Source of the DNA: Clostridiales bacterium
GTDB taxonomy: Bacteria > Bacillota > Clostridia > Saccharofermentanales > Saccharofermentanaceae
Assembly: GCA_017529925.1 (NCBI GenBank)
Contig: JAFXMZ010000008.1
Span: forward strand, 1 to 64,000
DNA length: 64,000 bases
Direction of reading: 5' to 3'
Shown: piece by piece, positions 1 to 64,000 of the stretch
Layout: each line of letters starts with the position of its first letter
Position numbering within the stretch: position 1 is the stretch's first letter
Made by a program: the position numbers and the translations under genes
The notes under the pieces: model-generated
What the model saw: only the letters and a program-made list of their open reading frames with translations
What the model was told of the DNA's origin: nothing
Database searches by the model: none

Positions 1-111
1 GAACTCGGGGACTAAGGCCTTGATGATATGGACAAGGATATTCTTCTCCTTGAGGATGTTCTTGGCATGGACATCGTACGTGTATCTGGCACGCCTGGTT
101 ACATCAGACAT
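1..111 (-). CDS. Partial CDS running off the left edge, unknown function
   Basis: The reading frame starts with ATG at 111 and stays open to base 1, giving 37 residues (MSDVTRRARYTYDVHAKNIL, then a lysine-rich stretch and ending LVPEF). A good AAGGAG ribosome binding site lies 7-8 bases upstream. The style (short charged start, then ILKEKNILVHIIK) recalls the N-termini of PD-(D/E)XK nuclease/transposase-like proteins common in Clostridia, but that is a weak inference from 37 residues. The ribosome binding site is buried in an 8-bp stem and a TATAAT box lies about 60 bases upstream. Confidence 0.6.
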   Translation of the reverse strand, partial: MSDVTRRARYTYDVHAKNILKEKNILVHIIKALVPEF

Positions 112-116
112 ATTAT

Positions 117-145
117 GTCTCCTTTCGATAATAGATTAAGGAGAC
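117..145 (-). promoter_or_regulatory. Hairpin sequestering the ribosome binding site of the edge gene
   Basis: GTCTCCTT and AAGGAGAC form a perfect 8-bp inverted repeat with a 13-nt loop. On the minus-strand transcript the 3' arm is the AAGGAG ribosome binding site of the gene starting at 111, so the stem would mask it. Both arms lie downstream of the predicted start point near 163, so the hairpin would be in the mRNA. Confidence 0.5.
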
Positions 146-169
146 AATGCGCATCGTCTACATAGCGGG

Positions 170-228
170 ATTATACAATGGTCATGAGAAAAATACTTCC
201 GACAATTACCGACAATTTCCGACAATGA
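170..228 (-). promoter_or_regulatory. Promoter with three phased 10-bp repeats upstream
   Basis: A perfect TATAAT box (170-175, minus) lies upstream of the edge gene but has no recognisable -35 hexamer at the right distance. Just upstream, at 199-228, are three head-to-tail copies of a 10-bp unit (ccgacaatta, ccgacaattt, ccgacaatga). A 10-bp period puts every copy on the same DNA face, as expected for an activator or repressor site compensating for the missing -35. Confidence 0.4.
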
Positions 229-277
229 GTCCGTTTATTGGTATCGTTCTGAAAAGGAAGATGCTTTTGTAATTACA

Positions 278-598
278 TCATTTTAAGCTCTGAATAAGCT
301 TCTCGTGGATCTGCATGAGTTTGTGAGTCTTCTTTTCGATGAGTTTCTGTGCATAGATGAGGGGGGTTGAGGGATCGTAGCCGGGAGTGTTCATTATCTC
401 GCAGATCTCCTTGCCGGTGAATCCTGCCTGACGGTAATAGACGATGTTGCCGATGCGTTCGACCTCTTTGTCGCTGTAGTCGCGGTAGTCGAGCTGGCCG
501 TGCTTTTCGCGGGTGGGGTGGATAAGTCCCTTCTGTTCATAGAATCTCAGGAACTTTCTCGTCACACCGTATTTCTTACATACATCGTTTGCTGTCAT
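278..598 (-). CDS. MerR-family transcriptional regulator
   Basis: The 106-residue protein begins with a winged helix-turn-helix of the MerR type (DVCKKYGVTRKFLRFYEQKG, residues 5-24), followed by the second wing helix (YSDKEVERIGNIVYYRQAGF) and a short C-terminal helix rich in lysine that would be the dimer coiled coil. It has no cysteine-based metal site and no large effector domain, so the ligand is unknown. ATG at 598 is preferred over the GTG at 616 because GGGGAGAGGAC sits just before it. MerR proteins normally twist a long-spacer promoter of a nearby gene; the edge gene or the symporter are the candidates. Family assignment is firm, target is not known. Confidence 0.85.
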   Translation of the reverse strand: MTANDVCKKYGVTRKFLRFYEQKGLIHPTREKHGQLDYRDYSDKEVERIGNIVYYRQAGFTGKEICEIMNTPGYDPSTPLIYAQKLIEKKTHKLMQIHEKLIQSLK

Positions 599-813
599 TG
601 TCCTCTCCCCTTCCACAAAGACAAATGTACACTATGACCTAAGGGGACAGGCAAACCGTCTTTTTTGAAGGGGAGATTTTCCCGGGGCGCGCGTCCGGAT
701 AAGGTTGTCCGCTTCATGGCAAGAAGCAGACAAACTGATATGCGTAGGATATCAGCGAACTATTCTATGTATGTGCTTTTTGATGCAATGATCAACTCAT
801 GAGAGAGAGTGAG

Positions 814-873
814 TTACAGGTGTTTCCGCGAAGGGCTCTTTCTGTTGTCCCTGTTTTCCATGTTGTCTGACAT
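814..873 (-). CDS. Possible 19-residue peptide ORF
   Basis: ATG at 873 is preceded by AAGGAGTATCGTT, a good ribosome binding site, and encodes MSDNMENRDNRKSPSRKHL before TAA. It lies downstream of the symporter terminator in a 384-bp stretch (599-982) that otherwise holds nothing I recognise. The composition is polar and low-complexity, so it may be a leader peptide or spurious. Confidence 0.25.
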   Translation of the reverse strand: MSDNMENRDNRKSPSRKHL

Positions 874-901
874 AACGATACTCCTTTTCGATGTCGGTAT
901 A

Positions 902-949
902 AAAACGTCCCGGCACGCGCTGCCTCGTACAGATGCTGCCCGGCCGGGA
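902..949 (-). terminator. Rho-independent terminator of the alanine symporter gene
   Basis: On the minus strand TCCCGGC (949-943) pairs with GCCGGGA (914-908), followed by CGTTTTT. It lies about 30 bases past the symporter stop codon. The loop is long (28 nt), so strength is uncertain. Confidence 0.5.
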
Positions 950-982
950 ACGTATTGCTAATCGGTCACATATAAGCCCGTG

Positions 983-2554
983 TTACTCTTCTCCGGTCTC
1001 CTCGATGACTCTTTCGTTCTCGGCCTGGATGTCGGGATCGTAAGAGAGAAGCGGCTCGATCTTCTGACCCTTGATCCTTCTGGCGACATAGTTCGACGTC
1101 AGCTTCATTACAAGCGGCGAAAGGACTATGACGCCGATGAGGTTCGGTATCATCATGAGTCCGTTGAACGTATCGGAGATATCCCATGCGAGGCTCGATG
1201 TCATCAGGGCGCCCGAAAGGATCATGAGAACGAATACCGCTCTGTAGATCTTCGTGACGATATCAGACTTGGAGCCTGCGAGATACTCGACTGCCTTCGT
1301 TCCGTAGTGGGACCATCCGAGGATAGTCGTGAATGCGAATATGAGGACCGCAACGGCGATGAACATCTGTCCGACATCGACATTGCCGAACTTGAATACT
1401 GTGCTGAAAGCCTCGCCGACGAGTGTAGAATCAGATACGGCATCGTGAGCGCCAGTCTTGAGGTCGATGACCCCCGATGTGAGGATGACGAGAGCCGTCA
1501 TGGAGCAGACGATGATAGTATCGGCGAATACTTCGAAGATACCCCAGAGGCCCTGCTTAACGGGCTCCCTGACATTGGAGTTGGAATGTACCATAACGGA
1601 GGAACCGAGTCCTGCCTCGTTCGAGAATACGCCTCTCTGGCAGCCCTTCTTGATTATCTGGGATACTGCGATACCGCCGGCACCGCCCCATGCTGCCTGC
1701 TTCGTGAATGCCATCGAGATGATAGCTGCGAAGGCGTCGCCGATTCCTCTGAAGTTGACTCCGATAATTACGAGCGAGCCGATGACATAGAGGACGACCA
1801 TGAAAGGAACGATCTTCTCTGCGACGAGCGCGATCCTCTGAAGTCCTCCGATGACGACAACGCCGACAAGGATGACGAGCGCGATGCCGACCACGAGCAT
1901 GTACATGGTGACGTCAGTGCCGTCAGATGTGTAGAGGACCTTGTTCTGCAGATAGTCGATCTTGAATGCGCCGGTGACGGACGTAACGATCTTGTTGACC
2001 TGTCCCATGTTTCCGATACCGAACGATGCGAGAACTGCAAACACGGCGAAAAGGACTGCGAGCACCTTACCGACGTGCTTCATTCCCTTATATCCGCCGA
2101 GACCGTCCTGGAGGTAGTACATGGCACCGCCTGACCACTCGCCCTGAGGGTTCTTGCGCCTGAAATAGATACCGAGGATGTTCTCGGAATAGTTCGTCAT
2201 CATGCCGAAGAATGCGGCGAGCCACATCCAGAATACGGCACCCGGGCCGCCCGTAACGATAGCCGCCGAAACACCTGCGATATTACCTACGCCGACCGTT
2301 GCCGCCAGAGCCGTACACAACGCCTGGAACTGGGAGATCGAGGCCTTTTCGCCGGTATGCGAGATTACTTTCTTGTCAAAGAGACTTCCGATGGTCTTCT
2401 TCCACCAGTGAGCAATATGAGTCACCTGGAAGCACTTGGTCACAGCCGTCATGAGGACGCCCGTACCGATGAGGAGGATGATGCCGAAGAATCCCCATAC
2501 AAAGGAATTCACGATATCATTCTTCTCGGCGATAAATGAGAGAAAACCGCTCAT
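983..2554 (-). CDS. alsT: Alanine/glycine:cation symporter (AGCS family)
   Basis: This 523-residue integral membrane protein belongs to the AGCS family, which imports alanine or glycine with sodium. The family signature is clear near residues 90-120: GVGNIAGVSAAIVTGGPGA followed by FWMW. There are about ten hydrophobic segments, and a second conserved block with GVFSNEAGLGSS near the middle. Length matches the family (about 450-530). ATG at 2554 is chosen over GTG at 2560 because AGGGG lies 7 bases upstream. It is downstream of the GH3 gene on the same strand with no terminator between, but has its own promoter at 2589-2617. Confidence 0.93.
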   Translation of the reverse strand: MSGFLSFIAEKNDIVNSFVWGFFGIILLIGTGVLMTAVTKCFQVTHIAHWWKKTIGSLFDKKVISHTGEKASISQFQALCTALAATVGVGNIAGVSAAIVTGGPGAVFWMWLAAFFGMMTNYSENILGIYFRRKNPQGEWSGGAMYYLQDGLGGYKGMKHVGKVLAVLFAVFAVLASFGIGNMGQVNKIVTSVTGAFKIDYLQNKVLYTSDGTDVTMYMLVVGIALVILVGVVVIGGLQRIALVAEKIVPFMVVLYVIGSLVIIGVNFRGIGDAFAAIISMAFTKQAAWGGAGGIAVSQIIKKGCQRGVFSNEAGLGSSVMVHSNSNVREPVKQGLWGIFEVFADTIIVCSMTALVILTSGVIDLKTGAHDAVSDSTLVGEAFSTVFKFGNVDVGQMFIAVAVLIFAFTTILGWSHYGTKAVEYLAGSKSDIVTKIYRAVFVLMILSGALMTSSLAWDISDTFNGLMMIPNLIGVIVLSPLVMKLTSNYVARRIKGQKIEPLLSYDPDIQAENERVIEETGEE

Positions 2555-2561
2555 AAACACA

Positions 2562-2617
2562 CCCCTGCTTATATTAATTTACTCTACCTTTATAAACGAA
2601 AGCAGGGGAAATATCAA
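2562..2617 (-). promoter_or_regulatory. alsT promoter spanned by a 9-bp inverted repeat
   Basis: TTGATA (2612-2617) and TATAAA (2589-2594), separated by 17 bp, form a good housekeeping promoter on the minus strand. A perfect 9-bp inverted repeat (cccctgctt at 2562-2570, aagcagggg at 2600-2608) straddles it: one arm is in the -35/-10 spacer, the other contains the alsT ribosome binding site. Confidence 0.55.
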
Positions 2618-2641
2618 CTTTTTATTTCTCTTTGAGGAGGT

Positions 2642-5221
2642 TCAGTCAGCTATGAACCACGATTCGACGTCTTCGCATGTGAGATCGGAATCCATGATGC
2701 TGACATAGATCTGGCAGAGCAGATCGTCATCGACTCTTCTGAGGTAGCGGCATTCATGGAATTCCATGCCGTTGTAATCGATCGTAAATGCATCCCTTAT
2801 GTATTCTTCTCCACATAATGTGACTGACTGTCTGCCGCCGTAAGTCATTTCTGCGCCGGCACTTTCCGTGTCACTTACGATAAGTTCATACATCAGATCC
2901 GAGAAGGTCTCTATCGGGTACTCCGCAGCGTCGGGTGAATACAGATCGATATTGATGTAATCCACTTCAATGGATACATATTCGTCTTCGGCATTCTTTA
3001 CGAAGACGGCGTCTGTTATCATTGCGCCGTATATCCGGGCCATCTCGCCGTCGAGTTCGTTCTCGATGTGTTCCTCCTGCGATGATTCGATGAGATCCGA
3101 ATCTATCTTAATAAAGTCACCGGGGATACCCAGAACGATCCCGCCATGATCATTGGTATAGACATTATCCTTGAAAAGGCCGGGCGTATAATCTGTTCCT
3201 TCGGCGATCCTGTCGAACAGCGAGCCGTCATCAACGGCGGCATAATCATAGTCAGATACCGCTTTGGGCTCGGTGCGGGCCGTGAATCCGTCCCCATAGG
3301 AGAGTCCGTAGCCGACATCAAGGAAGCAGTCATCTGTTCCGATCTGTTCGACGGAGCCGTACCAGGGGGAAGGAAGCCTTCCGGTGAAATCGGAACATCC
3401 GCAGAGGACATCCGAGATACCCTTGCCTTCGGAACCGGGCAGATAGCACATTACAACGCTGTCCCACCCTGCGTAGTCGTCCGGATCCAGGATGACATTC
3501 CTGCCTGCGATGATGAGGGTAACAGTGGGCTTGCCGAGGCTGCGGGCTTCTTCGATCGCTTCAGCGTTGCCGTTAAGCCCGAGTTCTCCGACAAGCTCGA
3601 GATCTTCAGTGTCACCGTTCCACTCGGCGTAAGACTGTTCGCCTACACACAGGAGGACGACATCCGCTTCTGATGCCCTGCTGCTGTCGGTGATCACTTC
3701 TATGCCGTAATCATCTGCATACCTCTCGAAAGCCTCAAGAATGGTAGTCACGCCGCTGATATTTTTCATAGGGCTCGCATTCCAGCTGATCGTCCATCCG
3801 CCGCACTGTGCCTGGCAGTTATCAGCCGCAGGTCCGGTGATATATACCTTGGTACCTTCGCTGAGAGGGAGAACGTTATCGTCATTCTTGATGAGGACAA
3901 GGCTCTCCTCGACGAGCTTCTCGGCAATCTCCCTGTATTCCATCGAACCTGTCTCCTGCTGGACTGTCTCCATGTTCCCGCAGAGCGGATCGTCGAAGAT
4001 ACCGGCGTCGAGCTTAACCTTTATTATCCTTGTTACCGCATCGTTTACGCGGTCTTCGCTGATCCTTCCGTCTTTTACAGCATCGACTATTATCTGTCTT
4101 GCTTCTTCATAACGGTCGATCTCCATGAACATGTCGATGCCTGCGTTGACACTGTTGATGATCTGTTCCTCGTATGTGGCTCCGCTCGTATTCTGAACGG
4201 AATTCCAGTCGCTCACGATAAAGCCTTCGAAGCCCATCTCGTTCTTGAGCATCATGATGTATTTGCCGTTCTCGTGCATCTTCACGCCGTTAAGGGAAGA
4301 GTGGCTGATCATTATCGTCTGCACTCCGGCATCTATCTGTGCCTGATATACTTCGAGCAGTGCGGATATCTCTTCATCCGTAAGCTGCGCGTCGCCGCGG
4401 TCTATGAGCAGATCTCCCGCCGTGCCCTGTTCGCCTGTGCCGTAAACTACATTGCCGTCTGCCAGAAAGTGCTTCGAGCAGGCAATAAGTCCGCCGTCGA
4501 TGAGTCCTCTTGTATATGCAGTGCTGAGCCTTTTGATCAGATCGAGGTCAGAGCCGTAGGACTCATATGTCCTTCCCCAGCGGGGATCGGCTGACTGTGC
4601 GACGACCGGCGAGAAGTTCCAGAGCATGTGGCAGAGCCTTGCTTCATCAGCCGTGATCAGGCCGACCTTATACATAAGCTCTTCGTTGTCAGCTGCTCCC
4701 ATACCTATGTTGTGAGGGAAGTAGACCGCATCGAGGCAGTAATTGACGCCATGTACGTCATCCTGTCCGTAGACATAGGGAATGCCTGCCTCCGACTCGA
4801 TAGCTGCCTGCTGGAACCCGTCGACCAGATCTCTCCAGTCGTGGGCATTGAGACTTCCGGGAGTTGATAGGATGCTTCCATAGTCATTCTCTCTCATGTC
4901 CTCTTCCGTGACGCAGTAGACAGCGGGCTGTACCATCTGAGCTGCCTTTTGCTCCAGTGTAAGACCGGCAACGATCTCCTCGGGAGTCATCTTGGCGTAC
5001 TGCATATATTTGTACTCCGCGGTCTGAGGCTCCGGGGGCTCTTCCTCTGTCGTTTCCGTAGTCGTCGCCGGTGTCTCTGTCTCTGCGGACTCCGTGACTG
5101 CTTCCGTTTCTTTCTTCTGTGTCTCTTCCTTTTCCCTGTCTGTCGAACAGGCTGCCGTTCCGGCAAGCATGCAGACGATAAGAGTCAGCGCAACAGTCTT
5201 CTTCGCGAAAATGCTCTTCAT
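2642..5221 (-). CDS. Secreted lipoprotein beta-glucosidase, glycoside hydrolase family 3
   Basis: This 859-residue protein would hydrolyse beta-linked gluco-oligosaccharides or glucosides at the cell surface. It has an N-terminal signal (residues 1-24) ending in GTAAC, so Cys25 is probably lipidated, then a Thr/Glu/Pro-rich linker (about 30-70). The GH3 TIM-barrel domain follows, with KHFLADG and the nucleophile aspartate in GFIVSDWNSV, then the second alpha/beta-sandwich domain (KNDDNVLPLSEGTKVYITGP). About 170 C-terminal residues after the GH3 core are unrecognised and may be a binding or adaptor domain. Start ATG at 5221 has AAAGGA upstream. Expression probably depends on the promoter at 5245-5278. 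Substrate is not readable from sequence. Confidence 0.9.
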   Translation of the reverse strand: MKSIFAKKTVALTLIVCMLAGTAACSTDREKEETQKKETEAVTESAETETPATTTETTEEEPPEPQTAEYKYMQYAKMTPEEIVAGLTLEQKAAQMVQPAVYCVTEEDMRENDYGSILSTPGSLNAHDWRDLVDGFQQAAIESEAGIPYVYGQDDVHGVNYCLDAVYFPHNIGMGAADNEELMYKVGLITADEARLCHMLWNFSPVVAQSADPRWGRTYESYGSDLDLIKRLSTAYTRGLIDGGLIACSKHFLADGNVVYGTGEQGTAGDLLIDRGDAQLTDEEISALLEVYQAQIDAGVQTIMISHSSLNGVKMHENGKYIMMLKNEMGFEGFIVSDWNSVQNTSGATYEEQIINSVNAGIDMFMEIDRYEEARQIIVDAVKDGRISEDRVNDAVTRIIKVKLDAGIFDDPLCGNMETVQQETGSMEYREIAEKLVEESLVLIKNDDNVLPLSEGTKVYITGPAADNCQAQCGGWTISWNASPMKNISGVTTILEAFERYADDYGIEVITDSSRASEADVVLLCVGEQSYAEWNGDTEDLELVGELGLNGNAEAIEEARSLGKPTVTLIIAGRNVILDPDDYAGWDSVVMCYLPGSEGKGISDVLCGCSDFTGRLPSPWYGSVEQIGTDDCFLDVGYGLSYGDGFTARTEPKAVSDYDYAAVDDGSLFDRIAEGTDYTPGLFKDNVYTNDHGGIVLGIPGDFIKIDSDLIESSQEEHIENELDGEMARIYGAMITDAVFVKNAEDEYVSIEVDYINIDLYSPDAAEYPIETFSDLMYELIVSDTESAGAEMTYGGRQSVTLCGEEYIRDAFTIDYNGMEFHECRYLRRVDDDLLCQIYVSIMDSDLTCEDVESWFIAD

Positions 5222-5244
5222 CTTTTCACATCCTTTCTTCCATT

Positions 5245-5278
5245 TACCATATGGTAGCAAATGAATGCGAAGTGTAAA
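5245..5278 (-). promoter_or_regulatory. Promoter and palindromic operator of the GH3 gene
   Basis: TTTACA (5273-5278) and TACCAT (5251-5256) with a 16-bp spacer form a moderate promoter on the minus strand. The -10 is half of the perfect 12-bp palindrome TACCATATGGTA (5245-5256), which is well placed to be a repressor operator for sugar control. Confidence 0.4.
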
Positions 5279-5362
5279 AGGATTGTATGTGGAGATTGTG
5301 TGAAGGCGCGGCGGTGGCCGTACGTTACACAAAGCGCATCTTTTTCGAGAAGAGCAGATCAT

Positions 5363-5399
5363 AAAAAAGGGACCGTATCGGCTGTGCGGTACGGTCCCC
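5363..5399 (-). terminator. Rho-independent terminator of carB
   Basis: On the minus strand GGGACCGTA (5398-5390) pairs perfectly with TACGGTCCC (5377-5369) across a 12-nt loop, followed by TTTTTT. It is about 25 bases past the carB stop. Confidence 0.9.
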
Positions 5400-5422
5400 T
5401 GTCTGTTACTGATGTAAGTCTC

Positions 5423-8400
5423 TTACTTAATGTTCGCGTGGAACTCCTGGAGAGACTTGACTCCGAGATGCGTATTGTTCTTCAGAGCCTTGATACCCTC
5501 AGCGGATGCCTTGGCGGCAGCCATTGTCGTCATGTAAGGGATCCTGTGCTTGATGGCTTCCTTACGGATATAGCTGTCGTTGTGGACGGATGTCTTTCCG
5601 GCAGGCGTATTGATTATGAGAGAGATCTGGTTGTTGGCGATGAGGTCCGTAATGTTGGGACGTCCCTCGTAGAGCTTCTTGACCTTCTCTGCAGGGATGC
5701 CTGCACCGACGATCATGTCGTATGTTCCGCCTGTAGCGAGGATCTTGAATCCGATCTCGTTGAATGCCTTTGCGACTTCGATCAAGTCGACCTTGTCCCT
5801 GTCGCATACGGAAAGGAGTACCGTTCCCTCGAGAGGGAGGATATTCTTTGTAGCTTCCTGAGCCTTGTAGTAAGCCTCGCCGAAGTTAGAGGAGAGACCG
5901 AGTACCTCACCTGTGGATCTCATCTCGGGTCCGAGGACGGGGTCTACCTCCTGGAACATGTTGAAGGGGAAGACTGCCTCCTTGACACCGTAGTGAGTGA
6001 TGACCTTATCCTTGAGCTCGGGTACCGGTGAAGGCTTGCCCGTGATGGGGGATGTCATTATCTCTGTAGCGACCTTTACCATGTTGATGGCGCAGACCTT
6101 GGATACGAGCGGTACTGTTCTCGAAGCACGGGGATTGGCCTCGAGTACATATACGACGTCATCCTCGATGGCGTACTGCATATTCATGAGACCTCTTACA
6201 TTCATCTCGATGGCGATCTTCTTCGTATAATCCTTGATCGTTGCGACCTGCTTCTCAGTGAGGTTCATCGAAGGAAGGATACATGCGGAGTCACCGGAGT
6301 GAACGCCTGCGAGCTCGATATGCTCCATGACTGCAGGAACAAAGCAGTGCTCTCCGTCGGAGATGGCATCAGCCTCACACTCTGTAGCGTGGTGGAGGAA
6401 TCTGTCGATGAGGATGGGACGGTCAGGTGTAACACCGACTGCCGCAGACATATAGACTCTCATCATCTCGTCATCGTGAACGACTTCCATTCCGCGCCCG
6501 CCGAGGACATAGGAAGGACGTACCATTACAGGATAACCGATGCGGTTAGCGATCTCGAGAGCCTCGTCGACCGTTACGGCCATTCCGGCTTCAGGCATCG
6601 GGATGCCGAGCTTATCCATCATGGCACGGAAGTGGTCACGGTCCTCTGCGAGGTCGATCGTCTCGGGAGACGTACCGAGGATATTGATGCCGTTCTTCTT
6701 GAGGTCGGCAGCAAGGTTAAGAGGTGTCTGTCCTCAGAACTGTGCGATGACTCCGACGGGCTTCTCCTTCTCGTGGATAGCAAGAACATCCTCGAGCGTC
6801 AGAGGCTCGAAATAGAGCTTGTCGGATGTATCGTAGTCGGTGGATACCGTCTCGGGGTTACAGTTAACGATGATGGACTCGAAGCCGAGCTTCTTGAGTG
6901 CAAGTGCAGCATGAACGCAGCAGTAGTCGAACTCGATTCCCTGTCCGATCCTGTTCGGGCCTCCGCCGAGGATCATGATCTTGGGCCTGTCAGTATTGCA
7001 GGGACTGTTGTCCTCGGAGAGGTGATATGTCGAATAGTAGTAAGAAGCATCCTTCGTACCGGAAACATGAATGCCTTCCCATGCCTCCTTGATGCCGTAC
7101 TCATAACGCTTTACGCGGATAGCATCCTCAGGTACGTCGAGGATCTTCGAAAGGTATCTGTCGGAGAAACCGTCGAGCTTTGCCTGGAGAAGCTCGGGCT
7201 TGGCGGGAACCTCACCCTTCTTAGCCATGAGTGCCTCTTCCTCGTCAACGAGCTCCTTCATCTGCTCGAGGAACCAGTGCTTGATCTTCGTGATCTCGTA
7301 GATCTCGTCGATCGAAGCGCCCTTTCGGAGTGCTTCATAGATGATGAACTGTCTCTCACTCGTAGGATATGCGAGCTTCATGAGGAGCTCCTCCTTGGAG
7401 AGGGAGTTGAAATTCTTTGCAAAACCGAGACCATAACGTCCTGTCTCGAGGGATCTGATAGCCTTCTGGAAAGCTTCCTTGTAGGTCTTACCGATGCTCA
7501 TTACCTCACCGACGGCACGCATCTGTGTTCCGAGCTTGTCCTCGGCGCCCTTGAACTTCTCGAAAGCCCATCTGGCGAACTTGATAACGACATAGTCGCC
7601 GTCAGGTACATACTTGTCGAGTGTGCCGTACTTGCCGCACTCGATCTCGTCGAGCGTAAGGCCGCATGCGAGCATGGCGGATACGAGGGCGATAGGGAAT
7701 CCCGTTGCCTTTGATGCAAGAGCTGAAGATCTCGATGTACGGGGATTGATCTCGATAACAACGATCCTGCCCGTCTTGGGATCATGTGCAAACTGGCAGT
7801 TACAGCCGCCGATAACCTCGATAGCCTCGATGATCTTGTAGGATGCTTCCTGGAGCTTAGCCTGTACATCCTCGGAGATCGTGAGCATAGGAGCCGAGCA
7901 GAAAGAGTCGCCCGTATGGACTCCGATAGGGTCGATATTCTCGATGAAGCATACCGTGATCTTGTTGTTCTTCGCGTCTCTTACGACCTCGAGCTCGAGC
8001 TCTTCCCAACCGCTGATGGACTCCTCAACGAGGACTTGGTGAACGAGGGAAGCCTGAAGACCTCTCTCGCAGACTGTCTTGAGCTCATCGACATTGTAAA
8101 CGAGACCGCCGCCTGCGCCGCCCATCGTGTATGCGGGACGGAGAACTACGGGATAACCGAGCTCATCAGCGATCTTGAGTGCCTCCTCTACCGAGTAGGC
8201 CTCATGGCTCCTGGGCATCTCGATGCCGAGGGAATTCATCGTATTCTTGAACTCGATCCTGTCCTCGCCTCTCTCGATCGCATCGACCTGTACGCCGATT
8301 ACCTTAACGCCGTACTTGTCGAGGATTCCGGCCTGGGACAGCTCTGAGCAAAGATTAAGCCCGGACTGACCACCTAAGTTAGGGAGCAGCGCATCCGGGC

Positions 8401-8644
8401 GTTCCTTATCGATTATCTGTTCGAGCCTTGTAACGTTCAAAGGCTCAATGTATGTCTTGTCTGCCACATCCGGGTCGGTCATTATCGTAGCGGGATTCGA
8501 ATTAACGAGAACGATCTCATATCCGAGTTTCCTTAACGCTTTACAAGCCTGAGTACCCGAATAGTCGAATTCACAGGCTTGTCCGATGATGATGGGACCT
8601 GATCCGATGATGAGGATCTTGTTGATATCATTTAGTTTTGGCAT
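5423..8644 (-). pseudogene. carB: carbamoyl-phosphate synthase large subunit, interrupted by one in-frame TGA
   Basis: CarB makes carbamoyl phosphate from bicarbonate, ammonia and two ATP for pyrimidine and arginine synthesis. The frame from ATG 8644 (SD GGGGGA upstream) to 5423 has 1073 sense positions, the exact length of E. coli CarB, and both ATP-grasp halves plus the C-terminal MGS-like regulatory domain are present and well conserved. Codon 637 (6736-6734) is TGA: the order is TTC-TGA-GGA-CAG-ACA-CCT where the family has F-G-G-Q-T-P, so a GGA-to-TGA change replaces the first glycine. No frameshift is involved and no other long gene here contains an in-frame TGA. As written the products would be a 636-residue N-terminal piece and, only with reinitiation, a C-terminal piece (for example ATG 6622). 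A sequencing error is possible. No carA is adjacent. Confidence 0.92.
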
Positions 8645-8744
8645 AAAAAATCCCCCGGTACTTAAAATTCTTGCTAAGAATAATAACACAACGAGGGATT
8701 TCAATAAACAACAAAATATCACAGAAAGTGAGATTTTTTTTGTA

Positions 8745-10250
8745 TTAACCGATGAGAATCTCTTCGACTTTCTTTTTCATCTGATCCTTCTCGATCTGAT
8801 CCTTGTGGAGGACGGGTTTCTTGGAGATATCCTTTATCCCCTCGGGGATCGGAAGACCGCTCTCTTCGGACAGCTCGCGGATGATCGTCTCGGTGGATCT
8901 GCCGGTTGAATAACCTGCTCCCCTTATGGCATCCATGACCGCAGGCGAGAACTTGAAAGGCGATGCCGTCGATACGAACACAGTCTTCGTCTCGTCTCCG
9001 GAACGCTGGTGGTAACGGTTATAGATATTGAATCCTACAGCCGTATGAGTGTCGATCACATTATCGGTCCTGTCGTAAACGTCGAGGATCGTCTTGGATA
9101 CACCCGTCTCATCAGCAAATCCTCCGACAAAGATCATCTGCAGGGACTTCAGCGTCTTGGGGTCTACAGTATAGACTCCGTTCTCGGACAGTTCCTTCAT
9201 CCATGTGCGGACCTTCTCGGGATCCTTTCCGGTGATCTCGAAAAGGAGTCTCTCGAGATTGGAAGAGATCAGGATATCCATCGAAGGAGATGTCGTCTTG
9301 AAGAATTCCCTGTTCCTGTCATACTTACCGGACGAGAAGAAATCACAGAGGACCTTGTTCCTGTTGGAGGCGCAGATCAGTCTGTGTACCGGTATACCCA
9401 TCTGCTTCGCATACCATGCAGCGAGGATATTACCGAAGTTGCCCGTGGGAACGACGATATTGATCGGCTCACCCTTCGCGATCTTCTCCTGCCTGAGGAG
9501 CTCAACATATGAATAGACATAGTATGCGATCTGGGGAACGAGACGGCCCCAGTTGATGGAATTCGCAGACGAAAGCCTGATTCCCTTAGCTGCAAGTTCC
9601 TCCTTGAAGCTCTCATCTCCGAAGATATTCTTGACGCCGGTCTGTGCATCGTCGAAACATCCGTTTACGGCTATTACATGTGTATTGTCGCCCGTCGTCG
9701 TTATCATCTGCATCTTCTGTGCTTCGGATACTCCGTCAGAAGGATAGAAGACGATGATCTCCGTTCCGGGAAGATCCTTGAATCCCTCGAGGGCAGCCTT
9801 GCCCGTATCACCCGAAGTTGCAGTCAGGATGCAGATCTTCTTATCCTCTCCCGTCTTCCTTACGGCAGCCGTCATGAGGTGAGGCAGGAGCTGCAATGCA
9901 ACATCCTTGAATGCAGCCGTGGGTCCGTGCCACAGTTCGAGGATATATTCCCTGTCGTTATAGGCATTGAGCTGAACGAGCGGAAGCGGATTCTCGCCCC
10001 ACTTGTCCTCGTGATAAGCCTGCGATGTATACGAGAGCAGCTCGCTCTCCGTAAAGTCATCGAGGAACTTGGAAAGCACTCTCGCAGATATCTTCTCGAA
10101 AGGCATATTCGTCATCTCATCGATCTCGTCCGATGTCAGGACGGGAACGGACTCGGGGACAAAGAGTCCTCCGTCCGGTGCGATGCCGAGTACTATAGCC
10201 TCGGAAGCCGAATACTTCTTCTCAAAACCTCTCGTACTAATAAACTTCAT
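8745..10250 (-). CDS. thrC: Threonine synthase
   Basis: ThrC converts O-phosphohomoserine to threonine with pyridoxal phosphate in the cytoplasm. The 501-residue protein starts with the diagnostic MKFISTRGF, has GIAPDGGLFVPE, and the PLP-lysine motif LWHGPTAAFKD near residue 110, followed by ATSGDTGKAAL. The length fits the long (about 450-500 residue) ThrC class found in Clostridia and E. coli rather than the short plant-like class. Its ribosome binding site GGGAGGAAAC lies inside the last codons of the upstream hypothetical gene, with only 3 bases between the two genes, so translation is probably coupled. It is the last gene of the pcrA-to-thrC run; carB follows after 100 bases. Confidence 0.95.
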   Translation of the reverse strand: MKFISTRGFEKKYSASEAIVLGIAPDGGLFVPESVPVLTSDEIDEMTNMPFEKISARVLSKFLDDFTESELLSYTSQAYHEDKWGENPLPLVQLNAYNDREYILELWHGPTAAFKDVALQLLPHLMTAAVRKTGEDKKICILTATSGDTGKAALEGFKDLPGTEIIVFYPSDGVSEAQKMQMITTTGDNTHVIAVNGCFDDAQTGVKNIFGDESFKEELAAKGIRLSSANSINWGRLVPQIAYYVYSYVELLRQEKIAKGEPINIVVPTGNFGNILAAWYAKQMGIPVHRLICASNRNKVLCDFFSSGKYDRNREFFKTTSPSMDILISSNLERLLFEITGKDPEKVRTWMKELSENGVYTVDPKTLKSLQMIFVGGFADETGVSKTILDVYDRTDNVIDTHTAVGFNIYNRYHQRSGDETKTVFVSTASPFKFSPAVMDAIRGAGYSTGRSTETIIRELSEESGLPIPEGIKDISKKPVLHKDQIEKDQMKKKVEEILIG

Positions 10251-10253
10251 ATA

Positions 10254-11204
10254 TCAGTTTCCTCCCGGGGCAGCGGCGGCGGAGCTCTGAGCGGCATCGG
10301 ACTGTACGGCTGATCCGTCAGTTCCTTCTGCAGGTGCGTCGCTCTCCTTGTTCTCTTCGCCCTTGCCCTTATTATCTTTAGTCTTTGTCCCGAACTCATC
10401 GGCATATCCTTTTATGATCTCATCGACCTCAGGATCTCCCTTGTGGTCATCGAGAGCACCGATAAGGTAGTCGAGCCTCTTCTCGGTATCAGCGCTGTTC
10501 CTGACCTTCGATACCGTCGGGATTATTACAAAATATACGAGAATGCCGAGTAATGCAAGTATAACGATGACCGTAACGACCCTTATGATGATCCTCATAT
10601 TGTCGGCAGGCGTCCTCGGGGATTCGATCTCGATATCATCTCCCGTCCTCTCGTCGCCGACCGACGCGGACCTCATCATGATATCCCTTCTCTCCTTCTC
10701 GGATGCCATACCCATCTTCTCATGTCCCGAAGAAGCCCTTGTCAGGATCGGAGCCTGCATCCCTACACGCTCATTCGTTCCTCCGTTCTCCGACACAATC
10801 GATGTCCAGTTGCGTCCCGACCTCGGAGTCTCGGGCTTGGGCTCGGGATTGTTGATATCGTCCTTAACATATTTCATAGCTTCCTGTGCGATCGACAGGT
10901 TCTGTCCCGAAGAAAGAGTATTATTGACCGCATATTCGAGCGCGCTCTCCGCCCTCTTGAAGATGCCCTCCCTCGCCAGGCAGAGAGCATATACGAGTGC
11001 ACAGTCACCCCACGAAGGATTGTCGGATATCAGAGGCTTCAATATGATCTGCGCAACATCCGTTCCGTCCTTCTGGCAGTTGATGAGAGCCCTGTTGAAC
11101 TGCTTCACGACGTGAGCCTTATCATCCGCGCTCATCTCGAAAAGGATCAGATCCTTCTCACTTATCGGACTGATCATCTGAGCAAGTCTTTTATAGTCAT
11201 GCAT
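10254..11204 (-). CDS. Hypothetical single-pass membrane protein with helical N-terminal domain
   Basis: I do not recognise this 316-residue protein as a named family. Residues 1-115 are helical with a TPR-like feel (ALVYALCLAREGIFKRAESA), residues 120-200 are a polar linker, about 203-230 form one transmembrane segment (VVTVIVILALLGILVYFVII), and the C-terminus is a short helix followed by a Ser/Ala/Glu-rich disordered tail ending AAAAPGGN. It sits between folC and thrC, with 6 and 3 bases of spacing, so it is co-transcribed. The GC-rich alanine/glycine tail carries the thrC ribosome binding site. The order of domains suggests a cytoplasmic protein-binding domain and an extracytoplasmic tail; role unknown. 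Confidence 0.75.
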   Translation of the reverse strand: MHDYKRLAQMISPISEKDLILFEMSADDKAHVVKQFNRALINCQKDGTDVAQIILKPLISDNPSWGDCALVYALCLAREGIFKRAESALEYAVNNTLSSGQNLSIAQEAMKYVKDDINNPEPKPETPRSGRNWTSIVSENGGTNERVGMQAPILTRASSGHEKMGMASEKERRDIMMRSASVGDERTGDDIEIESPRTPADNMRIIIRVVTVIVILALLGILVYFVIIPTVSKVRNSADTEKRLDYLIGALDDHKGDPEVDEIIKGYADEFGTKTKDNKGKGEENKESDAPAEGTDGSAVQSDAAQSSAAAAPGGN

Positions 11205-11210
11205 AGGGCC

Positions 11211-12611
11211 TTACCGACCTCCGTTTTCCTTTATCGTTTCATTTATCATTTCCCGCAGTTTCCCGCGCACCTGTCCGATCAGATAGAGCGAACCGGTAAC
11301 GAGAAGCGGCATCCCGTCCTCCAGGGTCCTTCCGAGCGCCTGCTGCGCTCCTTCGAGGGCATCGTCGAAGCACAGGGACTTAACCTTTTTATTATACACA
11401 TTTTGAACCTCGTCACAAAGGACACCCGGGTCAAGGCTCCTCGGATTCTCCGGCCTTACCGCAATGAGCTCGCCGATCTTTATGCCGCCTTCCCTGAGTT
11501 CCCTGATGATGCCTTCATAGTCCTTGTCGCCCATCACTCCCATAAGGAGCCTGACCTTCCTTTTGACGAATATCTTCCTGCATGCCTTCCCGAGAGTCAG
11601 TGCCAGGGATCTCGCGCCCTGGTCATTATGACCGCCGTCGAGCATTACCGGAGGGTCCTGAAGGATAAGTTCTGTCCTGCCTTTCCAGACAGCCCTGCTT
11701 ATCCCTTCGGCGATCGTATCTTCACTGATCCCAAGCGTCCTTGCACACGTGATCGCCGCGGCCGCATTCTGGATCTGATGGTCGCCGAAAAGGCTCGTCT
11801 CATATTCAGTCTTCTCATCTCCGAACGTGAATATCATCTTCCCGTTCTCATATCTCGAAGAAGTATTTCCCGACTTCACGAAAGTTATATCGCATCCGGC
11901 CTCCCGTGCCTTCTCCGCAAATACTTCCCTTACTGTCTTCTTTGACTCATCATCCAGGATCATCATGTCGGGATCCGACACGACAGCGGGACAGCCCTTC
12001 TTGAATATGCCCGCCTTCTCGCCCGCGATCTGTCCGATCGTGTCTCCGAGCCTGTCGGTATGGTCGAGTCCCATCGCGGTTATCACGGTGCACAGAGGCT
12101 TCTCGATTATATTCGTCGAATCGAGCCTTCCGCCGAGTCCCGTCTCGAGGACCGCGATATCGACTCCCTGCTCCCTGAACCAGAGAAAGCAGATAGCCGT
12201 AACGAGTTCGAATTCTGTCGGATGCTCATAACCTTCCGACGTCATCTGCTCTGCGGCCTTCTCGACAACAGCGGAGAGCCTTTCCAGATCTTCCGCAGAG
12301 ATCTCACCTTCCGTCTCATCCTCAAGATATCTCTCATAGGAAGATCTTCCGTCTATTACCCTCATCCTCTCCGAGAACCTCTCGAGGTAGGGAGACGTGA
12401 AGATGCCTACTTTCTTCCCCGACAGGGCGAGTATCGACGATATATATGCGCAGACTGATCCCTTGCCGTTTGTGCCGGCGATATGAACCGCCTTTATGTC
12501 TTTCGCGGGATCGCCTGTCAGCTGTGACAGCTTTTCCATTCTCTGAAGTCCCAGGTTGATCCCGAACTTCAGTGATTCCTTAAGAAACTCCGGTGTCTTT
12601 TCTACGGGCAT
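11211..12611 (-). CDS. folC: Folylpolyglutamate synthase / dihydrofolate synthase
   Basis: FolC adds glutamate to folates (and in many bacteria to dihydropteroate), using ATP. The 466-residue protein has the Mur-ligase-like P-loop AVHIAGTNGKGSVCAYISSI, TSPYLERFSERM, the LETGLGGRLDSTN block and the C-terminal domain with MLDGGHNDQGARSL. Length agrees with the family. I place the start at ATG 12611 because the usual family N-terminus (EFLKESLKFGINLGL) follows directly; ATG 12623 is an alternative. Either start lies inside the 3' end of gtrA, an overlap of 32-44 bases. Confidence 0.93.
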   Translation of the reverse strand: MPVEKTPEFLKESLKFGINLGLQRMEKLSQLTGDPAKDIKAVHIAGTNGKGSVCAYISSILALSGKKVGIFTSPYLERFSERMRVIDGRSSYERYLEDETEGEISAEDLERLSAVVEKAAEQMTSEGYEHPTEFELVTAICFLWFREQGVDIAVLETGLGGRLDSTNIIEKPLCTVITAMGLDHTDRLGDTIGQIAGEKAGIFKKGCPAVVSDPDMMILDDESKKTVREVFAEKAREAGCDITFVKSGNTSSRYENGKMIFTFGDEKTEYETSLFGDHQIQNAAAAITCARTLGISEDTIAEGISRAVWKGRTELILQDPPVMLDGGHNDQGARSLALTLGKACRKIFVKRKVRLLMGVMGDKDYEGIIRELREGGIKIGELIAVRPENPRSLDPGVLCDEVQNVYNKKVKSLCFDDALEGAQQALGRTLEDGMPLLVTGSLYLIGQVRGKLREMINETIKENGGR

Positions 12612-13155
12612 TCTTACGTACATCCTTTCCGGTTGCCTTAAATACGAGATAACGGCTCGCGACATAATTCGCGGCCACGAGAACGAGCGAGTTTAATATC
12701 TTGACTACATACAGATATGTGAATTCAAAGTCCACTACCCTGAAGATCACGTCTGACTGAGGGACCCCGAGAGTATGTTCCAGGGACATTATCATCAGCG
12801 TGAACAGCCCCACTTCGATCAACATGAAGGAAATGAGCCTCGCACATGTAAAACCCAGAAGCTCCAGGAATATATTGCCGTGCGACCTGAATACGAAAGC
12901 CCTGTTCGTGAAGAATGCCGTCAGTACGGCGGCTATCCATGCAACAAACTGGTTCAAGAGGAGCATGGCATCGAAACTCCACATTATGACCGTAACGTGC
13001 AGCTCTGTAGTCACGAGCTTATCGAAGATGACGAAGCTCGCAGCATTGGCTATCATGGTGAATACTCCTGTCAGGGCATACATGAAGAACATCCTGTATC
13101 GCTCCTGCTTGGGAGAAAAGCGGTCGCTTCCGAAGAGCAGTTCCCTGAAAGTCAT
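12580..13155 (-). CDS. GtrA-like flippase-type membrane protein
   Basis: The 191-residue protein has the four transmembrane helices and the conserved NFxxxRxFVF-type signature of the GtrA family (here TAFFTNRAFVFRS near residue 85). GtrA-like proteins are thought to help move undecaprenyl-phosphate-linked sugars across the membrane for surface glycosylation. About 55 extra residues between helices 3 and 4 make it longer than typical (about 130). The likely partners are elsewhere in the window: a GtrB-like glycosyltransferase and two GT-C enzymes at 38.9-43.7 kb. It overlaps folC downstream and follows the cohesin-like gene after 9 bases. Confidence 0.85.
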   Translation of the reverse strand: MTFRELLFGSDRFSPKQERYRMFFMYALTGVFTMIANAASFVIFDKLVTTELHVTVIMWSFDAMLLLNQFVAWIAAVLTAFFTNRAFVFRSHGNIFLELLGFTCARLISFMLIEVGLFTLMIMSLEHTLGVPQSDVIFRVVDFEFTYLYVVKILNSLVLVAANYVASRYLVFKATGKDVRKNARRKDTGVS

Positions 13156-13164
13156 GTTATCACC

Positions 13165-14685
13165 TTAAACGCGCTTGGGCCGCGGGGACGCCCTCTCGAC
13201 CACGATCCTGTTGAAGATAAATGCCATCGTGACTATTATCACTGCTTCGAGTGCAGTGGCGGCGATAAAGATATAGGCGACGACCCTGTATGCGATCTCG
13301 GTCTTCTTGTCGGAGAGCTCATAGGGATAGAATCTCTTCGACTTCTCGTCATATCTGTAAAGACCGTTCCTGCTCTTATTGTCGGAAATATAGCATATGA
13401 AGTTGCCGTTCGTATCGCGGTAGCCTTCGACTCTTACGCCGTCGATCTTTATCGTATCCTCCGAAAACTCCTCCGGTATGCTGATGCTCTCAGGCATCTC
13501 CTCGCAAGTAACGATCCTGCTCTCCATTATTATGTCGCTCTCAGGATCATATCTTCGAAGCTCGGCACTCTGAAGATCGTAAAAATAGAACCCGGGATCC
13601 TCGGAACCGTCATAGAGATATACGAGGATCTCCTTTACTCCGTCGCGCTTGAAGACCGGGACCTCATATCCGTTTATTATCCTCGTCGTCTGTGTGAATC
13701 CCTCGGGGATTATCGGGACTGCGGGGATATTGACGAAGGAATATGTCTTCCCGAGCTTATCGACGAGGCCTGCACCTTCAGCCGTATAGCTCTCCTGCTT
13801 TGAGATATGGATACTGTATGTATTAGTCGTAACGCCGTCCTGTGCGGTAACATCGACCGTGATCAGGTTATCGCCGTACTGGAGGTTCGTTCCTCCCGTG
13901 ATTATGACCTGTGACCAGGAGTTATTGGGGATGGCTGTGACATGTACATTCTCGACCTGACGGTTGACTGATGCGGAATAGTCGAATACATCGGAACTGA
14001 ACGGAGGTGTCATCGTGATCTCGTCTATTCCGAGTGCGGCAAGTGTCGCATCATTCGAAAGGACCTCGGCGATAGGGACCGACAGTTCTCCGTCGATCGA
14101 AGTCTCAAGGCTCTTCCCCCTTGCATCAACGATATCGAAAGCGCTCGCGATCCTGAAATCGACCGTATCCTCCGCAGTCATCTGCACCCTGAAGGATACC
14201 GAGAAAAGGACCGTCTCTCCTTCGGAATAGAATGCGGTCGAGGGGATGAGCTCCTCCCTTTCCTCATCGGATGAAGCTTCCTTTAAAGTCTCCTCGGCAA
14301 GCTCGTCGACAGCGGTGATCTTGATATGACCTTCCTCTTCCGTATCGGTCGTGTAAGTAAAGGAAGGAAGCGCCTGCGATGCATTAACTGAAATGAATTC
14401 AGTCTTGGCAGGATCGTAAACGATATCTATGGGGCCGAATCTTGTGACATACTCCAGAGAGGATGCATTTACGACGATCGTAATGACATCGCCCGTGTTG
14501 ATCGTCTCGGATGTCGATGATACTGTCAGGGCTATCTCCCCGTCGGCATTTACGTCCCGGTCGAAAAGGAGAAGTATTGCAAATGAAGGGATCAGCATCA
14601 GTAAGGTCACGACAAGACAGAGGCTCCTTTGGCAAAGTCCCCGTCCGGAAGATAGTGAAGATCTGATCGCCTTCTTCCTTCTCAA
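13165..14685 (-). CDS. Membrane-anchored surface protein with cohesin-like and cadherin-like domains
   Basis: The 506-residue protein has an N-terminal signal/anchor (about 20-42), a beta-sandwich of the cohesin type (about 50-190; ITIVVNASSLEYVTRFGPID then VYDPAKTEFISV), a cadherin-like beta-sandwich (about 215-300; YSASVNRQVENVHVTAIPNN, QDGVTTNTYSIHIS), a 150-residue C-terminal ectodomain and a final transmembrane helix (about 470-495). Both termini are therefore in or near the membrane. Cohesin folds bind dockerins in cellulosomes, but no dockerin is visible in this window, so a scaffold role is only a possibility. It starts with TTG, supported by GGAGGAAAGCGA just upstream, and follows the glycosidase gene after 27 bases, suggesting both act on the cell wall. 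Confidence 0.75.
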   Translation of the reverse strand: MRRKKAIRSSLSSGRGLCQRSLCLVVTLLMLIPSFAILLLFDRDVNADGEIALTVSSTSETINTGDVITIVVNASSLEYVTRFGPIDIVYDPAKTEFISVNASQALPSFTYTTDTEEEGHIKITAVDELAEETLKEASSDEEREELIPSTAFYSEGETVLFSVSFRVQMTAEDTVDFRIASAFDIVDARGKSLETSIDGELSVPIAEVLSNDATLAALGIDEITMTPPFSSDVFDYSASVNRQVENVHVTAIPNNSWSQVIITGGTNLQYGDNLITVDVTAQDGVTTNTYSIHISKQESYTAEGAGLVDKLGKTYSFVNIPAVPIIPEGFTQTTRIINGYEVPVFKRDGVKEILVYLYDGSEDPGFYFYDLQSAELRRYDPESDIIMESRIVTCEEMPESISIPEEFSEDTIKIDGVRVEGYRDTNGNFICYISDNKSRNGLYRYDEKSKRFYPYELSDKKTEIAYRVVAYIFIAATALEAVIIVTMAFIFNRIVVERASPRPKRV

Positions 14686-14712
14686 ATCGCTTTCCTCCCT
14701 CTGATCAGAAGA

Positions 14713-17274
14713 TCAGTTCCCCGTTGCAGGGATTATACCAAATGACGTCGGCATCAAAGAATATACAGGAATAACAAAAACGAAATTCCCGTCGAGCATA
14801 TCTATCGCCGAATAACCTCTGAAGAAACGTCTTCCTTCCTCATATGCCATCGAGATATTCTGGGCATACTGATGTTCGTAAAGTCCGTCATCATTGTCGA
14901 TGACATCGAATTTCTGGAAGTAGAGCGTATTCTGTCCGACGCCGTTATATCTCGCCGAGATCCACATGGCGCCTCCCGTCAGGGCATCATCTATATTGTC
15001 CCACGGCAGCAGGAGTTTCTTCTCTTCGGACGATATCTCCTTAAGGTCCGGCTCCCTGCCCCACTTCGCGAACTTGGCCGCATTGATCCTCGCGCCGTTA
15101 TAGACTTCGGGATCAGGCGTGGCTCCGATATTGTAGAAATTATAATATCCCTCATAGCCTTCGAGCGTACCGTGACAGAGCTCCGACTCACCGTTATATC
15201 CCATCTCCTGGATGATCTTGCTGGCAATGAAATAAGGAGAGATATCTGCCTTCTTTCCGGCCTCGTAGATGCCTTGAGCAAAATCATAATCGGAAGTATC
15301 CATGAAGCTTCCCTCTATGATCTTCCTTACACCTTCGACAGTATGGACATCCTCATTGAATGACAGATCCTCAAACTGGAATACTGAGACAGGATCGAGG
15401 AAGTTCCTCGGATCGAGGAAGCACGATACGATCTCGCGCTTCGCAGTCATCCATCCGCCGCCGTCATAGACGGGACTGTCAGATACGACCCATGCAGGAG
15501 TCGAGTTGATATTCGCAAGGCTCCTGTCCTTATCGTCCTCATGATCGAGTACAGTCTCGAAAGACATCCCGGGATCATACGGCTTGAATATATAGTTCGG
15601 ATGGAGGTTATGAAGGAGCCACAGTCCGCTCGCATAGGACTCGGGGAAACTGTCCAGAGTCGTCTCTGTGAAGTCGCCCTTGTCATCGCCGCTGAGCATG
15701 TAGAGCATGTAGTAATTCTCTTCACCGTCAAAGGACGTTACGCGTATCCTGACAGTAGTCTCGCCTGCGGCGGGAGTAAATGTCTCATTCTGTCCGAGTA
15801 TGCGGTCTCCGGAGGCGTCTGAAAGGACTATATCGACCCTGGCCGCATAACCTTCCGCTGCAATAGCCTCAATGGAATAATCCCCGCCGAGGGTCTTCCC
15901 TGCACATCCATACCATACGGTCTTCTTATCAGGTTCAGGAAATACCTTCCCGCCCTCTATCGACAGGTCTGAAAGGAATCCTGTTATGGGAAGAAATTCG
16001 ATGCTGCTCCTCGGGATGGAGGAGACATTATTGTTGATGTCATTTATCCTGATCTCAGGATCTTCCGATCCTGCACCCTTCAGAGGAACGGGTGTAGGAA
16101 CGAGTCCCGGATCATCCATAACGGCAACATATTTGCCGTTATATCTTCCGACATATTTGCTCTGTACCATCGTATATGAGACAGCATCATCAGGTTCGCA
16201 CTCTCCGCCTCTCCTGACTCTTACATAGAAGACATTGGATATCCCGGGTATACCTGTTTCCTCAGATACCTTCTGTGTATCCTGTTTCTTCCCGCGCAGA
16301 GTCTCATATGCGGACAGGGGCAGATCGTTCGTTCCGACCTCGTCTCCGTAAAGGTCATATAGAGTTACCTTGATGTCGTCGGAAAGGCCGACGAAATTGA
16401 CATAGCAGTTCCTGTCTTCGCAGTCGATCATATACCATGAATCAGATCTTCCCTGATCGATCATTCCCGGCTGTACATTATCATTTTTCAAGGTCATTAG
16501 CGAAGGGACATTTATCTTCCCGCCGTCGACTACGCTTCCTCTTCCGTCAGAGGATCGAAGGAGTATCAGGACATTATGCTCTCCGGTCGTAACTCCGGCC
16601 GTGTCCCATGACATGACGAAATCCCTGCTCCCGTCATCCTTCTGTGTTGTGGTTATGCTTCCCTGATAAAGGACACGGTCAACGAAGAAATCCGATCTTA
16701 CATTATCTCCCGTGGCCCTGAAGTTTCCTTCTACACGTCTGATGCCTATCGTATATCCGTCCGGACCTTCGATCGATCCCGTGACATTGAATTCCGAGAA
16801 ACTGTCCCCAGGATCATCGGGGATATCGGCAGAAGGCTCATAATCTCCGTCTAAAGCGGAGATCTGATCAGCCATTACCCTTATCCTCGAATTGCCTTCG
16901 AGGTCAGCTATGATCTCTCCGGTCATTATGGCATCCGCGCCGCCGGTAAGAGCTGCCGTCAGGTCCTCGGCGAACTGCTCATCGCTCCTGTTAAGTGACA
17001 GATAGTCAGCGCTCGTGAATGATCTGATGACATAATCACCCACGGTATACATTCCGGATCTGATCCTCTCCTCAGCCTTGTCGGCTCCGTCCCCGGATCC
17101 CGTTATGACCGAAGTCCTCGAGACCATCGACGAGATATATCCTTCATCGTCGTCGACGGGATCAAAAGATGCCGCGCTCATAAGAGCCCCAAGGACTATT
17201 ATCAGCACAAGTCCCGTGAGCAGTGTCGCAAGTGCGGCAACGGCATATACAAAGCTGTTCTTTTTCTTTACCAA
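14713..17274 (-). CDS. Membrane-anchored cell-wall endo-beta-N-acetylglucosaminidase (GH73-like)
   Basis: The 853-residue protein has one N-terminal transmembrane anchor (about 8-34), a long all-beta ectodomain that includes a cadherin-like sandwich (around 450-540), and a C-terminal glucosaminidase domain of the kind in LytB-type autolysins. The catalytic glutamate is in SPYFIASKIIQEMGYNGES, followed by YYNFYNIGATPDP and a conserved WISARYNG block. It should cut the glycan strand of peptidoglycan outside the membrane during growth or separation. The start is TTG at 17274 with GGGAG about 10 bases upstream; no ATG lies before the anchor. It is followed by a second surface protein with the same kind of beta-sandwich. 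Confidence 0.8.
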   Translation of the reverse strand: MVKKKNSFVYAVAALATLLTGLVLIIVLGALMSAASFDPVDDDEGYISSMVSRTSVITGSGDGADKAEERIRSGMYTVGDYVIRSFTSADYLSLNRSDEQFAEDLTAALTGGADAIMTGEIIADLEGNSRIRVMADQISALDGDYEPSADIPDDPGDSFSEFNVTGSIEGPDGYTIGIRRVEGNFRATGDNVRSDFFVDRVLYQGSITTTQKDDGSRDFVMSWDTAGVTTGEHNVLILLRSSDGRGSVVDGGKINVPSLMTLKNDNVQPGMIDQGRSDSWYMIDCEDRNCYVNFVGLSDDIKVTLYDLYGDEVGTNDLPLSAYETLRGKKQDTQKVSEETGIPGISNVFYVRVRRGGECEPDDAVSYTMVQSKYVGRYNGKYVAVMDDPGLVPTPVPLKGAGSEDPEIRINDINNNVSSIPRSSIEFLPITGFLSDLSIEGGKVFPEPDKKTVWYGCAGKTLGGDYSIEAIAAEGYAARVDIVLSDASGDRILGQNETFTPAAGETTVRIRVTSFDGEENYYMLYMLSGDDKGDFTETTLDSFPESYASGLWLLHNLHPNYIFKPYDPGMSFETVLDHEDDKDRSLANINSTPAWVVSDSPVYDGGGWMTAKREIVSCFLDPRNFLDPVSVFQFEDLSFNEDVHTVEGVRKIIEGSFMDTSDYDFAQGIYEAGKKADISPYFIASKIIQEMGYNGESELCHGTLEGYEGYYNFYNIGATPDPEVYNGARINAAKFAKWGREPDLKEISSEEKKLLLPWDNIDDALTGGAMWISARYNGVGQNTLYFQKFDVIDNDDGLYEHQYAQNISMAYEEGRRFFRGYSAIDMLDGNFVFVIPVYSLMPTSFGIIPATGN

Positions 17275-17307
17275 TCCGTGATATCTCCCTTATCCCATTA
17301 TCTCATA

Positions 17308-17919
17308 TTATCTCGTGATCTCATCGAGAGTGATGCCGTAGGAAGGCAGGAACTTCTCCATAAAATAGCCCACCTCGGGAAGGTCTATCTTATCGATCGT
17401 CTCCTTTATGGTTTCCTTGGCGGAGGAGAATTCCTTATTGCCGGAAGACTCCTCGAGTATGCATTTGATATATGCAGCTATCCTGTCTGCTGCCTTCACG
17501 AGGCGTCCCGTGAGGATGCCCTCTTCGCCTCCCTGCTCATATGAAGGATCGAGAAGCTCCATATACTCATCCTTCATCTCATCGGGAAGCAGCGACGAAA
17601 GCCTGTCGGCAGCTTCATGTTCGACTTCCTTATAGGCCTTCTTGATCTCCTCATTCCTGTACTTGATGGGAGTGGGAAGGTCGCCCGTGATTATCTCGGT
17701 GCAGTCATGGTAGAGAGCATATGCCTGGACCTTGAAAGGATCCGCCTTCGGCACACCTCCCATATTGTTGTGGATGAGCGCCAGGGCATGAGCAATGACT
17801 GCGACATCAAAACTGTGCTCCTTGATATTCTCGGTGCGGTTATTCCTCATAAGGCCCCACCTGTTTATATACTGCATCCTGTCGAGCATCGCGAAAAAGC
17901 CATATCCGTTATCAGCCAT
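17308..17919 (-). CDS. yfbR: YfbR-like 5'-deoxynucleotidase (HD domain)
   Basis: The 203-residue HD-domain protein matches the YfbR family, which removes phosphate from deoxyribonucleoside 5'-monophosphates. The metal and substrate motifs are visible: RWGLMRN, ENIKEHSFDVAVIAHALA and ALYHDCTEIITGDLPTPIKY. ATG at 17919 is chosen because AGGAGG lies 8 bases upstream; the ATG two codons earlier is too close to the SD. It starts 16 bases after the end of the dGTPase gene, so two dNTP/dNMP-consuming HD enzymes are made from one mRNA. Confidence 0.88.
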   Translation of the reverse strand: MADNGYGFFAMLDRMQYINRWGLMRNNRTENIKEHSFDVAVIAHALALIHNNMGGVPKADPFKVQAYALYHDCTEIITGDLPTPIKYRNEEIKKAYKEVEHEAADRLSSLLPDEMKDEYMELLDPSYEQGGEEGILTGRLVKAADRIAAYIKCILEESSGNKEFSSAKETIKETIDKIDLPEVGYFMEKFLPSYGITLDEITR

Positions 17920-17935
17920 TTCCATTTCCTCCTGA

Positions 17936-19153
17936 TCAGACTTTGTAGAGCGACTCAAAGCATGAGTTCGCATATGTATCGGTCATTCCGGCAATATAGT
18001 CGATGACCTTTATGACGTCGGCGCAGTCCTTCTGCGGGTGCGAACAGTAGAACTTGGCGAAGTTCCTTATCGCTTCCCTGTCCGAAGACAGCGCCTTCTC
18101 GATATCGGAAGTCGAATCCATGAATACTTCGAAGATCGCCTCGACCAGTATCTCGATCGTCTTCTCATATGTCCTGATCTTCGGCGAAGAATATATCTTC
18201 TCGAAATTCCTCTCCAAAAACTCGTTCATCGCACGGAAGTTCCCGTCAGACATCATGATCGCATCCTGGTTCATGCTGCAGTGGATAAGATCCCCTACGA
18301 GGATATTGATCGTCTCCGCATTTGTATTGCCGAGCCTCTCGGTGACCCTGTCGGGAAGGAATTCCGAACCGCTTATTATCCCGGCTCTCCTCGCATCCTC
18401 GACATCGCGTCCGACATAAGCTATCTTGTCCGCGAATCTTACGACGCATCCCTCCAGTGTCGCGGGAGCGGTCCTGTCCTTCTCGGGCTTATTTACTATA
18501 TCCTCAGTCTTCTTGTTCCTCTCGGGCTTCAGGATGCTCTCCTTATATGTCTCGCCGCAGTGTGAAACAATACCGTCCCTCACCTCGAAAGTGAGGTTCA
18601 GCCCGTAGGAACCCTTGTGGTGTTCCTCAAGGATATCCATTACGCGAAGACCGTGCACCTCATGCTCAAAAAAGAGCTTCGGATCGACAGACTTGATGCA
18701 CTTGTTGAGTGCCCTCTCTCCCGTATGTCCGAAAGGTGCATGACCAATGTCGTGGCCCATCGCTATCGCCTGGATAAGATCGACATTGAGATTCAAGGCA
18801 CGTCCGATTATAGTCGATATGTAGTTAACATAGATGACGTGCTCTATCCTCGAACATATATGGTCATTCGTAGGATTGAAGAATACCTGCGTCTTATGCC
18901 TCAGCCTCCTGAAGGCCTGGGAGAAGATTATCCTTCCCATATCCCTCTCGTAGCAGCTCCTTATGAAGCACGGCTCCTCCTCGAGGATACGTCCTCTCGA
19001 ATTGCTGCTCTTCTGCGCAAATGATGAAAATGTAGACTCTCTCTCATCGCGGAGGAGACGGAGCATCTTGGTGTCCTTCTCATTATCTATGAGCTGCGGT
19101 TTGAACTCTATCCCGCTGAACTCTTCCTCAAAAAGATCGAACAGACTGTTCAT
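17936..19153 (-). CDS. dgt: dGTP triphosphohydrolase-like HD protein
   Basis: The 405-residue protein is a Dgt-family enzyme, which cleaves dNTP to deoxynucleoside and triphosphate. It shows the N-terminal substrate motif FRRLRHKTQVF, the HD metal site HVIYVNYIS and AMGHDIGHAPFGHTGERAL, and the later histidine/aspartate block VVRFADKIAYVGRDVEDA. Length is within the bacterial range (about 340-500). ATG at 19153 has a near-perfect AGGAGG. It lies between pcrA and the YfbR-like gene; substrate preference within the dNTPs cannot be read here. Confidence 0.9.
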   Translation of the reverse strand: MNSLFDLFEEEFSGIEFKPQLIDNEKDTKMLRLLRDERESTFSSFAQKSSNSRGRILEEEPCFIRSCYERDMGRIIFSQAFRRLRHKTQVFFNPTNDHICSRIEHVIYVNYISTIIGRALNLNVDLIQAIAMGHDIGHAPFGHTGERALNKCIKSVDPKLFFEHEVHGLRVMDILEEHHKGSYGLNLTFEVRDGIVSHCGETYKESILKPERNKKTEDIVNKPEKDRTAPATLEGCVVRFADKIAYVGRDVEDARRAGIISGSEFLPDRVTERLGNTNAETINILVGDLIHCSMNQDAIMMSDGNFRAMNEFLERNFEKIYSSPKIRTYEKTIEILVEAIFEVFMDSTSDIEKALSSDREAIRNFAKFYCSHPQKDCADVIKVIDYIAGMTDTYANSCFESLYKV

Positions 19154-19166
19154 AAGATACCTCCTC

Positions 19167-21584
19167 TTATGCCTTCTTAAGCCCCGCCGTTCGGGCGAGC
19201 ATATTCTTCCTCATTCCGTCAAAATCGACCGATACGAGCGCATCGCCCGCGACCGGCTCCACCTTGATGACGCGTCCTTCACCGAACCTGTCATGCCTTA
19301 CTGCCATTCCCGGGAATATCTCGGAAGGAGAAAGACCCGACTTAAGATCGGTCCTCTTCTTAGCTGCATCGGCCTTGCCCGTAACAGAAGACTCGAGTGC
19401 CGATGATATCGCCTTCCTTGCCTTCTGTCTCGCAGGACCTGCGACAGAAGAAGTATCCGAGGGTCTCTCGATCCTCCTCTCGCCGCCCATCCTGTAGAGA
19501 TGCTCGGGAGATATCTCGCGAAGGAACCTCGAAGGCGGGAAGCACTGCGTCTGTCCGAAGAGCATCCTCTGCTTTGTAAGGACGAGGAAGAGATTCTTCT
19601 TCGCCCTCGTTATCGCAACATACATAAGGCGCCTCTCCTCTTCGGTCTCGCTGACCGTGGAGATCGACTTATAGCTCGGGAATATACCGTCCTCTACACC
19701 TATGACGAATACGGCTCCGAATTCGAGTCCTTTCGCACTGTGGATCGACATGAGCTTTACATAATCCTCGCTGTCGTCATTGTTATCGCCTTCGGTAAAG
19801 AGTGCCGCATTCTCGAGATAGAGTGACAGGAGTCCCGCCAGTGAATCTGCAGTCCTCGTCTCCTCCTCGATGAAAAGGTCGCCCGATGTCATCTCCTTAT
19901 CGATAGCGGAAATGTCACCTTCGGCCGTCCTGTGGTTCTTCTCGAACTCGGCTGCTTCAGACAGGAGTTCCTTAAGGTTCTCGACCCTGTCAACGAGCTC
20001 GCCCTTGCTCTCTCTTTGCTGGATTATCTCGTCGATGATGCCCGAGTCGTTCTCGACCATATCGACATATTCCTGGAAGGACATCGAGTCATCCGAGAGG
20101 CGGGACCTGAACTTCTCTATCAGTTCCGTAAAACCCCTGAGCCTCGATGACGCCCTCGCGAGTTCCTCATAGGAAGCTGCATTCCTCGTGACCTCCATCA
20201 TGGAGATCCCTGCGGCCGCAGCGATCGATCTTATCGTCTCGACAGTAGTATCGCCGATGCCCCTCTTCGGGACATTGATTATCCTCTCAAATGCAAGGTC
20301 ATCCTTGTCATCGTTGATGAGCCTTAAGTAGGACAGTACATCCTTGATCTCCTTACGGTCATAGAATCTCATGCCGCCGTAGATCCTGAACGGAATGCCC
20401 CTGTCCCTCAGAGCCGACTCAACCGACCTCGAAAGGGCATTCATCCTGTAGAGGACGGCTATATCCGAATAACGGAACTTACCGCCGGTAACCATCCTCT
20501 TAATCGTATCGGCAGTCCATCCGGCTTCGACCGACTGGGTGTCTGTATTCATGACGATTATCTTGTCGCCCTCGCTGCCCTCGGTTCGCAGTGCCTTGCT
20601 CTTCCTGCTCCTGTTGTTGGCGATGACTTCATTCGCGGCATCGAGTATCGTCTTCGTCGAACGGTAATTCTGCTCGAGTTTTATGACCTTCGCATCCTTA
20701 AAGTCCTTCTCGAAGTTCAGGATCATCCTTACATCCGCTCCCCTGAAGGCGTAGATCGACTGATCGTCATCACCTACGACGCAGATATTCTTATGGCCTG
20801 AAGCCAGGAGCATTATGGCATCATACTGCGGCTGGTTCGTATCCTGATACTCGTCGACCATGATATATCTGAACTTGTTCCTGTAGTATTCGAGGATCTC
20901 CGGATCCTTCCTCAGGAGCACAGACATATTGATCAGGATGTCGTCAAAATCCATCGCATTATTCGATACAAGATATTCGTTATATCTCTCGAAGACCTTC
21001 GCCGCCTTCTGACGGTACAGGTCGGCCCCTGCGAGGGATGAATACATCTCCGGTGTCACGCCATGATTCTTCGCATCCGAGATCTCGAACTGGAAATTCC
21101 TCGGCTTATAAGTCTTCTCGGGTATATCAAGGTCCTTCATGACCTGCCTTATGACCTTGAGCTGGTCGTCTGTATCGATTATGACGAAGTTCTTGCCGTA
21201 TCCTATCGTCTCAGCGTGGCGCCTCAGTATCCTCGCAAAGATCGAATGGAAAGTACCGCACCAGATATACTGCGAACGGTTCCCGATGAGGCCTTCGATC
21301 CTCTCCTTCATCTCGTTCGCTGCCTTGTTGGTAAAAGTGATCGCAAGGATGCTGCCGGGAGCGACATTATGCTTCCTGATCATATAAGCGATCCTGTATG
21401 TGATGACCCTGGTCTTGCCCGATCCCGCACCCGCGAGTATAAGGAGCGGTCCGTCAAGATGCATGACTGCCGCCCTCTGTTCGGGATTCAGGCCGTCAAG
21501 GATGGAATCGGCGTCCGTATCAGAGACCTCGCCTCTCTCCTTAACGCCTTCATATATGCTGTTCAGCTCTTCGAAAAAATCCAA
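19167..21584 (-). CDS. pcrA: ATP-dependent DNA helicase PcrA/UvrD
   Basis: This 805-residue superfamily 1A helicase unwinds DNA in repair and rolling-circle replication. Motifs are in order: NPEQRAAV (Q motif), AGAGSGKTRVITYRI (Walker A), TFTNKAANEMKER, VDEYQDTN (Walker B), GDDDQSIYAFRGAD, LEQNYRST and VKLMSIHSAKGLEF. The last about 60 residues form the small basic/beta C-terminal domain (FGEGRVIKVEPVAGD) that in PcrA contacts RNA polymerase. The only start before the Q motif is TTG at 21584, preceded by a weak GGCGGAAA. It heads the nine-gene run and has a TATAAT box at 21616-21621. Confidence 0.95.
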   Translation of the reverse strand: MDFFEELNSIYEGVKERGEVSDTDADSILDGLNPEQRAAVMHLDGPLLILAGAGSGKTRVITYRIAYMIRKHNVAPGSILAITFTNKAANEMKERIEGLIGNRSQYIWCGTFHSIFARILRRHAETIGYGKNFVIIDTDDQLKVIRQVMKDLDIPEKTYKPRNFQFEISDAKNHGVTPEMYSSLAGADLYRQKAAKVFERYNEYLVSNNAMDFDDILINMSVLLRKDPEILEYYRNKFRYIMVDEYQDTNQPQYDAIMLLASGHKNICVVGDDDQSIYAFRGADVRMILNFEKDFKDAKVIKLEQNYRSTKTILDAANEVIANNRSRKSKALRTEGSEGDKIIVMNTDTQSVEAGWTADTIKRMVTGGKFRYSDIAVLYRMNALSRSVESALRDRGIPFRIYGGMRFYDRKEIKDVLSYLRLINDDKDDLAFERIINVPKRGIGDTTVETIRSIAAAAGISMMEVTRNAASYEELARASSRLRGFTELIEKFRSRLSDDSMSFQEYVDMVENDSGIIDEIIQQRESKGELVDRVENLKELLSEAAEFEKNHRTAEGDISAIDKEMTSGDLFIEEETRTADSLAGLLSLYLENAALFTEGDNNDDSEDYVKLMSIHSAKGLEFGAVFVIGVEDGIFPSYKSISTVSETEEERRLMYVAITRAKKNLFLVLTKQRMLFGQTQCFPPSRFLREISPEHLYRMGGERRIERPSDTSSVAGPARQKARKAISSALESSVTGKADAAKKRTDLKSGLSPSEIFPGMAVRHDRFGEGRVIKVEPVAGDALVSVDFDGMRKNMLARTAGLKKA

Positions 21585-21615
21585 TTCAGTTTCCGCCGTT
21601 TTCTTTATTTTTATT

Positions 21616-21621
21616 ATTATA
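21616..21621 (-). promoter_or_regulatory. Extended -10 promoter for pcrA run
   Basis: TGTTATAAT on the minus strand gives an extended -10 (TGN-TATAAT) about 32 bases before the TTG start of pcrA. I see no good -35. Predicted start near 21609 leaves a leader of about 25 bases. Confidence 0.5.
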
Positions 21622-21690
21622 ACAGAAGGGGGCGGAGATTAATGGGTCACTTCCCGGCAATTTCGGGTGTAATTTCAGGGGCCTCTTCCT

Positions 21691-21855
21691 TCAGCATCCC
21701 CAGATGATGTGCATAAGATCGGCCGCCAGATGCATATGAAGGCCGGCATCCTTTCCGACGCCGGCCTTTCTTGTCCATTTATCGAGCTCGTTCAGGATGC
21801 CGGATATACCGTCACCGTCGAGAGCATATACTTGATGTGCACTGTCCTTATTCAT
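21691..21855 (-). CDS. Possible 54-residue small protein downstream of ackA
   Basis: The frame runs from ATG 21855 to TGA 21691, beginning 27 bases after the ackA stop on the same strand, and encodes an amphipathic, methionine/histidine-rich C-terminus (GLHMHLAADLMHIIWGC). The ribosome binding site is weak (GGGACC). A 9-bp perfect inverted repeat (21739-21747 with 21760-21768) lies inside it, so the stretch may instead be a structured 3' region of the ackA mRNA. No family recognised. Bases 21585-21690 hold only the pcrA promoter. Confidence 0.35.
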   Translation of the reverse strand: MNKDSAHQVYALDGDGISGILNELDKWTRKAGVGKDAGLHMHLAADLMHIIWGC

Positions 21856-21882
21856 CTAAAGGTCCCGAAACAGGATCGATCA

Positions 21883-23073
21883 TCAGATGAGTGCCTTTGT
21901 TTCCTGAGCGATCGCGAGCTCCTCATTTGTGGGGATTACAACGATCTTGACCTTGGAATCATCTGCAGATATTACTGCCTCGGATCTCGTTCCGTTATTC
22001 TTCGCGGGATCGATCTTCGCGCCCATGAACTCGAGGGGCTTGATCATAGCCTCACGGATAGTATCCGTATTCTCACCGATGCCTGCAGTGAATACGATCA
22101 CGTCAACGCCGCCCATTGCAGCAGCATAAGAACCGATGATCTTTGTTCCCTGATAGGAGAACATATCGAGTGCGAGTGTTGCTCTCTCATTGCCGGCAGC
22201 GGATGCTTTCGCGAGGTCACGAAAATCGGAACCTACGCCCGATACGCCGAGCACGCCACTCTTCTTGTTCATGAGAGTATCCATCTCCTCTGCGCTCTTG
22301 CCTTCCATCTTCTGGATGAAGGGAACGATCGCGGGATCGATATCACCTGTCCTCGTACCCATGCAGATACCTGCGAGAGGTGTAAGGCCCATTGATGTAT
22401 CGACGCACTTGCCGTCCTTTACTGCAGCAAAGGATGAACCGTTGCCGAGGTGGCATGTTACCATGCGTACGCCCTCAGGTGAGATCCCGAGGAACTCGCA
22501 TGCTCTCTTCGAAACATATCTGTGGCTCGTTCCGTGGAAGCCGTATCTCCTGATCGAATACTTCTCATAGTACTCGTAAGGGAGAGCATACATATAAGCC
22601 TTCGGGGGCATCGTCATGTGGAAAGCCGTATCGAATACTGCGACCTGGGGTGTTCCTGCGGGGAGCACGGACTCGCATGCCTCGATGCCGATGAGGTTGG
22701 CGGGATTATGGAGAGGGCCCAAGTCGAAGCACTCCCTGATGACTCTCTTGACATCCTCGTTAACGACTACGGACTCGCTGTAATACTTACCGCCGTGGAG
22801 GACTCTGTGTCCTACTGCAGCGATCTCCGAAACATCGGAGATGACACCCGTCTCGGGATCCGTGAGCTGTGAGAGTACGAGCTTTACGGCAACCTTGTGG
22901 TCGGGAAGATCGACATCCTTCTCGATCTCGTTCTTATTGGCGGGCTTATAGGAAAGCTTTCCGTCGATACCGATCCTGTCTGCATTACCCTTTGCAAGAA
23001 CGATACCCTTATCCACATCGAAAAGCTGGAACTTGCAGGAAGAACTTCCGCAGTTGATTACAAGAATATTCAT
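21883..23073 (-). CDS. ackA: Acetate kinase
   Basis: AckA makes ATP from acetyl phosphate and ADP, releasing acetate. The 396-residue protein starts MNILVINCGSSSCKFQLFD, the family's phosphate-binding start, and has HRVLHGG, AVFDTAFHMTMP, RRYGFHGTSH and the CHLGNGSS block. Length is typical. It follows pta by 58 bases on the same strand, the common Pta-AckA fermentative ATP pathway. GTP/ATP choice cannot be read here. Confidence 0.97.
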   Translation of the reverse strand: MNILVINCGSSSCKFQLFDVDKGIVLAKGNADRIGIDGKLSYKPANKNEIEKDVDLPDHKVAVKLVLSQLTDPETGVISDVSEIAAVGHRVLHGGKYYSESVVVNEDVKRVIRECFDLGPLHNPANLIGIEACESVLPAGTPQVAVFDTAFHMTMPPKAYMYALPYEYYEKYSIRRYGFHGTSHRYVSKRACEFLGISPEGVRMVTCHLGNGSSFAAVKDGKCVDTSMGLTPLAGICMGTRTGDIDPAIVPFIQKMEGKSAEEMDTLMNKKSGVLGVSGVGSDFRDLAKASAAGNERATLALDMFSYQGTKIIGSYAAAMGGVDVIVFTAGIGENTDTIREAMIKPLEFMGAKIDPAKNNGTRSEAVISADDSKVKIVVIPTNEELAIAQETKALI

Positions 23074-23131
23074 GATAAAAACTCCTTCGTTTTGATTATC
23101 TTATCTGCCGGGGTACACCCCTTAAAGAGCA

Positions 23132-24220
23132 TCAGCCCTGAGCCTGTGCCTGGATAGCCGTGATAGCTACCGTTCCGACGATATCGTCGGCGTTGCAGCC
23201 TCTCGAAAGGTCGTTTACGGGAAGTGCGAGACCCTGGAGGACAGGTCCGTAAGCGGGAGCCTTTGCAAGTCTCTGGACGAGCTTATAGCCGATGTTGCCT
23301 GCCTCGAGCGAAGGAAATACCAGCGTGTTGGCATGACCTGCGACCTTGGAGTCGGGAGCCTTGAGCTGGCCTACCTCGGGAACGAGAGCAGCGTCGAGCT
23401 GGAGCTCACCGTCGACAACGAGATCGGGATACTGTGAATGAGCGATCTTGACTGCCTCTGCGACCTTGGTAACGTCGTCATGCTTCGCGGAACCCATCGT
23501 GGAGTAGGAGAGCATTGCGACCTTAGCGGGAGCGCCGACGAACTGCTCGAAAGAATCTGCGGAAAGCTTTGCAATCTCTGCGAGCTTCGCAGAATCAACA
23601 TCAGTATTTACTGCGCAGTCTGCAAAGATAAAGAGTCCGTTCTCGCCCATATCGCAGTTGGGGACCTCGAGGAGGAAGAATCCGGAAACGGAAGAGATGC
23701 CGGGCTTCATCTTGAGGAGCTGGAGAGCGGGACGGATCGTATTGCCCGTCGAGTGGCATGCGCCGGAAACGGCACCGTCTGCATCACCGCACTTGCACAT
23801 GAGGCATGCATAGTACATATAGTCGGACTCCATCTGAGCCTTAGCCTTCTCGACCGTGATGCCCTTCTTGGCAGCGGCCTCGACGAGTGCATTCGTCTCC
23901 TCCTCGGAAAGACCCTTCTTCTCGGCCTTCTTCTTTGCCTGTGCGACCATCGTATCGACGCCGCGGAGCTCGATGAACTTGTCGAGATATTTCTGTCTGT
24001 TGGGATCCGTCTGCGGGTCGATCAGTGTCGCACCCGTTATATCAAAGCCTTCGGAGTTCTTCTCTATCTCCTCGGGCGAACCGATTATGATGATGTTTGC
24101 CATGTCTGCCTTGAGGATCTTCTCGGCAGCCTCAAATGTCCTTCTGTCCATCGACTCGGGAAGAACTATAGTCTTCTTGTCGGCCTTGGCTCTTGCGATA
24201 ATGTCATCAATAAATGCCAT
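23132..24220 (-). CDS. pta: Phosphate acetyltransferase
   Basis: Pta transfers acetyl from acetyl-CoA to phosphate, feeding AckA. The 362-residue protein is the short single-domain form: TIVLPESMDRRTFEAAEKIL at the start, GAVSGACHSTGNTIRPALQ in the middle and GYKLVQRLAKAPAYGP near the end. It lacks the N-terminal DRTGG/P-loop extension of the E. coli enzyme, as usual in Clostridia. ATG at 24220 is chosen because AGGAG lies 7 bases upstream; the ATG at 24226 is too close to it. A strong promoter lies at 24260-24288. Confidence 0.96.
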   Translation of the reverse strand: MAFIDDIIARAKADKKTIVLPESMDRRTFEAAEKILKADMANIIIIGSPEEIEKNSEGFDITGATLIDPQTDPNRQKYLDKFIELRGVDTMVAQAKKKAEKKGLSEEETNALVEAAAKKGITVEKAKAQMESDYMYYACLMCKCGDADGAVSGACHSTGNTIRPALQLLKMKPGISSVSGFFLLEVPNCDMGENGLFIFADCAVNTDVDSAKLAEIAKLSADSFEQFVGAPAKVAMLSYSTMGSAKHDDVTKVAEAVKIAHSQYPDLVVDGELQLDAALVPEVGQLKAPDSKVAGHANTLVFPSLEAGNIGYKLVQRLAKAPAYGPVLQGLALPVNDLSRGCNADDIVGTVAITAIQAQAQG

Positions 24221-24259
24221 GTCCATTCTCCTTTTTTGTCACTGAAATCACGTTCATTC

Positions 24260-24288
24260 AGTATACTCTCAAGGAGAGGTCTTTTCAA
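24260..24288 (-). promoter_or_regulatory. pta-ackA promoter
   Basis: TTGAAA (24283-24288) and TATACT (24260-24265) on the minus strand are separated by exactly 17 bp, a strong housekeeping promoter about 35 bases upstream of the pta ribosome binding site. Confidence 0.7.
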
Positions 24289-24298
24289 ATAAATAAAG

Positions 24299-25570
24299 TC
24301 AGAAAAGAAGAAAACAGATGTCCAGATTCTCGCCTGCATCGAAAACATATCTTCCGCCCTTCTCCCTGTAGATCATGGAAAGCGCGGGAGAATCTGTATA
24401 GGTGGCTACGCGCGAGCCTATCCTCGATACGGCCTTTTCGAAAAGATCCCTGTCATCCTTATACAGCGATATCGCCATTATGTCGGCATATGAGTCGAAG
24501 GACTCGTCCCCGTCGCATCTGCCGGTCGTGATGTAGTATCGCTCCCTCACGGACGATTCGTTGAACATGAGGTTCTTGAGCCAGGAATACTGGACATCCG
24601 GGAGCTTTCCGACCTTCGCGAGGTTCCTCATCGTCCTTATCGATGAGGAGACGGAGAGTGTCGCGGCGATATCCTTCTGGTAACAGTAGTCGATGCCGTT
24701 CTCACCCTTCGAATATGCAAATGCGTAGATGGGTATATCCTCGGAAGCTATGCCTCCGTTTATGATCTCCAGGTTCTTTTCGAGGCTGCCCTCAGGAAGG
24801 AGCTTATTGTCCTCGAGCGTCTTTATGAGGAAGAGGTCTATCTCGGAGAGCATTACGCCTTCTATCTCGCGGCTCTTGATATTCTCCTCCGAAGTGATGT
24901 CCTCGAGCGGCGCACCGTCGGGATTTTCCGGGAGCTGCTCACTTCCGTCAGCGAGCGAACTGTAGGAACTGCCTTCGTAGTAGGCGACCGTGATCTTGTG
25001 GGGCTTTACTGTCCCGTCCTTATCGAAGATCTCTCCAGTCAGGCTCTTTATCTGTTCATAGTCATCGGACGAACCGTAGTTCGAGTAGTAATAGCAGAAT
25101 GCGGAAAGCCAGACGATCCTGCCGGTGGTGTCGGACTTTTCGATGAGGTCTTCGGATTTTACCTTCTTCACGAGGTCACGTGCCGCGAACCTGTCGGAGC
25201 GCCTCACATACATATCGAGCAGCAGTGCTTGGTCAGAAAGAAGGAACTCGCCCGACTCCTCTGCGGGCTGCGTCGAAAGCCTTCCTGCGATCATATAATC
25301 CGAAGGGATGAGCGTGCCGTCGGACGTATTCTCTATCATGAGCTTTTTTGTCCTTGCCCAGAGGTAATCCTCGGTGAGGTTGTATTCCGCCGCCAGGCTC
25401 AGGTATTCGTAGGACGGCGACTGCGGCTTTTCCATCTTAAACTTCTTCGCGCCGCCGTATGTTCCCGTATACCAGAAATAGAGTGCTCCCAGGAGCACGG
25501 CAGCTGCCGCGACCGATACCGCGATTATGACCGTTTTCTTCTCCGGGCGTCTTATCCTTCTCATTCTCAT
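24299..25570 (-). CDS. Membrane-anchored extracytoplasmic protein, possibly six-hairpin glycosidase-like
   Basis: The 423-residue protein has a basic N-terminus and one transmembrane anchor (about 13-35), then an all-helical ectodomain. The pattern of long helices with aromatic residues (YEYLSLAAEY, ARTKKLMIENTSDGTLIPSD, FCYYYSNYGSSDDY) and the overall length resemble GH8-like alpha/alpha six-hairpin glycosidases, but I cannot place catalytic acids with confidence, so this is only a suggestion. There is no clear ribosome binding site before the ATG at 25570 (a second ATG is at 25564). It is divergent from tmcAL and ends just upstream of the pta promoter. Confidence 0.7.
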   Translation of the reverse strand: MRMRRIRRPEKKTVIIAVSVAAAAVLLGALYFWYTGTYGGAKKFKMEKPQSPSYEYLSLAAEYNLTEDYLWARTKKLMIENTSDGTLIPSDYMIAGRLSTQPAEESGEFLLSDQALLLDMYVRRSDRFAARDLVKKVKSEDLIEKSDTTGRIVWLSAFCYYYSNYGSSDDYEQIKSLTGEIFDKDGTVKPHKITVAYYEGSSYSSLADGSEQLPENPDGAPLEDITSEENIKSREIEGVMLSEIDLFLIKTLEDNKLLPEGSLEKNLEIINGGIASEDIPIYAFAYSKGENGIDYCYQKDIAATLSVSSSIRTMRNLAKVGKLPDVQYSWLKNLMFNESSVRERYYITTGRCDGDESFDSYADIMAISLYKDDRDLFEKAVSRIGSRVATYTDSPALSMIYREKGGRYVFDAGENLDICFLLF

Positions 25571-25680
25571 AGGGAGATTTTAACACAACCTCTCCCCGGC
25601 GCCTCATTATTTCTCTGTCTTTTTCGCCATTCATCGCATATAATCCATCTTGTACGACAAAGAAGAAACAGGAGGACACC

Positions 25681-26937
25681 ATGCGGGTAATCGGTATCAT
25701 CGCCGAATTCAATCCTTTCCATAACGGACACGGATATCTCATCTCGAAAGCAAGGGAAGCCGTCGGCGATCCGAGGGCGATAGTCCTTGCAGTCATGAGC
25801 GGCAGCTTTGTCCAGAGGGGAACTCCCGCAGTCCTTCCCAAACATATAAGGGCAAGGCAGGCGCTCCTTAACGGCGCCGATGTCGTCCTGGAACTGCCCT
25901 TCACTTTCGCATGTGCGCCTTCGGAGAGATTCGCATCCGGTGCCGTCGAGCTTCTCAGAAAGACCGGAGTCGTGACCGATATCGCTTTCGGAGTGGATAT
26001 CGACGACCCGTCGCTCCTTGATGAGCTGGCAGAAATATCGCCTGACGAAGAGAAACTCAGGGGATATCTTGCGGCCGGAGACTCATTTCCTTCGGCGAGG
26101 GCAAAGGCGATCATTGATGAGATGAGATCCTCGGGCAGGGAGCTCTCCGGTGAAGAAGAGAAAAGATACCTCGAGGCACTCCGCATGCCCAACTCGATAC
26201 TTGCCCTCGACTACATGAAGGCCATGAAGGAAAAGGGCGCCCGCTGGAATGTCATCAGGGTAAAGAGAGAACCTTCTTCGAGCGCTACGGAAACGAGGAG
26301 GAAGCTTTTCGACGGGAGAGATAAAAAGGCTGCTTCCGTGTCAGGTATCGCCTCAGATCTTTCAGGTCTTATGCCCGACAATGCACTCGCGGCGATGCTC
26401 TCTTCATTCCAGGCCGGAAAGGCATCATTCCCCGACAGGGATTCCTGGTCGGAAGATACGGCTCAGCTCGTTTTGCGCGGCGGTCAGACGGAAGACTTTG
26501 CATATATGTCCGACGGACTTCCGGGATATCTTTATAACAGGCTCTCCTCAATGCGCGGCTTCGCATATGAGAACACGCAGGCGGCACTCGCGACAAAGCA
26601 TTTCACCATGCCGAGGATAGACCGCGCGCTGTCGTCGCTCCTTGTGGGACAGACCGCATCCTATGTTGCCTCCGAGAAGAGCCCTCGGTATATCCGCGTC
26701 CTCGGATTTACAAAAGACGGAAGATACTGCCTCAAGATAATGGGGAAATGTGCTAAGCTTCCGGTGATACATAACCTTTCGGACGGGCTCGAACTCTGCT
26801 CGTCTGATCCCGCTCTTAAGCAGCAGCTGGAACTCGACATAAGGGCCACGGGGACCGCGGCGCGTTATCACGGTCTCCCCTACGGATATGAATGGGAGAT
26901 CCCTCCCGTTACGGATCTTCCGAAGAAGCGAGGTTAA
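25681..26937 (+). CDS. tmcAL: tRNA(Met) cytidine acetate ligase
   Basis: TmcAL (YlbM) uses ATP and acetate to acetylate the wobble cytidine of elongator tRNA-Met. The 418-residue protein begins with the nucleotidyltransferase signature GIIAEFNPFHNGHGYLISKA (HxGH motif), followed by VMSGSFVQRGTPAVLPKH and LELPFTFACAPSERFASGAV, all characteristic of this family. AGGAGG lies just before the ATG. Acetate as substrate fits the neighbouring acetate-producing pta-ackA genes, though they are on the other strand. Confidence 0.94.
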   Translation: MRVIGIIAEFNPFHNGHGYLISKAREAVGDPRAIVLAVMSGSFVQRGTPAVLPKHIRARQALLNGADVVLELPFTFACAPSERFASGAVELLRKTGVVTDIAFGVDIDDPSLLDELAEISPDEEKLRGYLAAGDSFPSARAKAIIDEMRSSGRELSGEEEKRYLEALRMPNSILALDYMKAMKEKGARWNVIRVKREPSSSATETRRKLFDGRDKKAASVSGIASDLSGLMPDNALAAMLSSFQAGKASFPDRDSWSEDTAQLVLRGGQTEDFAYMSDGLPGYLYNRLSSMRGFAYENTQAALATKHFTMPRIDRALSSLLVGQTASYVASEKSPRYIRVLGFTKDGRYCLKIMGKCAKLPVIHNLSDGLELCSSDPALKQQLELDIRATGTAARYHGLPYGYEWEIPPVTDLPKKRG

Positions 26938-26951
26938 GAGGCTGCCTTAAG

Positions 26952-27464
26952 ATGGAAAAGTACATCATCTGTTCCGACATCCACGGACGAAAGGAGATAT
27001 TCCGCGACATGCTCGCCCAGGCATCTGAGATGACGGGCGGCAATATCGACGGGATAATAATCGCGGGCGACCTCGAGACAGATCCTTCATATATCACCGA
27101 TGCCGTATATCAGACGATCACTTCGGATTGCAGCATCAATATGGTCGCGGGCAACTGCGACGGATGGCACAGGTATTCAACCGGCAGGCTCCCGGACAGC
27201 CTTAAGATAGACACGAAGAGCGGACACAGGATCTTCGTCGGACACGGCCACCTCATGTATCCCCTCAGGACCGACATGATATCCTATCTTGCCGAGAGCG
27301 AAGGATGCGACATCGCGGTCTTCGGACATACGCACATGATTATGAACGAGAAGTGCGGCGGCGTCCTTATCCTAAATGCAGGCGCATTAAAAGACCGCTC
27401 GTACATGATCCTCACTCCGGATAACGACGGCGGTCCTTCGGCAGTCTCTTACTGGGTCAGCTGA
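26952..27464 (+). CDS. YfcE-family metallophosphoesterase
   Basis: The 170-residue protein is a calcineurin-like phosphoesterase of the YfcE/MJ0936 type. The metal ligands are in the expected order: SDIHG (residue 8 on), GDLE, GNCDG, GHGH and GHTH. These enzymes hydrolyse phosphodiesters in vitro; the natural substrate is generally unknown. ATG at 26952 is preferred over upstream starts because the family start is right at MEKYIICSDIHG and AGAGG lies upstream. It follows tmcAL by 14 bases. Its stop region forms one copy of a direct repeat (27456-27474). Confidence 0.9.
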   Translation: MEKYIICSDIHGRKEIFRDMLAQASEMTGGNIDGIIIAGDLETDPSYITDAVYQTITSDCSINMVAGNCDGWHRYSTGRLPDSLKIDTKSGHRIFVGHGHLMYPLRTDMISYLAESEGCDIAVFGHTHMIMNEKCGGVLILNAGALKDRSYMILTPDNDGGPSAVSYWVS

Positions 27465-27474
27465 TCAGTCTCCG
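27456..27474. repeat. Left copy of 19-bp direct repeat flanking an inserted gene
   Basis: Sequence gtcagctgatcagtctccg spans the stop of the YfcE-like gene. The copy at 27837-27855 differs at one base. The pair brackets the small gene at 27483-27824. Confidence 0.85.
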
Positions 27475-27482
27475 CATATACG

Positions 27483-27824
27483 TTATTCTTCTGCCTCAGA
27501 ATCCATCTGTTCCATTACTTCTCTGGCAGTTTCTATATGAGAACCTATGAGATTAAGCAACTGTTGATGTGACGATCTGCGTCCTGAATCATAGATCTCA
27601 ACTTCCGCTCCGCTTTTTACAAGTTCTTTATAGCACCTGTTGATCTTTCGAACATCCTTCTCTACAATCCGACTGCATTCCACTGCATTCTCATGATTAT
27701 CTATTCTTTTTTGGAGCTCGGAAATAGATAGATCTCCGGTGTATTTACGCAAAACTGCAATACATTTTGCCAAAGAATCATATCCAGTTATTCTCAATCC
27801 GATCGTAAATCTGCTGATATCCAT
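27483..27824 (-). CDS. Small protein resembling the L7/L12 C-terminal domain
   Basis: The 113-residue protein is not a named family that I know. Residues 1-80 align by eye with the ribosomal L7/L12 C-terminal fold: a beta strand (FTIGLRITGYD), a helix (SLAKCIAVLRKYTG), the D-L-S-I-S-E-L helix matching the L-x-x-A-K helix, then a long helix and the strand SGAEVEIYDSG. The last 30 residues are an added polar helix. L7/L12 C-terminal domains bind translation GTPases, so a ribosome-related decoy role is conceivable but unproven. ATG at 27824 has CAGGGAC before it. The region is visibly AT-richer (25 of 60 G+C in 27541-27600, against 35 of 60 in 28141-28200 within cysK). It lies between direct repeats and looks like a recent arrival. 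Confidence 0.7.
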   Translation of the reverse strand: MDISRFTIGLRITGYDSLAKCIAVLRKYTGDLSISELQKRIDNHENAVECSRIVEKDVRKINRCYKELVKSGAEVEIYDSGRRSSHQQLLNLIGSHIETAREVMEQMDSEAEE

Positions 27825-27836
27825 TGTCCCTGTCAA

Positions 27837-27855
27837 GTCAGCTGATCATTCTCCG
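27837..27855. repeat. Right copy of 19-bp direct repeat flanking an inserted gene
   Basis: Sequence gtcagctgatcattctccg spans the cysK stop codon (tca at 27846-27848 on the plus strand). It matches the left copy at 18 of 19 positions; the copies are 381 bp apart. Confidence 0.85.
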
Positions 27856-28778
27856 AACAGCGGCGTCGAAAAGTATCTCTCGGCAGTATCGGGAAGGACG
27901 GTGACTACCGTCTTGCCGGGGCCGAGCTGCTTAGCCAGTTTCAGAGCAGCAGCGACATTGGTTCCTGATGAAATTCCGCACATGAGACCTTCCTCGCGTG
28001 CGAGGCGCTTGCTGGTCTCGATCGCCTCATCGTCCGTTACGACACATATCTCGTCATAGATCTCACGGTTCAGTATGGCGGGGATGATACCGTCGCCTAT
28101 TCCCATCTGCATATGTGTTCCGATGGTGCCTCCGGCAAGGATCGCCGCCTTCTCGGGCTCTACTGCCCAGATGACGAGATCCGGATTCTCTTCCTTCAGG
28201 ACCTCTCCGATACCTGTCAGCGTTCCGCCCGTTCCTATGCCGGAGCAGAAGCCGTGGATAGGACCTCCGACCTGGTCGAGGATCTCCCTTGCCGTATAGT
28301 TCTTCTGTGCAAGGACATTGTTTATGTTCTCAAACTGCTGGGGGACGAACACCTTCGGGTTCTTCTCCTTCATCTTTATGGCCGCATTGAGGCATTCCTC
28401 GATACATGCGCCTATGTCGCCGTAATCGTGGATGAGCCTGACCTCTGCGCCGTAGTGGCGGATGAGCTTGCGCCTCTCCTCGCTCACGGAATCGGGCATG
28501 ATGATTATAGTCCTGTACCCCTTGACGGCACCGACCAGTGCAAGTCCTATTCCCTGGTTGCCGCTCGTAGGTTCGACTATTATCGAATCGGGGCCGATAA
28601 GGCCTTCCTTCTCGGCGGCTTCTATCATGTTAAGGGCGGTCCTCGTCTTGATCGAACCGCCCGCATTAAGTGCTTCAAACTTTACGAGGATGTCGGCACT
28701 TCCTTCTCCGGGCATCCTGCGGAGCCTGATGAGAGGCGTGTTGCCGACAGCCTCAAGTATGCTGTTATAGATCTCCAT
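27846..28778 (-). CDS. cysK: Cysteine synthase A (O-acetylserine sulfhydrylase)
   Basis: CysK makes cysteine from O-acetylserine and sulfide using PLP. The 310-residue protein has NTPLIRLRRM, the PLP-lysine segment NAGGSIKTRTALNMI (the family more often has GGSVKDR), the substrate loop EPTSGNQGIGLA and the phosphate-binding GIGTGGTLTG. Length is typical. I place the start at ATG 28778, where the family start MEIYNSILEAVGNTP begins; its ribosome binding site is weak. It lies 29 bases after superoxide reductase on the same strand. Confidence 0.93.
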   Translation of the reverse strand: MEIYNSILEAVGNTPLIRLRRMPGEGSADILVKFEALNAGGSIKTRTALNMIEAAEKEGLIGPDSIIVEPTSGNQGIGLALVGAVKGYRTIIIMPDSVSEERRKLIRHYGAEVRLIHDYGDIGACIEECLNAAIKMKEKNPKVFVPQQFENINNVLAQKNYTAREILDQVGGPIHGFCSGIGTGGTLTGIGEVLKEENPDLVIWAVEPEKAAILAGGTIGTHMQMGIGDGIIPAILNREIYDEICVVTDDEAIETSKRLAREEGLMCGISSGTNVAAALKLAKQLGPGKTVVTVLPDTAERYFSTPLFGE

Positions 28779-28807
28779 CTCTGATCTTTTGTACTGACTC
28801 TTTCTTT

Positions 28808-29188
28808 TTATTTCCCGCTTACCCACAGGCCGTGGAGATTGCAGTATGCGTAGCATGCCTTGATCTCGGCGCCCTTGACGAGTGCAAATACAGCCTTCGG
28901 CTCATCACCCGGGTTAAGGGAGGCGATCTGAACTCCTGCCGTGGTATCGAGGATAACATGGGAGATATAATGTTCGGGGATCATGGGATGGGCAACGCTT
29001 CCTACGGAAACAGTTACAAATCCGTCAGCCACCTCAACGACCGGAACATGCTTCTCAACTGCCGCGTCAACAGAACCGGGAACTATCTCTTCCATCTTCG
29101 CTCCGCAGCACATAACGGGTACATTGCTGTCTACGATCTTGATGATGATATTGCCGCAGTGACTGCAGCGGTAAAGCTTAACTTCCAT
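28808..29188 (-). CDS. dfx: Desulfoferrodoxin (superoxide reductase)
   Basis: The enzyme reduces superoxide to peroxide without making oxygen, a typical protection of anaerobes. The 126-residue protein has the desulforedoxin iron site first (YRCSHCGN then VMCCG, a CxxC...CC site) and the catalytic centre II ligands (EKHVPV, HPMIPEHYI, CNLHG). It is therefore the two-iron class I form. ATG 29188 has a perfect AGGAGG 8 bases upstream. Together with rubrerythrin at 36.4 kb it would dispose of superoxide and peroxide, using electrons from rubredoxin-like carriers. Confidence 0.96.
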   Translation of the reverse strand: MEVKLYRCSHCGNIIIKIVDSNVPVMCCGAKMEEIVPGSVDAAVEKHVPVVEVADGFVTVSVGSVAHPMIPEHYISHVILDTTAGVQIASLNPGDEPKAVFALVKGAEIKACYAYCNLHGLWVSGK

Positions 29189-29220
29189 GGGGATCACCTC
29201 CTGAGGATTAATGTAAACGT

Positions 29221-29226
29221 ATTATA
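29221..29226 (-). promoter_or_regulatory. dfx promoter (extended -10)
   Basis: TGCTATAAT on the minus strand gives an extended -10, about 32 bases from the dfx start. No good -35 hexamer is seen at 17 bp. Confidence 0.5.
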
Positions 29227-29246
29227 GCACATTTGTGATATCATAA

Positions 29247-29275
29247 CCGTATGTAAGATCATATAAAACATACGG
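29247..29275 (+). promoter_or_regulatory. Inverted repeat around the -10 of a lipoprotein gene
   Basis: CCGTATGT and ACATACGG form a perfect 8-bp inverted repeat separated by 13 bases that contain TATAAA (29262-29267), a possible -10 for the gene at 29288. The right arm runs into the ribosome binding site GGAGG (29274-29278). An operator is the simplest reading. Confidence 0.4.
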
Positions 29276-29287
29276 AGGATATGCACT

Positions 29288-30298
29288 ATGAAGAAAAGAC
29301 TGTTGAAGATCATATCTCTGACCCTGTGCTTTTCGATGGTATCCGCGGTCGTGATCGGATGCGGCAAGAAGCCCTCAGCCGAGAAGTTCATGAAGGTCGC
29401 AGAAGAAGACCTCGATGCGGAGGTATATGAGATAGAGAGCAGCAAGGATCTCACCGGGCTCGATGACATCGGAGATGACGAGCTCAAGGACGGATTCATC
29501 ATCTCGTTATCGGGAGATATTCTCGACGAGATCTACGATGCGGCAATAGCGGATCTCGAAGATGAGATGGACGGGGCGCCTTTCGATGTGGAGAAGATCG
29601 TCGACAAGTTCACCGGCGAAGAGGACTTCGTACCTTCAGAGTTCGTCGAGAACGTATCCGTCTATGCGATCGGCGATACCGAGAACGAGAAGGATGCATA
29701 CATGGTCGTCGGACTTATCATCGAGTATAAGGACAAGGATAAGGCAGCCGAGTTCTTCGATAATCTCGAAGAGGATATAAACGGTATGGGATGGCTGTCC
29801 AAGAAACTCGGCAGCGGCTTCAAGGCTGACGATCTTTCAAAAGACGAGTTTAAGAACAGCGGTTCTAGCGGATATCTGCTCCTCAATATCGATCCCGAAT
29901 CATATATCGATACAGGCCTCGAGCTTCTCGAAGACTACGGATTCGGCAAGGATGTCATCAGTGAAGCTAAGCAGGATCTGAAGGAATTCAAGAAAGTTAC
30001 CGCGGCACTCGGGGTCTACAGGGAAGGCAATACGATAGTCATCCTCGGCGGCTTTGCGATGAGGGATGATCTCGAGGAGATCGAGATATTCTGCGACGGT
30101 CTGGGCCTTAAGAACCCCCTCGATATCACGAATTCCGACGAGATGGTAAAAGCCATTACCGTTACCGCTGTCCCGGTCGCGGCTATGGGCGTTCTCGGTA
30201 TGGGTTCATATATCAAGAAGGCAAGGTCCGCAGCCGAGAATATGGAGAACGGAAAGATCCGTGAAGAGATCCGCGAGTATACGGACGAAGAAATGTGA
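29288..30298 (+). CDS. Lipoprotein of unknown function
   Basis: The 336-residue protein has a signal sequence with lipobox VVIGC (Cys about 25), so it is probably anchored outside the membrane. The rest is very acidic (DLDAEVYEIESSKDLTGLDD) with repeated Glu/Asp-Lys pairs and a mixed alpha/beta pattern; a short hydrophobic stretch near 285-310 (ITVTAVPVAAMGVLGMGSYI) is followed by a charged tail. I know no named family for it. It is a single gene, divergent from dfx, with its own terminator. Confidence 0.75.
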   Translation: MKKRLLKIISLTLCFSMVSAVVIGCGKKPSAEKFMKVAEEDLDAEVYEIESSKDLTGLDDIGDDELKDGFIISLSGDILDEIYDAAIADLEDEMDGAPFDVEKIVDKFTGEEDFVPSEFVENVSVYAIGDTENEKDAYMVVGLIIEYKDKDKAAEFFDNLEEDINGMGWLSKKLGSGFKADDLSKDEFKNSGSSGYLLLNIDPESYIDTGLELLEDYGFGKDVISEAKQDLKEFKKVTAALGVYREGNTIVILGGFAMRDDLEEIEIFCDGLGLKNPLDITNSDEMVKAITVTAVPVAAMGVLGMGSYIKKARSAAENMENGKIREEIREYTDEEM

Positions 30299-30332
30299 TC
30301 CGGGAACAGTCCGGAAGATCAAAACAGACAGC

Positions 30333-30366
30333 AGATGCCGGCTCATAGCGAGCCGGCATCTTTCTT
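30333..30366 (+). terminator. Rho-independent terminator
   Basis: AGATGCCGGCT pairs perfectly with AGCCGGCATCT across a 7-nt loop, followed by TTCTTT. It ends the lipoprotein gene at 29288-30298. Confidence 0.85.
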
Positions 30367-30393
30367 TGCTTAATGTTCCCCCTCTTAGGATCT

Positions 30394-30807
30394 TCAGACC
30401 TTCTTAAACTTCATCTCGACGCCCTTAAGTGCCTGAGCCTCGCCCGTGAAGTTCATGTTGTAAAGGATCAGATAATCGTCCTCGAGCCTGATGTCGCATG
30501 TGCCGTCACTGCCCTTGAGGATGTACTTTCCGTCAGATACCTTAGCCCATGAACCGGTCGCTTTCGACGAGCCGCTGTTGAGTGTAAGCGAGCTGGACTT
30601 GACCTCGATAGTAGGCATCTCGGTCGAAGTGCCTGACAGATCATCTGCCGTTACCGTGAATCCCTTATAGGTCATCGAATAGAATTCCCATTTACCCTCT
30701 ATGGGATCGAAACATCCCGTCAGCGACATCATCACAGATACGATGAAGAGCACTGCTACGAGGGTCCTTAATACCTTTCCCGATACTCTCTTTGCCGTTG
30801 TTCCCAT
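30394..30807 (-). CDS. Small lipoprotein, paralogue of its upstream neighbour
   Basis: The 137-residue protein has a signal ending LTGC (lipobox) and a beta-rich domain with GKWEFYSMTYKGF near the N-terminus and KYILKGSDGTCDIRLEDDYL later, a lipocalin-like or DUF-type small beta-barrel pattern found in many Clostridial lipoproteins. ATG 30807 is chosen, with GGGG upstream; the frame extends further but without a signal-like start. The next gene upstream encodes a similar protein (WKFYEYR matching WEFYSM), so the pair arose by duplication. Function unknown. Confidence 0.75.
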   Translation of the reverse strand: MGTTAKRVSGKVLRTLVAVLFIVSVMMSLTGCFDPIEGKWEFYSMTYKGFTVTADDLSGTSTEMPTIEVKSSSLTLNSGSSKATGSWAKVSDGKYILKGSDGTCDIRLEDDYLILYNMNFTGEAQALKGVEMKFKKV

Positions 30808-30836
30808 TTTAACTACCCCGTGTTTCTTTTTTATTC

Positions 30837-31232
30837 TCATCTCGCGAACGAGATAGATTCAAAATCAGCGCTTCCGGTTATGGTCAGGACACCGCCCTTG
30901 ATCTCACCTTTCAGCTTCCTGCCGTTCGACAGTTCCAGTTCATATTCGGTCTTTTCGGTCGAAAGGCGCTTCCACTTGCCCGATCTGATATTGCCGTCGA
31001 TAACGAGCTTAAATGTACCGTCTGTCTTGCACTCAAATGTCGGTACTTCGCGGCCTGTCATGTTATATGAGTCCTCATTCATCATGATGAGCCTGGACTC
31101 ACGGTATTCATAGAACTTCCATCTTGCGGTGATAATATCCCTGTCTTCGGAGCTGCATGCCGCGAATGTCAGGACAAGAAAACATACCGCCAGGATCAAT
31201 ATCGGGAAACGTCTTACAACAGAGCCACTCAT
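30837..31232 (-). CDS. Small lipoprotein, paralogue of its downstream neighbour
   Basis: The 131-residue protein has a signal peptide with hydrophobic core and Cys at FAACSS, then a beta-rich domain: ARWKFYEYRESRLIM, TFECKTDGTFKLVIDGNIRS, GKWKRLSTEKTEYELELSNG. It shares domain order and key aromatic positions with the gene at 30394-30807. A GGAGG-containing leader precedes ATG 31232. The two genes are 29 bases apart and likely one transcript. Function unknown. Confidence 0.75.
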   Translation of the reverse strand: MSGSVVRRFPILILAVCFLVLTFAACSSEDRDIITARWKFYEYRESRLIMMNEDSYNMTGREVPTFECKTDGTFKLVIDGNIRSGKWKRLSTEKTEYELELSNGRKLKGEIKGGVLTITGSADFESISFAR

Positions 31233-31340
31233 GCCTTACCGCCTCCTCCGAAGGAAAGATAAGTTAATTTTAATATAATCATTCTGACCGTGTCAATCAG
31301 CGCAGGAAAGCACACTGCGCATTCCGCCGTTTATATTCCG

Positions 31341-32939
31341 TCAGCCTGCCCTGTACACGTGAGCGGCATCGAATTCCGCGGGCATCTGTCCTATGCGCCA
31401 TCCCGCATTGGTCGATTCGATCGGGTAGTAATCCTTACCCTCGAACGAGTAGTGGATTATCGAACCCCTGTACATATACTCACGGGGGATATCCGCTATC
31501 CCGACCATGATATGGCCCGGGAAATTCAGGAATACCACATCGAATCCGAGACCCGTCAGGATACCCGCGAGCAGGATGGTAAAATCCTCACAGTCACCGG
31601 TCCTGTCAAATACGGTCTCGACCGGATAGGAAGGCCAGTCGATAAATCCCGGATGAGTATTCTCATCGTAGCTGTAAGGGATCTCCTGGACAAATCTTAT
31701 CGCCTCGAGCGCAGTCTCATATCTGTTATATCCCTTATCACTGCACATGCTGCTGATCGAGTCGGCGACAGACTTTGTAAATGCCCTGTTATAACTCTCG
31801 GTAACATAGTCATTCTCGAAGAAGAAATACTCGCTGCCTCTCCTGTAGTCGAGCTGTCTCGTCCTCGTCCTGTAATCCTGAAGCACGGCAGGATCGACCG
31901 ACAGCTGGAGGGACATACTGTACTTTCCGTCATGTGACATCCATGTATATGTCGTGGAAACGACCTGCCCCGACTGCGAAGGAACATTCACCGAATAGGG
32001 ATCCTTTATCCCTGATCCCCTGTTTATCCCGTAGGAGGCACATATCGACGAAAACTCATCCGAACATGCAAATCCGTTAAAGACATAATACCTGGACCTG
32101 CCTTTGATAAGTTCACTCTTCCACGAAGCAAGACCCGCCTGATCAGGCTCCCTCCCGAGAAATGCATAGTAAAGATCCGTTATATACTCCGCATCCGACT
32201 TTTTCCTGTTCACATATTCCTGACTGAAGAAGAAACCCGATGCCGCAGATGTACCCGTCAGCTTCCCGTCAAGGAGCTTCTGCGTCCAGTTGCGCATCCC
32301 TGCGGCATCACCGCTCCTTCCGAGTACCGTATAATAAAGCCTGTCTACAAACAGATCGACGCGCGCGACCGTATTCGCATCCCTGCCGGCAAAATAGTTG
32401 CCCCTTACGATCCCGCTTTTAGCGCATATGTTATTGAATTCATCCGAATAAGAGAACCCGGCGAAAAGCTCCTGCCTCGACATACCCGAGTTCATCTTCG
32501 ATACCCAGTCGCTCTTCCCCGCAGGATCGGACTCCCGTCCTAGGAAAGCCTCATACATCAGTTCGACATATTCTTCATTGCTGCAGGATTTGTCCTGGAA
32601 CTCTTTGCTGAATATGAATCCGAAAGCAACGCTGGTGCCTGTTCCCCTTTTCTGTGAGAGCATATCCGACCAGTACTTAAGTCCGTCCGCATCCGGTTCC
32701 CTCTGAAGGCATATCATGTACAGCCTGCTGACGAAAGATTCTATGCCGTTATTTTCCTGTCCGGATGTCTCTGCGTTTAATATCTTGCCGTTATTGGATG
32801 AGATCAGGTAATCCGTCGCATCGTATGAAAGATCTGAGGAAATGTTCACGGCAGAATAATCCGTAAACGCGAGCGATGTCATTCCCGCGAGAGATATAAC
32901 GGATAAAGCCAGAACGGAGGCGATAAACTTCCTGATCAT
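31341..32939 (-). CDS. Secreted protein with four DUF4214-type repeats and a transglutaminase-like domain
   Basis: The 532-residue protein has a cleavable signal (1-25), then four repeats of the DUF4214 kind: FVSRLYMICLQREPDADGL, YVELMYEAFLGRESDPAGK, FVDRLYYTVLGRSGDAAGM and YITDLYYAFLGREPDQAGL, each with a following W and a FGFIFSKEF-like strand. The C-terminal third (about 330-532) is transglutaminase-like: RTGDCEDFTILLAGIL supplies the cysteine and FPGHIMVGI the histidine. DUF4214 repeats occur on secreted Clostridial and rhizobial proteins, possibly as glycan or wall binders; the enzyme may act on surface peptides. Strong promoter at 32978-33006. Domain calls are by motif only. Confidence 0.8.
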   Translation of the reverse strand: MIRKFIASVLALSVISLAGMTSLAFTDYSAVNISSDLSYDATDYLISSNNGKILNAETSGQENNGIESFVSRLYMICLQREPDADGLKYWSDMLSQKRGTGTSVAFGFIFSKEFQDKSCSNEEYVELMYEAFLGRESDPAGKSDWVSKMNSGMSRQELFAGFSYSDEFNNICAKSGIVRGNYFAGRDANTVARVDLFVDRLYYTVLGRSGDAAGMRNWTQKLLDGKLTGTSAASGFFFSQEYVNRKKSDAEYITDLYYAFLGREPDQAGLASWKSELIKGRSRYYVFNGFACSDEFSSICASYGINRGSGIKDPYSVNVPSQSGQVVSTTYTWMSHDGKYSMSLQLSVDPAVLQDYRTRTRQLDYRRGSEYFFFENDYVTESYNRAFTKSVADSISSMCSDKGYNRYETALEAIRFVQEIPYSYDENTHPGFIDWPSYPVETVFDRTGDCEDFTILLAGILTGLGFDVVFLNFPGHIMVGIADIPREYMYRGSIIHYSFEGKDYYPIESTNAGWRIGQMPAEFDAAHVYRAG

Positions 32940-32977
32940 AAGAACCTCTTGATTGGTGTTGTAATTATCCCTCCTAC

Positions 32978-33006
32978 ATTATATGGTCGCAGGGGGAGCA
33001 AATCAA
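32978..33006 (-). promoter_or_regulatory. Promoter of the DUF4214/transglutaminase gene
   Basis: TTGATT (33001-33006) and perfect TATAAT (32978-32983) on the minus strand with exactly 17 bp between them, about 40 bases from the start codon. Confidence 0.7.
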
Positions 33007-33040
33007 CATTTTCGAGGTGCCGAAAAGGTGTCACGGGCAT

Positions 33041-33071
33041 AAAAAGAGACCGTCTCGTTCAAGACGGTCTC
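33041..33071 (-). terminator. Rho-independent terminator of ilvE
   Basis: On the minus strand GAGACCGTCT pairs perfectly with AGACGGTCTC across a 6-nt loop and is followed by TTTTT. It lies 40 bases past the ilvE stop. Confidence 0.92.
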
Positions 33072-33111
33072 ATGTGTTATCTCTGAAAAGATCTCAGCCC
33101 TGAAATGCTGA

Positions 33112-34131
33112 TCACTTGATCTCGACAAGCCATCCCTCGGGTGCTTCGAGCCTGCCCATCTGGATACCTGTAAGAGTATCATACAGCTTCTTTGTCCAGG
33201 GACCCATCTCTTCCATTCCTGCAGGGAAGCAGATCTCGTTTCCGTGATCGACAACCTTGCCGACAGGAGAGATGACAGCAGCCGTACCGCAGAGTCCGCA
33301 CTCGGCGAAATCCTTGATCTCGTCGAAGAAGACCTCTCTGTGCTCGACCTTCATTCCGAGGTACTTCTCTGCAACTACGCACAGAGACCTTCTCGTGATG
33401 GAAGGAAGGATGCTGTCGGACTTGGGTGTAACGAGAGTGCCGTCCTTCGTGATGAAGATGAAGTTAGCTCCGCCTGTCTCCTCGACCTTTGTCCTTGTCT
33501 TGGGATCGAGATACATATTCTCGGCAAATCCCTGGTTATGTGCATCGACGATAGCATGGAGGCTCATCGCATAGTTGAGTCCTGCCTTGATGTGACCTGT
33601 TCCGTTCGGAGCAGCTCTGTCAAAGTCGGATACCCTGATCGTAATAGGCTTAACGCCGCCCTTGAAGTAAGGACCTACAGGCGTACAGAATACGCGGAAC
33701 TGATAGTCGTTTGCGGGCTTAACTCCGATAACGGGGTTGATACCGAACATATAAGGTCTGATATAGAGAGTAGCTCCGGAACCGTAAGGAGGAACAAAGT
33801 CGATGTTGGCCTTGATCGTCTCCACGACAGCCTCTACCCACTTATCCTCAGGGAAGACAGGCATCTCGAGCCTTCTGCAGCTGTCGGCCATCCTGGCAGC
33901 ATTAAGGTCGGGACGGAATGTAACGATCCTGCCGTCTTCCGTTCTGTATGCCTTAAGGCCCTCAAAGCAGGTCTGGGCATACTGGAGTACGCCTGCACAC
34001 TCGCTCATCGTTACCATCGGATCATCAACGAGAGCACCCTCGTCCCATGCGCCGTCCTTAAAGTTGGCAACAAATCTCTTGTCAGTCTGAACATATCCGA
34101 ATCCTAAAGATCCCCAATCGATATCCTTCAT
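33112..34131 (-). CDS. ilvE: Branched-chain amino acid aminotransferase
   Basis: IlvE transfers amino groups between glutamate and the branched-chain keto acids using PLP. The 339-residue protein is the fold-type IV, eukaryote-like/BCAT class II form: GYVQTDKRF, ECAGVLQYAQTCFEGLKAYR, LYIRPYMFG, the PLP-lysine segment GTGHIKAGLNYAMSL, and EETGGANFIFI. ATG 34131 is preferred over GTG 34140 because AAGGTG is the ribosome binding site. It is a single gene with its own terminator and an extended -10 promoter that overlaps the one for the divergent YwaF-like gene. Confidence 0.96.
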   Translation of the reverse strand: MKDIDWGSLGFGYVQTDKRFVANFKDGAWDEGALVDDPMVTMSECAGVLQYAQTCFEGLKAYRTEDGRIVTFRPDLNAARMADSCRRLEMPVFPEDKWVEAVVETIKANIDFVPPYGSGATLYIRPYMFGINPVIGVKPANDYQFRVFCTPVGPYFKGGVKPITIRVSDFDRAAPNGTGHIKAGLNYAMSLHAIVDAHNQGFAENMYLDPKTRTKVEETGGANFIFITKDGTLVTPKSDSILPSITRRSLCVVAEKYLGMKVEHREVFFDEIKDFAECGLCGTAAVISPVGKVVDHGNEICFPAGMEEMGPWTKKLYDTLTGIQMGRLEAPEGWLVEIK

Positions 34132-34169
34132 ACTATTCACCTTCTTTTTTTATAATTTGTTACCCGTTC

Positions 34170-34175
34170 AGTATA
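34170..34175 (-). promoter_or_regulatory. ilvE promoter (extended -10)
   Basis: TGCTATACT on the minus strand, about 39 bases from the ilvE start. Only 9 bp separate it from the divergent TATAAT at 34185-34190, so each promoter's -35 area lies over the other's -10. Confidence 0.5.
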
Positions 34176-34184
34176 GCACAGTTG

Positions 34185-34190
34185 TATAAT
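34185..34190 (+). promoter_or_regulatory. -10 box of the YwaF-like gene, giving a possible leaderless mRNA
   Basis: A perfect TATAAT ends 6 bases before the ATG at 34197, which is where transcription should begin. No ribosome binding site is present upstream of that ATG. Confidence 0.45.
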
Positions 34191-34196
34191 TATGCT

Positions 34197-34928
34197 ATGA
34201 ACGAATTCGAACATTTTTGCACGGGACATATCATTATCCTGATAATCGAGACATATTTCGTTATCTCGATGTGTCTTGCCGTACGCAAGATGGATGACAG
34301 GTCATGTTCCAGATTCTTCAAGTTCATATCCCTGCTCCTGCTCTTCTGCGAGATATTCCAGGATATAACGCTCATATCTGAAGGCGGAGACTTCCTGTGG
34401 TTCCTGCCTTTCCAGCTTTGCAATCTCGGCATATTCGTCAATATCGCAGCCGCATTCGGCAAAGGTGTCGTAAGGAGATACTGTGCCGAGATCTCTCTCG
34501 TTCTTACAGGGCCGGGTGCTTTTTTCGCGCTGATGACTCCTGACTGGAACTACAGGCCGCTCCTGACGTGGCTTCCGATCAACTGTTTCTTCACGCATAT
34601 GCTGATCTTTGCACTCCCGATCCTGATGCTCATCAAGGGATACTGCAATCTGTCGTTCAAGCATATGTGGTACCCGTATGTGTTCCTTCTTGTCTTTGCG
34701 ATCCCGCTCTACTTCTTCAACATGAAATATATGACGAACTACCTTTTCCTACGCTTCCCGCCCGAGGGCTCGCCTCTGGCATGGTTTGACAGTATGTGGG
34801 GACGCCCCTGGTATGCACTCGGTGCGCTCGCGATACTCGCTCCCCTGCAGATCGTCATCTATACGACGGCAGCGATCGTACGGAAGGCAAGGAAAAAGAC
34901 CTCTGTCCCGGCTGAAGCTTCCGCCTGA
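34197..34928 (+). CDS. YwaF/TMEM164-like integral membrane protein
   Basis: The 243-residue protein has seven hydrophobic segments and the family's conserved patterns: FLPFQLCNLGIF in helix 3, GPGAFFALMTPDW, and a histidine in TWLPINCFFTHM. This matches the TIGR02206/YwaF family of bacterial membrane proteins, related to TMEM164, for which an acyltransferase role has been proposed in animals; the bacterial function is unknown. ATG 34197 is chosen because the TTG at 34182 overlaps the promoter. There is no Shine-Dalgarno sequence. Single gene, divergent from ilvE. Confidence 0.82.
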   Translation: MNEFEHFCTGHIIILIIETYFVISMCLAVRKMDDRSCSRFFKFISLLLLFCEIFQDITLISEGGDFLWFLPFQLCNLGIFVNIAAAFGKGVVRRYCAEISLVLTGPGAFFALMTPDWNYRPLLTWLPINCFFTHMLIFALPILMLIKGYCNLSFKHMWYPYVFLLVFAIPLYFFNMKYMTNYLFLRFPPEGSPLAWFDSMWGRPWYALGALAILAPLQIVIYTTAAIVRKARKKTSVPAEASA

Positions 34929-34990
34929 CACCGGTCACTTTAACCGCAAAAATCACTAGGATAAGGATCATATGGATCGCCCGCAGCTGT

Positions 34991-34996
34991 TATAAT
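34991..34996 (+). promoter_or_regulatory. Promoter of the Thr-rich lipoprotein gene (extended -10)
   Basis: TGTTATAAT gives an extended -10 (TGN-TATAAT) 31 bases before the ATG at 35027, followed by AAGGAG as ribosome binding site. Confidence 0.5.
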
Positions 34997-35026
34997 CTTC
35001 GGGCATCCGGAATAAGGAGATATGAT

Positions 35027-35758
35027 ATGAAAAGAAACAGATTTATGACAGCGGCACTTGCTGCTTCGCTCGCACTCGCATCACTTGCATCTTTTGCATC
35101 CTGCTCAAAGAGCACAGAGGAGACTACGGCTTCTCTTACAACATCACAGGAGGTGACCTCTGCCGCTTCATCCGAATCAGAGACCGAAACGTCCACTGAA
35201 GCTACCACTACAAAGGCAACGACATCCGCCACGACGACAGAGACATCCGCGACGGCAACGACTTCGCTGGTGGACGGACTTTTCGACGGGGATCTTATCG
35301 GAGGAATGGACGGCACGGAAGCGACTTCGGCGACTTCTCCTTCAGAGACTGATCCCGACGGGAACCGGGCTGATCCTTACGGCGAAGTTCTCGGGGCCCT
35401 GCGCGATGACTATGTTAAGAAGGGATATATCCTCTCCGACCTCGGAGAAGACTACAGGAACGGCGTCGGGATCTCATTCCAGTACAACGGATCCGAGTAT
35501 GCTTTCACGAGAGGTTTCCGCGGCACTCACGGTCAGGATAATGTCCTGGCTGCGAAGATCGACGACACCATCTGGAGTGCATATTCGTCCACTCTCAATC
35601 CCGATGAATACAGGAAGACCGAAAGCGGCAACACAGTCACATATTCAATGATCGTTCCGGAGAACCGCGATCTGACAAAGCTTGAGATCAGATATGACCG
35701 CACCGGCGGTGTCATGGTCCAGGAGTATTCCTTCGCTGACGGCGAGGCCGAGGGCTGA
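35027..35758 (+). CDS. Lipoprotein with a Thr/Ser-rich stalk, unknown domain
   Basis: The 243-residue protein has a signal with lipobox-like SFASC (Cys about 26), a Thr/Ser/Glu-rich low-complexity stalk (about 30-115), and a C-terminal globular domain of about 120 residues (GEVLGALRDDYVKKGYILSD, ISFQYNGSEYAFTRGFRGTH) whose family I do not recognise. The stalk would hold the domain away from the membrane, as in many Clostridial surface lipoproteins. It is a single gene; the first unit of the palindromic array just downstream (stem plus eight T) would serve as its terminator. Confidence 0.75.
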   Translation: MKRNRFMTAALAASLALASLASFASCSKSTEETTASLTTSQEVTSAASSESETETSTEATTTKATTSATTTETSATATTSLVDGLFDGDLIGGMDGTEATSATSPSETDPDGNRADPYGEVLGALRDDYVKKGYILSDLGEDYRNGVGISFQYNGSEYAFTRGFRGTHGQDNVLAAKIDDTIWSAYSSTLNPDEYRKTESGNTVTYSMIVPENRDLTKLEIRYDRTGGVMVQEYSFADGEAEG

Positions 35759-35838
35759 CGGACCCTTTCCCTGCTGCCGCCGGGCTAGGGCGGATCCGGA
35801 TCCGGTCCGGTTATACCAAAACATCAAAAATGCAAAAA

Positions 35839-36060
35839 TAGTATACCGAGACGACGCCTTCGGTATACTTTTTTTTCGAATTTTGAAAAATAGTATACCA
35901 AAACTGAGGATCCGGTATACCAAAATTTAAAAAAACGAAAAATAGTACACCGATTTGGCCTTTTCGGTGTACTAAATCGCTAAAAAACGAAAAATAGTAT
36001 ACCGGCTCAACGTTTTCGGTGTACTAAATCGCTAAAAAACGAAAAATAGTATACCGGCTG
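35839..36060. repeat. Tandem array of 52-bp palindromic units
   Basis: Four full units (35839-35890, 35891-35942, 35943-35994, 35995-36046) and the start of a fifth (36047 on) repeat with an exact 52-bp period; a decayed partial unit precedes them. Each unit is TAGTATACCG, about 12 variable bases, the complementary arm, then an AT-rich linker ending acgaaaaa. Units 3 and 4 share the linker aaatcgctaaaaaacgaaaa. Arms pair over 7 to 10 bp in every unit. Unit 1 is followed by T8 and could terminate the upstream lipoprotein transcript. The array lies between convergent genes, with no coding frame. It is the main content of the 409-bp gap 35759-36167. Confidence 0.9.
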
Positions 36061-36113
36061 ACCCGGTTTATTCCTGCCGTTCGTGATACATTCCAATAGA
36101 AGACTCCACAGAC

Positions 36114-36148
36114 AAAAACGGTATGCCGCACTTGCCGGCATACCGTTT
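36114..36148 (-). terminator. Rho-independent terminator of the rubrerythrin operon
   Basis: AAACGGTATGCCG pairs perfectly with CGGCATACCGTTT across a 7-nt loop, followed on the minus strand by TTGTC. The stem core GGTATGCCG resembles the arms of the neighbouring 52-bp array. Confidence 0.8.
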
Positions 36149-36167
36149 CCTTTATCAGCAGATATAA

Positions 36168-36419
36168 CTACTTCCTTCCGTTATCCTTCCCGTCGGACCT
36201 GACGACCTTTCTTATCGTTCCGTCGGGTTCCTTTATCGACATCGTGTCGAGCTGGGAACGGAGATTCCCGAGAACGCTCTCACGGTATCTGTTGCGGAGG
36301 AGCGTCCTCTCATCCTGTTCCGCGGACGTCAGCCCTCCCGACTTCGACTTGTGTGCAAGCTCATTTATGCGCCTGATCACATCGTCGATCGGCATCTTTT
36401 TTACATCGGAAGCATCCAT
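36168..36419 (-). CDS. DUF896 / UPF0291 family protein
   Basis: The 83-residue protein has the family pattern: VIRRINELAHKSKSGGLTSAEQDERTLLRNRYRESVLGNLRSQLD can be read across residues 13-58 (two helices with a GLT turn and LRxxYRxxVLxNLRxQL), matching YnzC-type proteins. These small helical proteins are of uncertain role; YnzC is linked to the SOS operon in Bacillus. The start ATG shares its A with the rubrerythrin TGA stop, so translation is coupled. Pairing with rubrerythrin is not one I know as standard. Confidence 0.85.
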   Translation of the reverse strand: MDASDVKKMPIDDVIRRINELAHKSKSGGLTSAEQDERTLLRNRYRESVLGNLRSQLDTMSIKEPDGTIRKVVRSDGKDNGRK

Positions 36420-37084
36420 CAATAGTTCTTCTCGTTGATCTCAAAGTAGCTCTGAGGGTGATTACATACGGGGCATACTTCAGGTGCCTCTGTGCCGACT
36501 ACGATGTGACCGCAGTTCCTGCACTCCCAGACCTTGACTTCGCTCTTCTTGAAGACTTCCTGAGCCTCGACATTCTTAAGGAGGGCACGGTATCTCTCCT
36601 CATGATGACGCTCGATCTCGCCGACTGCTCTGAACTTGGCAGCGAGTTCCGGGAATCCCTCCTCCTCAGCCGTCTTCGCGAAATCCTCATACATGTCTGT
36701 CCACTCAAAGTTCTCTCCGTCAGCAGCTGCTGCGAGATTATCGGCAGTGGAGCCGATTCCCTTGAGCTCCTTGAACCACATCTTGGCATGCTCTTTCTCG
36801 TTGTCTGCAGTCTTCAGGAAGAGAGCTGCGATCTGCTCATATCCTTCCTTCTTTGCAACAGAAGCAAAGTATGTATACTTATTCCTTGCCTGTGACTCGC
36901 CTGCAAATGCAGCCTCAAGGTTCTTCTCCGTCTTTGTTCCCGAATAAGGGTTCGTGCTCATCTTCTTTTCCTCCTCTATCAGTTCAAGATTATCTCCCGT
37001 TGCCTTGCACAGGGGGCACTCGGGGGTCTGTCCGTCAGCGACTTCGAATTCCTCGCCGCAGATCTTGCATCTGTACTTTGCCAT
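36419..37084 (-). CDS. rbr: Rubrerythrin with rubredoxin-like domains at both ends
   Basis: Rubrerythrin reduces hydrogen peroxide at a di-iron site. The 221-residue protein has a short N-terminal rubredoxin-like domain (Cys6, Cys9, Cys23, Cys26), a four-helix di-iron domain beginning near residue 42 ([41 protein letters not shown]) and the normal C-terminal rubredoxin domain (Cys188, Cys191, Cys204, Cys207). Classical rubrerythrin has only the C-terminal domain and 'reverse' rubrerythrin only the N-terminal one, so this carries both. An internal MSTNPYSGT would be a normal rubrerythrin start, but the frame from [10 protein letters not shown] has a better ribosome binding site (AAGGGAGG). Good promoter at 37121-37149. 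Confidence 0.93.
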
Positions 37085-37120
37085 TTTTTCGTCCTCCCTT
37101 AACTTAAGATATACAATACA

Positions 37121-37149
37121 ATTTTCTTTGAGAATGACCTGTTTGTCAA
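37121..37149 (-). promoter_or_regulatory. Rubrerythrin promoter
   Basis: Perfect TTGACA (37144-37149) and GAAAAT (37121-37126) with a 17-bp spacer on the minus strand, 37 bases from the start codon. No clear PerR box is seen. Confidence 0.5.
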
Positions 37150-37197
37150 ATGAATGAATTGTTAATTATTCAGCCCGAAAAGGCGCATCTCCCGAAG

Positions 37198-38772
37198 CTA
37201 CGTCTCCGCGGTCTCTTTGCTGACGACATATGTCTTTCCCATGCCGTCGTGGCCGTAATCGGTGATGCCCTTTCCTTTGTTCGGATGGTTCCACGACCAG
37301 ATAAAATCAACGGCAAACAGTATCACCAGTACGCATGCGGCGATCTTCCTGGCCTTGAGCGGGATGCCCGAATAGAGGTTGTCGAGGAGCGGTCCGAAGA
37401 TATATGTGAAGACGACTCCGGCGAATCCGAATACGATAAGTCCCTCCAGGCAGACCCTGCTGTTGATGTTCAGGAAGAATCCTGTATAGTCCCACCATTT
37501 CTCGCCATAGGCAAATTCCAGATACCATGACGTAAGATACTCGACCGTTCCGCAGGCTAACATCGTGGCCAGGAACAGTATGAGCGGATGTTCCCTCAGG
37601 GGCTTCAGGAAGATGAATATGACGAGGCCTCCCACACCGTAGATCGGAAGCCATGGCCCGGTCATGGTGCCGCGGTTTGCGAGCACACCTTCCGTCAGGA
37701 GCGTATAGAAGATCTCCCATACATATCCGACGAGCGAGAAGCTGAAGAAGAAGAGTACATATGTAAGGAATGTGTAGTCCTTCCTGTAATCGATCTTCAT
37801 CCACTTTCTCTTCTCGAAGATCGTCTGTCCGAATACATCTTCAGGATAAGGATAGTCGTGGTCGCCCTCCAGCGTCAGGCTGCAGTCGTTGAGGAGTTCC
37901 CCTTTCGACAGTGCTTCCTTCTTATCGTCGCGGAGCTGCATATATGCCTCGCTGAAGATCGATGCCCTGAAAGGATCGAGGAGGAATACCGCCAGGATGT
38001 TATAAGTAAAGCTCTGGATTATGTACCCGACTGCGAAGATGAGATCGACGATGAAGATCCTTCTCTTGTCGCCCGACGTCAGCTCCTTGGAGAGGCGGAA
38101 TGCCTCCCTCCACTCGATATCGGGATTCTCCGCAAGGATATAGGGGATCATGGAATATTCGTAATTCTTGATGAAGCCTCCGACGATCGTCAGGTTCCAC
38201 AGCGTCTGGAATAAGGACCTCATGAACATGCACTTCGCGACATTCCTTGTCCTTCCGTACCTGTATACGAAGAGCAGCGTACCTGCCGGCGTCTCCTTAT
38301 ACTGCCTGTGTTCCAGGAAATATCTGCACTGTCCGACTATGAAGATATTACGCACGAAGATGAGGACGAGTATCGTCAGCAGCACCATCGAAAAGATGAC
38401 CACCGACTGGGCGACCCTGCCCTTGAATATAAGGACGTTGATGCCGTTCAGGATGCCGAATGCAGGTGATCCCGATTCCGATACCTGGTTGACGAGTACC
38501 GAGATGACACCCTTGGTATAGTTTCCGCCGAGGCTCTCGACACCCGGGAATTCGACATTCACGAGTTTCTGGGTCCTTATGATGTCCTCGATCATGCCCG
38601 CGTTGGAATTACCGAAGCTCTTTATGTTCGGGATAGATGAATCTGTTGCGGTCGTGAAAGAATAGCCCCCGACTATTACGGTGACCAGAAAGACGACAAA
38701 GACATTTATGAAGTACCTGTTTTTGAAGCTCTTCCAGGCACGTCTGACCACGAGCATTATCTTTTCTTTCAT
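37198..38772 (-). CDS. Membrane protein: DUF975-like half fused to CmpB-type ABC permease-like half
   Basis: The 524-residue protein has two halves. The N-terminal half (1-300) has the DUF975-like start AWKSFKNRYFINVFVVFLV, five or so membrane segments and FRLSKELTSGDKRRIF. The C-terminal half (320-500) matches the 'putative ABC transporter permease' family (PF06541): FSFSLVGYVWEIFYTLLTEG, NRGTMTGPWLPIYGVGGLVI and GTVEYLTSWYLEFAYGEKWWDY. No ATP-binding partner is adjacent. The two families often sit side by side in Clostridia; here they are one chain. Function unknown. Confidence 0.8.
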   Translation of the reverse strand: MKEKIMLVVRRAWKSFKNRYFINVFVVFLVTVIVGGYSFTTATDSSIPNIKSFGNSNAGMIEDIIRTQKLVNVEFPGVESLGGNYTKGVISVLVNQVSESGSPAFGILNGINVLIFKGRVAQSVVIFSMVLLTILVLIFVRNIFIVGQCRYFLEHRQYKETPAGTLLFVYRYGRTRNVAKCMFMRSLFQTLWNLTIVGGFIKNYEYSMIPYILAENPDIEWREAFRLSKELTSGDKRRIFIVDLIFAVGYIIQSFTYNILAVFLLDPFRASIFSEAYMQLRDDKKEALSKGELLNDCSLTLEGDHDYPYPEDVFGQTIFEKRKWMKIDYRKDYTFLTYVLFFFSFSLVGYVWEIFYTLLTEGVLANRGTMTGPWLPIYGVGGLVIFIFLKPLREHPLILFLATMLACGTVEYLTSWYLEFAYGEKWWDYTGFFLNINSRVCLEGLIVFGFAGVVFTYIFGPLLDNLYSGIPLKARKIAACVLVILFAVDFIWSWNHPNKGKGITDYGHDGMGKTYVVSKETAET

Positions 38773-38860
38773 AGATAACAGTATATCACCCTTGTTTCAA
38801 TTAATGGGATGCATCTGTTAAAATATATTTATCTTATTAATAAGGAGGGGAACTGAGGGA

Positions 38861-40768
38861 ATGGGAACCGCGCGCGGACAGGAACTGATCCTGAAGCTCT
38901 GCCTGTTTACATCATTCGTCTGCCTTTCATTTATCATGAACCCCGGCAGCCTCGTGATCAGGCTCACCGTCATCGCCGCCGGCCTCATATTCTCATTTGT
39001 AAAACCTCTCCTGCCCGCTCGAAAAGAGATCACCCCCGACATGATCATCTGCACCGCCATGGCGCTGATCCTCCTGTCGTTCTGCGGCAGCATCGGCATG
39101 GGCTATACACATCTGGCACTGTCCCTTCTGATATCCGTCCCGGCAGCCTTCTGCCTTCTGGGGATCGGATGTTCGGCCGCTTCCTTTTTCGGCAGGCATG
39201 TTGGCGGAAAGAAGGATTTCAGCACCGCTGATCTGAACAGGATATCGCGGGTCAGCCTGCCGGAACTGATCACCATCCTTATCACTTCAGTTGTCACGAT
39301 CACTCTCGTCTCGACATCTTCACCTCTTTACAACTATAACTACTGGGACGATGCCAATGTCTTCCTCACGATGGGAAAGGGCATCCTTCACGGTCTTGTC
39401 CCCTACAGGGATCTTTATGAGCAGAAGGGGCCCGTCCTCTTCTTCATCCATGCACTCTGTGCCGCCGTCCCCGGAAAGCCGTTCCTGGGAGTGTGGATCC
39501 TCGAGACCGCCGAAGCTTTTATCTTCCTTTTATTCTCATGGAAGATCGTAAAGCTCTATACGTCAGGCGGCGGCTCAAAGACATTCAGGGGCGCATGCTT
39601 CCTCATACCTCTTATTTCGTCCGTCGTCTACACGACCAATATGTTCCATCTCGGAGACTCTGCCGAGGAGATGGCATTCCCTCTTCTGACGGTCATAATG
39701 TTCATCGCGCTCAAGGCGCTCAGAACTACAGAAGGCATCCCTTCAGGCAGGGAGATGATCACCGTCGGGATCCTTACAGCAGTCCTCTTCTGGGTCAAAT
39801 ATACGCTCGCCGGATTTGTCGCTGGATTTGTCCTTTTCTATCTCATATACACCATCGCGCGTAAGGACATGAAGTCGCTCGGAAGATCCGTCCTTCTCTT
39901 CCTTGCGGGATTTGCCGCTGTGACGCTGCCGGTACTTATCTATTTCATAGTCAACGGAGCCACAGGGGATCTTTTTGAAGCATATTTCTACAACAATATC
40001 TTCCTTTACAACAGAGCGGGCGAAGGCGATCCGAATGCCCCTTCGACACTCCTTCTGAAGATCATCAGCATACCTGCGGGAGCAGCAGTGATCTTTAAGA
40101 ATAACTACATCCTCTTCCTGGTGATAATATCGTCACTTATCATGTTCCCTCTGACCGGGAAAAGGGGTGCGAGGCTTCTCATCATATCCTTCATCACCAC
40201 TCTCGTATTCTCGTTCTCGAGCGATTATGTCATCTCATATTATGCGCTGATCCTTGCGGTCTTTGCGCCGGTCATCCTGATCCCGCTGGCGGCAGGGACG
40301 GACCATCTCGTCTCAAAGCTTAAGGACCGTTCGCGCCTCGTACTTCCGATGGCATGCGTCATACTCACTGTTGTTTCCTGCGCCATACTGATGACGGACA
40401 AGAATCTCTACCTCCTCTCAAAGAGCGAGGATGAACTGCCGCAGAAGATCTTTTCGGAGGAGATAAAAAAGACAGAAGATCCGAAGATACTTACATATGA
40501 CGTCATGGATCTGGGATTCTATGAATATGCGGGCGTCCTGCCGTCGAACAGGTTCTTCTGTTTCCTGAATATAAGGGATTCGCTGCCGGACCTTCTTTCT
40601 GAGCAGCATAAACTTATTGCGGATAAGTATTTTGATTATATAATAACTTACAGTGACGGATATGAGTGGGAGGGATATGAGATAGCGATGAGCGCAGAAT
40701 ACTCCTTCCCCTACAGCGACGGCCTGATCTACACTGATCATCTGTACCTCTATAGAAAGGTTGGATAA
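38861..40768 (+). CDS. GT-C type membrane glycosyltransferase (GT39-like)
   Basis: The 635-residue protein has about a dozen membrane helices and the GT-C signature in the first outer loop: YNYWDDANVFLTMGKGILHG with the acidic pair, then PYRDLYEQKGPVLFFIH, the pattern of bacterial ArnT/PMT-like enzymes that use polyprenyl-phosphate sugars on the outer face. A short soluble tail follows the last helix. It starts a three-gene cassette (6 bases to the next gene) and is paralogous to the third gene, sharing the WDD, EQKGP, HFGDSAEE-like and PPNRFFC-like blocks. Sugar and acceptor are unknown; teichoic acid or surface glycan decoration is likely. Confidence 0.85.
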   Translation: MGTARGQELILKLCLFTSFVCLSFIMNPGSLVIRLTVIAAGLIFSFVKPLLPARKEITPDMIICTAMALILLSFCGSIGMGYTHLALSLLISVPAAFCLLGIGCSAASFFGRHVGGKKDFSTADLNRISRVSLPELITILITSVVTITLVSTSSPLYNYNYWDDANVFLTMGKGILHGLVPYRDLYEQKGPVLFFIHALCAAVPGKPFLGVWILETAEAFIFLLFSWKIVKLYTSGGGSKTFRGACFLIPLISSVVYTTNMFHLGDSAEEMAFPLLTVIMFIALKALRTTEGIPSGREMITVGILTAVLFWVKYTLAGFVAGFVLFYLIYTIARKDMKSLGRSVLLFLAGFAAVTLPVLIYFIVNGATGDLFEAYFYNNIFLYNRAGEGDPNAPSTLLLKIISIPAGAAVIFKNNYILFLVIISSLIMFPLTGKRGARLLIISFITTLVFSFSSDYVISYYALILAVFAPVILIPLAAGTDHLVSKLKDRSRLVLPMACVILTVVSCAILMTDKNLYLLSKSEDELPQKIFSEEIKKTEDPKILTYDVMDLGFYEYAGVLPSNRFFCFLNIRDSLPDLLSEQHKLIADKYFDYIITYSDGYEWEGYEIAMSAEYSFPYSDGLIYTDHLYLYRKVG

Positions 40769-40774
40769 TACCTG

Positions 40775-41743
40775 ATGGAAAATCCTGTTCTTTACATTGT
40801 CATTCCCTGCTATAACGAGGAGGAGGTCCTCCCTCTGACGGCACCTCAGTTCCTCAAACAGCTTACGGACATGATGTCCGCGGGGCTGATCTCTGATAAG
40901 AGCCGGATACTCTTCGTCAATGACGGAAGCCGCGATACGACATGGGAAGTCATCAGTTCCCTTTCCGCTTCCGATGCAAGGTATAAGGGCATCTGCCTCT
41001 CGCGCAACAGGGGACACCAGAATGCACTCCTCGCCGGCCTTCACGAGGCTCTGGAGCAGGGTGCCGACATAACGGTCTCCATCGACTGCGACGGACAGGA
41101 TGACATCACTGCGATGAGCAGGATGGTGGAGGAATACCATAAGGGCAGCGAGATCGTCTACGGCGTCAGGAGTTCCAGGGATACCGATAAGTTCATGAAG
41201 CGTTTCACCGCGAGATCTTACTATAAGCTCCTCAAGGTAATGGGCGCGGATGTCGTCTACGACCATGCCGACTACCGTCTCGTTTCCGCGAAGGTCCTCC
41301 GCGAATTCGAGAACTTCACCGAGGTCAATATCTATCTGCGCGGAATGTTCCCTCTCGTAGGATTCAAGAGCACATCCGTCTACTACGAGCGCAAGGAGAG
41401 AGAGGCCGGCAAGAGCCACTATCCCCTGTCGAAAATGCTCTCACTCGCATTCGACGGCATCACGAGCCTTTCGATAAAGCCGATAAGGATAATAACGGGG
41501 ATCGGCGGGTTTGTCGCACTCTTCAGCTTTATCTTCATCATCTATTCATTCGTAGGATTCTTTACGGGCAATACGGTTCCCGGATGGGCAAGTACGAGCT
41601 CCATCATCTGCTTCCTCTGCGGAGTCCAGCTCCTGAGCCTCGGCGTCATCGGCGAATATATAGGCAAGATCTATCTCGAGACAAAGAGGCGCCCGCGCTT
41701 CATAATCTCCGAGAGGACACCTGAAAACAGCGAAGATGAATAA
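40775..41743 (+). CDS. GtrB-like glycosyltransferase family 2 (polyprenyl-phosphate sugar synthase)
   Basis: The 322-residue protein loads a sugar from a nucleotide donor onto undecaprenyl phosphate on the inner face of the membrane. The GT-A domain has VIPCYNEEEVLP, FVNDGSRDTTWE, the DxD equivalent DCDGQDD and RNRGHQNALLAGL. Two C-terminal transmembrane helices (about 230-295) are typical of GtrB/DPMS. It is sandwiched between two GT-C enzymes that would use its product after flipping; a GtrA-like flippase is encoded at 12.6-13.2 kb. It overlaps the next gene by 8 bases. Confidence 0.92.
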   Translation: MENPVLYIVIPCYNEEEVLPLTAPQFLKQLTDMMSAGLISDKSRILFVNDGSRDTTWEVISSLSASDARYKGICLSRNRGHQNALLAGLHEALEQGADITVSIDCDGQDDITAMSRMVEEYHKGSEIVYGVRSSRDTDKFMKRFTARSYYKLLKVMGADVVYDHADYRLVSAKVLREFENFTEVNIYLRGMFPLVGFKSTSVYYERKEREAGKSHYPLSKMLSLAFDGITSLSIKPIRIITGIGGFVALFSFIFIIYSFVGFFTGNTVPGWASTSSIICFLCGVQLLSLGVIGEYIGKIYLETKRRPRFIISERTPENSEDE

Positions 41744-43655
41744 GAAGAGCATCATCTTCGTTTTATCCTTCTGCCTGTTCGCATGTCTTTTCATGCCGTC
41801 TTTTTATGAGATACTGATACTCGTGGCGGCGGGTCTTTTCCTTCTGATATCGAAGCCCGCGCTTCCCGGTATCTCATCTTTATCCTCCACATCGAAAAGC
41901 ATACTGATCCCCTCCGGAGCGGTCACTTTCATATTATTCTGCGCATTCATGATCAATGCCTACGGAAGAGACCTTCCCCACGGGCTCATCCTAACATTTG
42001 CCGAAGGGCTTATCCTCTCAGCCGGCGCGTTTGTCTTTATCATATGGTCGGTATCGGCTATGTCTTCAGACGGTATGCTCACAGGATCATCTCCCGAAGG
42101 CAGCAGCACGGATAACAGGATCCCCCTTTATACCTTCCCGGTCCTCATCTTAATATCTTTTTTGACGATCCTCCTTCTTTCACAGTCATCACCTCTTTAT
42201 CCGATGAATATCTGGGATGATCCCAACTGCTTCATGACGGTCGGAAGATCGGTCCTCGGCGGCAAGGTCATGTACAAAGACATCTTCGAGCAGAAAGGGC
42301 CTCTTCTTTATTTCATTCATGCGGGAGCAGCTCTCATAAGCTCATCTTCCTTCCTCGGGGTATTCCTCCTCGAGTGGATCGCGGATCTGTTCTTCCTTTT
42401 CTTCGGCATAAAGACTGTCTCGCTCTTTATACCCGTCAGGAAGAGTTCTTTCATTGCAGTGATGGCTCTGTCGTTCATGACATTTTCGGTATGCTCATTC
42501 CATTACGGCGATTCGGCGGAGGAACTCGTTCTTCCCATTCTCGCGGCAACCTTATATATCTCCATGCGCGAACTTAAGAACAACAGGGCCCCCGGGTTTA
42601 AGGTTTCGATGATATCGGGGATCCTATTCGCCTTAGTATTCTGGATAAAGTATTCTTTGTGCGGACTTTTCTTCGGATATATATTCTTCCTCATCATCTT
42701 TTCGATCAGAAGGAAGGATATCCGCGGACTCATGAGAGCCGCAGGCGGTTTTCTTGCAGGCGCCGCCATCATCTCTGCAGCAGTCCTTTCATACTTCGTA
42801 TTCACGGGCTCGCTTTCATATCTCTATGAAGCCTATTTCTATGACAACCTCTTCCTCTACGGCTCGATGAGCGAAGGCATCCCACTGTTCATCAAACCCT
42901 TCTGGGCTCTTATGCTGATGTTCATGAAGTTCGATTCGAACCACGTCCTGTTCTTCCTGACGGTCACGGGCTTTATCTTTCTCATATCACGTAAGGACAG
43001 GAAATACGGTCTTCTCACACTTTCGATGCTCTTCTTCTCGATGCTCCTCATCTTCTGGGGCGACCATCAGATGTTCTATTATATCTTCGGCCTTACGGTC
43101 TTCACGATCCCGGGATGGATCCCTGTGATCGCGCTCACCGAAAAGGTCATATCCGAAGAGAAGTCAAAGGCTGCGGCCGTGTGCCTTGCCGTCTTGTCCG
43201 CGGCCATCCTCTGTGCATTTTCATTCTTCACGGCGAAAGGGACATTCCTTATCGGAGGCGAAAAGAAAGACCTTCCCCAGTATGTCTTCGCGGAAAAGAT
43301 ACCCGAAGGAAAGACACTCATAAACTACGGATTCCTCGACGGCGGATTCTATCTGACGACAGAGACTCTTCCCCCGAACCGCTTCTTCTGCAAGCTCAAT
43401 ATCTCAGAGATCCTCGATGAAGCCGCACAGGAGCCTCTTGATTCGATAAGAGAAAAGAAGGCCGACTACATCGTTACGATGTTCGACCTTTATGAATTCG
43501 AAGGCTACCGGCTTATAGACGAAGCTGACATGTACTATGTCAATATCAACGGTGAATACCAGAGAGTCAACTACTACCTGTACGAGCTTATCCCAGACTG
43601 GCGTTCGGGAATATCCACAGAAGGACTCCAAGGATCACCAGGCTCATCACGATAA
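41736..43655 (+). CDS. Second GT-C type membrane glycosyltransferase, paralogue of 38861-40768
   Basis: The 639-residue protein repeats the plan of the first cassette gene: about a dozen helices, the outer-loop motif MNIWDDPNCFMTVGRSVLGG, YKDIFEQKGPLLYFIHAG, then FHYGDSAEELVLPIL and a C-terminal soluble segment with ETLPPNRFFCKLN. It probably transfers a different sugar or uses a different acceptor. Its start overlaps the GtrB-like gene and its last 68 bases overlap the convergent zinc-ribbon gene on the other strand. Confidence 0.85.
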   Translation: MNKKSIIFVLSFCLFACLFMPSFYEILILVAAGLFLLISKPALPGISSLSSTSKSILIPSGAVTFILFCAFMINAYGRDLPHGLILTFAEGLILSAGAFVFIIWSVSAMSSDGMLTGSSPEGSSTDNRIPLYTFPVLILISFLTILLLSQSSPLYPMNIWDDPNCFMTVGRSVLGGKVMYKDIFEQKGPLLYFIHAGAALISSSSFLGVFLLEWIADLFFLFFGIKTVSLFIPVRKSSFIAVMALSFMTFSVCSFHYGDSAEELVLPILAATLYISMRELKNNRAPGFKVSMISGILFALVFWIKYSLCGLFFGYIFFLIIFSIRRKDIRGLMRAAGGFLAGAAIISAAVLSYFVFTGSLSYLYEAYFYDNLFLYGSMSEGIPLFIKPFWALMLMFMKFDSNHVLFFLTVTGFIFLISRKDRKYGLLTLSMLFFSMLLIFWGDHQMFYYIFGLTVFTIPGWIPVIALTEKVISEEKSKAAAVCLAVLSAAILCAFSFFTAKGTFLIGGEKKDLPQYVFAEKIPEGKTLINYGFLDGGFYLTTETLPPNRFFCKLNISEILDEAAQEPLDSIREKKADYIVTMFDLYEFEGYRLIDEADMYYVNINGEYQRVNYYLYELIPDWRSGISTEGLQGSPGSSR

Positions 43656-43845
43656 CGACGAGTATCATCCATACGACCCTGAGGACCCTGAATATCTTCT
43701 TCCAGATTATCTTTGCATCTTCCTTTGCACGCTCGCCCTTCGTCATCTTGACGCGGTTTAATACGTCAGGGTGGTACATATAGTAACCACACTTACTGCA
43801 TATCGTTCGCGTTCCGTTCTCGGCCTTGCATCTGGGACAGATCAT
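43588..43845 (-). CDS. Small zinc-ribbon membrane protein
   Basis: The 85-residue protein has an N-terminal zinc ribbon (CPRC at 3-6, CSKC at 16-19), a basic linker and one C-terminal transmembrane helix (about 54-80; VVWMILVVIVMSLVILGVLL). Such tail-anchored zinc ribbons are common in Clostridia and of unknown role. It overlaps the 3' end of the glycosyltransferase gene tail-to-tail and is downstream of hemZ by 37 bases, so it is probably the last gene of the coaW operon. Confidence 0.8.
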   Translation of the reverse strand: MICPRCKAENGTRTICSKCGYYMYHPDVLNRVKMTKGERAKEDAKIIWKKIFRVLRVVWMILVVIVMSLVILGVLLWIFPNASLG

Positions 43846-43882
43846 CTTTTACTCTCCGTTTCGTTTTCTAACGATAATTGTA

Positions 43883-45289
43883 TCACGTAAAACCGCCAAA
43901 GAAATCAATTTTCCTTCTGACGGCTTCACCGTGCTTTTCGATGTAGCCCGTTATGTCCTTGATGCAGGGGCACCTTTCGAGACGGCCGCCGCCGAAGATC
44001 CTCTTGCTCATGCCGCCCGCGCCGAACGAAAGGACATCCCTCCTGTCGCTCATCATGGCCACATTATATCTGCACTCGTGCCCGGGAAGTGAAAAACCTA
44101 CATTCTCGAGCCCGTGCCCCGTATCCTTCTGCCTGTAGAGATAATAAGGTTCATATCCCGCTTCGAAAAGCATCTCATAGCCTTTCACGAGCGCCTCGTC
44201 AACGCCGCCTCTTTCGCCTTCCCTGTCGAGAACATCCTCGCGGGACATCGCAGCACGGCGTTTCTTGTAAAGTGTATGGACTGTTATGTTCTCGGGCTTG
44301 AGTTCCAGGACCTTCTTAACTGAGCATATAAAGTCGTCTGCCGTCTCATATTTAAGGCCTGCGATCAGATCCATGTTCACGGTCTCAAACCCTATGCTCC
44401 TGGCTTCTTCATAAGCTCTTATTATGTCAGATACCGTATGTCTTCTTCCGATCCTCTGAAGCGTCATATCGTTCATCGTCTGGGGATTGATGCAGATCCT
44501 CCCCACACCGTTTTCCTTCATGGCGGTAAGCTTTCTCTTCGTTATAGTGTCGGGGCGTCCCGCCTCAACTGTTATCTCGCACGAAGGATCAGATGCTATG
44601 CTGCCCACAGCTGAAGCGATAAGACGTTCAAACTCTTCATCCGAAAAGACGGTCGGTGTTCCTCCGCCTATATAGAGCGAATCGACATCTCTTCCCTCAT
44701 ATATCCTTTTCCCTGCGGATATCTCATCTGTCAGCGCATCCAGATAGTCACCCAGCCTTTTCAGGTGCCCTGTCGCATCCTGCGAAATAAAGGAACAGTA
44801 TTCGCATCTCGAGGGACAGAACGGGATCCCTACATATACGCCGAGCGAATCCTCCTCTGTCCTTCCCAGGATCTCATTTTCTTTCCGGGCTGTTCTTAAC
44901 GCCAGTTCGGCTTTATCCTTTCTGACGAGATAAGATCTCATCATGAGATCAGTATCCTTCACTTCGTCCGCAACCAGAGTGGGCCTTATGCCAGTGAGGC
45001 ATCCCCAGGGAAAGCTTATCCCCGTGATCTTTTCGAGGTGCTTATAAAGAGATCTCTTGACTGCTCTCTTGACGGGGATCTCAGGCTCTTCATACCGGGG
45101 GCTTGTGCCTTCTTCATATGTCGCGACAAGGCCGTCTTCCGTCATCTCGCTTATGAGAGTGATGTCTTTTTCGAAGATGCCCGTGACACATGAGCCTTCC
45201 CTGTCCTCACTTGTCCTGTCGCAGTAAAGCCTCAGGATGTCAGCAAGGCCGTAAAAGTTGTCATGGCCTTTAAGGACGACCCTGATCAT
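43883..45289 (-). CDS. hemZ: HemZ-like radical SAM coproporphyrinogen dehydrogenase family
   Basis: The 468-residue protein has the HemZ arrangement: a 140-residue N-terminal domain with KHLEKITGISFPWGCLTGIRP, then a radical SAM domain with the cluster motif CPSRCEYC (Cys158, Cys162, Cys165) and YIGGGTPTVF, and a HemN-like C-terminus. HemZ is named for oxygen-independent coproporphyrinogen oxidation, but many such proteins in non-heme-making anaerobes may act on other substrates or handle heme. It overlaps the upstream gene by 20 bases. Confidence 0.9.
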   Translation of the reverse strand: MIRVVLKGHDNFYGLADILRLYCDRTSEDREGSCVTGIFEKDITLISEMTEDGLVATYEEGTSPRYEEPEIPVKRAVKRSLYKHLEKITGISFPWGCLTGIRPTLVADEVKDTDLMMRSYLVRKDKAELALRTARKENEILGRTEEDSLGVYVGIPFCPSRCEYCSFISQDATGHLKRLGDYLDALTDEISAGKRIYEGRDVDSLYIGGGTPTVFSDEEFERLIASAVGSIASDPSCEITVEAGRPDTITKRKLTAMKENGVGRICINPQTMNDMTLQRIGRRHTVSDIIRAYEEARSIGFETVNMDLIAGLKYETADDFICSVKKVLELKPENITVHTLYKKRRAAMSREDVLDREGERGGVDEALVKGYEMLFEAGYEPYYLYRQKDTGHGLENVGFSLPGHECRYNVAMMSDRRDVLSFGAGGMSKRIFGGGRLERCPCIKDITGYIEKHGEAVRRKIDFFGGFT

Positions 45290-46484
45290 CGGAAGACTCC
45301 TTCACATAATCAAAATAGAACTCGATGAAGATGCTCGAACGGATCTCATAGCTCCTGACCCCGTCCTTCTGTCCGTTGGCCTTGAGGAATGCGTCATTTG
45401 CCTTATTCGAGAACCTTTCGATCATGCGCGTATAGAAATTATCGGCGAGCCCCGCCTCATACTCCCTTGCAGCCTGCATATCGCGGTCGATCGCAAGTAT
45501 CAGATCCTGATTGATGTAAGTCGGCAGCTCCTGCCCAGAAAACTGTGCATATTCCGTTGTGATGGAATAGAGCTCGAGGAATATCCTCAGGAACCCTGCA
45601 TATCTGAAATCGGGCCTGGACGAGTGTATGCATGTAAGGATCGCGCAGACAGTCGCATCGCTCTCCCTCGCATATCCTTTCGCGTGGCTTATCTCATGGC
45701 AAATGGTCAGCGGGATCCCGGTAATATCGAGATAGTCCGTATTTACGTTCGCCTCTCCGATCAGCATGTCGTAGAATCCCGTGATCCCCGTATAGCTCCA
45801 GTAACGGCTCAGGGACACCGGCTTGGCATTGATATAATTCCTCGAAAGCCCCAGACCGTATCTGTCGGACACCTGATCCATCACGATGTTCGCATCATAG
45901 ACAGCGCCTCCGAAATTAGTCTTCATGTGGGCTACTCCGTTATAGTCCTCTCCGAGCTGCGACCTTGCCTCTATCATGCCCGCATAAGCCCATTTCAGGG
46001 CCTCGCAGTATTCCTCATATGATCTCTGGCTCCCTGTATCGATACCGAGCTCATGTGCGATCGGCGTGCGCCTGTAGTTGATGCCGTGCATCAGCTGATA
46101 GTCGGCCATAAGGATATTCAGTATAAGAAGGATGACGACAGACAACTTGAAGATATTCCTGCCTGTCTTGCCGGTCCCGCCTGACACGAGTCTCTTGATC
46201 GTCATATAGAGCAGGATGAAGAATAATACTATCAGGGTAAGTCCGCCCACGATAACGATATTCTCGGTTATCGAGAACAGGAGCATATTGGATACCATAT
46301 TGCCGAAAAAAGAAACATATCCGAACAGGTTCTTACAATAGTAGTCTGCACGCGCCCTGTCAAACAGGAGATCCGGCATCTTGTATAGAAACAGAAGGAG
46401 TGCAGAAAGCAAAAGTATCACAAATGCTCCCAGCGCCTTCCGAAGCGGCGAATACGGTATGATATCCTTCCTTATGATCTTCAT
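45270..46484 (-). CDS. DUF3810 family membrane zinc-protease-like protein
   Basis: The 404-residue protein has three N-terminal membrane helices (about 15-37, 75-95, 112-135) and an outer domain with the metalloprotease-type motif ICHEISHAKGYARESDA (HExxH plus downstream Glu), as in DUF3810. It may be an extracytoplasmic peptidase; substrates are unknown. It lies in a tight five-gene operon between a DUF1624 protein (1 base apart) and hemZ (overlap). Confidence 0.85.
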   Translation of the reverse strand: MKIIRKDIIPYSPLRKALGAFVILLLSALLLFLYKMPDLLFDRARADYYCKNLFGYVSFFGNMVSNMLLFSITENIVIVGGLTLIVLFFILLYMTIKRLVSGGTGKTGRNIFKLSVVILLILNILMADYQLMHGINYRRTPIAHELGIDTGSQRSYEEYCEALKWAYAGMIEARSQLGEDYNGVAHMKTNFGGAVYDANIVMDQVSDRYGLGLSRNYINAKPVSLSRYWSYTGITGFYDMLIGEANVNTDYLDITGIPLTICHEISHAKGYARESDATVCAILTCIHSSRPDFRYAGFLRIFLELYSITTEYAQFSGQELPTYINQDLILAIDRDMQAAREYEAGLADNFYTRMIERFSNKANDAFLKANGQKDGVRSYEIRSSIFIEFYFDYVKESSDDQGRP

Positions 46485-46485
46485 A

Positions 46486-47256
46486 CTATATCTTTCCCGC
46501 CAGCTTGAATATCAGATACAGTATCCCGTATACCAGCGGCTGATGCGCAAGGTATATGATGAGCGAATGCCTGCCCATAAACTCCAGAGGCCTCGTGAGC
46601 CTCTTCTCATCCGCCGCCCTCTTTTCGAAAAGTGTCTTCCTCTCTCTATAGACTGTCCTTCCGATCACGGCTCCGATAAGGAAAACTCCAAGCCACGGGA
46701 TGATATAGAGATAGTCGGCAACCGCGGGCGCTCCCTTGACCCTGATCCCCAGAGGGATAAGGAGCCATGAATCCGAAAGTCCGTTATATGCCGATATGTT
46801 GTCATTCAGAAGTATGATATAAAGACCGAGTGCTCCGATGATGAGCGTCATCAGCTCCTCCTTTACATGCAGCTTCTTTTCGATGAATGAAAGAGCCGCA
46901 TAGAGCAGGATTCCGACGGACAGTACGTGAAGTACGTTGAAAAGAACGAAGCAGAAAAGCCCCGCATAGTTCGTCACGAGATATGTTACCGCAGTAAATG
47001 CCAGTGATACGGCGAGGAGCTTAATGCCCCTCTTAAGGTTATTCCTCGAGAATGTGCAGCATATACCCGACAGTCCGACGAATAATATCAGTATCACAGG
47101 ATGGACAAAAGTCCAGAACCATTCCTTCTCCTGATAAGAAAAGATATCAAATCCGAATTCGTATCTGATGTCATATGAGATATGCTGAAATACCATCATG
47201 ACGATGGCTATGCCCCTTAAAAGGTCAAGCTCGAAAGCTCTCGTCTTCTTTTCCAT
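46486..47256 (-). CDS. DUF1624 / HGSNAT-like membrane acyltransferase
   Basis: The 256-residue protein has seven or eight membrane helices and the family start FELDLLRGIAIVMMVFQHIS with the conserved aspartate, arginine and histidine, and the C-terminal GRHSLIIYLAHQPLVYGILY. Members of this family (heparan-alpha-glucosaminide N-acetyltransferase catalytic domain) transfer acetyl groups across the membrane; the bacterial acceptor is unknown, possibly a surface sugar. Its ATG shares an A with the coaW TAA stop. Confidence 0.85.
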   Translation of the reverse strand: MEKKTRAFELDLLRGIAIVMMVFQHISYDIRYEFGFDIFSYQEKEWFWTFVHPVILILFVGLSGICCTFSRNNLKRGIKLLAVSLAFTAVTYLVTNYAGLFCFVLFNVLHVLSVGILLYAALSFIEKKLHVKEELMTLIIGALGLYIILLNDNISAYNGLSDSWLLIPLGIRVKGAPAVADYLYIIPWLGVFLIGAVIGRTVYRERKTLFEKRAADEKRLTRPLEFMGRHSLIIYLAHQPLVYGILYLIFKLAGKI

Positions 47257-48077
47257 TATCTGCCTGCTCCGGCGATACAGGCGCCTATGGCTGTCGCATA
47301 TTCGGCATCCTCGGGGATGATGAAGCTCTTATCATAAAGAGTCGTAAACAGATCGAATACCTGCCTGCACTGTTCCATCATCGTCAGCTGTCCCGTCAGG
47401 ACTATCTTATCTATTCCTGTTACGCCTGCCGACAGGACAGCCATCGTTCCTATAGACTGATATACGAGATTAAAAACGCCCGCTACCTTCTCTTCGCCTG
47501 TAAGATCCTCCGCAGCCTTCCCGAAATTGGATGCTGTAACATTCATCGGAAGTCCCGCGACCTCGGCTTTAGAGATATCGCCGATAGTAAGATCTACTCT
47601 CTGAAGATCTGCATTTATCGAACTTACGGAGAGCTTCATAGGATCGCTTATACCTACCAGGGAATTACAAAGACCAACTATAGTTCCTCCGCCGACGCCC
47701 GAACCGATGATATGTTCCACGTTGCGTCCTTTTGCCTTCAGATATGCCGTACCGGTTCCCATACTGACAACAACAGCTTCATCGAGTCCGGATACATACA
47801 GACCGCCGAGCCCGGTAGCCATGAATTCCTTGATCATAACAGTCTTTATACCGAGCATGTCTCCCTGAGAAAAGGACGACCCTACACCCGTTATATTGAT
47901 CCTGTCTATATCCTCAACGTTGAGATTATTATCGTTCATCAGCTTTCCGAGCGCACCGAAAGCAGATGTGACCGGATCGTCCGCTTTGACTATCTCTTTG
48001 CAGACGACGATATTATCCTTCATCCCTACTGTCTTTGTTGTACTTCCGCCTATATCAAGTCCGACTGTTATCGCCAT
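47256..48077 (-). CDS. coaW: Type II pantothenate kinase
   Basis: CoaW phosphorylates pantothenate, the first step of coenzyme A synthesis, and type II enzymes escape CoA feedback. The 273-residue protein has the actin-fold phosphate motifs VGLDIGGSTTKTVG, VSMGTGTAYLK, and the block HIIGSGVGGGTIVGLCNSLV, all typical of the staphylococcal-type PanK-II. ATG 48077 is chosen because CGGAG lies 6 bases upstream; ATG 48101 has no such site and is next to a TATAAT. It is the first gene of the five-gene operon that ends with the zinc-ribbon gene. Confidence 0.92.
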   Translation of the reverse strand: MAITVGLDIGGSTTKTVGMKDNIVVCKEIVKADDPVTSAFGALGKLMNDNNLNVEDIDRINITGVGSSFSQGDMLGIKTVMIKEFMATGLGGLYVSGLDEAVVVSMGTGTAYLKAKGRNVEHIIGSGVGGGTIVGLCNSLVGISDPMKLSVSSINADLQRVDLTIGDISKAEVAGLPMNVTASNFGKAAEDLTGEEKVAGVFNLVYQSIGTMAVLSAGVTGIDKIVLTGQLTMMEQCRQVFDLFTTLYDKSFIIPEDAEYATAIGACIAGAGR

Positions 48078-48126
48078 ATACATCTCCGATTTTTTCTTCA
48101 TATTATACTATACTGTCAACAGGCAA

Positions 48127-48157
48127 TAAAAAAGTCCCCGTCGTTAATCGGGGACTT
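48127..48157 (-). terminator. Rho-independent terminator ending the minor pilin operon
   Basis: AAGTCCCCG and CGGGGACTT pair perfectly over 9 bp with an 8-nt loop, followed on the minus strand by TTTTATTG. It is 24 bases past the last prepilin gene. Confidence 0.92.
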
Positions 48158-48180
48158 CGTTATATCTTTAGTAATCAGGC

Positions 48181-48837
48181 TTAATATCCGGGTGAATACT
48201 GGTCTCCCATTGTCGTCATAAGGGTCTTCGCCGCATCTCCCGTATAAAGATCGAGAACAGTACTTGCATATGTATTGCCGTTTGAGGAAGATACACTGTT
48301 CTTGCCCGGGATCACAATGAATACTTCTGTCTGGACACCCTGAGCGGATGTATGTACCGGTATCCACAATTCTCCATCATATCTGAGGATCTCGTCACCG
48401 GGATTATAATAGTTATCTACGAGAACGAGCTGATACTCAAGGATATGTGAATTCTTATGATAGCAGCACTTATCAAGATAGATGAGCCACTTGCAGTTAC
48501 CGTCTTTGTTATGCATCTGCGTAAGGTTGAACATAGGCTGTGATGTTCCGCCTGCTCCGTTTACAATTCTGTAGAATTCGGACTCGCTGCCCTGGATCCT
48601 GTAAAGGATACTTCCGCCTCTGCTTACCTGGGCATCACGAAGGATCTGATTCTCAAGAGCCTGTGAATAGAGGGCTGCATAATCTGTAGCATCGTCATAG
48701 TTATATGTTCTGTAGAAGGAATTCTTTACTGCATATATGAGGGTTACGAACAGTCCGCTGATCATAACGATGATCGCTATGGAAAGCATTACCTCAACGA
48801 GAGTAAAACCCTTCTTGGATTTATTCTGCTTTTTCAT
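48181..48837 (-). CDS. Type IV prepilin-like protein (minor pilin)
   Basis: The 218-residue protein has a basic leader and the prepilin cleavage site KKGFTLVEVMLSIAIIVMIS with Glu5 of the mature protein present, so PilD should cut and methylate it. The hydrophobic helix covers about residues 12-35; the rest is a globular head with several cysteines (CKW, KCCYHKN) and a beta-rich C-terminus. It is the last of three prepilin genes in one transcript. It is likely a minor pilin of the initiation or tip complex. Confidence 0.88.
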   Translation of the reverse strand: MKKQNKSKKGFTLVEVMLSIAIIVMISGLFVTLIYAVKNSFYRTYNYDDATDYAALYSQALENQILRDAQVSRGGSILYRIQGSESEFYRIVNGAGGTSQPMFNLTQMHNKDGNCKWLIYLDKCCYHKNSHILEYQLVLVDNYYNPGDEILRYDGELWIPVHTSAQGVQTEVFIVIPGKNSVSSSNGNTYASTVLDLYTGDAAKTLMTTMGDQYSPGY

Positions 48838-48862
48838 AATCTAAAAACTTCCTCCCTCTCTA

Positions 48863-49483
48863 TTACGGTATAGCCGTATGTGACTTGTGATAATCACAAT
48901 CTTCATTTGTGCAGTACCACGCGTCAGGACCGTTACCGAAGTGTCCGTATCTTATCGTTCCGTACTTATTGCATGAAGGACAGTGGTTTCTTGTAGGAAT
49001 ATAGAAGAACGACGTCCTGTTGGAAACTGCAAGATATGTCTCGTCATATTCATTCATTCCGGTCGCGCCGCTTACGACATTCGTATCATAGGAGATAGTG
49101 CCTGCAGCATGTCCGGCCATGAATCCTTCCCAGCCCATATGCCATGCAACCGTATTGATCTTCCTTGAGCTTCCGAGCGCACTCGTGGCACCGATCGTGA
49201 ATGATCTTGACTGTCCGTTGGCATCCAGATCATCCTGGAGATGAGTATAACGGCTCTCGTGGTCATCGATCGCATCTGTTGAGTATTCGGAAAGCTTCTC
49301 GGCAGCACGTCCGTAGTTAGAAGCACCGACTCTGGAATATACGGATGAATTGCTTGCAAAGTTCATGAGGGCAATGAAACCGTTCATGATCATCATTGAT
49401 GCCATTGCCATGATAGCCGTGGCGAGCATTACTTCAACGAGTGTAAATCCTTTTTTGGATCTTATCTTATATAAACGCTTCAT
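48863..49483 (-). CDS. Type IV prepilin-like protein with a C-terminal four-cysteine motif
   Basis: The 206-residue protein has the prepilin site KKGFTLVEVMLATAIMAMAS with Glu5, a hydrophobic helix (13-40) and a head of about 160 residues. Near the end are paired cysteines: HCPSC (168, 171) and YCTNEDC (191, 196), spaced like a zinc knuckle, plus histidines after them. Zinc ribbons are rare in secreted pilins; the cysteines could also form disulfides. It lies in the middle of the minor pilin transcript. Confidence 0.88.
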   Translation of the reverse strand: MKRLYKIRSKKGFTLVEVMLATAIMAMASMMIMNGFIALMNFASNSSVYSRVGASNYGRAAEKLSEYSTDAIDDHESRYTHLQDDLDANGQSRSFTIGATSALGSSRKINTVAWHMGWEGFMAGHAAGTISYDTNVVSGATGMNEYDETYLAVSNRTSFFYIPTRNHCPSCNKYGTIRYGHFGNGPDAWYCTNEDCDYHKSHTAIP

Positions 49484-49499
49484 ACTTTCTGTCCTCTCG

Positions 49500-49715
49500 T
49501 CAGAATTTATATCCTCTTATCTTCGATTCAAGTGAATTGAACTTTCCTGTAGCAGAACTTCTCTCATCATCCATCTTGTCACGTCCGTTACGCGCAGTCT
49601 GCATGATATTGGAAACGCTCAACGTAAGAACAGTTGCAAGTATAACGATTATAGCCAGGACGAGAACCATCTCGACCAGGGTAAATCCACTCTTATTCTT
49701 TCTTATTCTCTTCAT
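49500..49715 (-). CDS. Short type IV prepilin-like protein
   Basis: The 71-residue protein has a KSGFTLVEMVLVLAIIVILA prepilin site with Glu5, a long N-terminal helix and only about 25 polar residues after it, so there is no globular head. It begins the three-gene minor pilin transcript and has its own promoter at 49768-49795 with a conserved upstream element. GGAGGGG lies just upstream of the ATG. Confidence 0.88.
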   Translation of the reverse strand: MKRIRKNKSGFTLVEMVLVLAIIVILATVLTLSVSNIMQTARNGRDKMDDERSSATGKFNSLESKIRGYKF

Positions 49716-49767
49716 AAGTCCCCTCCGGATTTATGGGCATAATAACCTATAAAAAACTTCTAAATAC

Positions 49768-49795
49768 ATTATACATGCATTTATTAATATTTCAA
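49768..49795 (-). promoter_or_regulatory. Promoter of the minor pilin operon
   Basis: TTGAAA (49790-49795) and TATAAT (49768-49773) with a 16-bp spacer on the minus strand, 52 bases from the start of the first prepilin gene. Confidence 0.7.
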
Positions 49796-49810
49796 CTGTT
49801 TTTGTTCACA

Positions 49811-49834
49811 TTTCCATATTTTTTTCACAATTCC
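49811..49834 (-). promoter_or_regulatory. Conserved pilus upstream element, copy A
   Basis: On the plus strand this 24-bp stretch ends in ttttttcacaattcc. It matches copy B at 22 of 24 and copy C at 20 of 24 positions. The cacaatt core is 30 bases from the -35. A near copy (ttcacatttcc, 49805-49815) overlaps its left end. Confidence 0.6.
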
Positions 49835-49854
49835 GTCAAAATCGGTTTTAGGAC

Positions 49855-49884
49855 AAAAAAGTGGGGAGACCTTAGTCTCCCCAC
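49855..49884 (-). terminator. Rho-independent terminator of the major pilin gene
   Basis: GTGGGGAGAC and GTCTCCCCAC pair perfectly over 10 bp with a 4-nt loop (CTTA or its complement), followed by TTTTTT on the minus strand. It separates the 65-residue pilin gene from the minor pilins. Confidence 0.95.
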
Positions 49885-49910
49885 CTAAATTGCTTTTCAG
49901 TCTTCTTCGA

Positions 49911-50108
49911 TTACTGAGCGTCAATAGCAGAAACACCAGCGCTGATAGAAGAGTTGTGAGCTGCTACAGAAGAAGCTGCGTTTCTAGCTCTTGCAATGTA
50001 TCCGCCGATAGCCATAACGAGAACAGCTGCGAGGATAACGATGATTGCAATAACGAGAACCATCTCAATGAGAGTAAAGCCCTTCTTAGTCTTCTGAATC
50101 TTCTTCAT
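49911..50108 (-). CDS. Short type IV pilin, probable major subunit
   Basis: The 65-residue protein has the class III-like leader KKIQKTKKG and the mature start FTLIEMVLVIAIIVILAAVL with Glu5; cleavage leaves 55 residues. It consists almost entirely of the N-terminal helix and a short Ser/Ala-rich tail. It has its own strong promoter and terminator, as expected for an abundant subunit. The size resembles the short PilA of Geobacter, but only two aromatic residues (Phe1 and Tyr28 of the mature form) remain, which argues against a conductive pilus. AGGAGG lies before the ATG. Confidence 0.88.
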   Translation of the reverse strand: MKKIQKTKKGFTLIEMVLVIAIIVILAAVLVMAIGGYIARARNAASSVAAHNSSISAGVSAIDAQ

Positions 50109-50149
50109 GATGAATTCCTCCTGTTTGGTTTTATTGAGTTTGTAACTTT

Positions 50150-50177
50150 AGTATAGCACCTTATTTGAAATATGCAA
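50150..50177 (-). promoter_or_regulatory. Promoter of the major pilin gene
   Basis: TTGCAT (50172-50177) and TATACT (50150-50155) with a 16-bp spacer; TGC directly before the -10 makes it an extended -10. Confidence 0.65.
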
Positions 50178-50183
50178 TACCTT

Positions 50184-50207
50184 TTTTCATATTTTTTTCA
50201 CAATTTC
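50184..50207 (-). promoter_or_regulatory. Conserved pilus upstream element, copy B
   Basis: On the plus strand it ends in tttttttcacaatttc and matches copy A at 22 of 24 positions. The cacaatt core is 21 bases from the -35 of the major pilin promoter. Confidence 0.6.
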
Positions 50208-50232
50208 TCCTTAATAGTGTTGAAATTATGAA

Positions 50233-51321
50233 TTATTCCTCTCCAGCGTCAGCGTCACCATTGTCAGCCTGCTGGTTAGCCATCTGCTGTGCGAGATCAG
50301 CAGGAACAGTAGGGATCGTGGAAGGATCGATAGGGTTGACCTCCATGATTCCGATAGTCCTTGCAAGACCCTGGCCCTTAACAAGCGTCGAGAACAGTGC
50401 GTTGGAATAATATGTAGCGAACGGCTTGGTCGTAGCTGATGCAACAGAATCGGGTACCATGATCTTGTACCATGCGCTCTGGGAATCAGATACATAGTAA
50501 GGCAGACCGATGAAACCGTGGCCGATCTTGATCGAACCGGACTTAGCCGAAGGATACGTTACGTATGCAGGTGTCTCATCCGGCTTGGACAGTCTGTTAT
50601 TGAATGTAGCCGAATAGAAATCGATCTGTGCCGTAAGGAGCATATAACCGCCCTGATCCTCAGCCTTGATATCAAAGATCTTGATAGCTTCGGAATCGAT
50701 AGCCTCGATCTCCTTAAGAGTCTTTACGAATCCTTCATATCCTACGATACCCCACTGGTTAGGGAATCCTACGCCGACAGCAGTTGAAAGGTCATACATC
50801 GTAGCAAGCCTCTCAAGGAACTGATCGGGATCAGGTGTACCGTCAACGATAACAGTGTTCTCGTGATTGTACTGGGGAACATTGAATCCGTCAGTCGTTG
50901 AATATGTAATAGTTACCCTCTTCCATACGAGCATATCGCTTGCAGTAGTTCCGTCAGGAAGTACTACCGTAGGAGCATTGATATCCTCAGTCTCAACCTT
51001 TACGAGGTAGGGGCAGTTATTCTTCTTGAATGTATCCAAAAGGAAATTCTCGATAGCTTCTGTCCTGATCTCGGGAAGGAATGTAGCCTCCATCTCCTCG
51101 ATCTCCTTCTTGACTTCCTGGATCTCCTTGCTCGTTGCGTCGTTATCAGCCTTGAGTGCATCATAGTATTCCTTCTGCTGCTCAAGCTCTGCCTTACGAG
51201 CCTCATATGTCTCGTACTTGCTGTCAAGGTTTCTTATACCGAAGATATAGATAAGGAACAGTATAAGAACGATGACAAGTGCAAACATTCCGTATTTTTC
51301 ACGTGTACCTAAATTTCCCAT
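50233..51321 (-). CDS. pilO: PilO-like inner membrane pilus assembly protein
   Basis: The 362-residue protein has one N-terminal transmembrane helix (about 12-30), a coiled coil (about 32-85; YETYEARKAELEQQKEYYDA) and an alpha/beta periplasmic-side domain, then an acidic tail. That layout and its place after pilM and pilN mark it as the PilO-type member of the alignment complex. Sequence identity to known PilO is low, so the name rests on order and topology. Its ATG shares an A with the pilN stop. Confidence 0.78.
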   Translation of the reverse strand: MGNLGTREKYGMFALVIVLILFLIYIFGIRNLDSKYETYEARKAELEQQKEYYDALKADNDATSKEIQEVKKEIEEMEATFLPEIRTEAIENFLLDTFKKNNCPYLVKVETEDINAPTVVLPDGTTASDMLVWKRVTITYSTTDGFNVPQYNHENTVIVDGTPDPDQFLERLATMYDLSTAVGVGFPNQWGIVGYEGFVKTLKEIEAIDSEAIKIFDIKAEDQGGYMLLTAQIDFYSATFNNRLSKPDETPAYVTYPSAKSGSIKIGHGFIGLPYYVSDSQSAWYKIMVPDSVASATTKPFATYYSNALFSTLVKGQGLARTIGIMEVNPIDPSTIPTVPADLAQQMANQQADNGDADAGEE

Positions 51322-52268
51322 TACTCTGCTGCCTCCTCTTCCGCACTCTCCTCAACTACGCTGTAATAGAGCTTGACTTCAGTATTAGCCTTGGAGCTGA
51401 TGTTGAGCTCATTAACAGCAATGACTGTTGAAAGCTGTTCTTCGCTTATAGAAACACCATCGACCATTACAGACTCAAGCTGGTATGTCTGACCGTTTCT
51501 CTCGACAGAAGTAACATCCTTGATCGTGTATGTATCGCCGGCCTTGACAGCTACGGTCTCAACAGCACCGAGAGGTGTTACAGTCTCAGGGGACTTGATG
51601 TAGCTGGAGTAGGAAATGTAGATGTTTCCGTCTCCGATAAGACCTGCGATCTCAAATGTGTAATATCTGTCGATCGCATTGAGGATCTCCATCTCGGCAC
51701 TGGTTCCGTTACCGCCGACATCAACCTTCTCAACAGTCTCGACCTTAACATCTGCAGGAGCAGTAAATGTCTCCTGATCCTTCTGGAAGAGGTGGAGTAT
51801 CTCACTCGCGGAATAATAATCGAAAGTATATCCTGCGATCGTCAGCTCATTTCCGGAAAGATCATAAGCACTTACATATGCCTCATTAGGAATATTCTTC
51901 TCGATCATGTCGAGGATCTTCGTATCCGCGGGGATAGTCTCAACAAGAGTCCTCTTCATCTCGGAAAGTGCGAAATAATACTTATTCTTATCGTTGATCT
52001 CCTGCTCGAGCTGATGAGATGTGAGCTCGAGGTTCGCATATTCGGGCTTCTGAAGTTCTGTCTCGATATCTGAGATCTCATTCTTGATACCGTTATTTCT
52101 GAAGATATCAACAACGAGCCAGATAACCGATGCACCTACCAGGACCGCACCGATGAGGACGGCGATCAAGAGGATCTGTGCCGTCTTTCTTGCCGAAGCG
52201 GTAAACTCATCGAAAAAGTTAATATCGCGCTTCGAAAGATCTTTGTTTCCAAAACTGAAATTTGCCAT
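51321..52268 (-). CDS. pilN: PilN-like pilus assembly protein
   Basis: The 315-residue protein has a short cytoplasmic N-terminus with RDINFFDEF (PilN uses such a segment to bind PilM), one transmembrane helix (about 30-53), a coiled coil and a mixed extracytoplasmic domain with an acidic end. ATG 52268 is chosen because it is followed directly by the PilM-binding type N-terminus. Spacing to pilM is 16 bases. Confidence 0.78.
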   Translation of the reverse strand: MANFSFGNKDLSKRDINFFDEFTASARKTAQILLIAVLIGAVLVGASVIWLVVDIFRNNGIKNEISDIETELQKPEYANLELTSHQLEQEINDKNKYYFALSEMKRTLVETIPADTKILDMIEKNIPNEAYVSAYDLSGNELTIAGYTFDYYSASEILHLFQKDQETFTAPADVKVETVEKVDVGGNGTSAEMEILNAIDRYYTFEIAGLIGDGNIYISYSSYIKSPETVTPLGAVETVAVKAGDTYTIKDVTSVERNGQTYQLESVMVDGVSISEEQLSTVIAVNELNISSKANTEVKLYYSVVEESAEEEAAE

Positions 52269-52284
52269 TTTTCCGTCTCCCTCC

Positions 52285-53397
52285 TTAGTCTTCACGAATC
52301 AAAGCGCCGCAGCAGTTGACGAACTGAGGGAGCATGAAATCTCTGGGACCGGCAACAGTACTGATAGTATTGAGTACTTCAACCTGAGTTCCGAGCTGGC
52401 GTGAAAGTTCTTTATCGATCTTCTTATATCCTGCACCTGATCCGTAAAGGAAGCATGTGCTGATGCTGTCAATGTGGAACTTGGAGATGGAGAACTGAGC
52501 AGTACGTGAAACTGCATCGACCAGGCTCTTGAAGTAAGCATTTACAGCACTCTGGAGCGTGGGGTTCTCGGCGATCGTCTCGTGCCATACATCGATCTCA
52601 TCGATCGGTACCGAGCTCTCGGCATCACTCTTCGTGATGTTAAGTCTCCTTGCGAGAGAGGACTGAGCCTCACCGCCGCCCTGAAGCTTCCTGATGGACT
52701 CTGCAACCTGACGGATGTTAGAGTGACCGAACTGAAGTCTTCTGGAAAGAACGGGGAATCCCTTATCAAGGATCGTGATCGTCGTTACCTTCTCGGAAAG
52801 CTCGATAAGAAGGAGAGTCGAAGAATTGATATTGACGTTACCGTTGATGATTCCGCCGGAGAAGAGCTTCCTGACAGCGTTGGGATTGGAATCCATTGCT
52901 ACGGGAGTGAGCTCCATATTCTTGAGGAAATCCCTGAAGTCGTTGACCGTATCCTTCGGGATAGCCGTAGCTCTGATCTGGAGCTTGTCGGCATTTGTCT
53001 CCTCGTCCTTTGTCGTACCATATACGACATAGTCGATGATCATATCCTTATTTGTGCCCTGGCCCATGACCTCGTAACGGACCATGTCCTTGAGTTGCTC
53101 GGACTTAACCTTAGGAAGGTCGAGGTCCTTTGTGTGAACGAAAGCACCGTCCGTTGTGAGGATCGCACTTCTCGTCCTGATATTAAGTTTTGCCATAGCA
53201 TGCTTCAGAGCCATGACGACACCGAAATTATCCGTGATGGCACCATCGGTGATTACATCGGAATCAAGAGGAATGACTCCGACCGTATCGATCATTACCG
53301 TACCGGTCTTGTGATTGTAACCGCCTACTGCCAACTTCAAGTCAGAACTGGAGGTATCGATTACCAGGTTCTGAGCGCCTTTGCTGAATAAATCCAT
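52285..53397 (-). CDS. pilM: PilM-like actin-fold ATPase of type IV pili
   Basis: The 370-residue protein is soluble, with the actin-like start LVIDTSSSDLKLAVGGYNH, KSEQLKDMVRYEV, LLIELSEKVTTITILDKGFPVLSR and FLYGSGAGYKKI as the phosphate-binding blocks. PilM sits on the cytoplasmic side and links PilN/PilO to the motor ATPases. Length and motif order match the family. It follows pilC after 30 bases. Confidence 0.88.
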   Translation of the reverse strand: MDLFSKGAQNLVIDTSSSDLKLAVGGYNHKTGTVMIDTVGVIPLDSDVITDGAITDNFGVVMALKHAMAKLNIRTRSAILTTDGAFVHTKDLDLPKVKSEQLKDMVRYEVMGQGTNKDMIIDYVVYGTTKDEETNADKLQIRATAIPKDTVNDFRDFLKNMELTPVAMDSNPNAVRKLFSGGIINGNVNINSSTLLLIELSEKVTTITILDKGFPVLSRRLQFGHSNIRQVAESIRKLQGGGEAQSSLARRLNITKSDAESSVPIDEIDVWHETIAENPTLQSAVNAYFKSLVDAVSRTAQFSISKFHIDSISTCFLYGSGAGYKKIDKELSRQLGTQVEVLNTISTVAGPRDFMLPQFVNCCGALIRED

Positions 53398-53427
53398 TTA
53401 TTTGCTCCTTTCAATTACACTCTTTGC

Positions 53428-54639
53428 TTATGATCCGATGAACTGTGCCATGTTGAAGATAGGCATCGCGATAGCACCGACAGTGAGACCGATAACGATA
53501 GCCATGATGATGATCATGATAGGCTCGATGGCCGATGTCATCTTGGCCGTAGCGGCATCTGCCTCATCCTCGAAAAAGTCAGCGGCTTTCTCCAGGATGG
53601 TATCCAATGTACCGGACTCCTCACCGATCGCACACATAGCGTAGATCATAGGAGGGAATTCGGTAATGTTCTTAATCGACTTGGACAGTGTATTACCTTT
53701 ACGGATCTCAACTCTTGCCTCGGCAAGCTTTTTCTCAAGGACTACGTTATCAAGGGAAGCACCCGTGATCTCAACTGCCTGGAGAACGGAGATACCGCTT
53801 CGGAGAAGCGTAGATACTGTTCTCGTGAATCTTGAAGCAGCTGTCATCTTTGTAGCCTTACCGACGATAGGCATCGAGAGCATGAGCTTGTCCCATGTCT
53901 CCGCACCCTTCTCGGAATTTCTCCAGAGCTTGAAGCCGACATAACCCGTTATGATGACTGCTAAATAAATATACCAGTAACCAACGAGTGAATCAGAGAT
54001 CGCCATAACGGCCTTCGTGAGTCCGGGGAGATCACCGCCCAGGTCGTAGATCGTCTGTGCGATACCGGGTACAAGGAATGTAAGGAGTCCGACCGTAACA
54101 CCGACAGTGAGGAAGAAGAGGATCTTCGGGTAAACCATTGCAGCGGATACCTTATTCTTGATCTTTGCCTCCTTCTGGAAGTGCTCGGCAAGTCTCGCCA
54201 TGATCTCGTCAAGTCGTCCGGATTCCTCACCGGCAGCGACCATACTGATCATGATGTTGGGGATGACACCCCTCTGATCCCTGAATGCTTCAGACAGTGT
54301 ACGTCCGGACTGGATCGCCTCGTAGATGTTGCCTACACATCTCTTGGCTCTCTTTGAGTCTACCTGCTGGTAGAGCATGTCCAGGGATCTGATGATTGTA
54401 ATACCGGCTGACAAAAGGGAAGCAAGCTGTCTGCTTATGAGAACGAGCTCTTTTGTGCTGAGCTTCTTACTTCCTATTTCCATATTCATCAGGCCGGGGC
54501 CTTTATCAAGCTCGACAGATACGACAAACTTTCCATCGCCTTTAAGCTTTCTTGAAGCATCAGCAACGCTTGCCGCATCAATTACGCCGGTAGAAGTCTT
54601 GCCGGCATTATCGATGACTTGATACTTGAAATTAGGCAT
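53428..54639 (-). CDS. pilC: PilC platform protein (type II secretion F family)
   Basis: The 403-residue protein is the inner-membrane platform on which PilB and PilT act. It has two GspF repeats, each with a cytoplasmic helical bundle and membrane helices: LVLISRQLASLLSAGITIIR ... IMISMVAAGEESGRLDEIMA and SRFTRTVSTLLRSGISVLQA ... MIYAMCAIGEESGTLDTILE. Three membrane segments are visible. Length is standard. Place between pilT and pilM fits. Confidence 0.93.
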   Translation of the reverse strand: MPNFKYQVIDNAGKTSTGVIDAASVADASRKLKGDGKFVVSVELDKGPGLMNMEIGSKKLSTKELVLISRQLASLLSAGITIIRSLDMLYQQVDSKRAKRCVGNIYEAIQSGRTLSEAFRDQRGVIPNIMISMVAAGEESGRLDEIMARLAEHFQKEAKIKNKVSAAMVYPKILFFLTVGVTVGLLTFLVPGIAQTIYDLGGDLPGLTKAVMAISDSLVGYWYIYLAVIITGYVGFKLWRNSEKGAETWDKLMLSMPIVGKATKMTAASRFTRTVSTLLRSGISVLQAVEITGASLDNVVLEKKLAEARVEIRKGNTLSKSIKNITEFPPMIYAMCAIGEESGTLDTILEKAADFFEDEADAATAKMTSAIEPIMIIIMAIVIGLTVGAIAMPIFNMAQFIGS

Positions 54640-54673
54640 ATCTTATTTCCTCCTGCTGTTATTTTTCCGTTGA

Positions 54674-55789
54674 TTATGCAAAGTCGAGATCGCCGAACAA
54701 CGGGCTGTTGGCAGGTCCGCCAACATTATTGATGTATCTCTTGAGATCATCGGGAACACGACATCTCTCGATCGCTGTCTCTCTCGAGATGATCTTACGC
54801 TTTACGAGCTCTGCAAGATAGAAGTCGAGAGGACACATTCCGGAAGAAAGGCTCGTTGCGATCGTGGAATCGATCTGGTATGTCTTTCCTTCACGGATAT
54901 TGTTACGGATAGCATCATTTGTAACCATGATCTCGAAAGCAGCACATCTTCCGCCAGTGATCTTGGGAACGAGAGTCTGACATATAACCGCTACGAGGAT
55001 GGATCCGAGCTGAACTCTGATCTGGTCCTGCTGATGAGGAGGGAATACGTCGATGATACGGTTGACCGTATCGGAAGCACTTGATGTATGGAGAGTAGAC
55101 ATAACGAGGTGTCCTGTCTCAGCTGCGGTGATCGCGGTACTGATAGTATCGAGGTCACGCATCTCTCCTACGAGGATAACGTCAGGGTCTTCACGGAGGG
55201 CAGCTCTCAGTGCGTTAGCAAATGAGAGTGTATCCTCATGAACTTCTCTCTGGTTGATCATAGCTTCTCCATGCTCATGAAGATACTCGATAGGCTCCTC
55301 GAGAGTAAGGATGTGACACTTCCTGACGCTGTTGATATGACCTACCATAGCGGCAAGAGTCGTAGACTTACCGGAACCCGTAGGACCGGTAACAAGGATA
55401 AGACCACGGGGTCTTAAAGCGAGTTCCTTGAACAGGAGCGGCAGACCGAGCCTCTCACATGTAGGGATCTCTGTTGTAATAGTTCTTGCAGCAAGAGCAT
55501 AGCATCCGCGCTGCTTGAAGATATTACATCTGAAACGGCTGTAATCAGCAACAACGTACGAAAAGTCGATCTCTCCTCTTTCTGCAAGATACTGCTGCCT
55601 GGACTTGTCGATCATGGACTTGCACAGATATTCCGTATCTGCGGCAGTCAGGATCTGATTGCTCAAAGGTATCAATGTACCCGAGATCCTGACCATGGGA
55701 GGGAGTCCGACCGTGATATGAGTATCCGATGCTCCTCTCTTAACTGCCTCAGCCAGGATAGCGTCCATAGTCAAACTGAATTCTTCCAC
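54674..55789 (-). CDS. pilT: PilT retraction ATPase
   Basis: The 371-residue protein is a secretion ATPase of the PilT class that depolymerises pili to power twitching. It has Walker A GPTGSGKST (135-143), the Asp box TLEEPIEYLHEHG, Walker B DPDVILVGEMRD and the His box AAETGHLVMSTLHT, and lacks the long N-terminal domain and zinc site of PilB. The PilT C-terminal motif area (SREVAIERC equivalents, here SRETAIERC) is present. It follows pilB after 32 bases. Confidence 0.95.
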   Translation of the reverse strand: MEEFSLTMDAILAEAVKRGASDTHITVGLPPMVRISGTLIPLSNQILTAADTEYLCKSMIDKSRQQYLAERGEIDFSYVVADYSRFRCNIFKQRGCYALAARTITTEIPTCERLGLPLLFKELALRPRGLILVTGPTGSGKSTTLAAMVGHINSVRKCHILTLEEPIEYLHEHGEAMINQREVHEDTLSFANALRAALREDPDVILVGEMRDLDTISTAITAAETGHLVMSTLHTSSASDTVNRIIDVFPPHQQDQIRVQLGSILVAVICQTLVPKITGGRCAAFEIMVTNDAIRNNIREGKTYQIDSTIATSLSSGMCPLDFYLAELVKRKIISRETAIERCRVPDDLKRYINNVGGPANSPLFGDLDFA

Positions 55790-55821
55790 CTGATGTTCCT
55801 CCTTTTATCAGTCAACTGTTA

Positions 55822-57489
55822 TTAATCAATAGTGTAAGCAACTCGGCTCATCTCGTCGATGGTGGTGATACCCTCGAGTACCAGAGCTGCAGCAGAATCC
55901 GCGAGCATCTGGGTACCTTCCTTGACGGCAAGCTGTCTCATCTCTTCTTCGCTGGCACGCTTCTCAAGGAGTGTCTTCATGGTCTTCGTCATAACAACGA
56001 TCTCATGAATAGCGATACGTCCCTTGTAACCGCTCTCGTTGCACTCTGTGCAGCCCGTTCCCTTGTAGAGTTTCTGACCGGGCTCGAGGTGAAGCTTATC
56101 TATCTCATACTCATCAGGCTCATAAGATTTCCTGCAGTTCGTGCAGATCCTTCTTACGAGACGCTGTGATACGACACCTACGAGAGCAGACGATACCATG
56201 TAAGGCTCGAGGCCCATATCGATAAGTCTGTTGATGAAGGATACCGCATCGTTTGTATGGATCGTACTGAAAACAAGGTGTCCCGTGATGGCAGCTCTCA
56301 TCGCGATCTCTGCCGTCTCACCGTCACGGATCTCACCGACGAGGATGATATCCGGGTCCTGACGGAGAATGGAACGGAGGCCGCTCGCGAATGTCATTCC
56401 GGCCTTGGCATTAACCTGTACCTGATTAAGACCGGGGATCTTGATCTCGACAGGGTCCTCAACCGTAATGATATTGGTCTGGGGATTATTCTTCTCCGAA
56501 AGCAGTGTATAAAGTGTAGTCGTCTTTCCGGAACCTGTAGGGCCGGAGATAAGGCATATGCCCTGAGGTACCTTGATGATCTTGTCAATGAGCTCATTGT
56601 TGTGATCGGAGATACCCAGATACTTTCTGTTGAGGTTACCGTCGTTCTTCGCGAGGATACGGATAACGGTCTTCTCTCCGTGGATGGTAGGAAGTATGGA
56701 TACACGCATGTCGACTTCCTGACCGTTGATCTCAGTCTGGATACGTCCGTCCTGAGGAATACGCTTCTCGGCGATGTTCATTCCTCCGAGGATCTTGATC
56801 CTGGTCGTGATGGCGTCTCTTGCATTGATAGGATTGCTCATGATCTCCTGCATGACACCGTCGATACGGATCCTGACCCTGATACGGTCTTCCATAGGCT
56901 CGATATGAATATCCGAGGAACCTGCCCTGATAGCGTAATCTATCATGGAGTTAACAAGCTTAACAACAGGGGCACTGTTGACCGCGTCAGCAACTTCCTC
57001 GCTTATTCCCTCAAGTTCGCCGTCACCAAGATCTGCATCGAGTTCCTGTGCAGCCTTCGCCGCACTCTCTTTACCGTAATTAACGTGGATGGAATCAAGG
57101 ATGCCTGTCCTTGTTGCCAGCATCAGAACTATCTGATAACCGGTCCTGAACTGCAGATCGTCCTGAATAAGGATATTCAAGGGATCATCGATCGCTACTA
57201 CGAGATTGTCTTCGTCGAATCCGATCGGGATAAGGGTATTCTCTGTACAGTACTTCTCGTCAAGGAGCGCAGTAGCCTTAGGATCGACATCAATACTGGA
57301 AAGATCGATGATCGGATAATTGTACTGGCTTGATACTGCACGGAGGATATCGAATTCCGTCATCAGACCCATCTCCGTGATAACTTCTCCGAGACGTTTG
57401 CCGCTCTCCTTCTGAACGCTCAAAGCCTCAGCAAGTTCGGCAGCTGTCAGGAATCCGCTTTCAATGAGGATATCGCCTAATCGCTTCAT
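55822..57489 (-). CDS. pilB: PilB extension ATPase
   Basis: The 555-residue protein drives pilus assembly. It has the N-terminal MshEN-like domain (about 1-140; such domains bind cyclic di-GMP in some PilB proteins), then the ATPase core with Walker A GPTGSGKTT (about 316-324), DPDIILVGEIRD and a four-cysteine zinc site (CTNC ... CTEC). ATG 57489 is chosen since GGAGG lies 5 bases upstream. It opens the minus-strand pilus operon pilB-T-C-M-N-O. Confidence 0.95.
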   Translation of the reverse strand: MKRLGDILIESGFLTAAELAEALSVQKESGKRLGEVITEMGLMTEFDILRAVSSQYNYPIIDLSSIDVDPKATALLDEKYCTENTLIPIGFDEDNLVVAIDDPLNILIQDDLQFRTGYQIVLMLATRTGILDSIHVNYGKESAAKAAQELDADLGDGELEGISEEVADAVNSAPVVKLVNSMIDYAIRAGSSDIHIEPMEDRIRVRIRIDGVMQEIMSNPINARDAITTRIKILGGMNIAEKRIPQDGRIQTEINGQEVDMRVSILPTIHGEKTVIRILAKNDGNLNRKYLGISDHNNELIDKIIKVPQGICLISGPTGSGKTTTLYTLLSEKNNPQTNIITVEDPVEIKIPGLNQVQVNAKAGMTFASGLRSILRQDPDIILVGEIRDGETAEIAMRAAITGHLVFSTIHTNDAVSFINRLIDMGLEPYMVSSALVGVVSQRLVRRICTNCRKSYEPDEYEIDKLHLEPGQKLYKGTGCTECNESGYKGRIAIHEIVVMTKTMKTLLEKRASEEEMRQLAVKEGTQMLADSAAALVLEGITTIDEMSRVAYTID

Positions 57490-57578
57490 TGTTGCCTCCA
57501 ATTATGTGTGAGTGTATATCCGGATTCTTTATGCAACTTTCCGAAAAAAGCGCAGAAAACCCCAAATATATGTATAAA

Positions 57579-57607
57579 ACTATACATCATGGATAATCAA
57601 AAAACAA
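57579..57607 (-). promoter_or_regulatory. Promoter of the pilB operon
   Basis: TTGTTT (57602-57607) and TATAGT (57579-57584) on the minus strand with a 17-bp spacer, about 80 bases from the pilB start. A poor relative of the pilus element (tttacaatg) starts about 42 bases upstream of the -35. Confidence 0.45.
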
Positions 57608-57656
57608 GTTTTTTTAGTATCTTTGGGGGGCATAATGTTAACTTTATTTTACAATG

Positions 57657-57685
57657 CTGATATTTAATTTTTTTAATGGTATATT
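57657..57685 (+). promoter_or_regulatory. Promoter of pilD
   Basis: CTGATA (57657-57662) and TATATT (57680-57685) with a 17-bp spacer; TGG before the -10 makes it an extended -10. It is back to back with the pilB promoter in the 218-bp gap 57490-57707. Confidence 0.5.
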
Positions 57686-57707
57686 ATTAAAGCATTGGAG
57701 GTGCCTA

Positions 57708-58544
57708 ATGAGCGCAGAAACACTGGTCCGTATCATATTTGTCTTTTATGCCGCACTGTTCGGCATCGTTATCGGCAGTTTCCTTAATGTCGTAATATAC
57801 AGAACACCTGCAGGAAAGACGATCGCCAAAGGTCATTCCATGTGCATGAGCTGCGGACATACCCTGGCTGCCAAAGATCTTGTCCCGCTCTTCAGCTGGC
57901 TTTTCCTCAAAGGTAAGTGCCGTTACTGCGGTGCCCCCATCGCATCGAGATATGCGAAGATCGAGAGCCTGACGGGACTCGTCTTCCTCCTCACTGCACT
58001 GCTTCACACCGATACCGCTTTCGTCCTGCTTCTCGACGGAACAGGTGTCTTCGTATACATGTTTATCTACTATGTCCTGTTCATAATCGCCTGTACCGCG
58101 GTCATCTCTTCCATGATGATCTGGTATGACACATCGAAAAGCTTCATGAGACTGTCGCTTATCCCTGTGGTAACAGGCTTTATCGCAGTCTTTGTCTTAT
58201 CGCTCATGTCTTCCGGCGGCCTCTCATTTTTTGAGATATCAAAAAGGCTCATGGTATGGGCCGGGTCCGTTATCGTCATAACGCTCGTTGCCACGATAGC
58301 AGGAATGGCTGTCAGAAAGTCTTTCTCCATGGAAGAGATAGGGCTCGATATCCTTTTCGCCGGGATATTCTCATTTTCATATTATCTGTGGTTCGCCAAG
58401 TGGTATATCGCGGTCCCCGTGATCGCAGTTTCCTACGGACTTGTCCGCGCACTTTCATCCGGGAAGGCAAAGAGATATTCCGGTATCTTCGGTGCGGCAC
58501 TCGTCATCATATTCATGCTTATCGTATATTTCATAAACAAGTAA
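57708..58544 (+). CDS. pilD: Prepilin peptidase (A24 family)
   Basis: PilD cuts the leader of prepilins and methylates the new N-terminus. The 278-residue protein has IGSFLNVVIYRTP, the zinc cysteine pairs CMSCGHTL and CRYCGAPI, and eight or so membrane helices. Aspartates: only SSMMIWYDTSK near residue 145 resembles the first active-site Asp (usually a D at helix start), and the second (GxGD) is replaced by EEIGLDILFAG. ATG 57708 has GGAGG. It leads a five-gene plus-strand transcript. Confidence 0.9.
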   Translation: MSAETLVRIIFVFYAALFGIVIGSFLNVVIYRTPAGKTIAKGHSMCMSCGHTLAAKDLVPLFSWLFLKGKCRYCGAPIASRYAKIESLTGLVFLLTALLHTDTAFVLLLDGTGVFVYMFIYYVLFIIACTAVISSMMIWYDTSKSFMRLSLIPVVTGFIAVFVLSLMSSGGLSFFEISKRLMVWAGSVIVITLVATIAGMAVRKSFSMEEIGLDILFAGIFSFSYYLWFAKWYIAVPVIAVSYGLVRALSSGKAKRYSGIFGAALVIIFMLIVYFINK

Positions 58545-58562
58545 ACTGATACGGAGGTTTTT

Positions 58563-59288
58563 ATGTCAGGTCATTCCAAGTGGAACAACATCAAGAGAAA
58601 GAAAGAAGCTTCTGATGCGGCCAAGGGTGCCGTATTTACGAAGCTCGCCAAAGAGCTCGCAGTAGCCGTAAAGGCCGGCGGTCCCGATCCCGACGGCAAT
58701 TCCCGTCTTAAGGACGTCATATCCAAGGCTAAGGCGGCCAATATGCCGAATGACAATATCAACCGCGCCATCAAGAAGGCTGCAGGTGCAGGCGAAGGCG
58801 ACGATTATGAAGAGATCACATATGAGGGTTACGGTCCCGGCGGAATCGCCATCATGGTAAGGACGCTCACAAATAACCGTAACAGGACTGCTGCAGACGT
58901 AAGGCACATCTTCAGCAAGTATGGCGGAACTATGGGCGTTGACGGAAGCGTTTCCTTCCTTTTCGAGAATAAGGGCATCATCGTAATATCGAGAGAAGAA
59001 TTCGAAGACGAGGATACTGTCATGATGGACGCACTCGACAGCGGTGCGGCAGACTTCTCTTCCGATGAGGAATGCTATGAGATCGAGACGGCTCCCGATG
59101 ACTACTTCACTGTCAAGGAAGCTCTCGAGGCAAAGGGATATACCTTCGTCGATTCGAGCGTCGGCCCTGTCGCTTCCACTCTCAACGAGGTCGCGGATCC
59201 CGATATCTGCGCTCAGCTCGAGAAGATGTTCGACATGATGGAAGAGAACGAAGATATACAGGACTATTTTCACAACTGGGATAACTGA
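58563..59288 (+). CDS. yebC: YebC/PmpR family DNA-binding or translation-associated regulator
   Basis: The 241-residue protein starts with the family signature MSGHSKWNNIKRKKEASDAA, followed by DPDGNSRLKDVISKAKAANM and YEGYGPGGIAIMV. YebC proteins were known as transcription regulators; recent work links YebC paralogues to easing ribosome stalling on proline stretches. Length is typical. It follows pilD after 18 bases and precedes the P-loop gene by 2 bases. Confidence 0.96.
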   Translation: MSGHSKWNNIKRKKEASDAAKGAVFTKLAKELAVAVKAGGPDPDGNSRLKDVISKAKAANMPNDNINRAIKKAAGAGEGDDYEEITYEGYGPGGIAIMVRTLTNNRNRTAADVRHIFSKYGGTMGVDGSVSFLFENKGIIVISREEFEDEDTVMMDALDSGAADFSSDEECYEIETAPDDYFTVKEALEAKGYTFVDSSVGPVASTLNEVADPDICAQLEKMFDMMEENEDIQDYFHNWDN

Positions 59289-59290
59289 GG

Positions 59291-60346
59291 ATGTCTGAAC
59301 AGGACGGCAACAACCGCGTCATACGGGAACAGCCCGAACAGGCGCAGAGCAGGCACAGGCGCGGAGTACTTATTCCGGAGCTCCGTTCCACTTTGAAGCG
59401 CTTTGACTTAGCTGAGAAGATAAGCCACAAGAATGTTGCGGACCCTAACAGTACGGAGACGATACTTGCGAATGAACAGGCTACCCGTGAAGCTCTTTCG
59501 AAGATCGCCGTTGTATCCTTCGTAGGATCTTCGGGAACCGGAAAGAGCACCAGAGCCATTACTGTTGCCAGAGCCAACAATATCCATTTCATCATCGATG
59601 ACGGTCTTCTCATCAACGGAAGCAAGATCATCGCGGGCATCTCCGCCAAGAGAGCCCCTACAAAGATGGAGTCAGTAAGACAGGCTTTGTTCGTTGACGA
59701 TACGAGATCGTCTGCCATGAGGAGGGCTCTCCTTGAGTCAAACATCACGACTCTGATGATCCTCGGCACGAGTGATTCGATGCTTTCTAAGATCTGTAAT
59801 AATCTCTGGCTCAACCCGCCGTCCATGACGATAAGGATCGAGGACGTTACCACTGAGGAAGAGAGGATGACCGCCAGACATACGAGATTGAACGAGGGAA
59901 TGCATACCATCCCCGTTCCGAGTATGGAGATCAAGCATGAGTTCTCGGGTTATTTTTCGGATCCGTTTAATAAGCTCAGGCAGAGATTCGAGGCAGAACG
60001 CGGAGCGGTCCCTCTTTCCGATGAGGGCGACAAGACGATGGTCCGCCCCACCTTCTCATCACTTGGATCCTACTCTATCTCCGATGACGCTCTTCTTGAT
60101 CTCATTAAGATCGTTCTGAAGGATATACCCGGATTCGGCCAGGTCGACAGCTTTAAGACAGTCAAGAGGACATACGGCGTAGAATTCTCTTTAGAGCTTG
60201 CACTCTGCTATGGTTATGAAGCCCAGAAAGTCCTTCTGGATGCACAGCAGAAAGTCGGAAATGCCATCGAAGAATACACTTCGATAACTACGGTCGCCGT
60301 AAATATCAGAGCCGGAAGGCTCCTTCACACTCTGGAGGCAGGTTAA
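59291..60346 (+). CDS. P-loop ATPase fused to an Asp23-like domain
   Basis: The 351-residue protein has a kinase-type P-loop GSSGTGKST (79-87) followed by HFIIDDGLLINGSKIIAG, a domain resembling small nucleotide or ATP-binding kinases, then after about residue 260 an Asp23/Gls24-like domain (YSISDDALLDLIKIVLKDIP, GVEFSLELALCYGYEAQKVL, and EYTSITTVAVNIRAG). Asp23 domains are found in envelope-stress and thin-filament proteins of Firmicutes. I know no named family for the whole chain. Its TAA shares an A with the next ATG, and it is in one operon with yebC, a DUF6062-like and a DsrE-like gene. Confidence 0.75.
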   Translation: MSEQDGNNRVIREQPEQAQSRHRRGVLIPELRSTLKRFDLAEKISHKNVADPNSTETILANEQATREALSKIAVVSFVGSSGTGKSTRAITVARANNIHFIIDDGLLINGSKIIAGISAKRAPTKMESVRQALFVDDTRSSAMRRALLESNITTLMILGTSDSMLSKICNNLWLNPPSMTIRIEDVTTEEERMTARHTRLNEGMHTIPVPSMEIKHEFSGYFSDPFNKLRQRFEAERGAVPLSDEGDKTMVRPTFSSLGSYSISDDALLDLIKIVLKDIPGFGQVDSFKTVKRTYGVEFSLELALCYGYEAQKVLLDAQQKVGNAIEEYTSITTVAVNIRAGRLLHTLEAG

Positions 60347-61107
60347 TGGAAAAGATCTACACCATACCGGTCAATGAAGCATATGAATCAGAATGCGAAT
60401 GCCCTTTGTGCCGGCTGCGCGCCAAGGCCGAGGACGATTATCTCGAATACTATCTCGGTCCCTCGCTCATGGAACCGGATACGAGAAAGATCACGAACAA
60501 AACAGGTTTCTGTCCTGATCATATGGGAAAGCTAAACAGGAAAGAAGCTGCCAGACTCGGACTCGGTCTTATGCTCCATACTCACCTGAAAGATTATTAT
60601 GAGGACCTTTCCGGTGACATCAAGGCTGCAGCTCCGGGAAAGGCGTCTCTTCTTAAGGGAAGGACTTCCGACTATAAGGCCAAGCTCAATTCCATAGCTG
60701 ACAGGATCGATAAAAGGACTGCACAATGTCCCATCTGCGAGAGGATCGACTATACCATGGACAGATATATGGAAGTCATCGTTTATCTGTTCGCACATGA
60801 TAAGGACTTCCATACAAAGTTCGAGAACAAAAAGGCCCACTGCCTTCCGCATACTGCGATGCTGCTTCGTATGGCCGCATCAAAGATGAGCCAGAATGAT
60901 GCATCCGATTTTGTCCTCATGCTCGCTTCCAACAATGAGGCGGCTTTTGAGAAACTGATCAAGGATGTAGAATGGTTCACCTTGAAATTCGATTACAGAA
61001 ATAATGACAAGCCCTGGGGAAATTCCAAGAATGCGATCCAGAGGGCCATGAGATTCTTATCATCAGACAGGAGTGATTTTGATGAAAAGGGACGAAAGAA
61101 CAATTAA
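60346..61107 (+). CDS. DUF6062-like protein with paired cysteines
   Basis: The 253-residue cytoplasmic protein has CECPLCRLRAKAEDDYLEYY near the N-terminus, then FCPDHMGKLNR, CPICERIDYTMDRYMEVIVY and CLPHTAMLLRMA, four cysteine/histidine groups that could bind one or two metal ions. This matches the DUF6062 family, of unknown function and common in Clostridia. It overlaps both neighbours and is co-translated with the P-loop/Asp23 gene. Confidence 0.8.
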   Translation: MEKIYTIPVNEAYESECECPLCRLRAKAEDDYLEYYLGPSLMEPDTRKITNKTGFCPDHMGKLNRKEAARLGLGLMLHTHLKDYYEDLSGDIKAAAPGKASLLKGRTSDYKAKLNSIADRIDKRTAQCPICERIDYTMDRYMEVIVYLFAHDKDFHTKFENKKAHCLPHTAMLLRMAASKMSQNDASDFVLMLASNNEAAFEKLIKDVEWFTLKFDYRNNDKPWGNSKNAIQRAMRFLSSDRSDFDEKGRKNN

Positions 61108-61510
61108 GGCTTCTGATATAGCAGAAGGATTCGAGCTCTTCCCCGAACTCGAATCGGCCGACGGCATCGTCAGTGAGGGAAAGACAGTCATCATAAAGCA
61201 TGATTACTATTCTTCCGATTCAGATCATGGAAGGGATCTTCTGCATTCTTTTATCCGTGCACTTTCGCAGACTAAGATATCCGCTCTTATCCTGATCGAT
61301 TCAGGCGTGCGTCTCCTGTCATCTGATGATGAAGATACCGTTTTCTTCCTTCGAAGGTCCTGTGAATACAGGATCGTCACAGCCTGCTCATCCAGTATTT
61401 CAGAGTATGGCATCGATCTGACGGATGATTATAAGGATATCTTTCTGCTCGACAATGATGAGATCGCAGAGACTATACTCTCTTCAAGGGATGCTGTCAT
61501 TATCGAGTGA
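61082..61510 (+). CDS. DsrE-like protein (YedF C-terminal type)
   Basis: The 142-residue protein resembles the C-terminal DsrE-type domain of YedF: GRDLLHSFIRALSQTKISAL then ILIDSGVRLLS, and a later ITACSSSISEYGI-like segment (here VTACSSSISEYGID) with one cysteine. YedF-type proteins occur with selenium metabolism, but the N-terminal SirA domain is absent here. ATG 61082 has AGGAG upstream. It overlaps the previous gene by 26 bases and ends at a bidirectional terminator. Confidence 0.7.
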   Translation: MKRDERTIKASDIAEGFELFPELESADGIVSEGKTVIIKHDYYSSDSDHGRDLLHSFIRALSQTKISALILIDSGVRLLSSDDEDTVFFLRRSCEYRIVTACSSSISEYGIDLTDDYKDIFLLDNDEIAETILSSRDAVIIE

Positions 61511-61535
61511 TCCCCTGTTCCTTTAGATGAAATCA

Positions 61536-61567
61536 AAAAGACAGCCTTCATTTGAAGACTGTCTTTT
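61536..61567. terminator. Bidirectional terminator between convergent transcripts
   Basis: AAAAGACAG and CTGTCTTTT pair over 9 bp with a further CTTC/GAAG inner stem. T-rich tails follow on both strands, serving the DsrE-like gene (plus) and the PilX-like gene (minus). Confidence 0.85.
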
Positions 61568-61588
61568 GTTTTTATTGATCTGTCAGGA

Positions 61589-63412
61589 TCAGCCCCCTGC
61601 GACTTCCTCAGCTGTGTAGTAATAGAGGAACTTGTCGACCTTATATCTCGAATACTGAGTATAGAGCTTGTTAGGATCTTCTGCGGAAGAAGGACCCGGA
61701 CAATAAGGAACAGCTGATGATCCTGCACCGGTATTACCAACTCCTGATGCCTTGATCCTTCCGTAGAACTTGAATCCACCGGAGTTCTGACCATCCATCT
61801 TGAACTCGGACTTGTTCGAGCTTCCACTGGGATTGTAGAGGGATACATATGCATCCATTACGAAAGGTCCCTTGGTCATCTTGATATTGTTATTACCATA
61901 ACCGTATATATTGCAGTTAGGAGTTACTGTACCGATTCCTGCAGGATATGAAGCACTTCCGTTGCCCTGAACATCAGACTCGGATCTGTCCGAAGTAGAA
62001 TAGATACCGCCGCAATGACCATACATTTCGGTCGTCTCGATATTAACTCCGGATGCGAGATAAATGCGGAGCTTGCCGGACTTCTGGTAGATCCTGAAAT
62101 CACCCCAGTTGATGGAACCCGTGATATAGAGTCTCGTGTCACCCTCAAAGACAGCATACTTGTTGCCGCCCAAAGATCCGCCGGAAAGCGTATAATTACC
62201 GCCTGAGTAAGTTCCTCCGAATGTAGCGGGATTGAGCTTATTAGTAGCAGGTACATCCGAAAGGTCGTCAGCTGCCGTAACACCGCCGAAGAGATTCTTC
62301 GTAAGGTCCGTATTCTGTGCCTGATCGAGCGTAGGGAATCCCTGCTCGATATATCCCTTATACTTCAGGAGATTCTGAGCAGCCTTCGCATTGTCATAAG
62401 CAGCTCCGGAAGAAGAACCATAAGATGCGATGGACTCGTTGATCTTGCTGGTGAGGTCCTTATTAGAACCGTTATTCCATGAAGTACCGGCAACACTCGA
62501 ACCTGTCGTACCCGTCAGTGTAAGGAGCGAACCCGGCTCTTTATTGAGATAGTGGTTGCTGAATGTCCTGTTGATGTAGATCTCATTCGTGCCTTCACAG
62601 AAATCATGCTTGGACTCGTAATTAACTACAGCCTGTGATCCGGAAGCTGCACCCGGATTGATGAAGTAAAGTCCCTTAGGGTTGAAGTTATTTCCTGAAG
62701 AGAAGTTAGCCTTGTTGTTTGTACCCCAGAGTACGACTGTAGCATCCTGCATGTTATTGGGAGCATCGGAGCTGTAGAAATCACCGGTAACGATTACTGT
62801 TCCGTAGTTAGCATCCGTACCACCGTTCGTCATCTTTCCGTCGCCTCTGATGAGGATCGTATTGTCGGGCTTGCCGGCACCGTTGGCGCCGATAACGAGT
62901 TCGCCGTAACCCATATCACCGTTTGTCTCGATCATGTTCTGGAAATCGAGGACATCGGGAGTAGGCTTGTCATACTTAAGTACTACGAGTACATGCTCTG
63001 TCTGCTCGTCGATCTCAGTAACGAACTCGAGAGTAACATATTCTTCTACGTCAGAATGAAGTCCTGCCTCGTCACCGGGACGGATCTTGACTGTTGTCTT
63101 ATTGCCTGCAACACCGCCCATACCGGGAGTAGATGTATCGACAAGTCCGACATTGGCTTTCTCACTTGCAAGTGCCTGAAGCTCGGCATCGGAGATATCA
63201 CCCATGTAGAGCGCCTGGTAGAAAGCCTCTGCTGCCGATGTAACGGTCAGTCTCGCCTGATTCTTCTCGGCACGGGTATAAAGTCTCTCACGCGTACCTG
63301 TCGTCAGCATCAGTGCGGCCGCGATCATGATCATGGCAATGCAGAATATGAAAAGGATGGTTACAAGGATAACACCCTGCTTATTGCCCTTTGTCTTAGT
63401 CATTCTGTTCAT
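61589..63412 (-). CDS. PilX-like large pilus-associated surface protein
   Basis: The 607-residue protein has a PilX_N-like start: basic leader, QGVILVTILFIFCIAMIMIA as a single membrane segment (13-37), then TSAAEAFYQAL. It lacks the GFTLVE cleavage site and Glu5. The long ectodomain (about 60-600) is Gly/Asn/Ser-rich with beta-helix-like repeats (ILIRGDGKMTNGGTDANYGT, VIVTGDFYSSDAPNN, LYITGSINWGDFRIYQKSG). It is probably an adhesin or tip component of the pilus. It is transcribed alone from a strong promoter carrying the same upstream element as the pilin genes. Confidence 0.8.
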   Translation of the reverse strand: MNRMTKTKGNKQGVILVTILFIFCIAMIMIAAALMLTTGTRERLYTRAEKNQARLTVTSAAEAFYQALYMGDISDAELQALASEKANVGLVDTSTPGMGGVAGNKTTVKIRPGDEAGLHSDVEEYVTLEFVTEIDEQTEHVLVVLKYDKPTPDVLDFQNMIETNGDMGYGELVIGANGAGKPDNTILIRGDGKMTNGGTDANYGTVIVTGDFYSSDAPNNMQDATVVLWGTNNKANFSSGNNFNPKGLYFINPGAASGSQAVVNYESKHDFCEGTNEIYINRTFSNHYLNKEPGSLLTLTGTTGSSVAGTSWNNGSNKDLTSKINESIASYGSSSGAAYDNAKAAQNLLKYKGYIEQGFPTLDQAQNTDLTKNLFGGVTAADDLSDVPATNKLNPATFGGTYSGGNYTLSGGSLGGNKYAVFEGDTRLYITGSINWGDFRIYQKSGKLRIYLASGVNIETTEMYGHCGGIYSTSDRSESDVQGNGSASYPAGIGTVTPNCNIYGYGNNNIKMTKGPFVMDAYVSLYNPSGSSNKSEFKMDGQNSGGFKFYGRIKASGVGNTGAGSSAVPYCPGPSSAEDPNKLYTQYSRYKVDKFLYYYTAEEVAGG

Positions 63413-63469
63413 AAGAATACCTTCCTTTTATGCAGAAAATACCATTAAAACCTAATTCAAGCTGATAAC

Positions 63470-63498
63470 ATTATACGGCATGATTAAATAGATTTCAA
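63470..63498 (-). promoter_or_regulatory. Promoter of the PilX-like gene
   Basis: TTGAAA (63493-63498) and TATAAT (63470-63475) with an exact 17-bp spacer on the minus strand. Confidence 0.75.
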
Positions 63499-63525
63499 CA
63501 AAAACTTTTGCTTTTTATCACAAAG

Positions 63526-63549
63526 TTTCAAAGTTTTCTTCACAATTCC
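63526..63549 (-). promoter_or_regulatory. Conserved pilus upstream element, copy C
   Basis: On the plus strand it ends in ttttcttcacaattcc and matches copy A at 20 of 24 positions. The cacaatt core lies 42 bases upstream of the -35. Confidence 0.55.
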
Positions 63550-63553
63550 GCCA

Positions 63554-64000
63554 CTATTCGTCACAATATGTCGGATTTTCTCCGGCTTCGGGTTTCTTCA
63601 CGGGAGCACCTCCCGGGCCGAACTCGTCAAACTCCTCTTTCTTGGATGCGACAAGAAAGTAGTCGTTCTGCGTCGCGAACCTTATTATCGATGACGAATA
63701 GTATTTACCTTCCCTGTTCTTCTTGGCTCTCGTCCTTATGAAGAATTCACCGTGCTCACTGCACTCGGCGAGCTCATATCTCGATTTCCTTATCCTGAAC
63801 GGAGCTATCCTTATTCCGAACTTCCTGCCGCATACCGGACATTTTGAAGTAAAGGCTTCGGCGACCCTGAACGCTGCGTCAGCATTCTCCTCGCTTCCCG
63901 CGACTGAAGAGAACTCCCTCTTGACGTCAGGATCCGCAGTGGAACTCGATATCGCTGCGAGCACTTCGGTAGGCCTGTTATGTTCAAAGATCTTCTCGAG
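63554..64000 (-). CDS. Partial CDS running off the right edge, zinc-ribbon-containing protein
   Basis: The frame is open from 64000 to the TAG at 63554 (148 residues seen). It has a helical region rich in Ala and Glu, then CPVCGRKFGIRIAPFRIRKS, and CSEHGEFF, together a possible four-ligand metal site. The end is a Gly/Pro/Glu tail. I do not recognise the family; the true start lies outside. Its 3' end carries another tcacaat sequence but in coding context. Confidence 0.65.
   Translation of the reverse strand, partial: LEKIFEHNRPTEVLAAISSSTADPDVKREFSSVAGSEENADAAFRVAEAFTSKCPVCGRKFGIRIAPFRIRKSRYELAECSEHGEFFIRTRAKKNREGKYYSSSIIRFATQNDYFLVASKKEEFDEFGPGGAPVKKPEAGENPTYCDE

Follow-up and report, generated by a model that had tools for sequence, protein, structure and literature searches.

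Several families of small non-coding repeats with a modular, palindromic structure are known in bacteria. BOX elements of Streptococcus pneumoniae and S. suis are composite intergenic repeats with end modules, variable tandem internal modules, inverted ends and stem-loops, and their families are species-specific with a common plan (PMC3049150). BIME/REP elements consist of palindromic units in alternating orientation, regularly spaced, which form an extragenic, species-specific mosaic (PMC2817692). SPRITE, a repeat of S. pneumoniae resembling a Rho-independent terminator, is represented by a single 18-bp duplex (PMC3049150). The array of palindromes considered here is located in a window of 64,000 nucleotides, the whole stretch of DNA that was analysed, and follows a comparable composite plan with a pitch of 52 bp. 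A search of the open-access literature revealed no description of a 52-bp family, which does not prove that none exists.

Layout of the array

The array occupies positions 35809–36056 and comprises four palindromes and one unpaired half-arm at each end (Table 1). The palindromes, TAGTATACCG-N12-CGGTATACTA and its variants, are repeated at a pitch of exactly 52 bp, and every unit has arms of 10 nt and a loop of 12 nt. For the exact hairpin GTATACCG...CGGTATAC, 0.00 occurrences are expected in shuffled windows. The ends of the array represent terminal inverted repeats, CGGTATACTA...TAGTATACCG, imperfect in several copies; outside the terminal half-arms complementarity ceases, and a closing stem is not supported. 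The flanking genes are convergent: the + strand encodes a putative lipoprotein rich in serine and threonine, and the - strand a DUF896 protein and rubrerythrin. The lipoprotein (35027–35758) matched no Pfam family above the cut-off. Apart from the array, a single tandem repeat was reported for the window, namely two copies of a 23-bp unit at 41080–41125.

The preliminary description had recognized the exact 52-bp period, the four complete units with the start of a fifth and the convergent neighbors, all of which were borne out. It had missed the opening right half-arm, so that half-arms are present at both ends. Its inverted repeats were also found, but the variable loop of 12–14 bp that it reported is 12 nt long in all units, and the loops are homologous between copies rather than random. 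CRISPR, which it had already set aside, is rejected, the loops being homologous between arrays and the arms diverged.

Table 1. Features of the array and its surroundings (positions in the window)
Feature	Positions	Strand	Remarks
Whole copied unit (element)	35784–36103	+	98.1% identity over 320 bp to the copy on contig C11; similarity ends here
5' terminal half-arm GGTTATACCA	35809–35818	+	In the register of right arms; other complete arrays open likewise
Palindrome 1, module C: TAGTATACCG-N12-CGGTATACTT	35839–35870	+	
Linker 1, 20 bp	35871–35890	+	T-rich, then A-rich
Palindrome 2, module B: TAGTATACCA-N12-CGGTATACCA	35891–35922	+	
Linker 2, 20 bp	35923–35942	+	A-rich
Palindrome 3, module A: TAGTACACCG-N12-CGGTGTACTA	35943–35974	+	Compensatory change in both arms
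Linker 3, 20 bp	35975–35994	+	A-rich
Palindrome 4, module A: TAGTATACCG-N12-CGGTGTACTA	35995–36026	+	
Linker 4, 20 bp	36027–36046	+	A-rich
3' terminal half-arm TAGTATACCG	36047–36056	+	Opposite in orientation to the 5' half-arm
GC-rich intrinsic terminator of the DUF896/rubrerythrin genes	36116–36148	-	Inverted repeat; neighbor, outside the element

Distribution in the genome and in the genus

A relaxed dyad pattern gave 24 matches per strand in the whole genome, compared with 0 for the reversed control. Pattern search and a covariance model (R1) revealed about 13 arrays of the GTATACC arm family, containing a few dozen dyads, on contigs C3, C6, C8, C11, C17, C18, C21, C22 (three arrays), C27 and C30 (two arrays); one of the C22 arrays is apparently split between contigs C22 and C37 by an insertion sequence (IS). 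The arrays have half-arm ends and three to five internal dyads. Most arrays have a common order of modules, namely, read from 5' to 3' on the A-rich strand, a half-arm, module C, module B, one or two modules A and a half-arm, arranged in 52-bp rows; several arrays deviate from it. The loop is close to AAACGACGTCTT in module C, AAATCGAGGATC in module B and GCGCGGCCTTTT in module A. The similarity of the window array to its C11 counterpart is followed by abrupt divergence, and the genes adjoining the C11 copy are unrelated. C22c and C30b constitute a second pair of recent copies. Two further arrays of the genome, detected with model R1, have other arms, CGGATAACA/TGTTATCCG (L114) and GTACAGG/CCTGTAC (L115).

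The IS, with an ORF starting with MAQINLTLSEK, apparently splits the C22/C37 array and also abuts the C11 array (L037 1–130, L040 1–135, L033 5250–5411). No Pfam or NCBIfam match was found for this IS fragment, a possible duplication, AAATAGTA, was observed at the split array, and the arrays may be favored targets of this IS. In a scan of public genomes, the only near-identical sequence was a conspecific contig of Lachnospiraceae bacterium RGIG6094 from sheep omasum (99.9% to C11); matches in Acinetobacter and Desulfuromonadales proved to be short, unrelated repeats.

The GTATACC family had no confident match in 84 other genomes of the genus or in genomes from elsewhere in the order. In the 84 genomes, model R1 gave two weak matches, both of them arrays that differ in their arms: AACGTACC/GGTACGTT in G029 (L117) and AAGTATAC-like in G101 (L116). 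The architecture with a pitch of about 52 bp and other arm sequences was found in at least four additional species (G017, G029, G101 and G005) of the genus. The G017 genome contains 24 matches to the arm pattern TGTTTGAAC/TGTTTACAC, against 0 for the reversed control. These correspond to about ten arrays with ordered modules and about five palindromes each (L215–L223, L133), which keep the 52-bp register except for one 51-bp step in two sister copies. A tail resembling GCTAATCCGGTTCCGATCAC, located 3' of several G017 copies, could be part of the element.

A sequence-independent detector, run on samples of approximately 200–400 kb with a recall of 21 of 32 known or candidate loci, found further arrays in G017, G029, G101 and G005, and gave 0 matches in shuffled DNA. 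Two matches in the out-of-genus control G061 were rejected, one as low-complexity AT-rich sequence and the other as a simple coding-type repeat. The detector found no array in a 200-kb sample of G107 and, within its limits, none at the locus of DUF896 in any of 23 sister species. When the GACTGAAA arm pattern was searched for across species, matches were few, and the control gave equally many. No array was present in viral contigs of IMG/VR, and a phage origin was accordingly rejected. The recurrence of one plan with different arms points to conservation of spacing rather than sequence and to an overlooked class of mobile repeats.

Constancy of length and pairing of arms

In the family of the window, the 52-bp register, the 12-nt loop and the 20-nt linker are constant in all arrays laid out, although 40% of sites, on average, differ between units. 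Constant length despite this divergence suggests selection on length; the neutral expectation for insertions and deletions behind this argument is a general background rate. Such a constraint is better explained by geometry at the DNA level (52 = 5 × 10.4 bp) than by RNA hairpins, and spacing is probably constrained in the DNA, at five helical turns.

Arms are coupled across the loop, each matching its partner better than the remaining arms of the array, with p = 0.036 in the window family (10-nt arms) and p = 0.043 in G017 (12-nt arms), non-significant with longer arms; these values are modest, depend on arm length and were obtained after inspection of the data. Pairing of arms across the linker was unsupported. 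Clear compensatory pairs are GTACACCG/CGGTGTAC, AAGTATACTG/CAGTATACTT and GTACGTG/CACGTAC, and a clear compensatory contrast is represented by TGTTTACACCAT/ATGGTGTAAACA versus TGTTTGAACTAT/ATAGTTCAAACA.

Position relative to genes

The arrays are found preferentially near the 3' ends of genes and between genes that converge. In the two main families, convergent pairs flank 10 of 19 classifiable arrays versus 18 of 127 in the background (p = 4e-4), and divergent pairs flank 0 of 19 versus 33 of 127 (p = 0.005), the counts being based on simple ORF gene calls and on a background mostly from G017. Of 9 arrays between co-directional genes, 8 have the T-rich strand in the sense orientation (p = 0.02); the C21 array was assigned by hand to the co-directional group owing to a short gpmA-like ORF. 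A GC-rich terminator was detected between gene and array for 9 of the 29 neighboring gene 3' ends that face an array.

A clean insertion polymorphism between two species was found near the gene of tRNA-Gly(CCC). In G029, the space between a gene end and the tRNA-Gly(CCC) promoter contains an array of about 250 bp (L148 5262–5700), while the syntenic interval of G101 is empty (L169 4400–4560), with flanks 81–97% identical to those of G029. A tRNA gene is located within approximately 320 bp of four of the seven arrays outside the two main families and of the C17 array of the window family (L115, L117, L148, L231, L034), the background density being about 12 tRNA genes per Mb. No target-site duplication was seen at pairs of copies, and the sole empty site comes from a diverged species. 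A search of the genome with the end sequences retrieved almost exclusively array copies, plus one isolated match at C3:115974, and no parent transposase was found. The family PF01797 (Y1, RAYT/TnpA-REP) is absent from the genomes G000, G017, G005, G029 and G101 (69% complete), while control genomes gave matches.

Origin and function of the arrays

The array is probably a single copy of a small interspersed repeat of composite structure, non-coding, mobile and non-autonomous, the pitch of which would serve a protein. Each copy presents inverted-repeat arms at a pitch of five helical turns (52 bp), separated by A-rich linkers and closed by a half-arm at each end. Copies may be spread by a recombinase or transposase acting in trans, and the regular pitch may be due to a DNA-binding protein, either the mobilizing enzyme or an architectural protein, bound to the dyads on one face of the helix. 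Copies would be retained mainly at the least harmful places, between gene ends, and may be of benefit to the host. Several arm families in one genome fit poorly with a single DNA-binding protein, unless several proteins are involved. A broader reading, advanced tentatively and rather doubtful at present, is that mobile dyad arrays are genus-wide, with conserved pitch and A-rich linker and with lineage-specific arms, in which compensatory changes maintain self-complementarity and which a cognate putative trans-acting factor recognizes.

Most of the data are also compatible with a purely selfish MITE without a host role, in which spacing would reflect the needs of the transposase alone; this overlaps with the composite mobile repeat, differs from it with regard to host function and is a serious possibility, although short of probable. 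The inverted half-arms at both ends, the dispersal, the insertion polymorphism and the tolerance of copies mostly at gene 3' ends agree with it, while the lack of target-site duplications and of a parent element bearing matching ends does not, and no MITE with a tandem 52-bp pitch was found in the literature searched. An operator array of a regulatory or chromosome-organizing protein (partition, nucleoid), forming a regulon-like set, would account for the five-turn pitch, for the GTATAC cores, near-invariant in both arms, and for the central A block, similarly placed in two families. Such an array is quite improbable, given the avoidance of divergent promoters in the two main families, the variation of arm sequences between and within species and neighboring genes without an evident common function. 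The preliminary description had named local slippage as the outcome that would deprive the array of wider meaning. Linkers 3 and 4 with the adjoining arms are indeed almost identical (TRF), but the consensus search that it proposed, in the same genome and in relatives, revealed about 13 dispersed arrays with ordered homologous modules and the same plan in other species, so that slippage is excluded for practical purposes.

The main functional rival is a role of RNA at gene 3' ends: the array would be transcribed from the neighboring gene, and the row of hairpins, especially from the T-rich strand, would block 3' exonucleases or aid the end of transcription. Predicted folding is stable on both strands (z about -8), although equal folding is expected from a DNA palindrome; eight terminator-like sites were found near the array versus 1.8 in shuffles, and the changes in arms are compensatory across the loop. 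The T-rich strand is mostly the sense strand between co-directional genes, and in the window family a U tract directly follows each stem on that strand; in G017, however, the U-rich stretch is not directly 3' of the stem. The stems have 4–5 GC pairs with the 12-nt loops. In the main family, GU mismatches between arms are as common as AC mismatches (22 and 23, respectively), and the assignment of an RNA strand from such a bias was rejected, the window family having none. A fixed 12-nt loop and 20-nt linker are needless for RNA. Rfam 15 gave no match at the gathering threshold for the window or the other arrays, weak matches to miRNA being far below the cut-off. On this evidence, action as RNA is unlikely. 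As primary terminators the arrays are improbable, because the - strand neighbor has its own terminator (Table 1), as do several other genes ahead of an array; a terminator-like contribution of the T-rich strand is possible. Of the candidates in the preliminary description, terminators are therefore disfavored as the main function, and protein sites and a structured nucleic acid are retained: the strict spacing favors a constraint at the DNA level, and covariation across the loop favors a hairpin or dyad.

Repeat finders based on letters would overlook such families or treat them as species-specific repeats without relation to one another. If geometry is the conserved trait, the arrays allow a direct test of the recognition and spread of non-coding elements without a REP-type transposase. 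They could also serve as strain markers for rumen bacteria.

Relation to described repeat elements

With MITEs, the arrays share small size, AT-rich non-coding sequence, inverted ends and dispersal, and differ in the internal tandem dyads and in that neither target-site duplication nor a parent transposon was found. As in SPRITE, a stem is followed by a T-rich tract and the 3' ends of convergent genes are occupied, whereas several stems of 8–10 bp at a fixed pitch are present here. Repetition of a palindromic unit at regular spacing also recalls CRISPR; here, however, the palindrome spans the 12-nt 'spacers', which are homologous between arrays, and the arms have diverged.

Similar to BIME/REP elements, the arrays are extragenic, with sequences that differ between species, and throughout each of them the arms switch orientation at fixed distances. 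However, the arms have no GTAG-type head and about 13 arrays are present, as opposed to more than 100 REPs. The arrays are not a strict REP/BIME family, because no gene of the RAYT (Y1) transposase was found in the five genomes. The likeness to BOX lies in the plan: half-arm ends, inverted relative to each other, enclose a variable number of tandem internal modules with stem-loops, and each species has its own families built alike. Unlike BOX, a pitch of about 52 bp is constant across families with differing arms, and each internal module is a separate dyad. On the best reading, drawn by analogy, the arrays would work like BOX (PMC3049150) and BIME (PMC2817692) elements.
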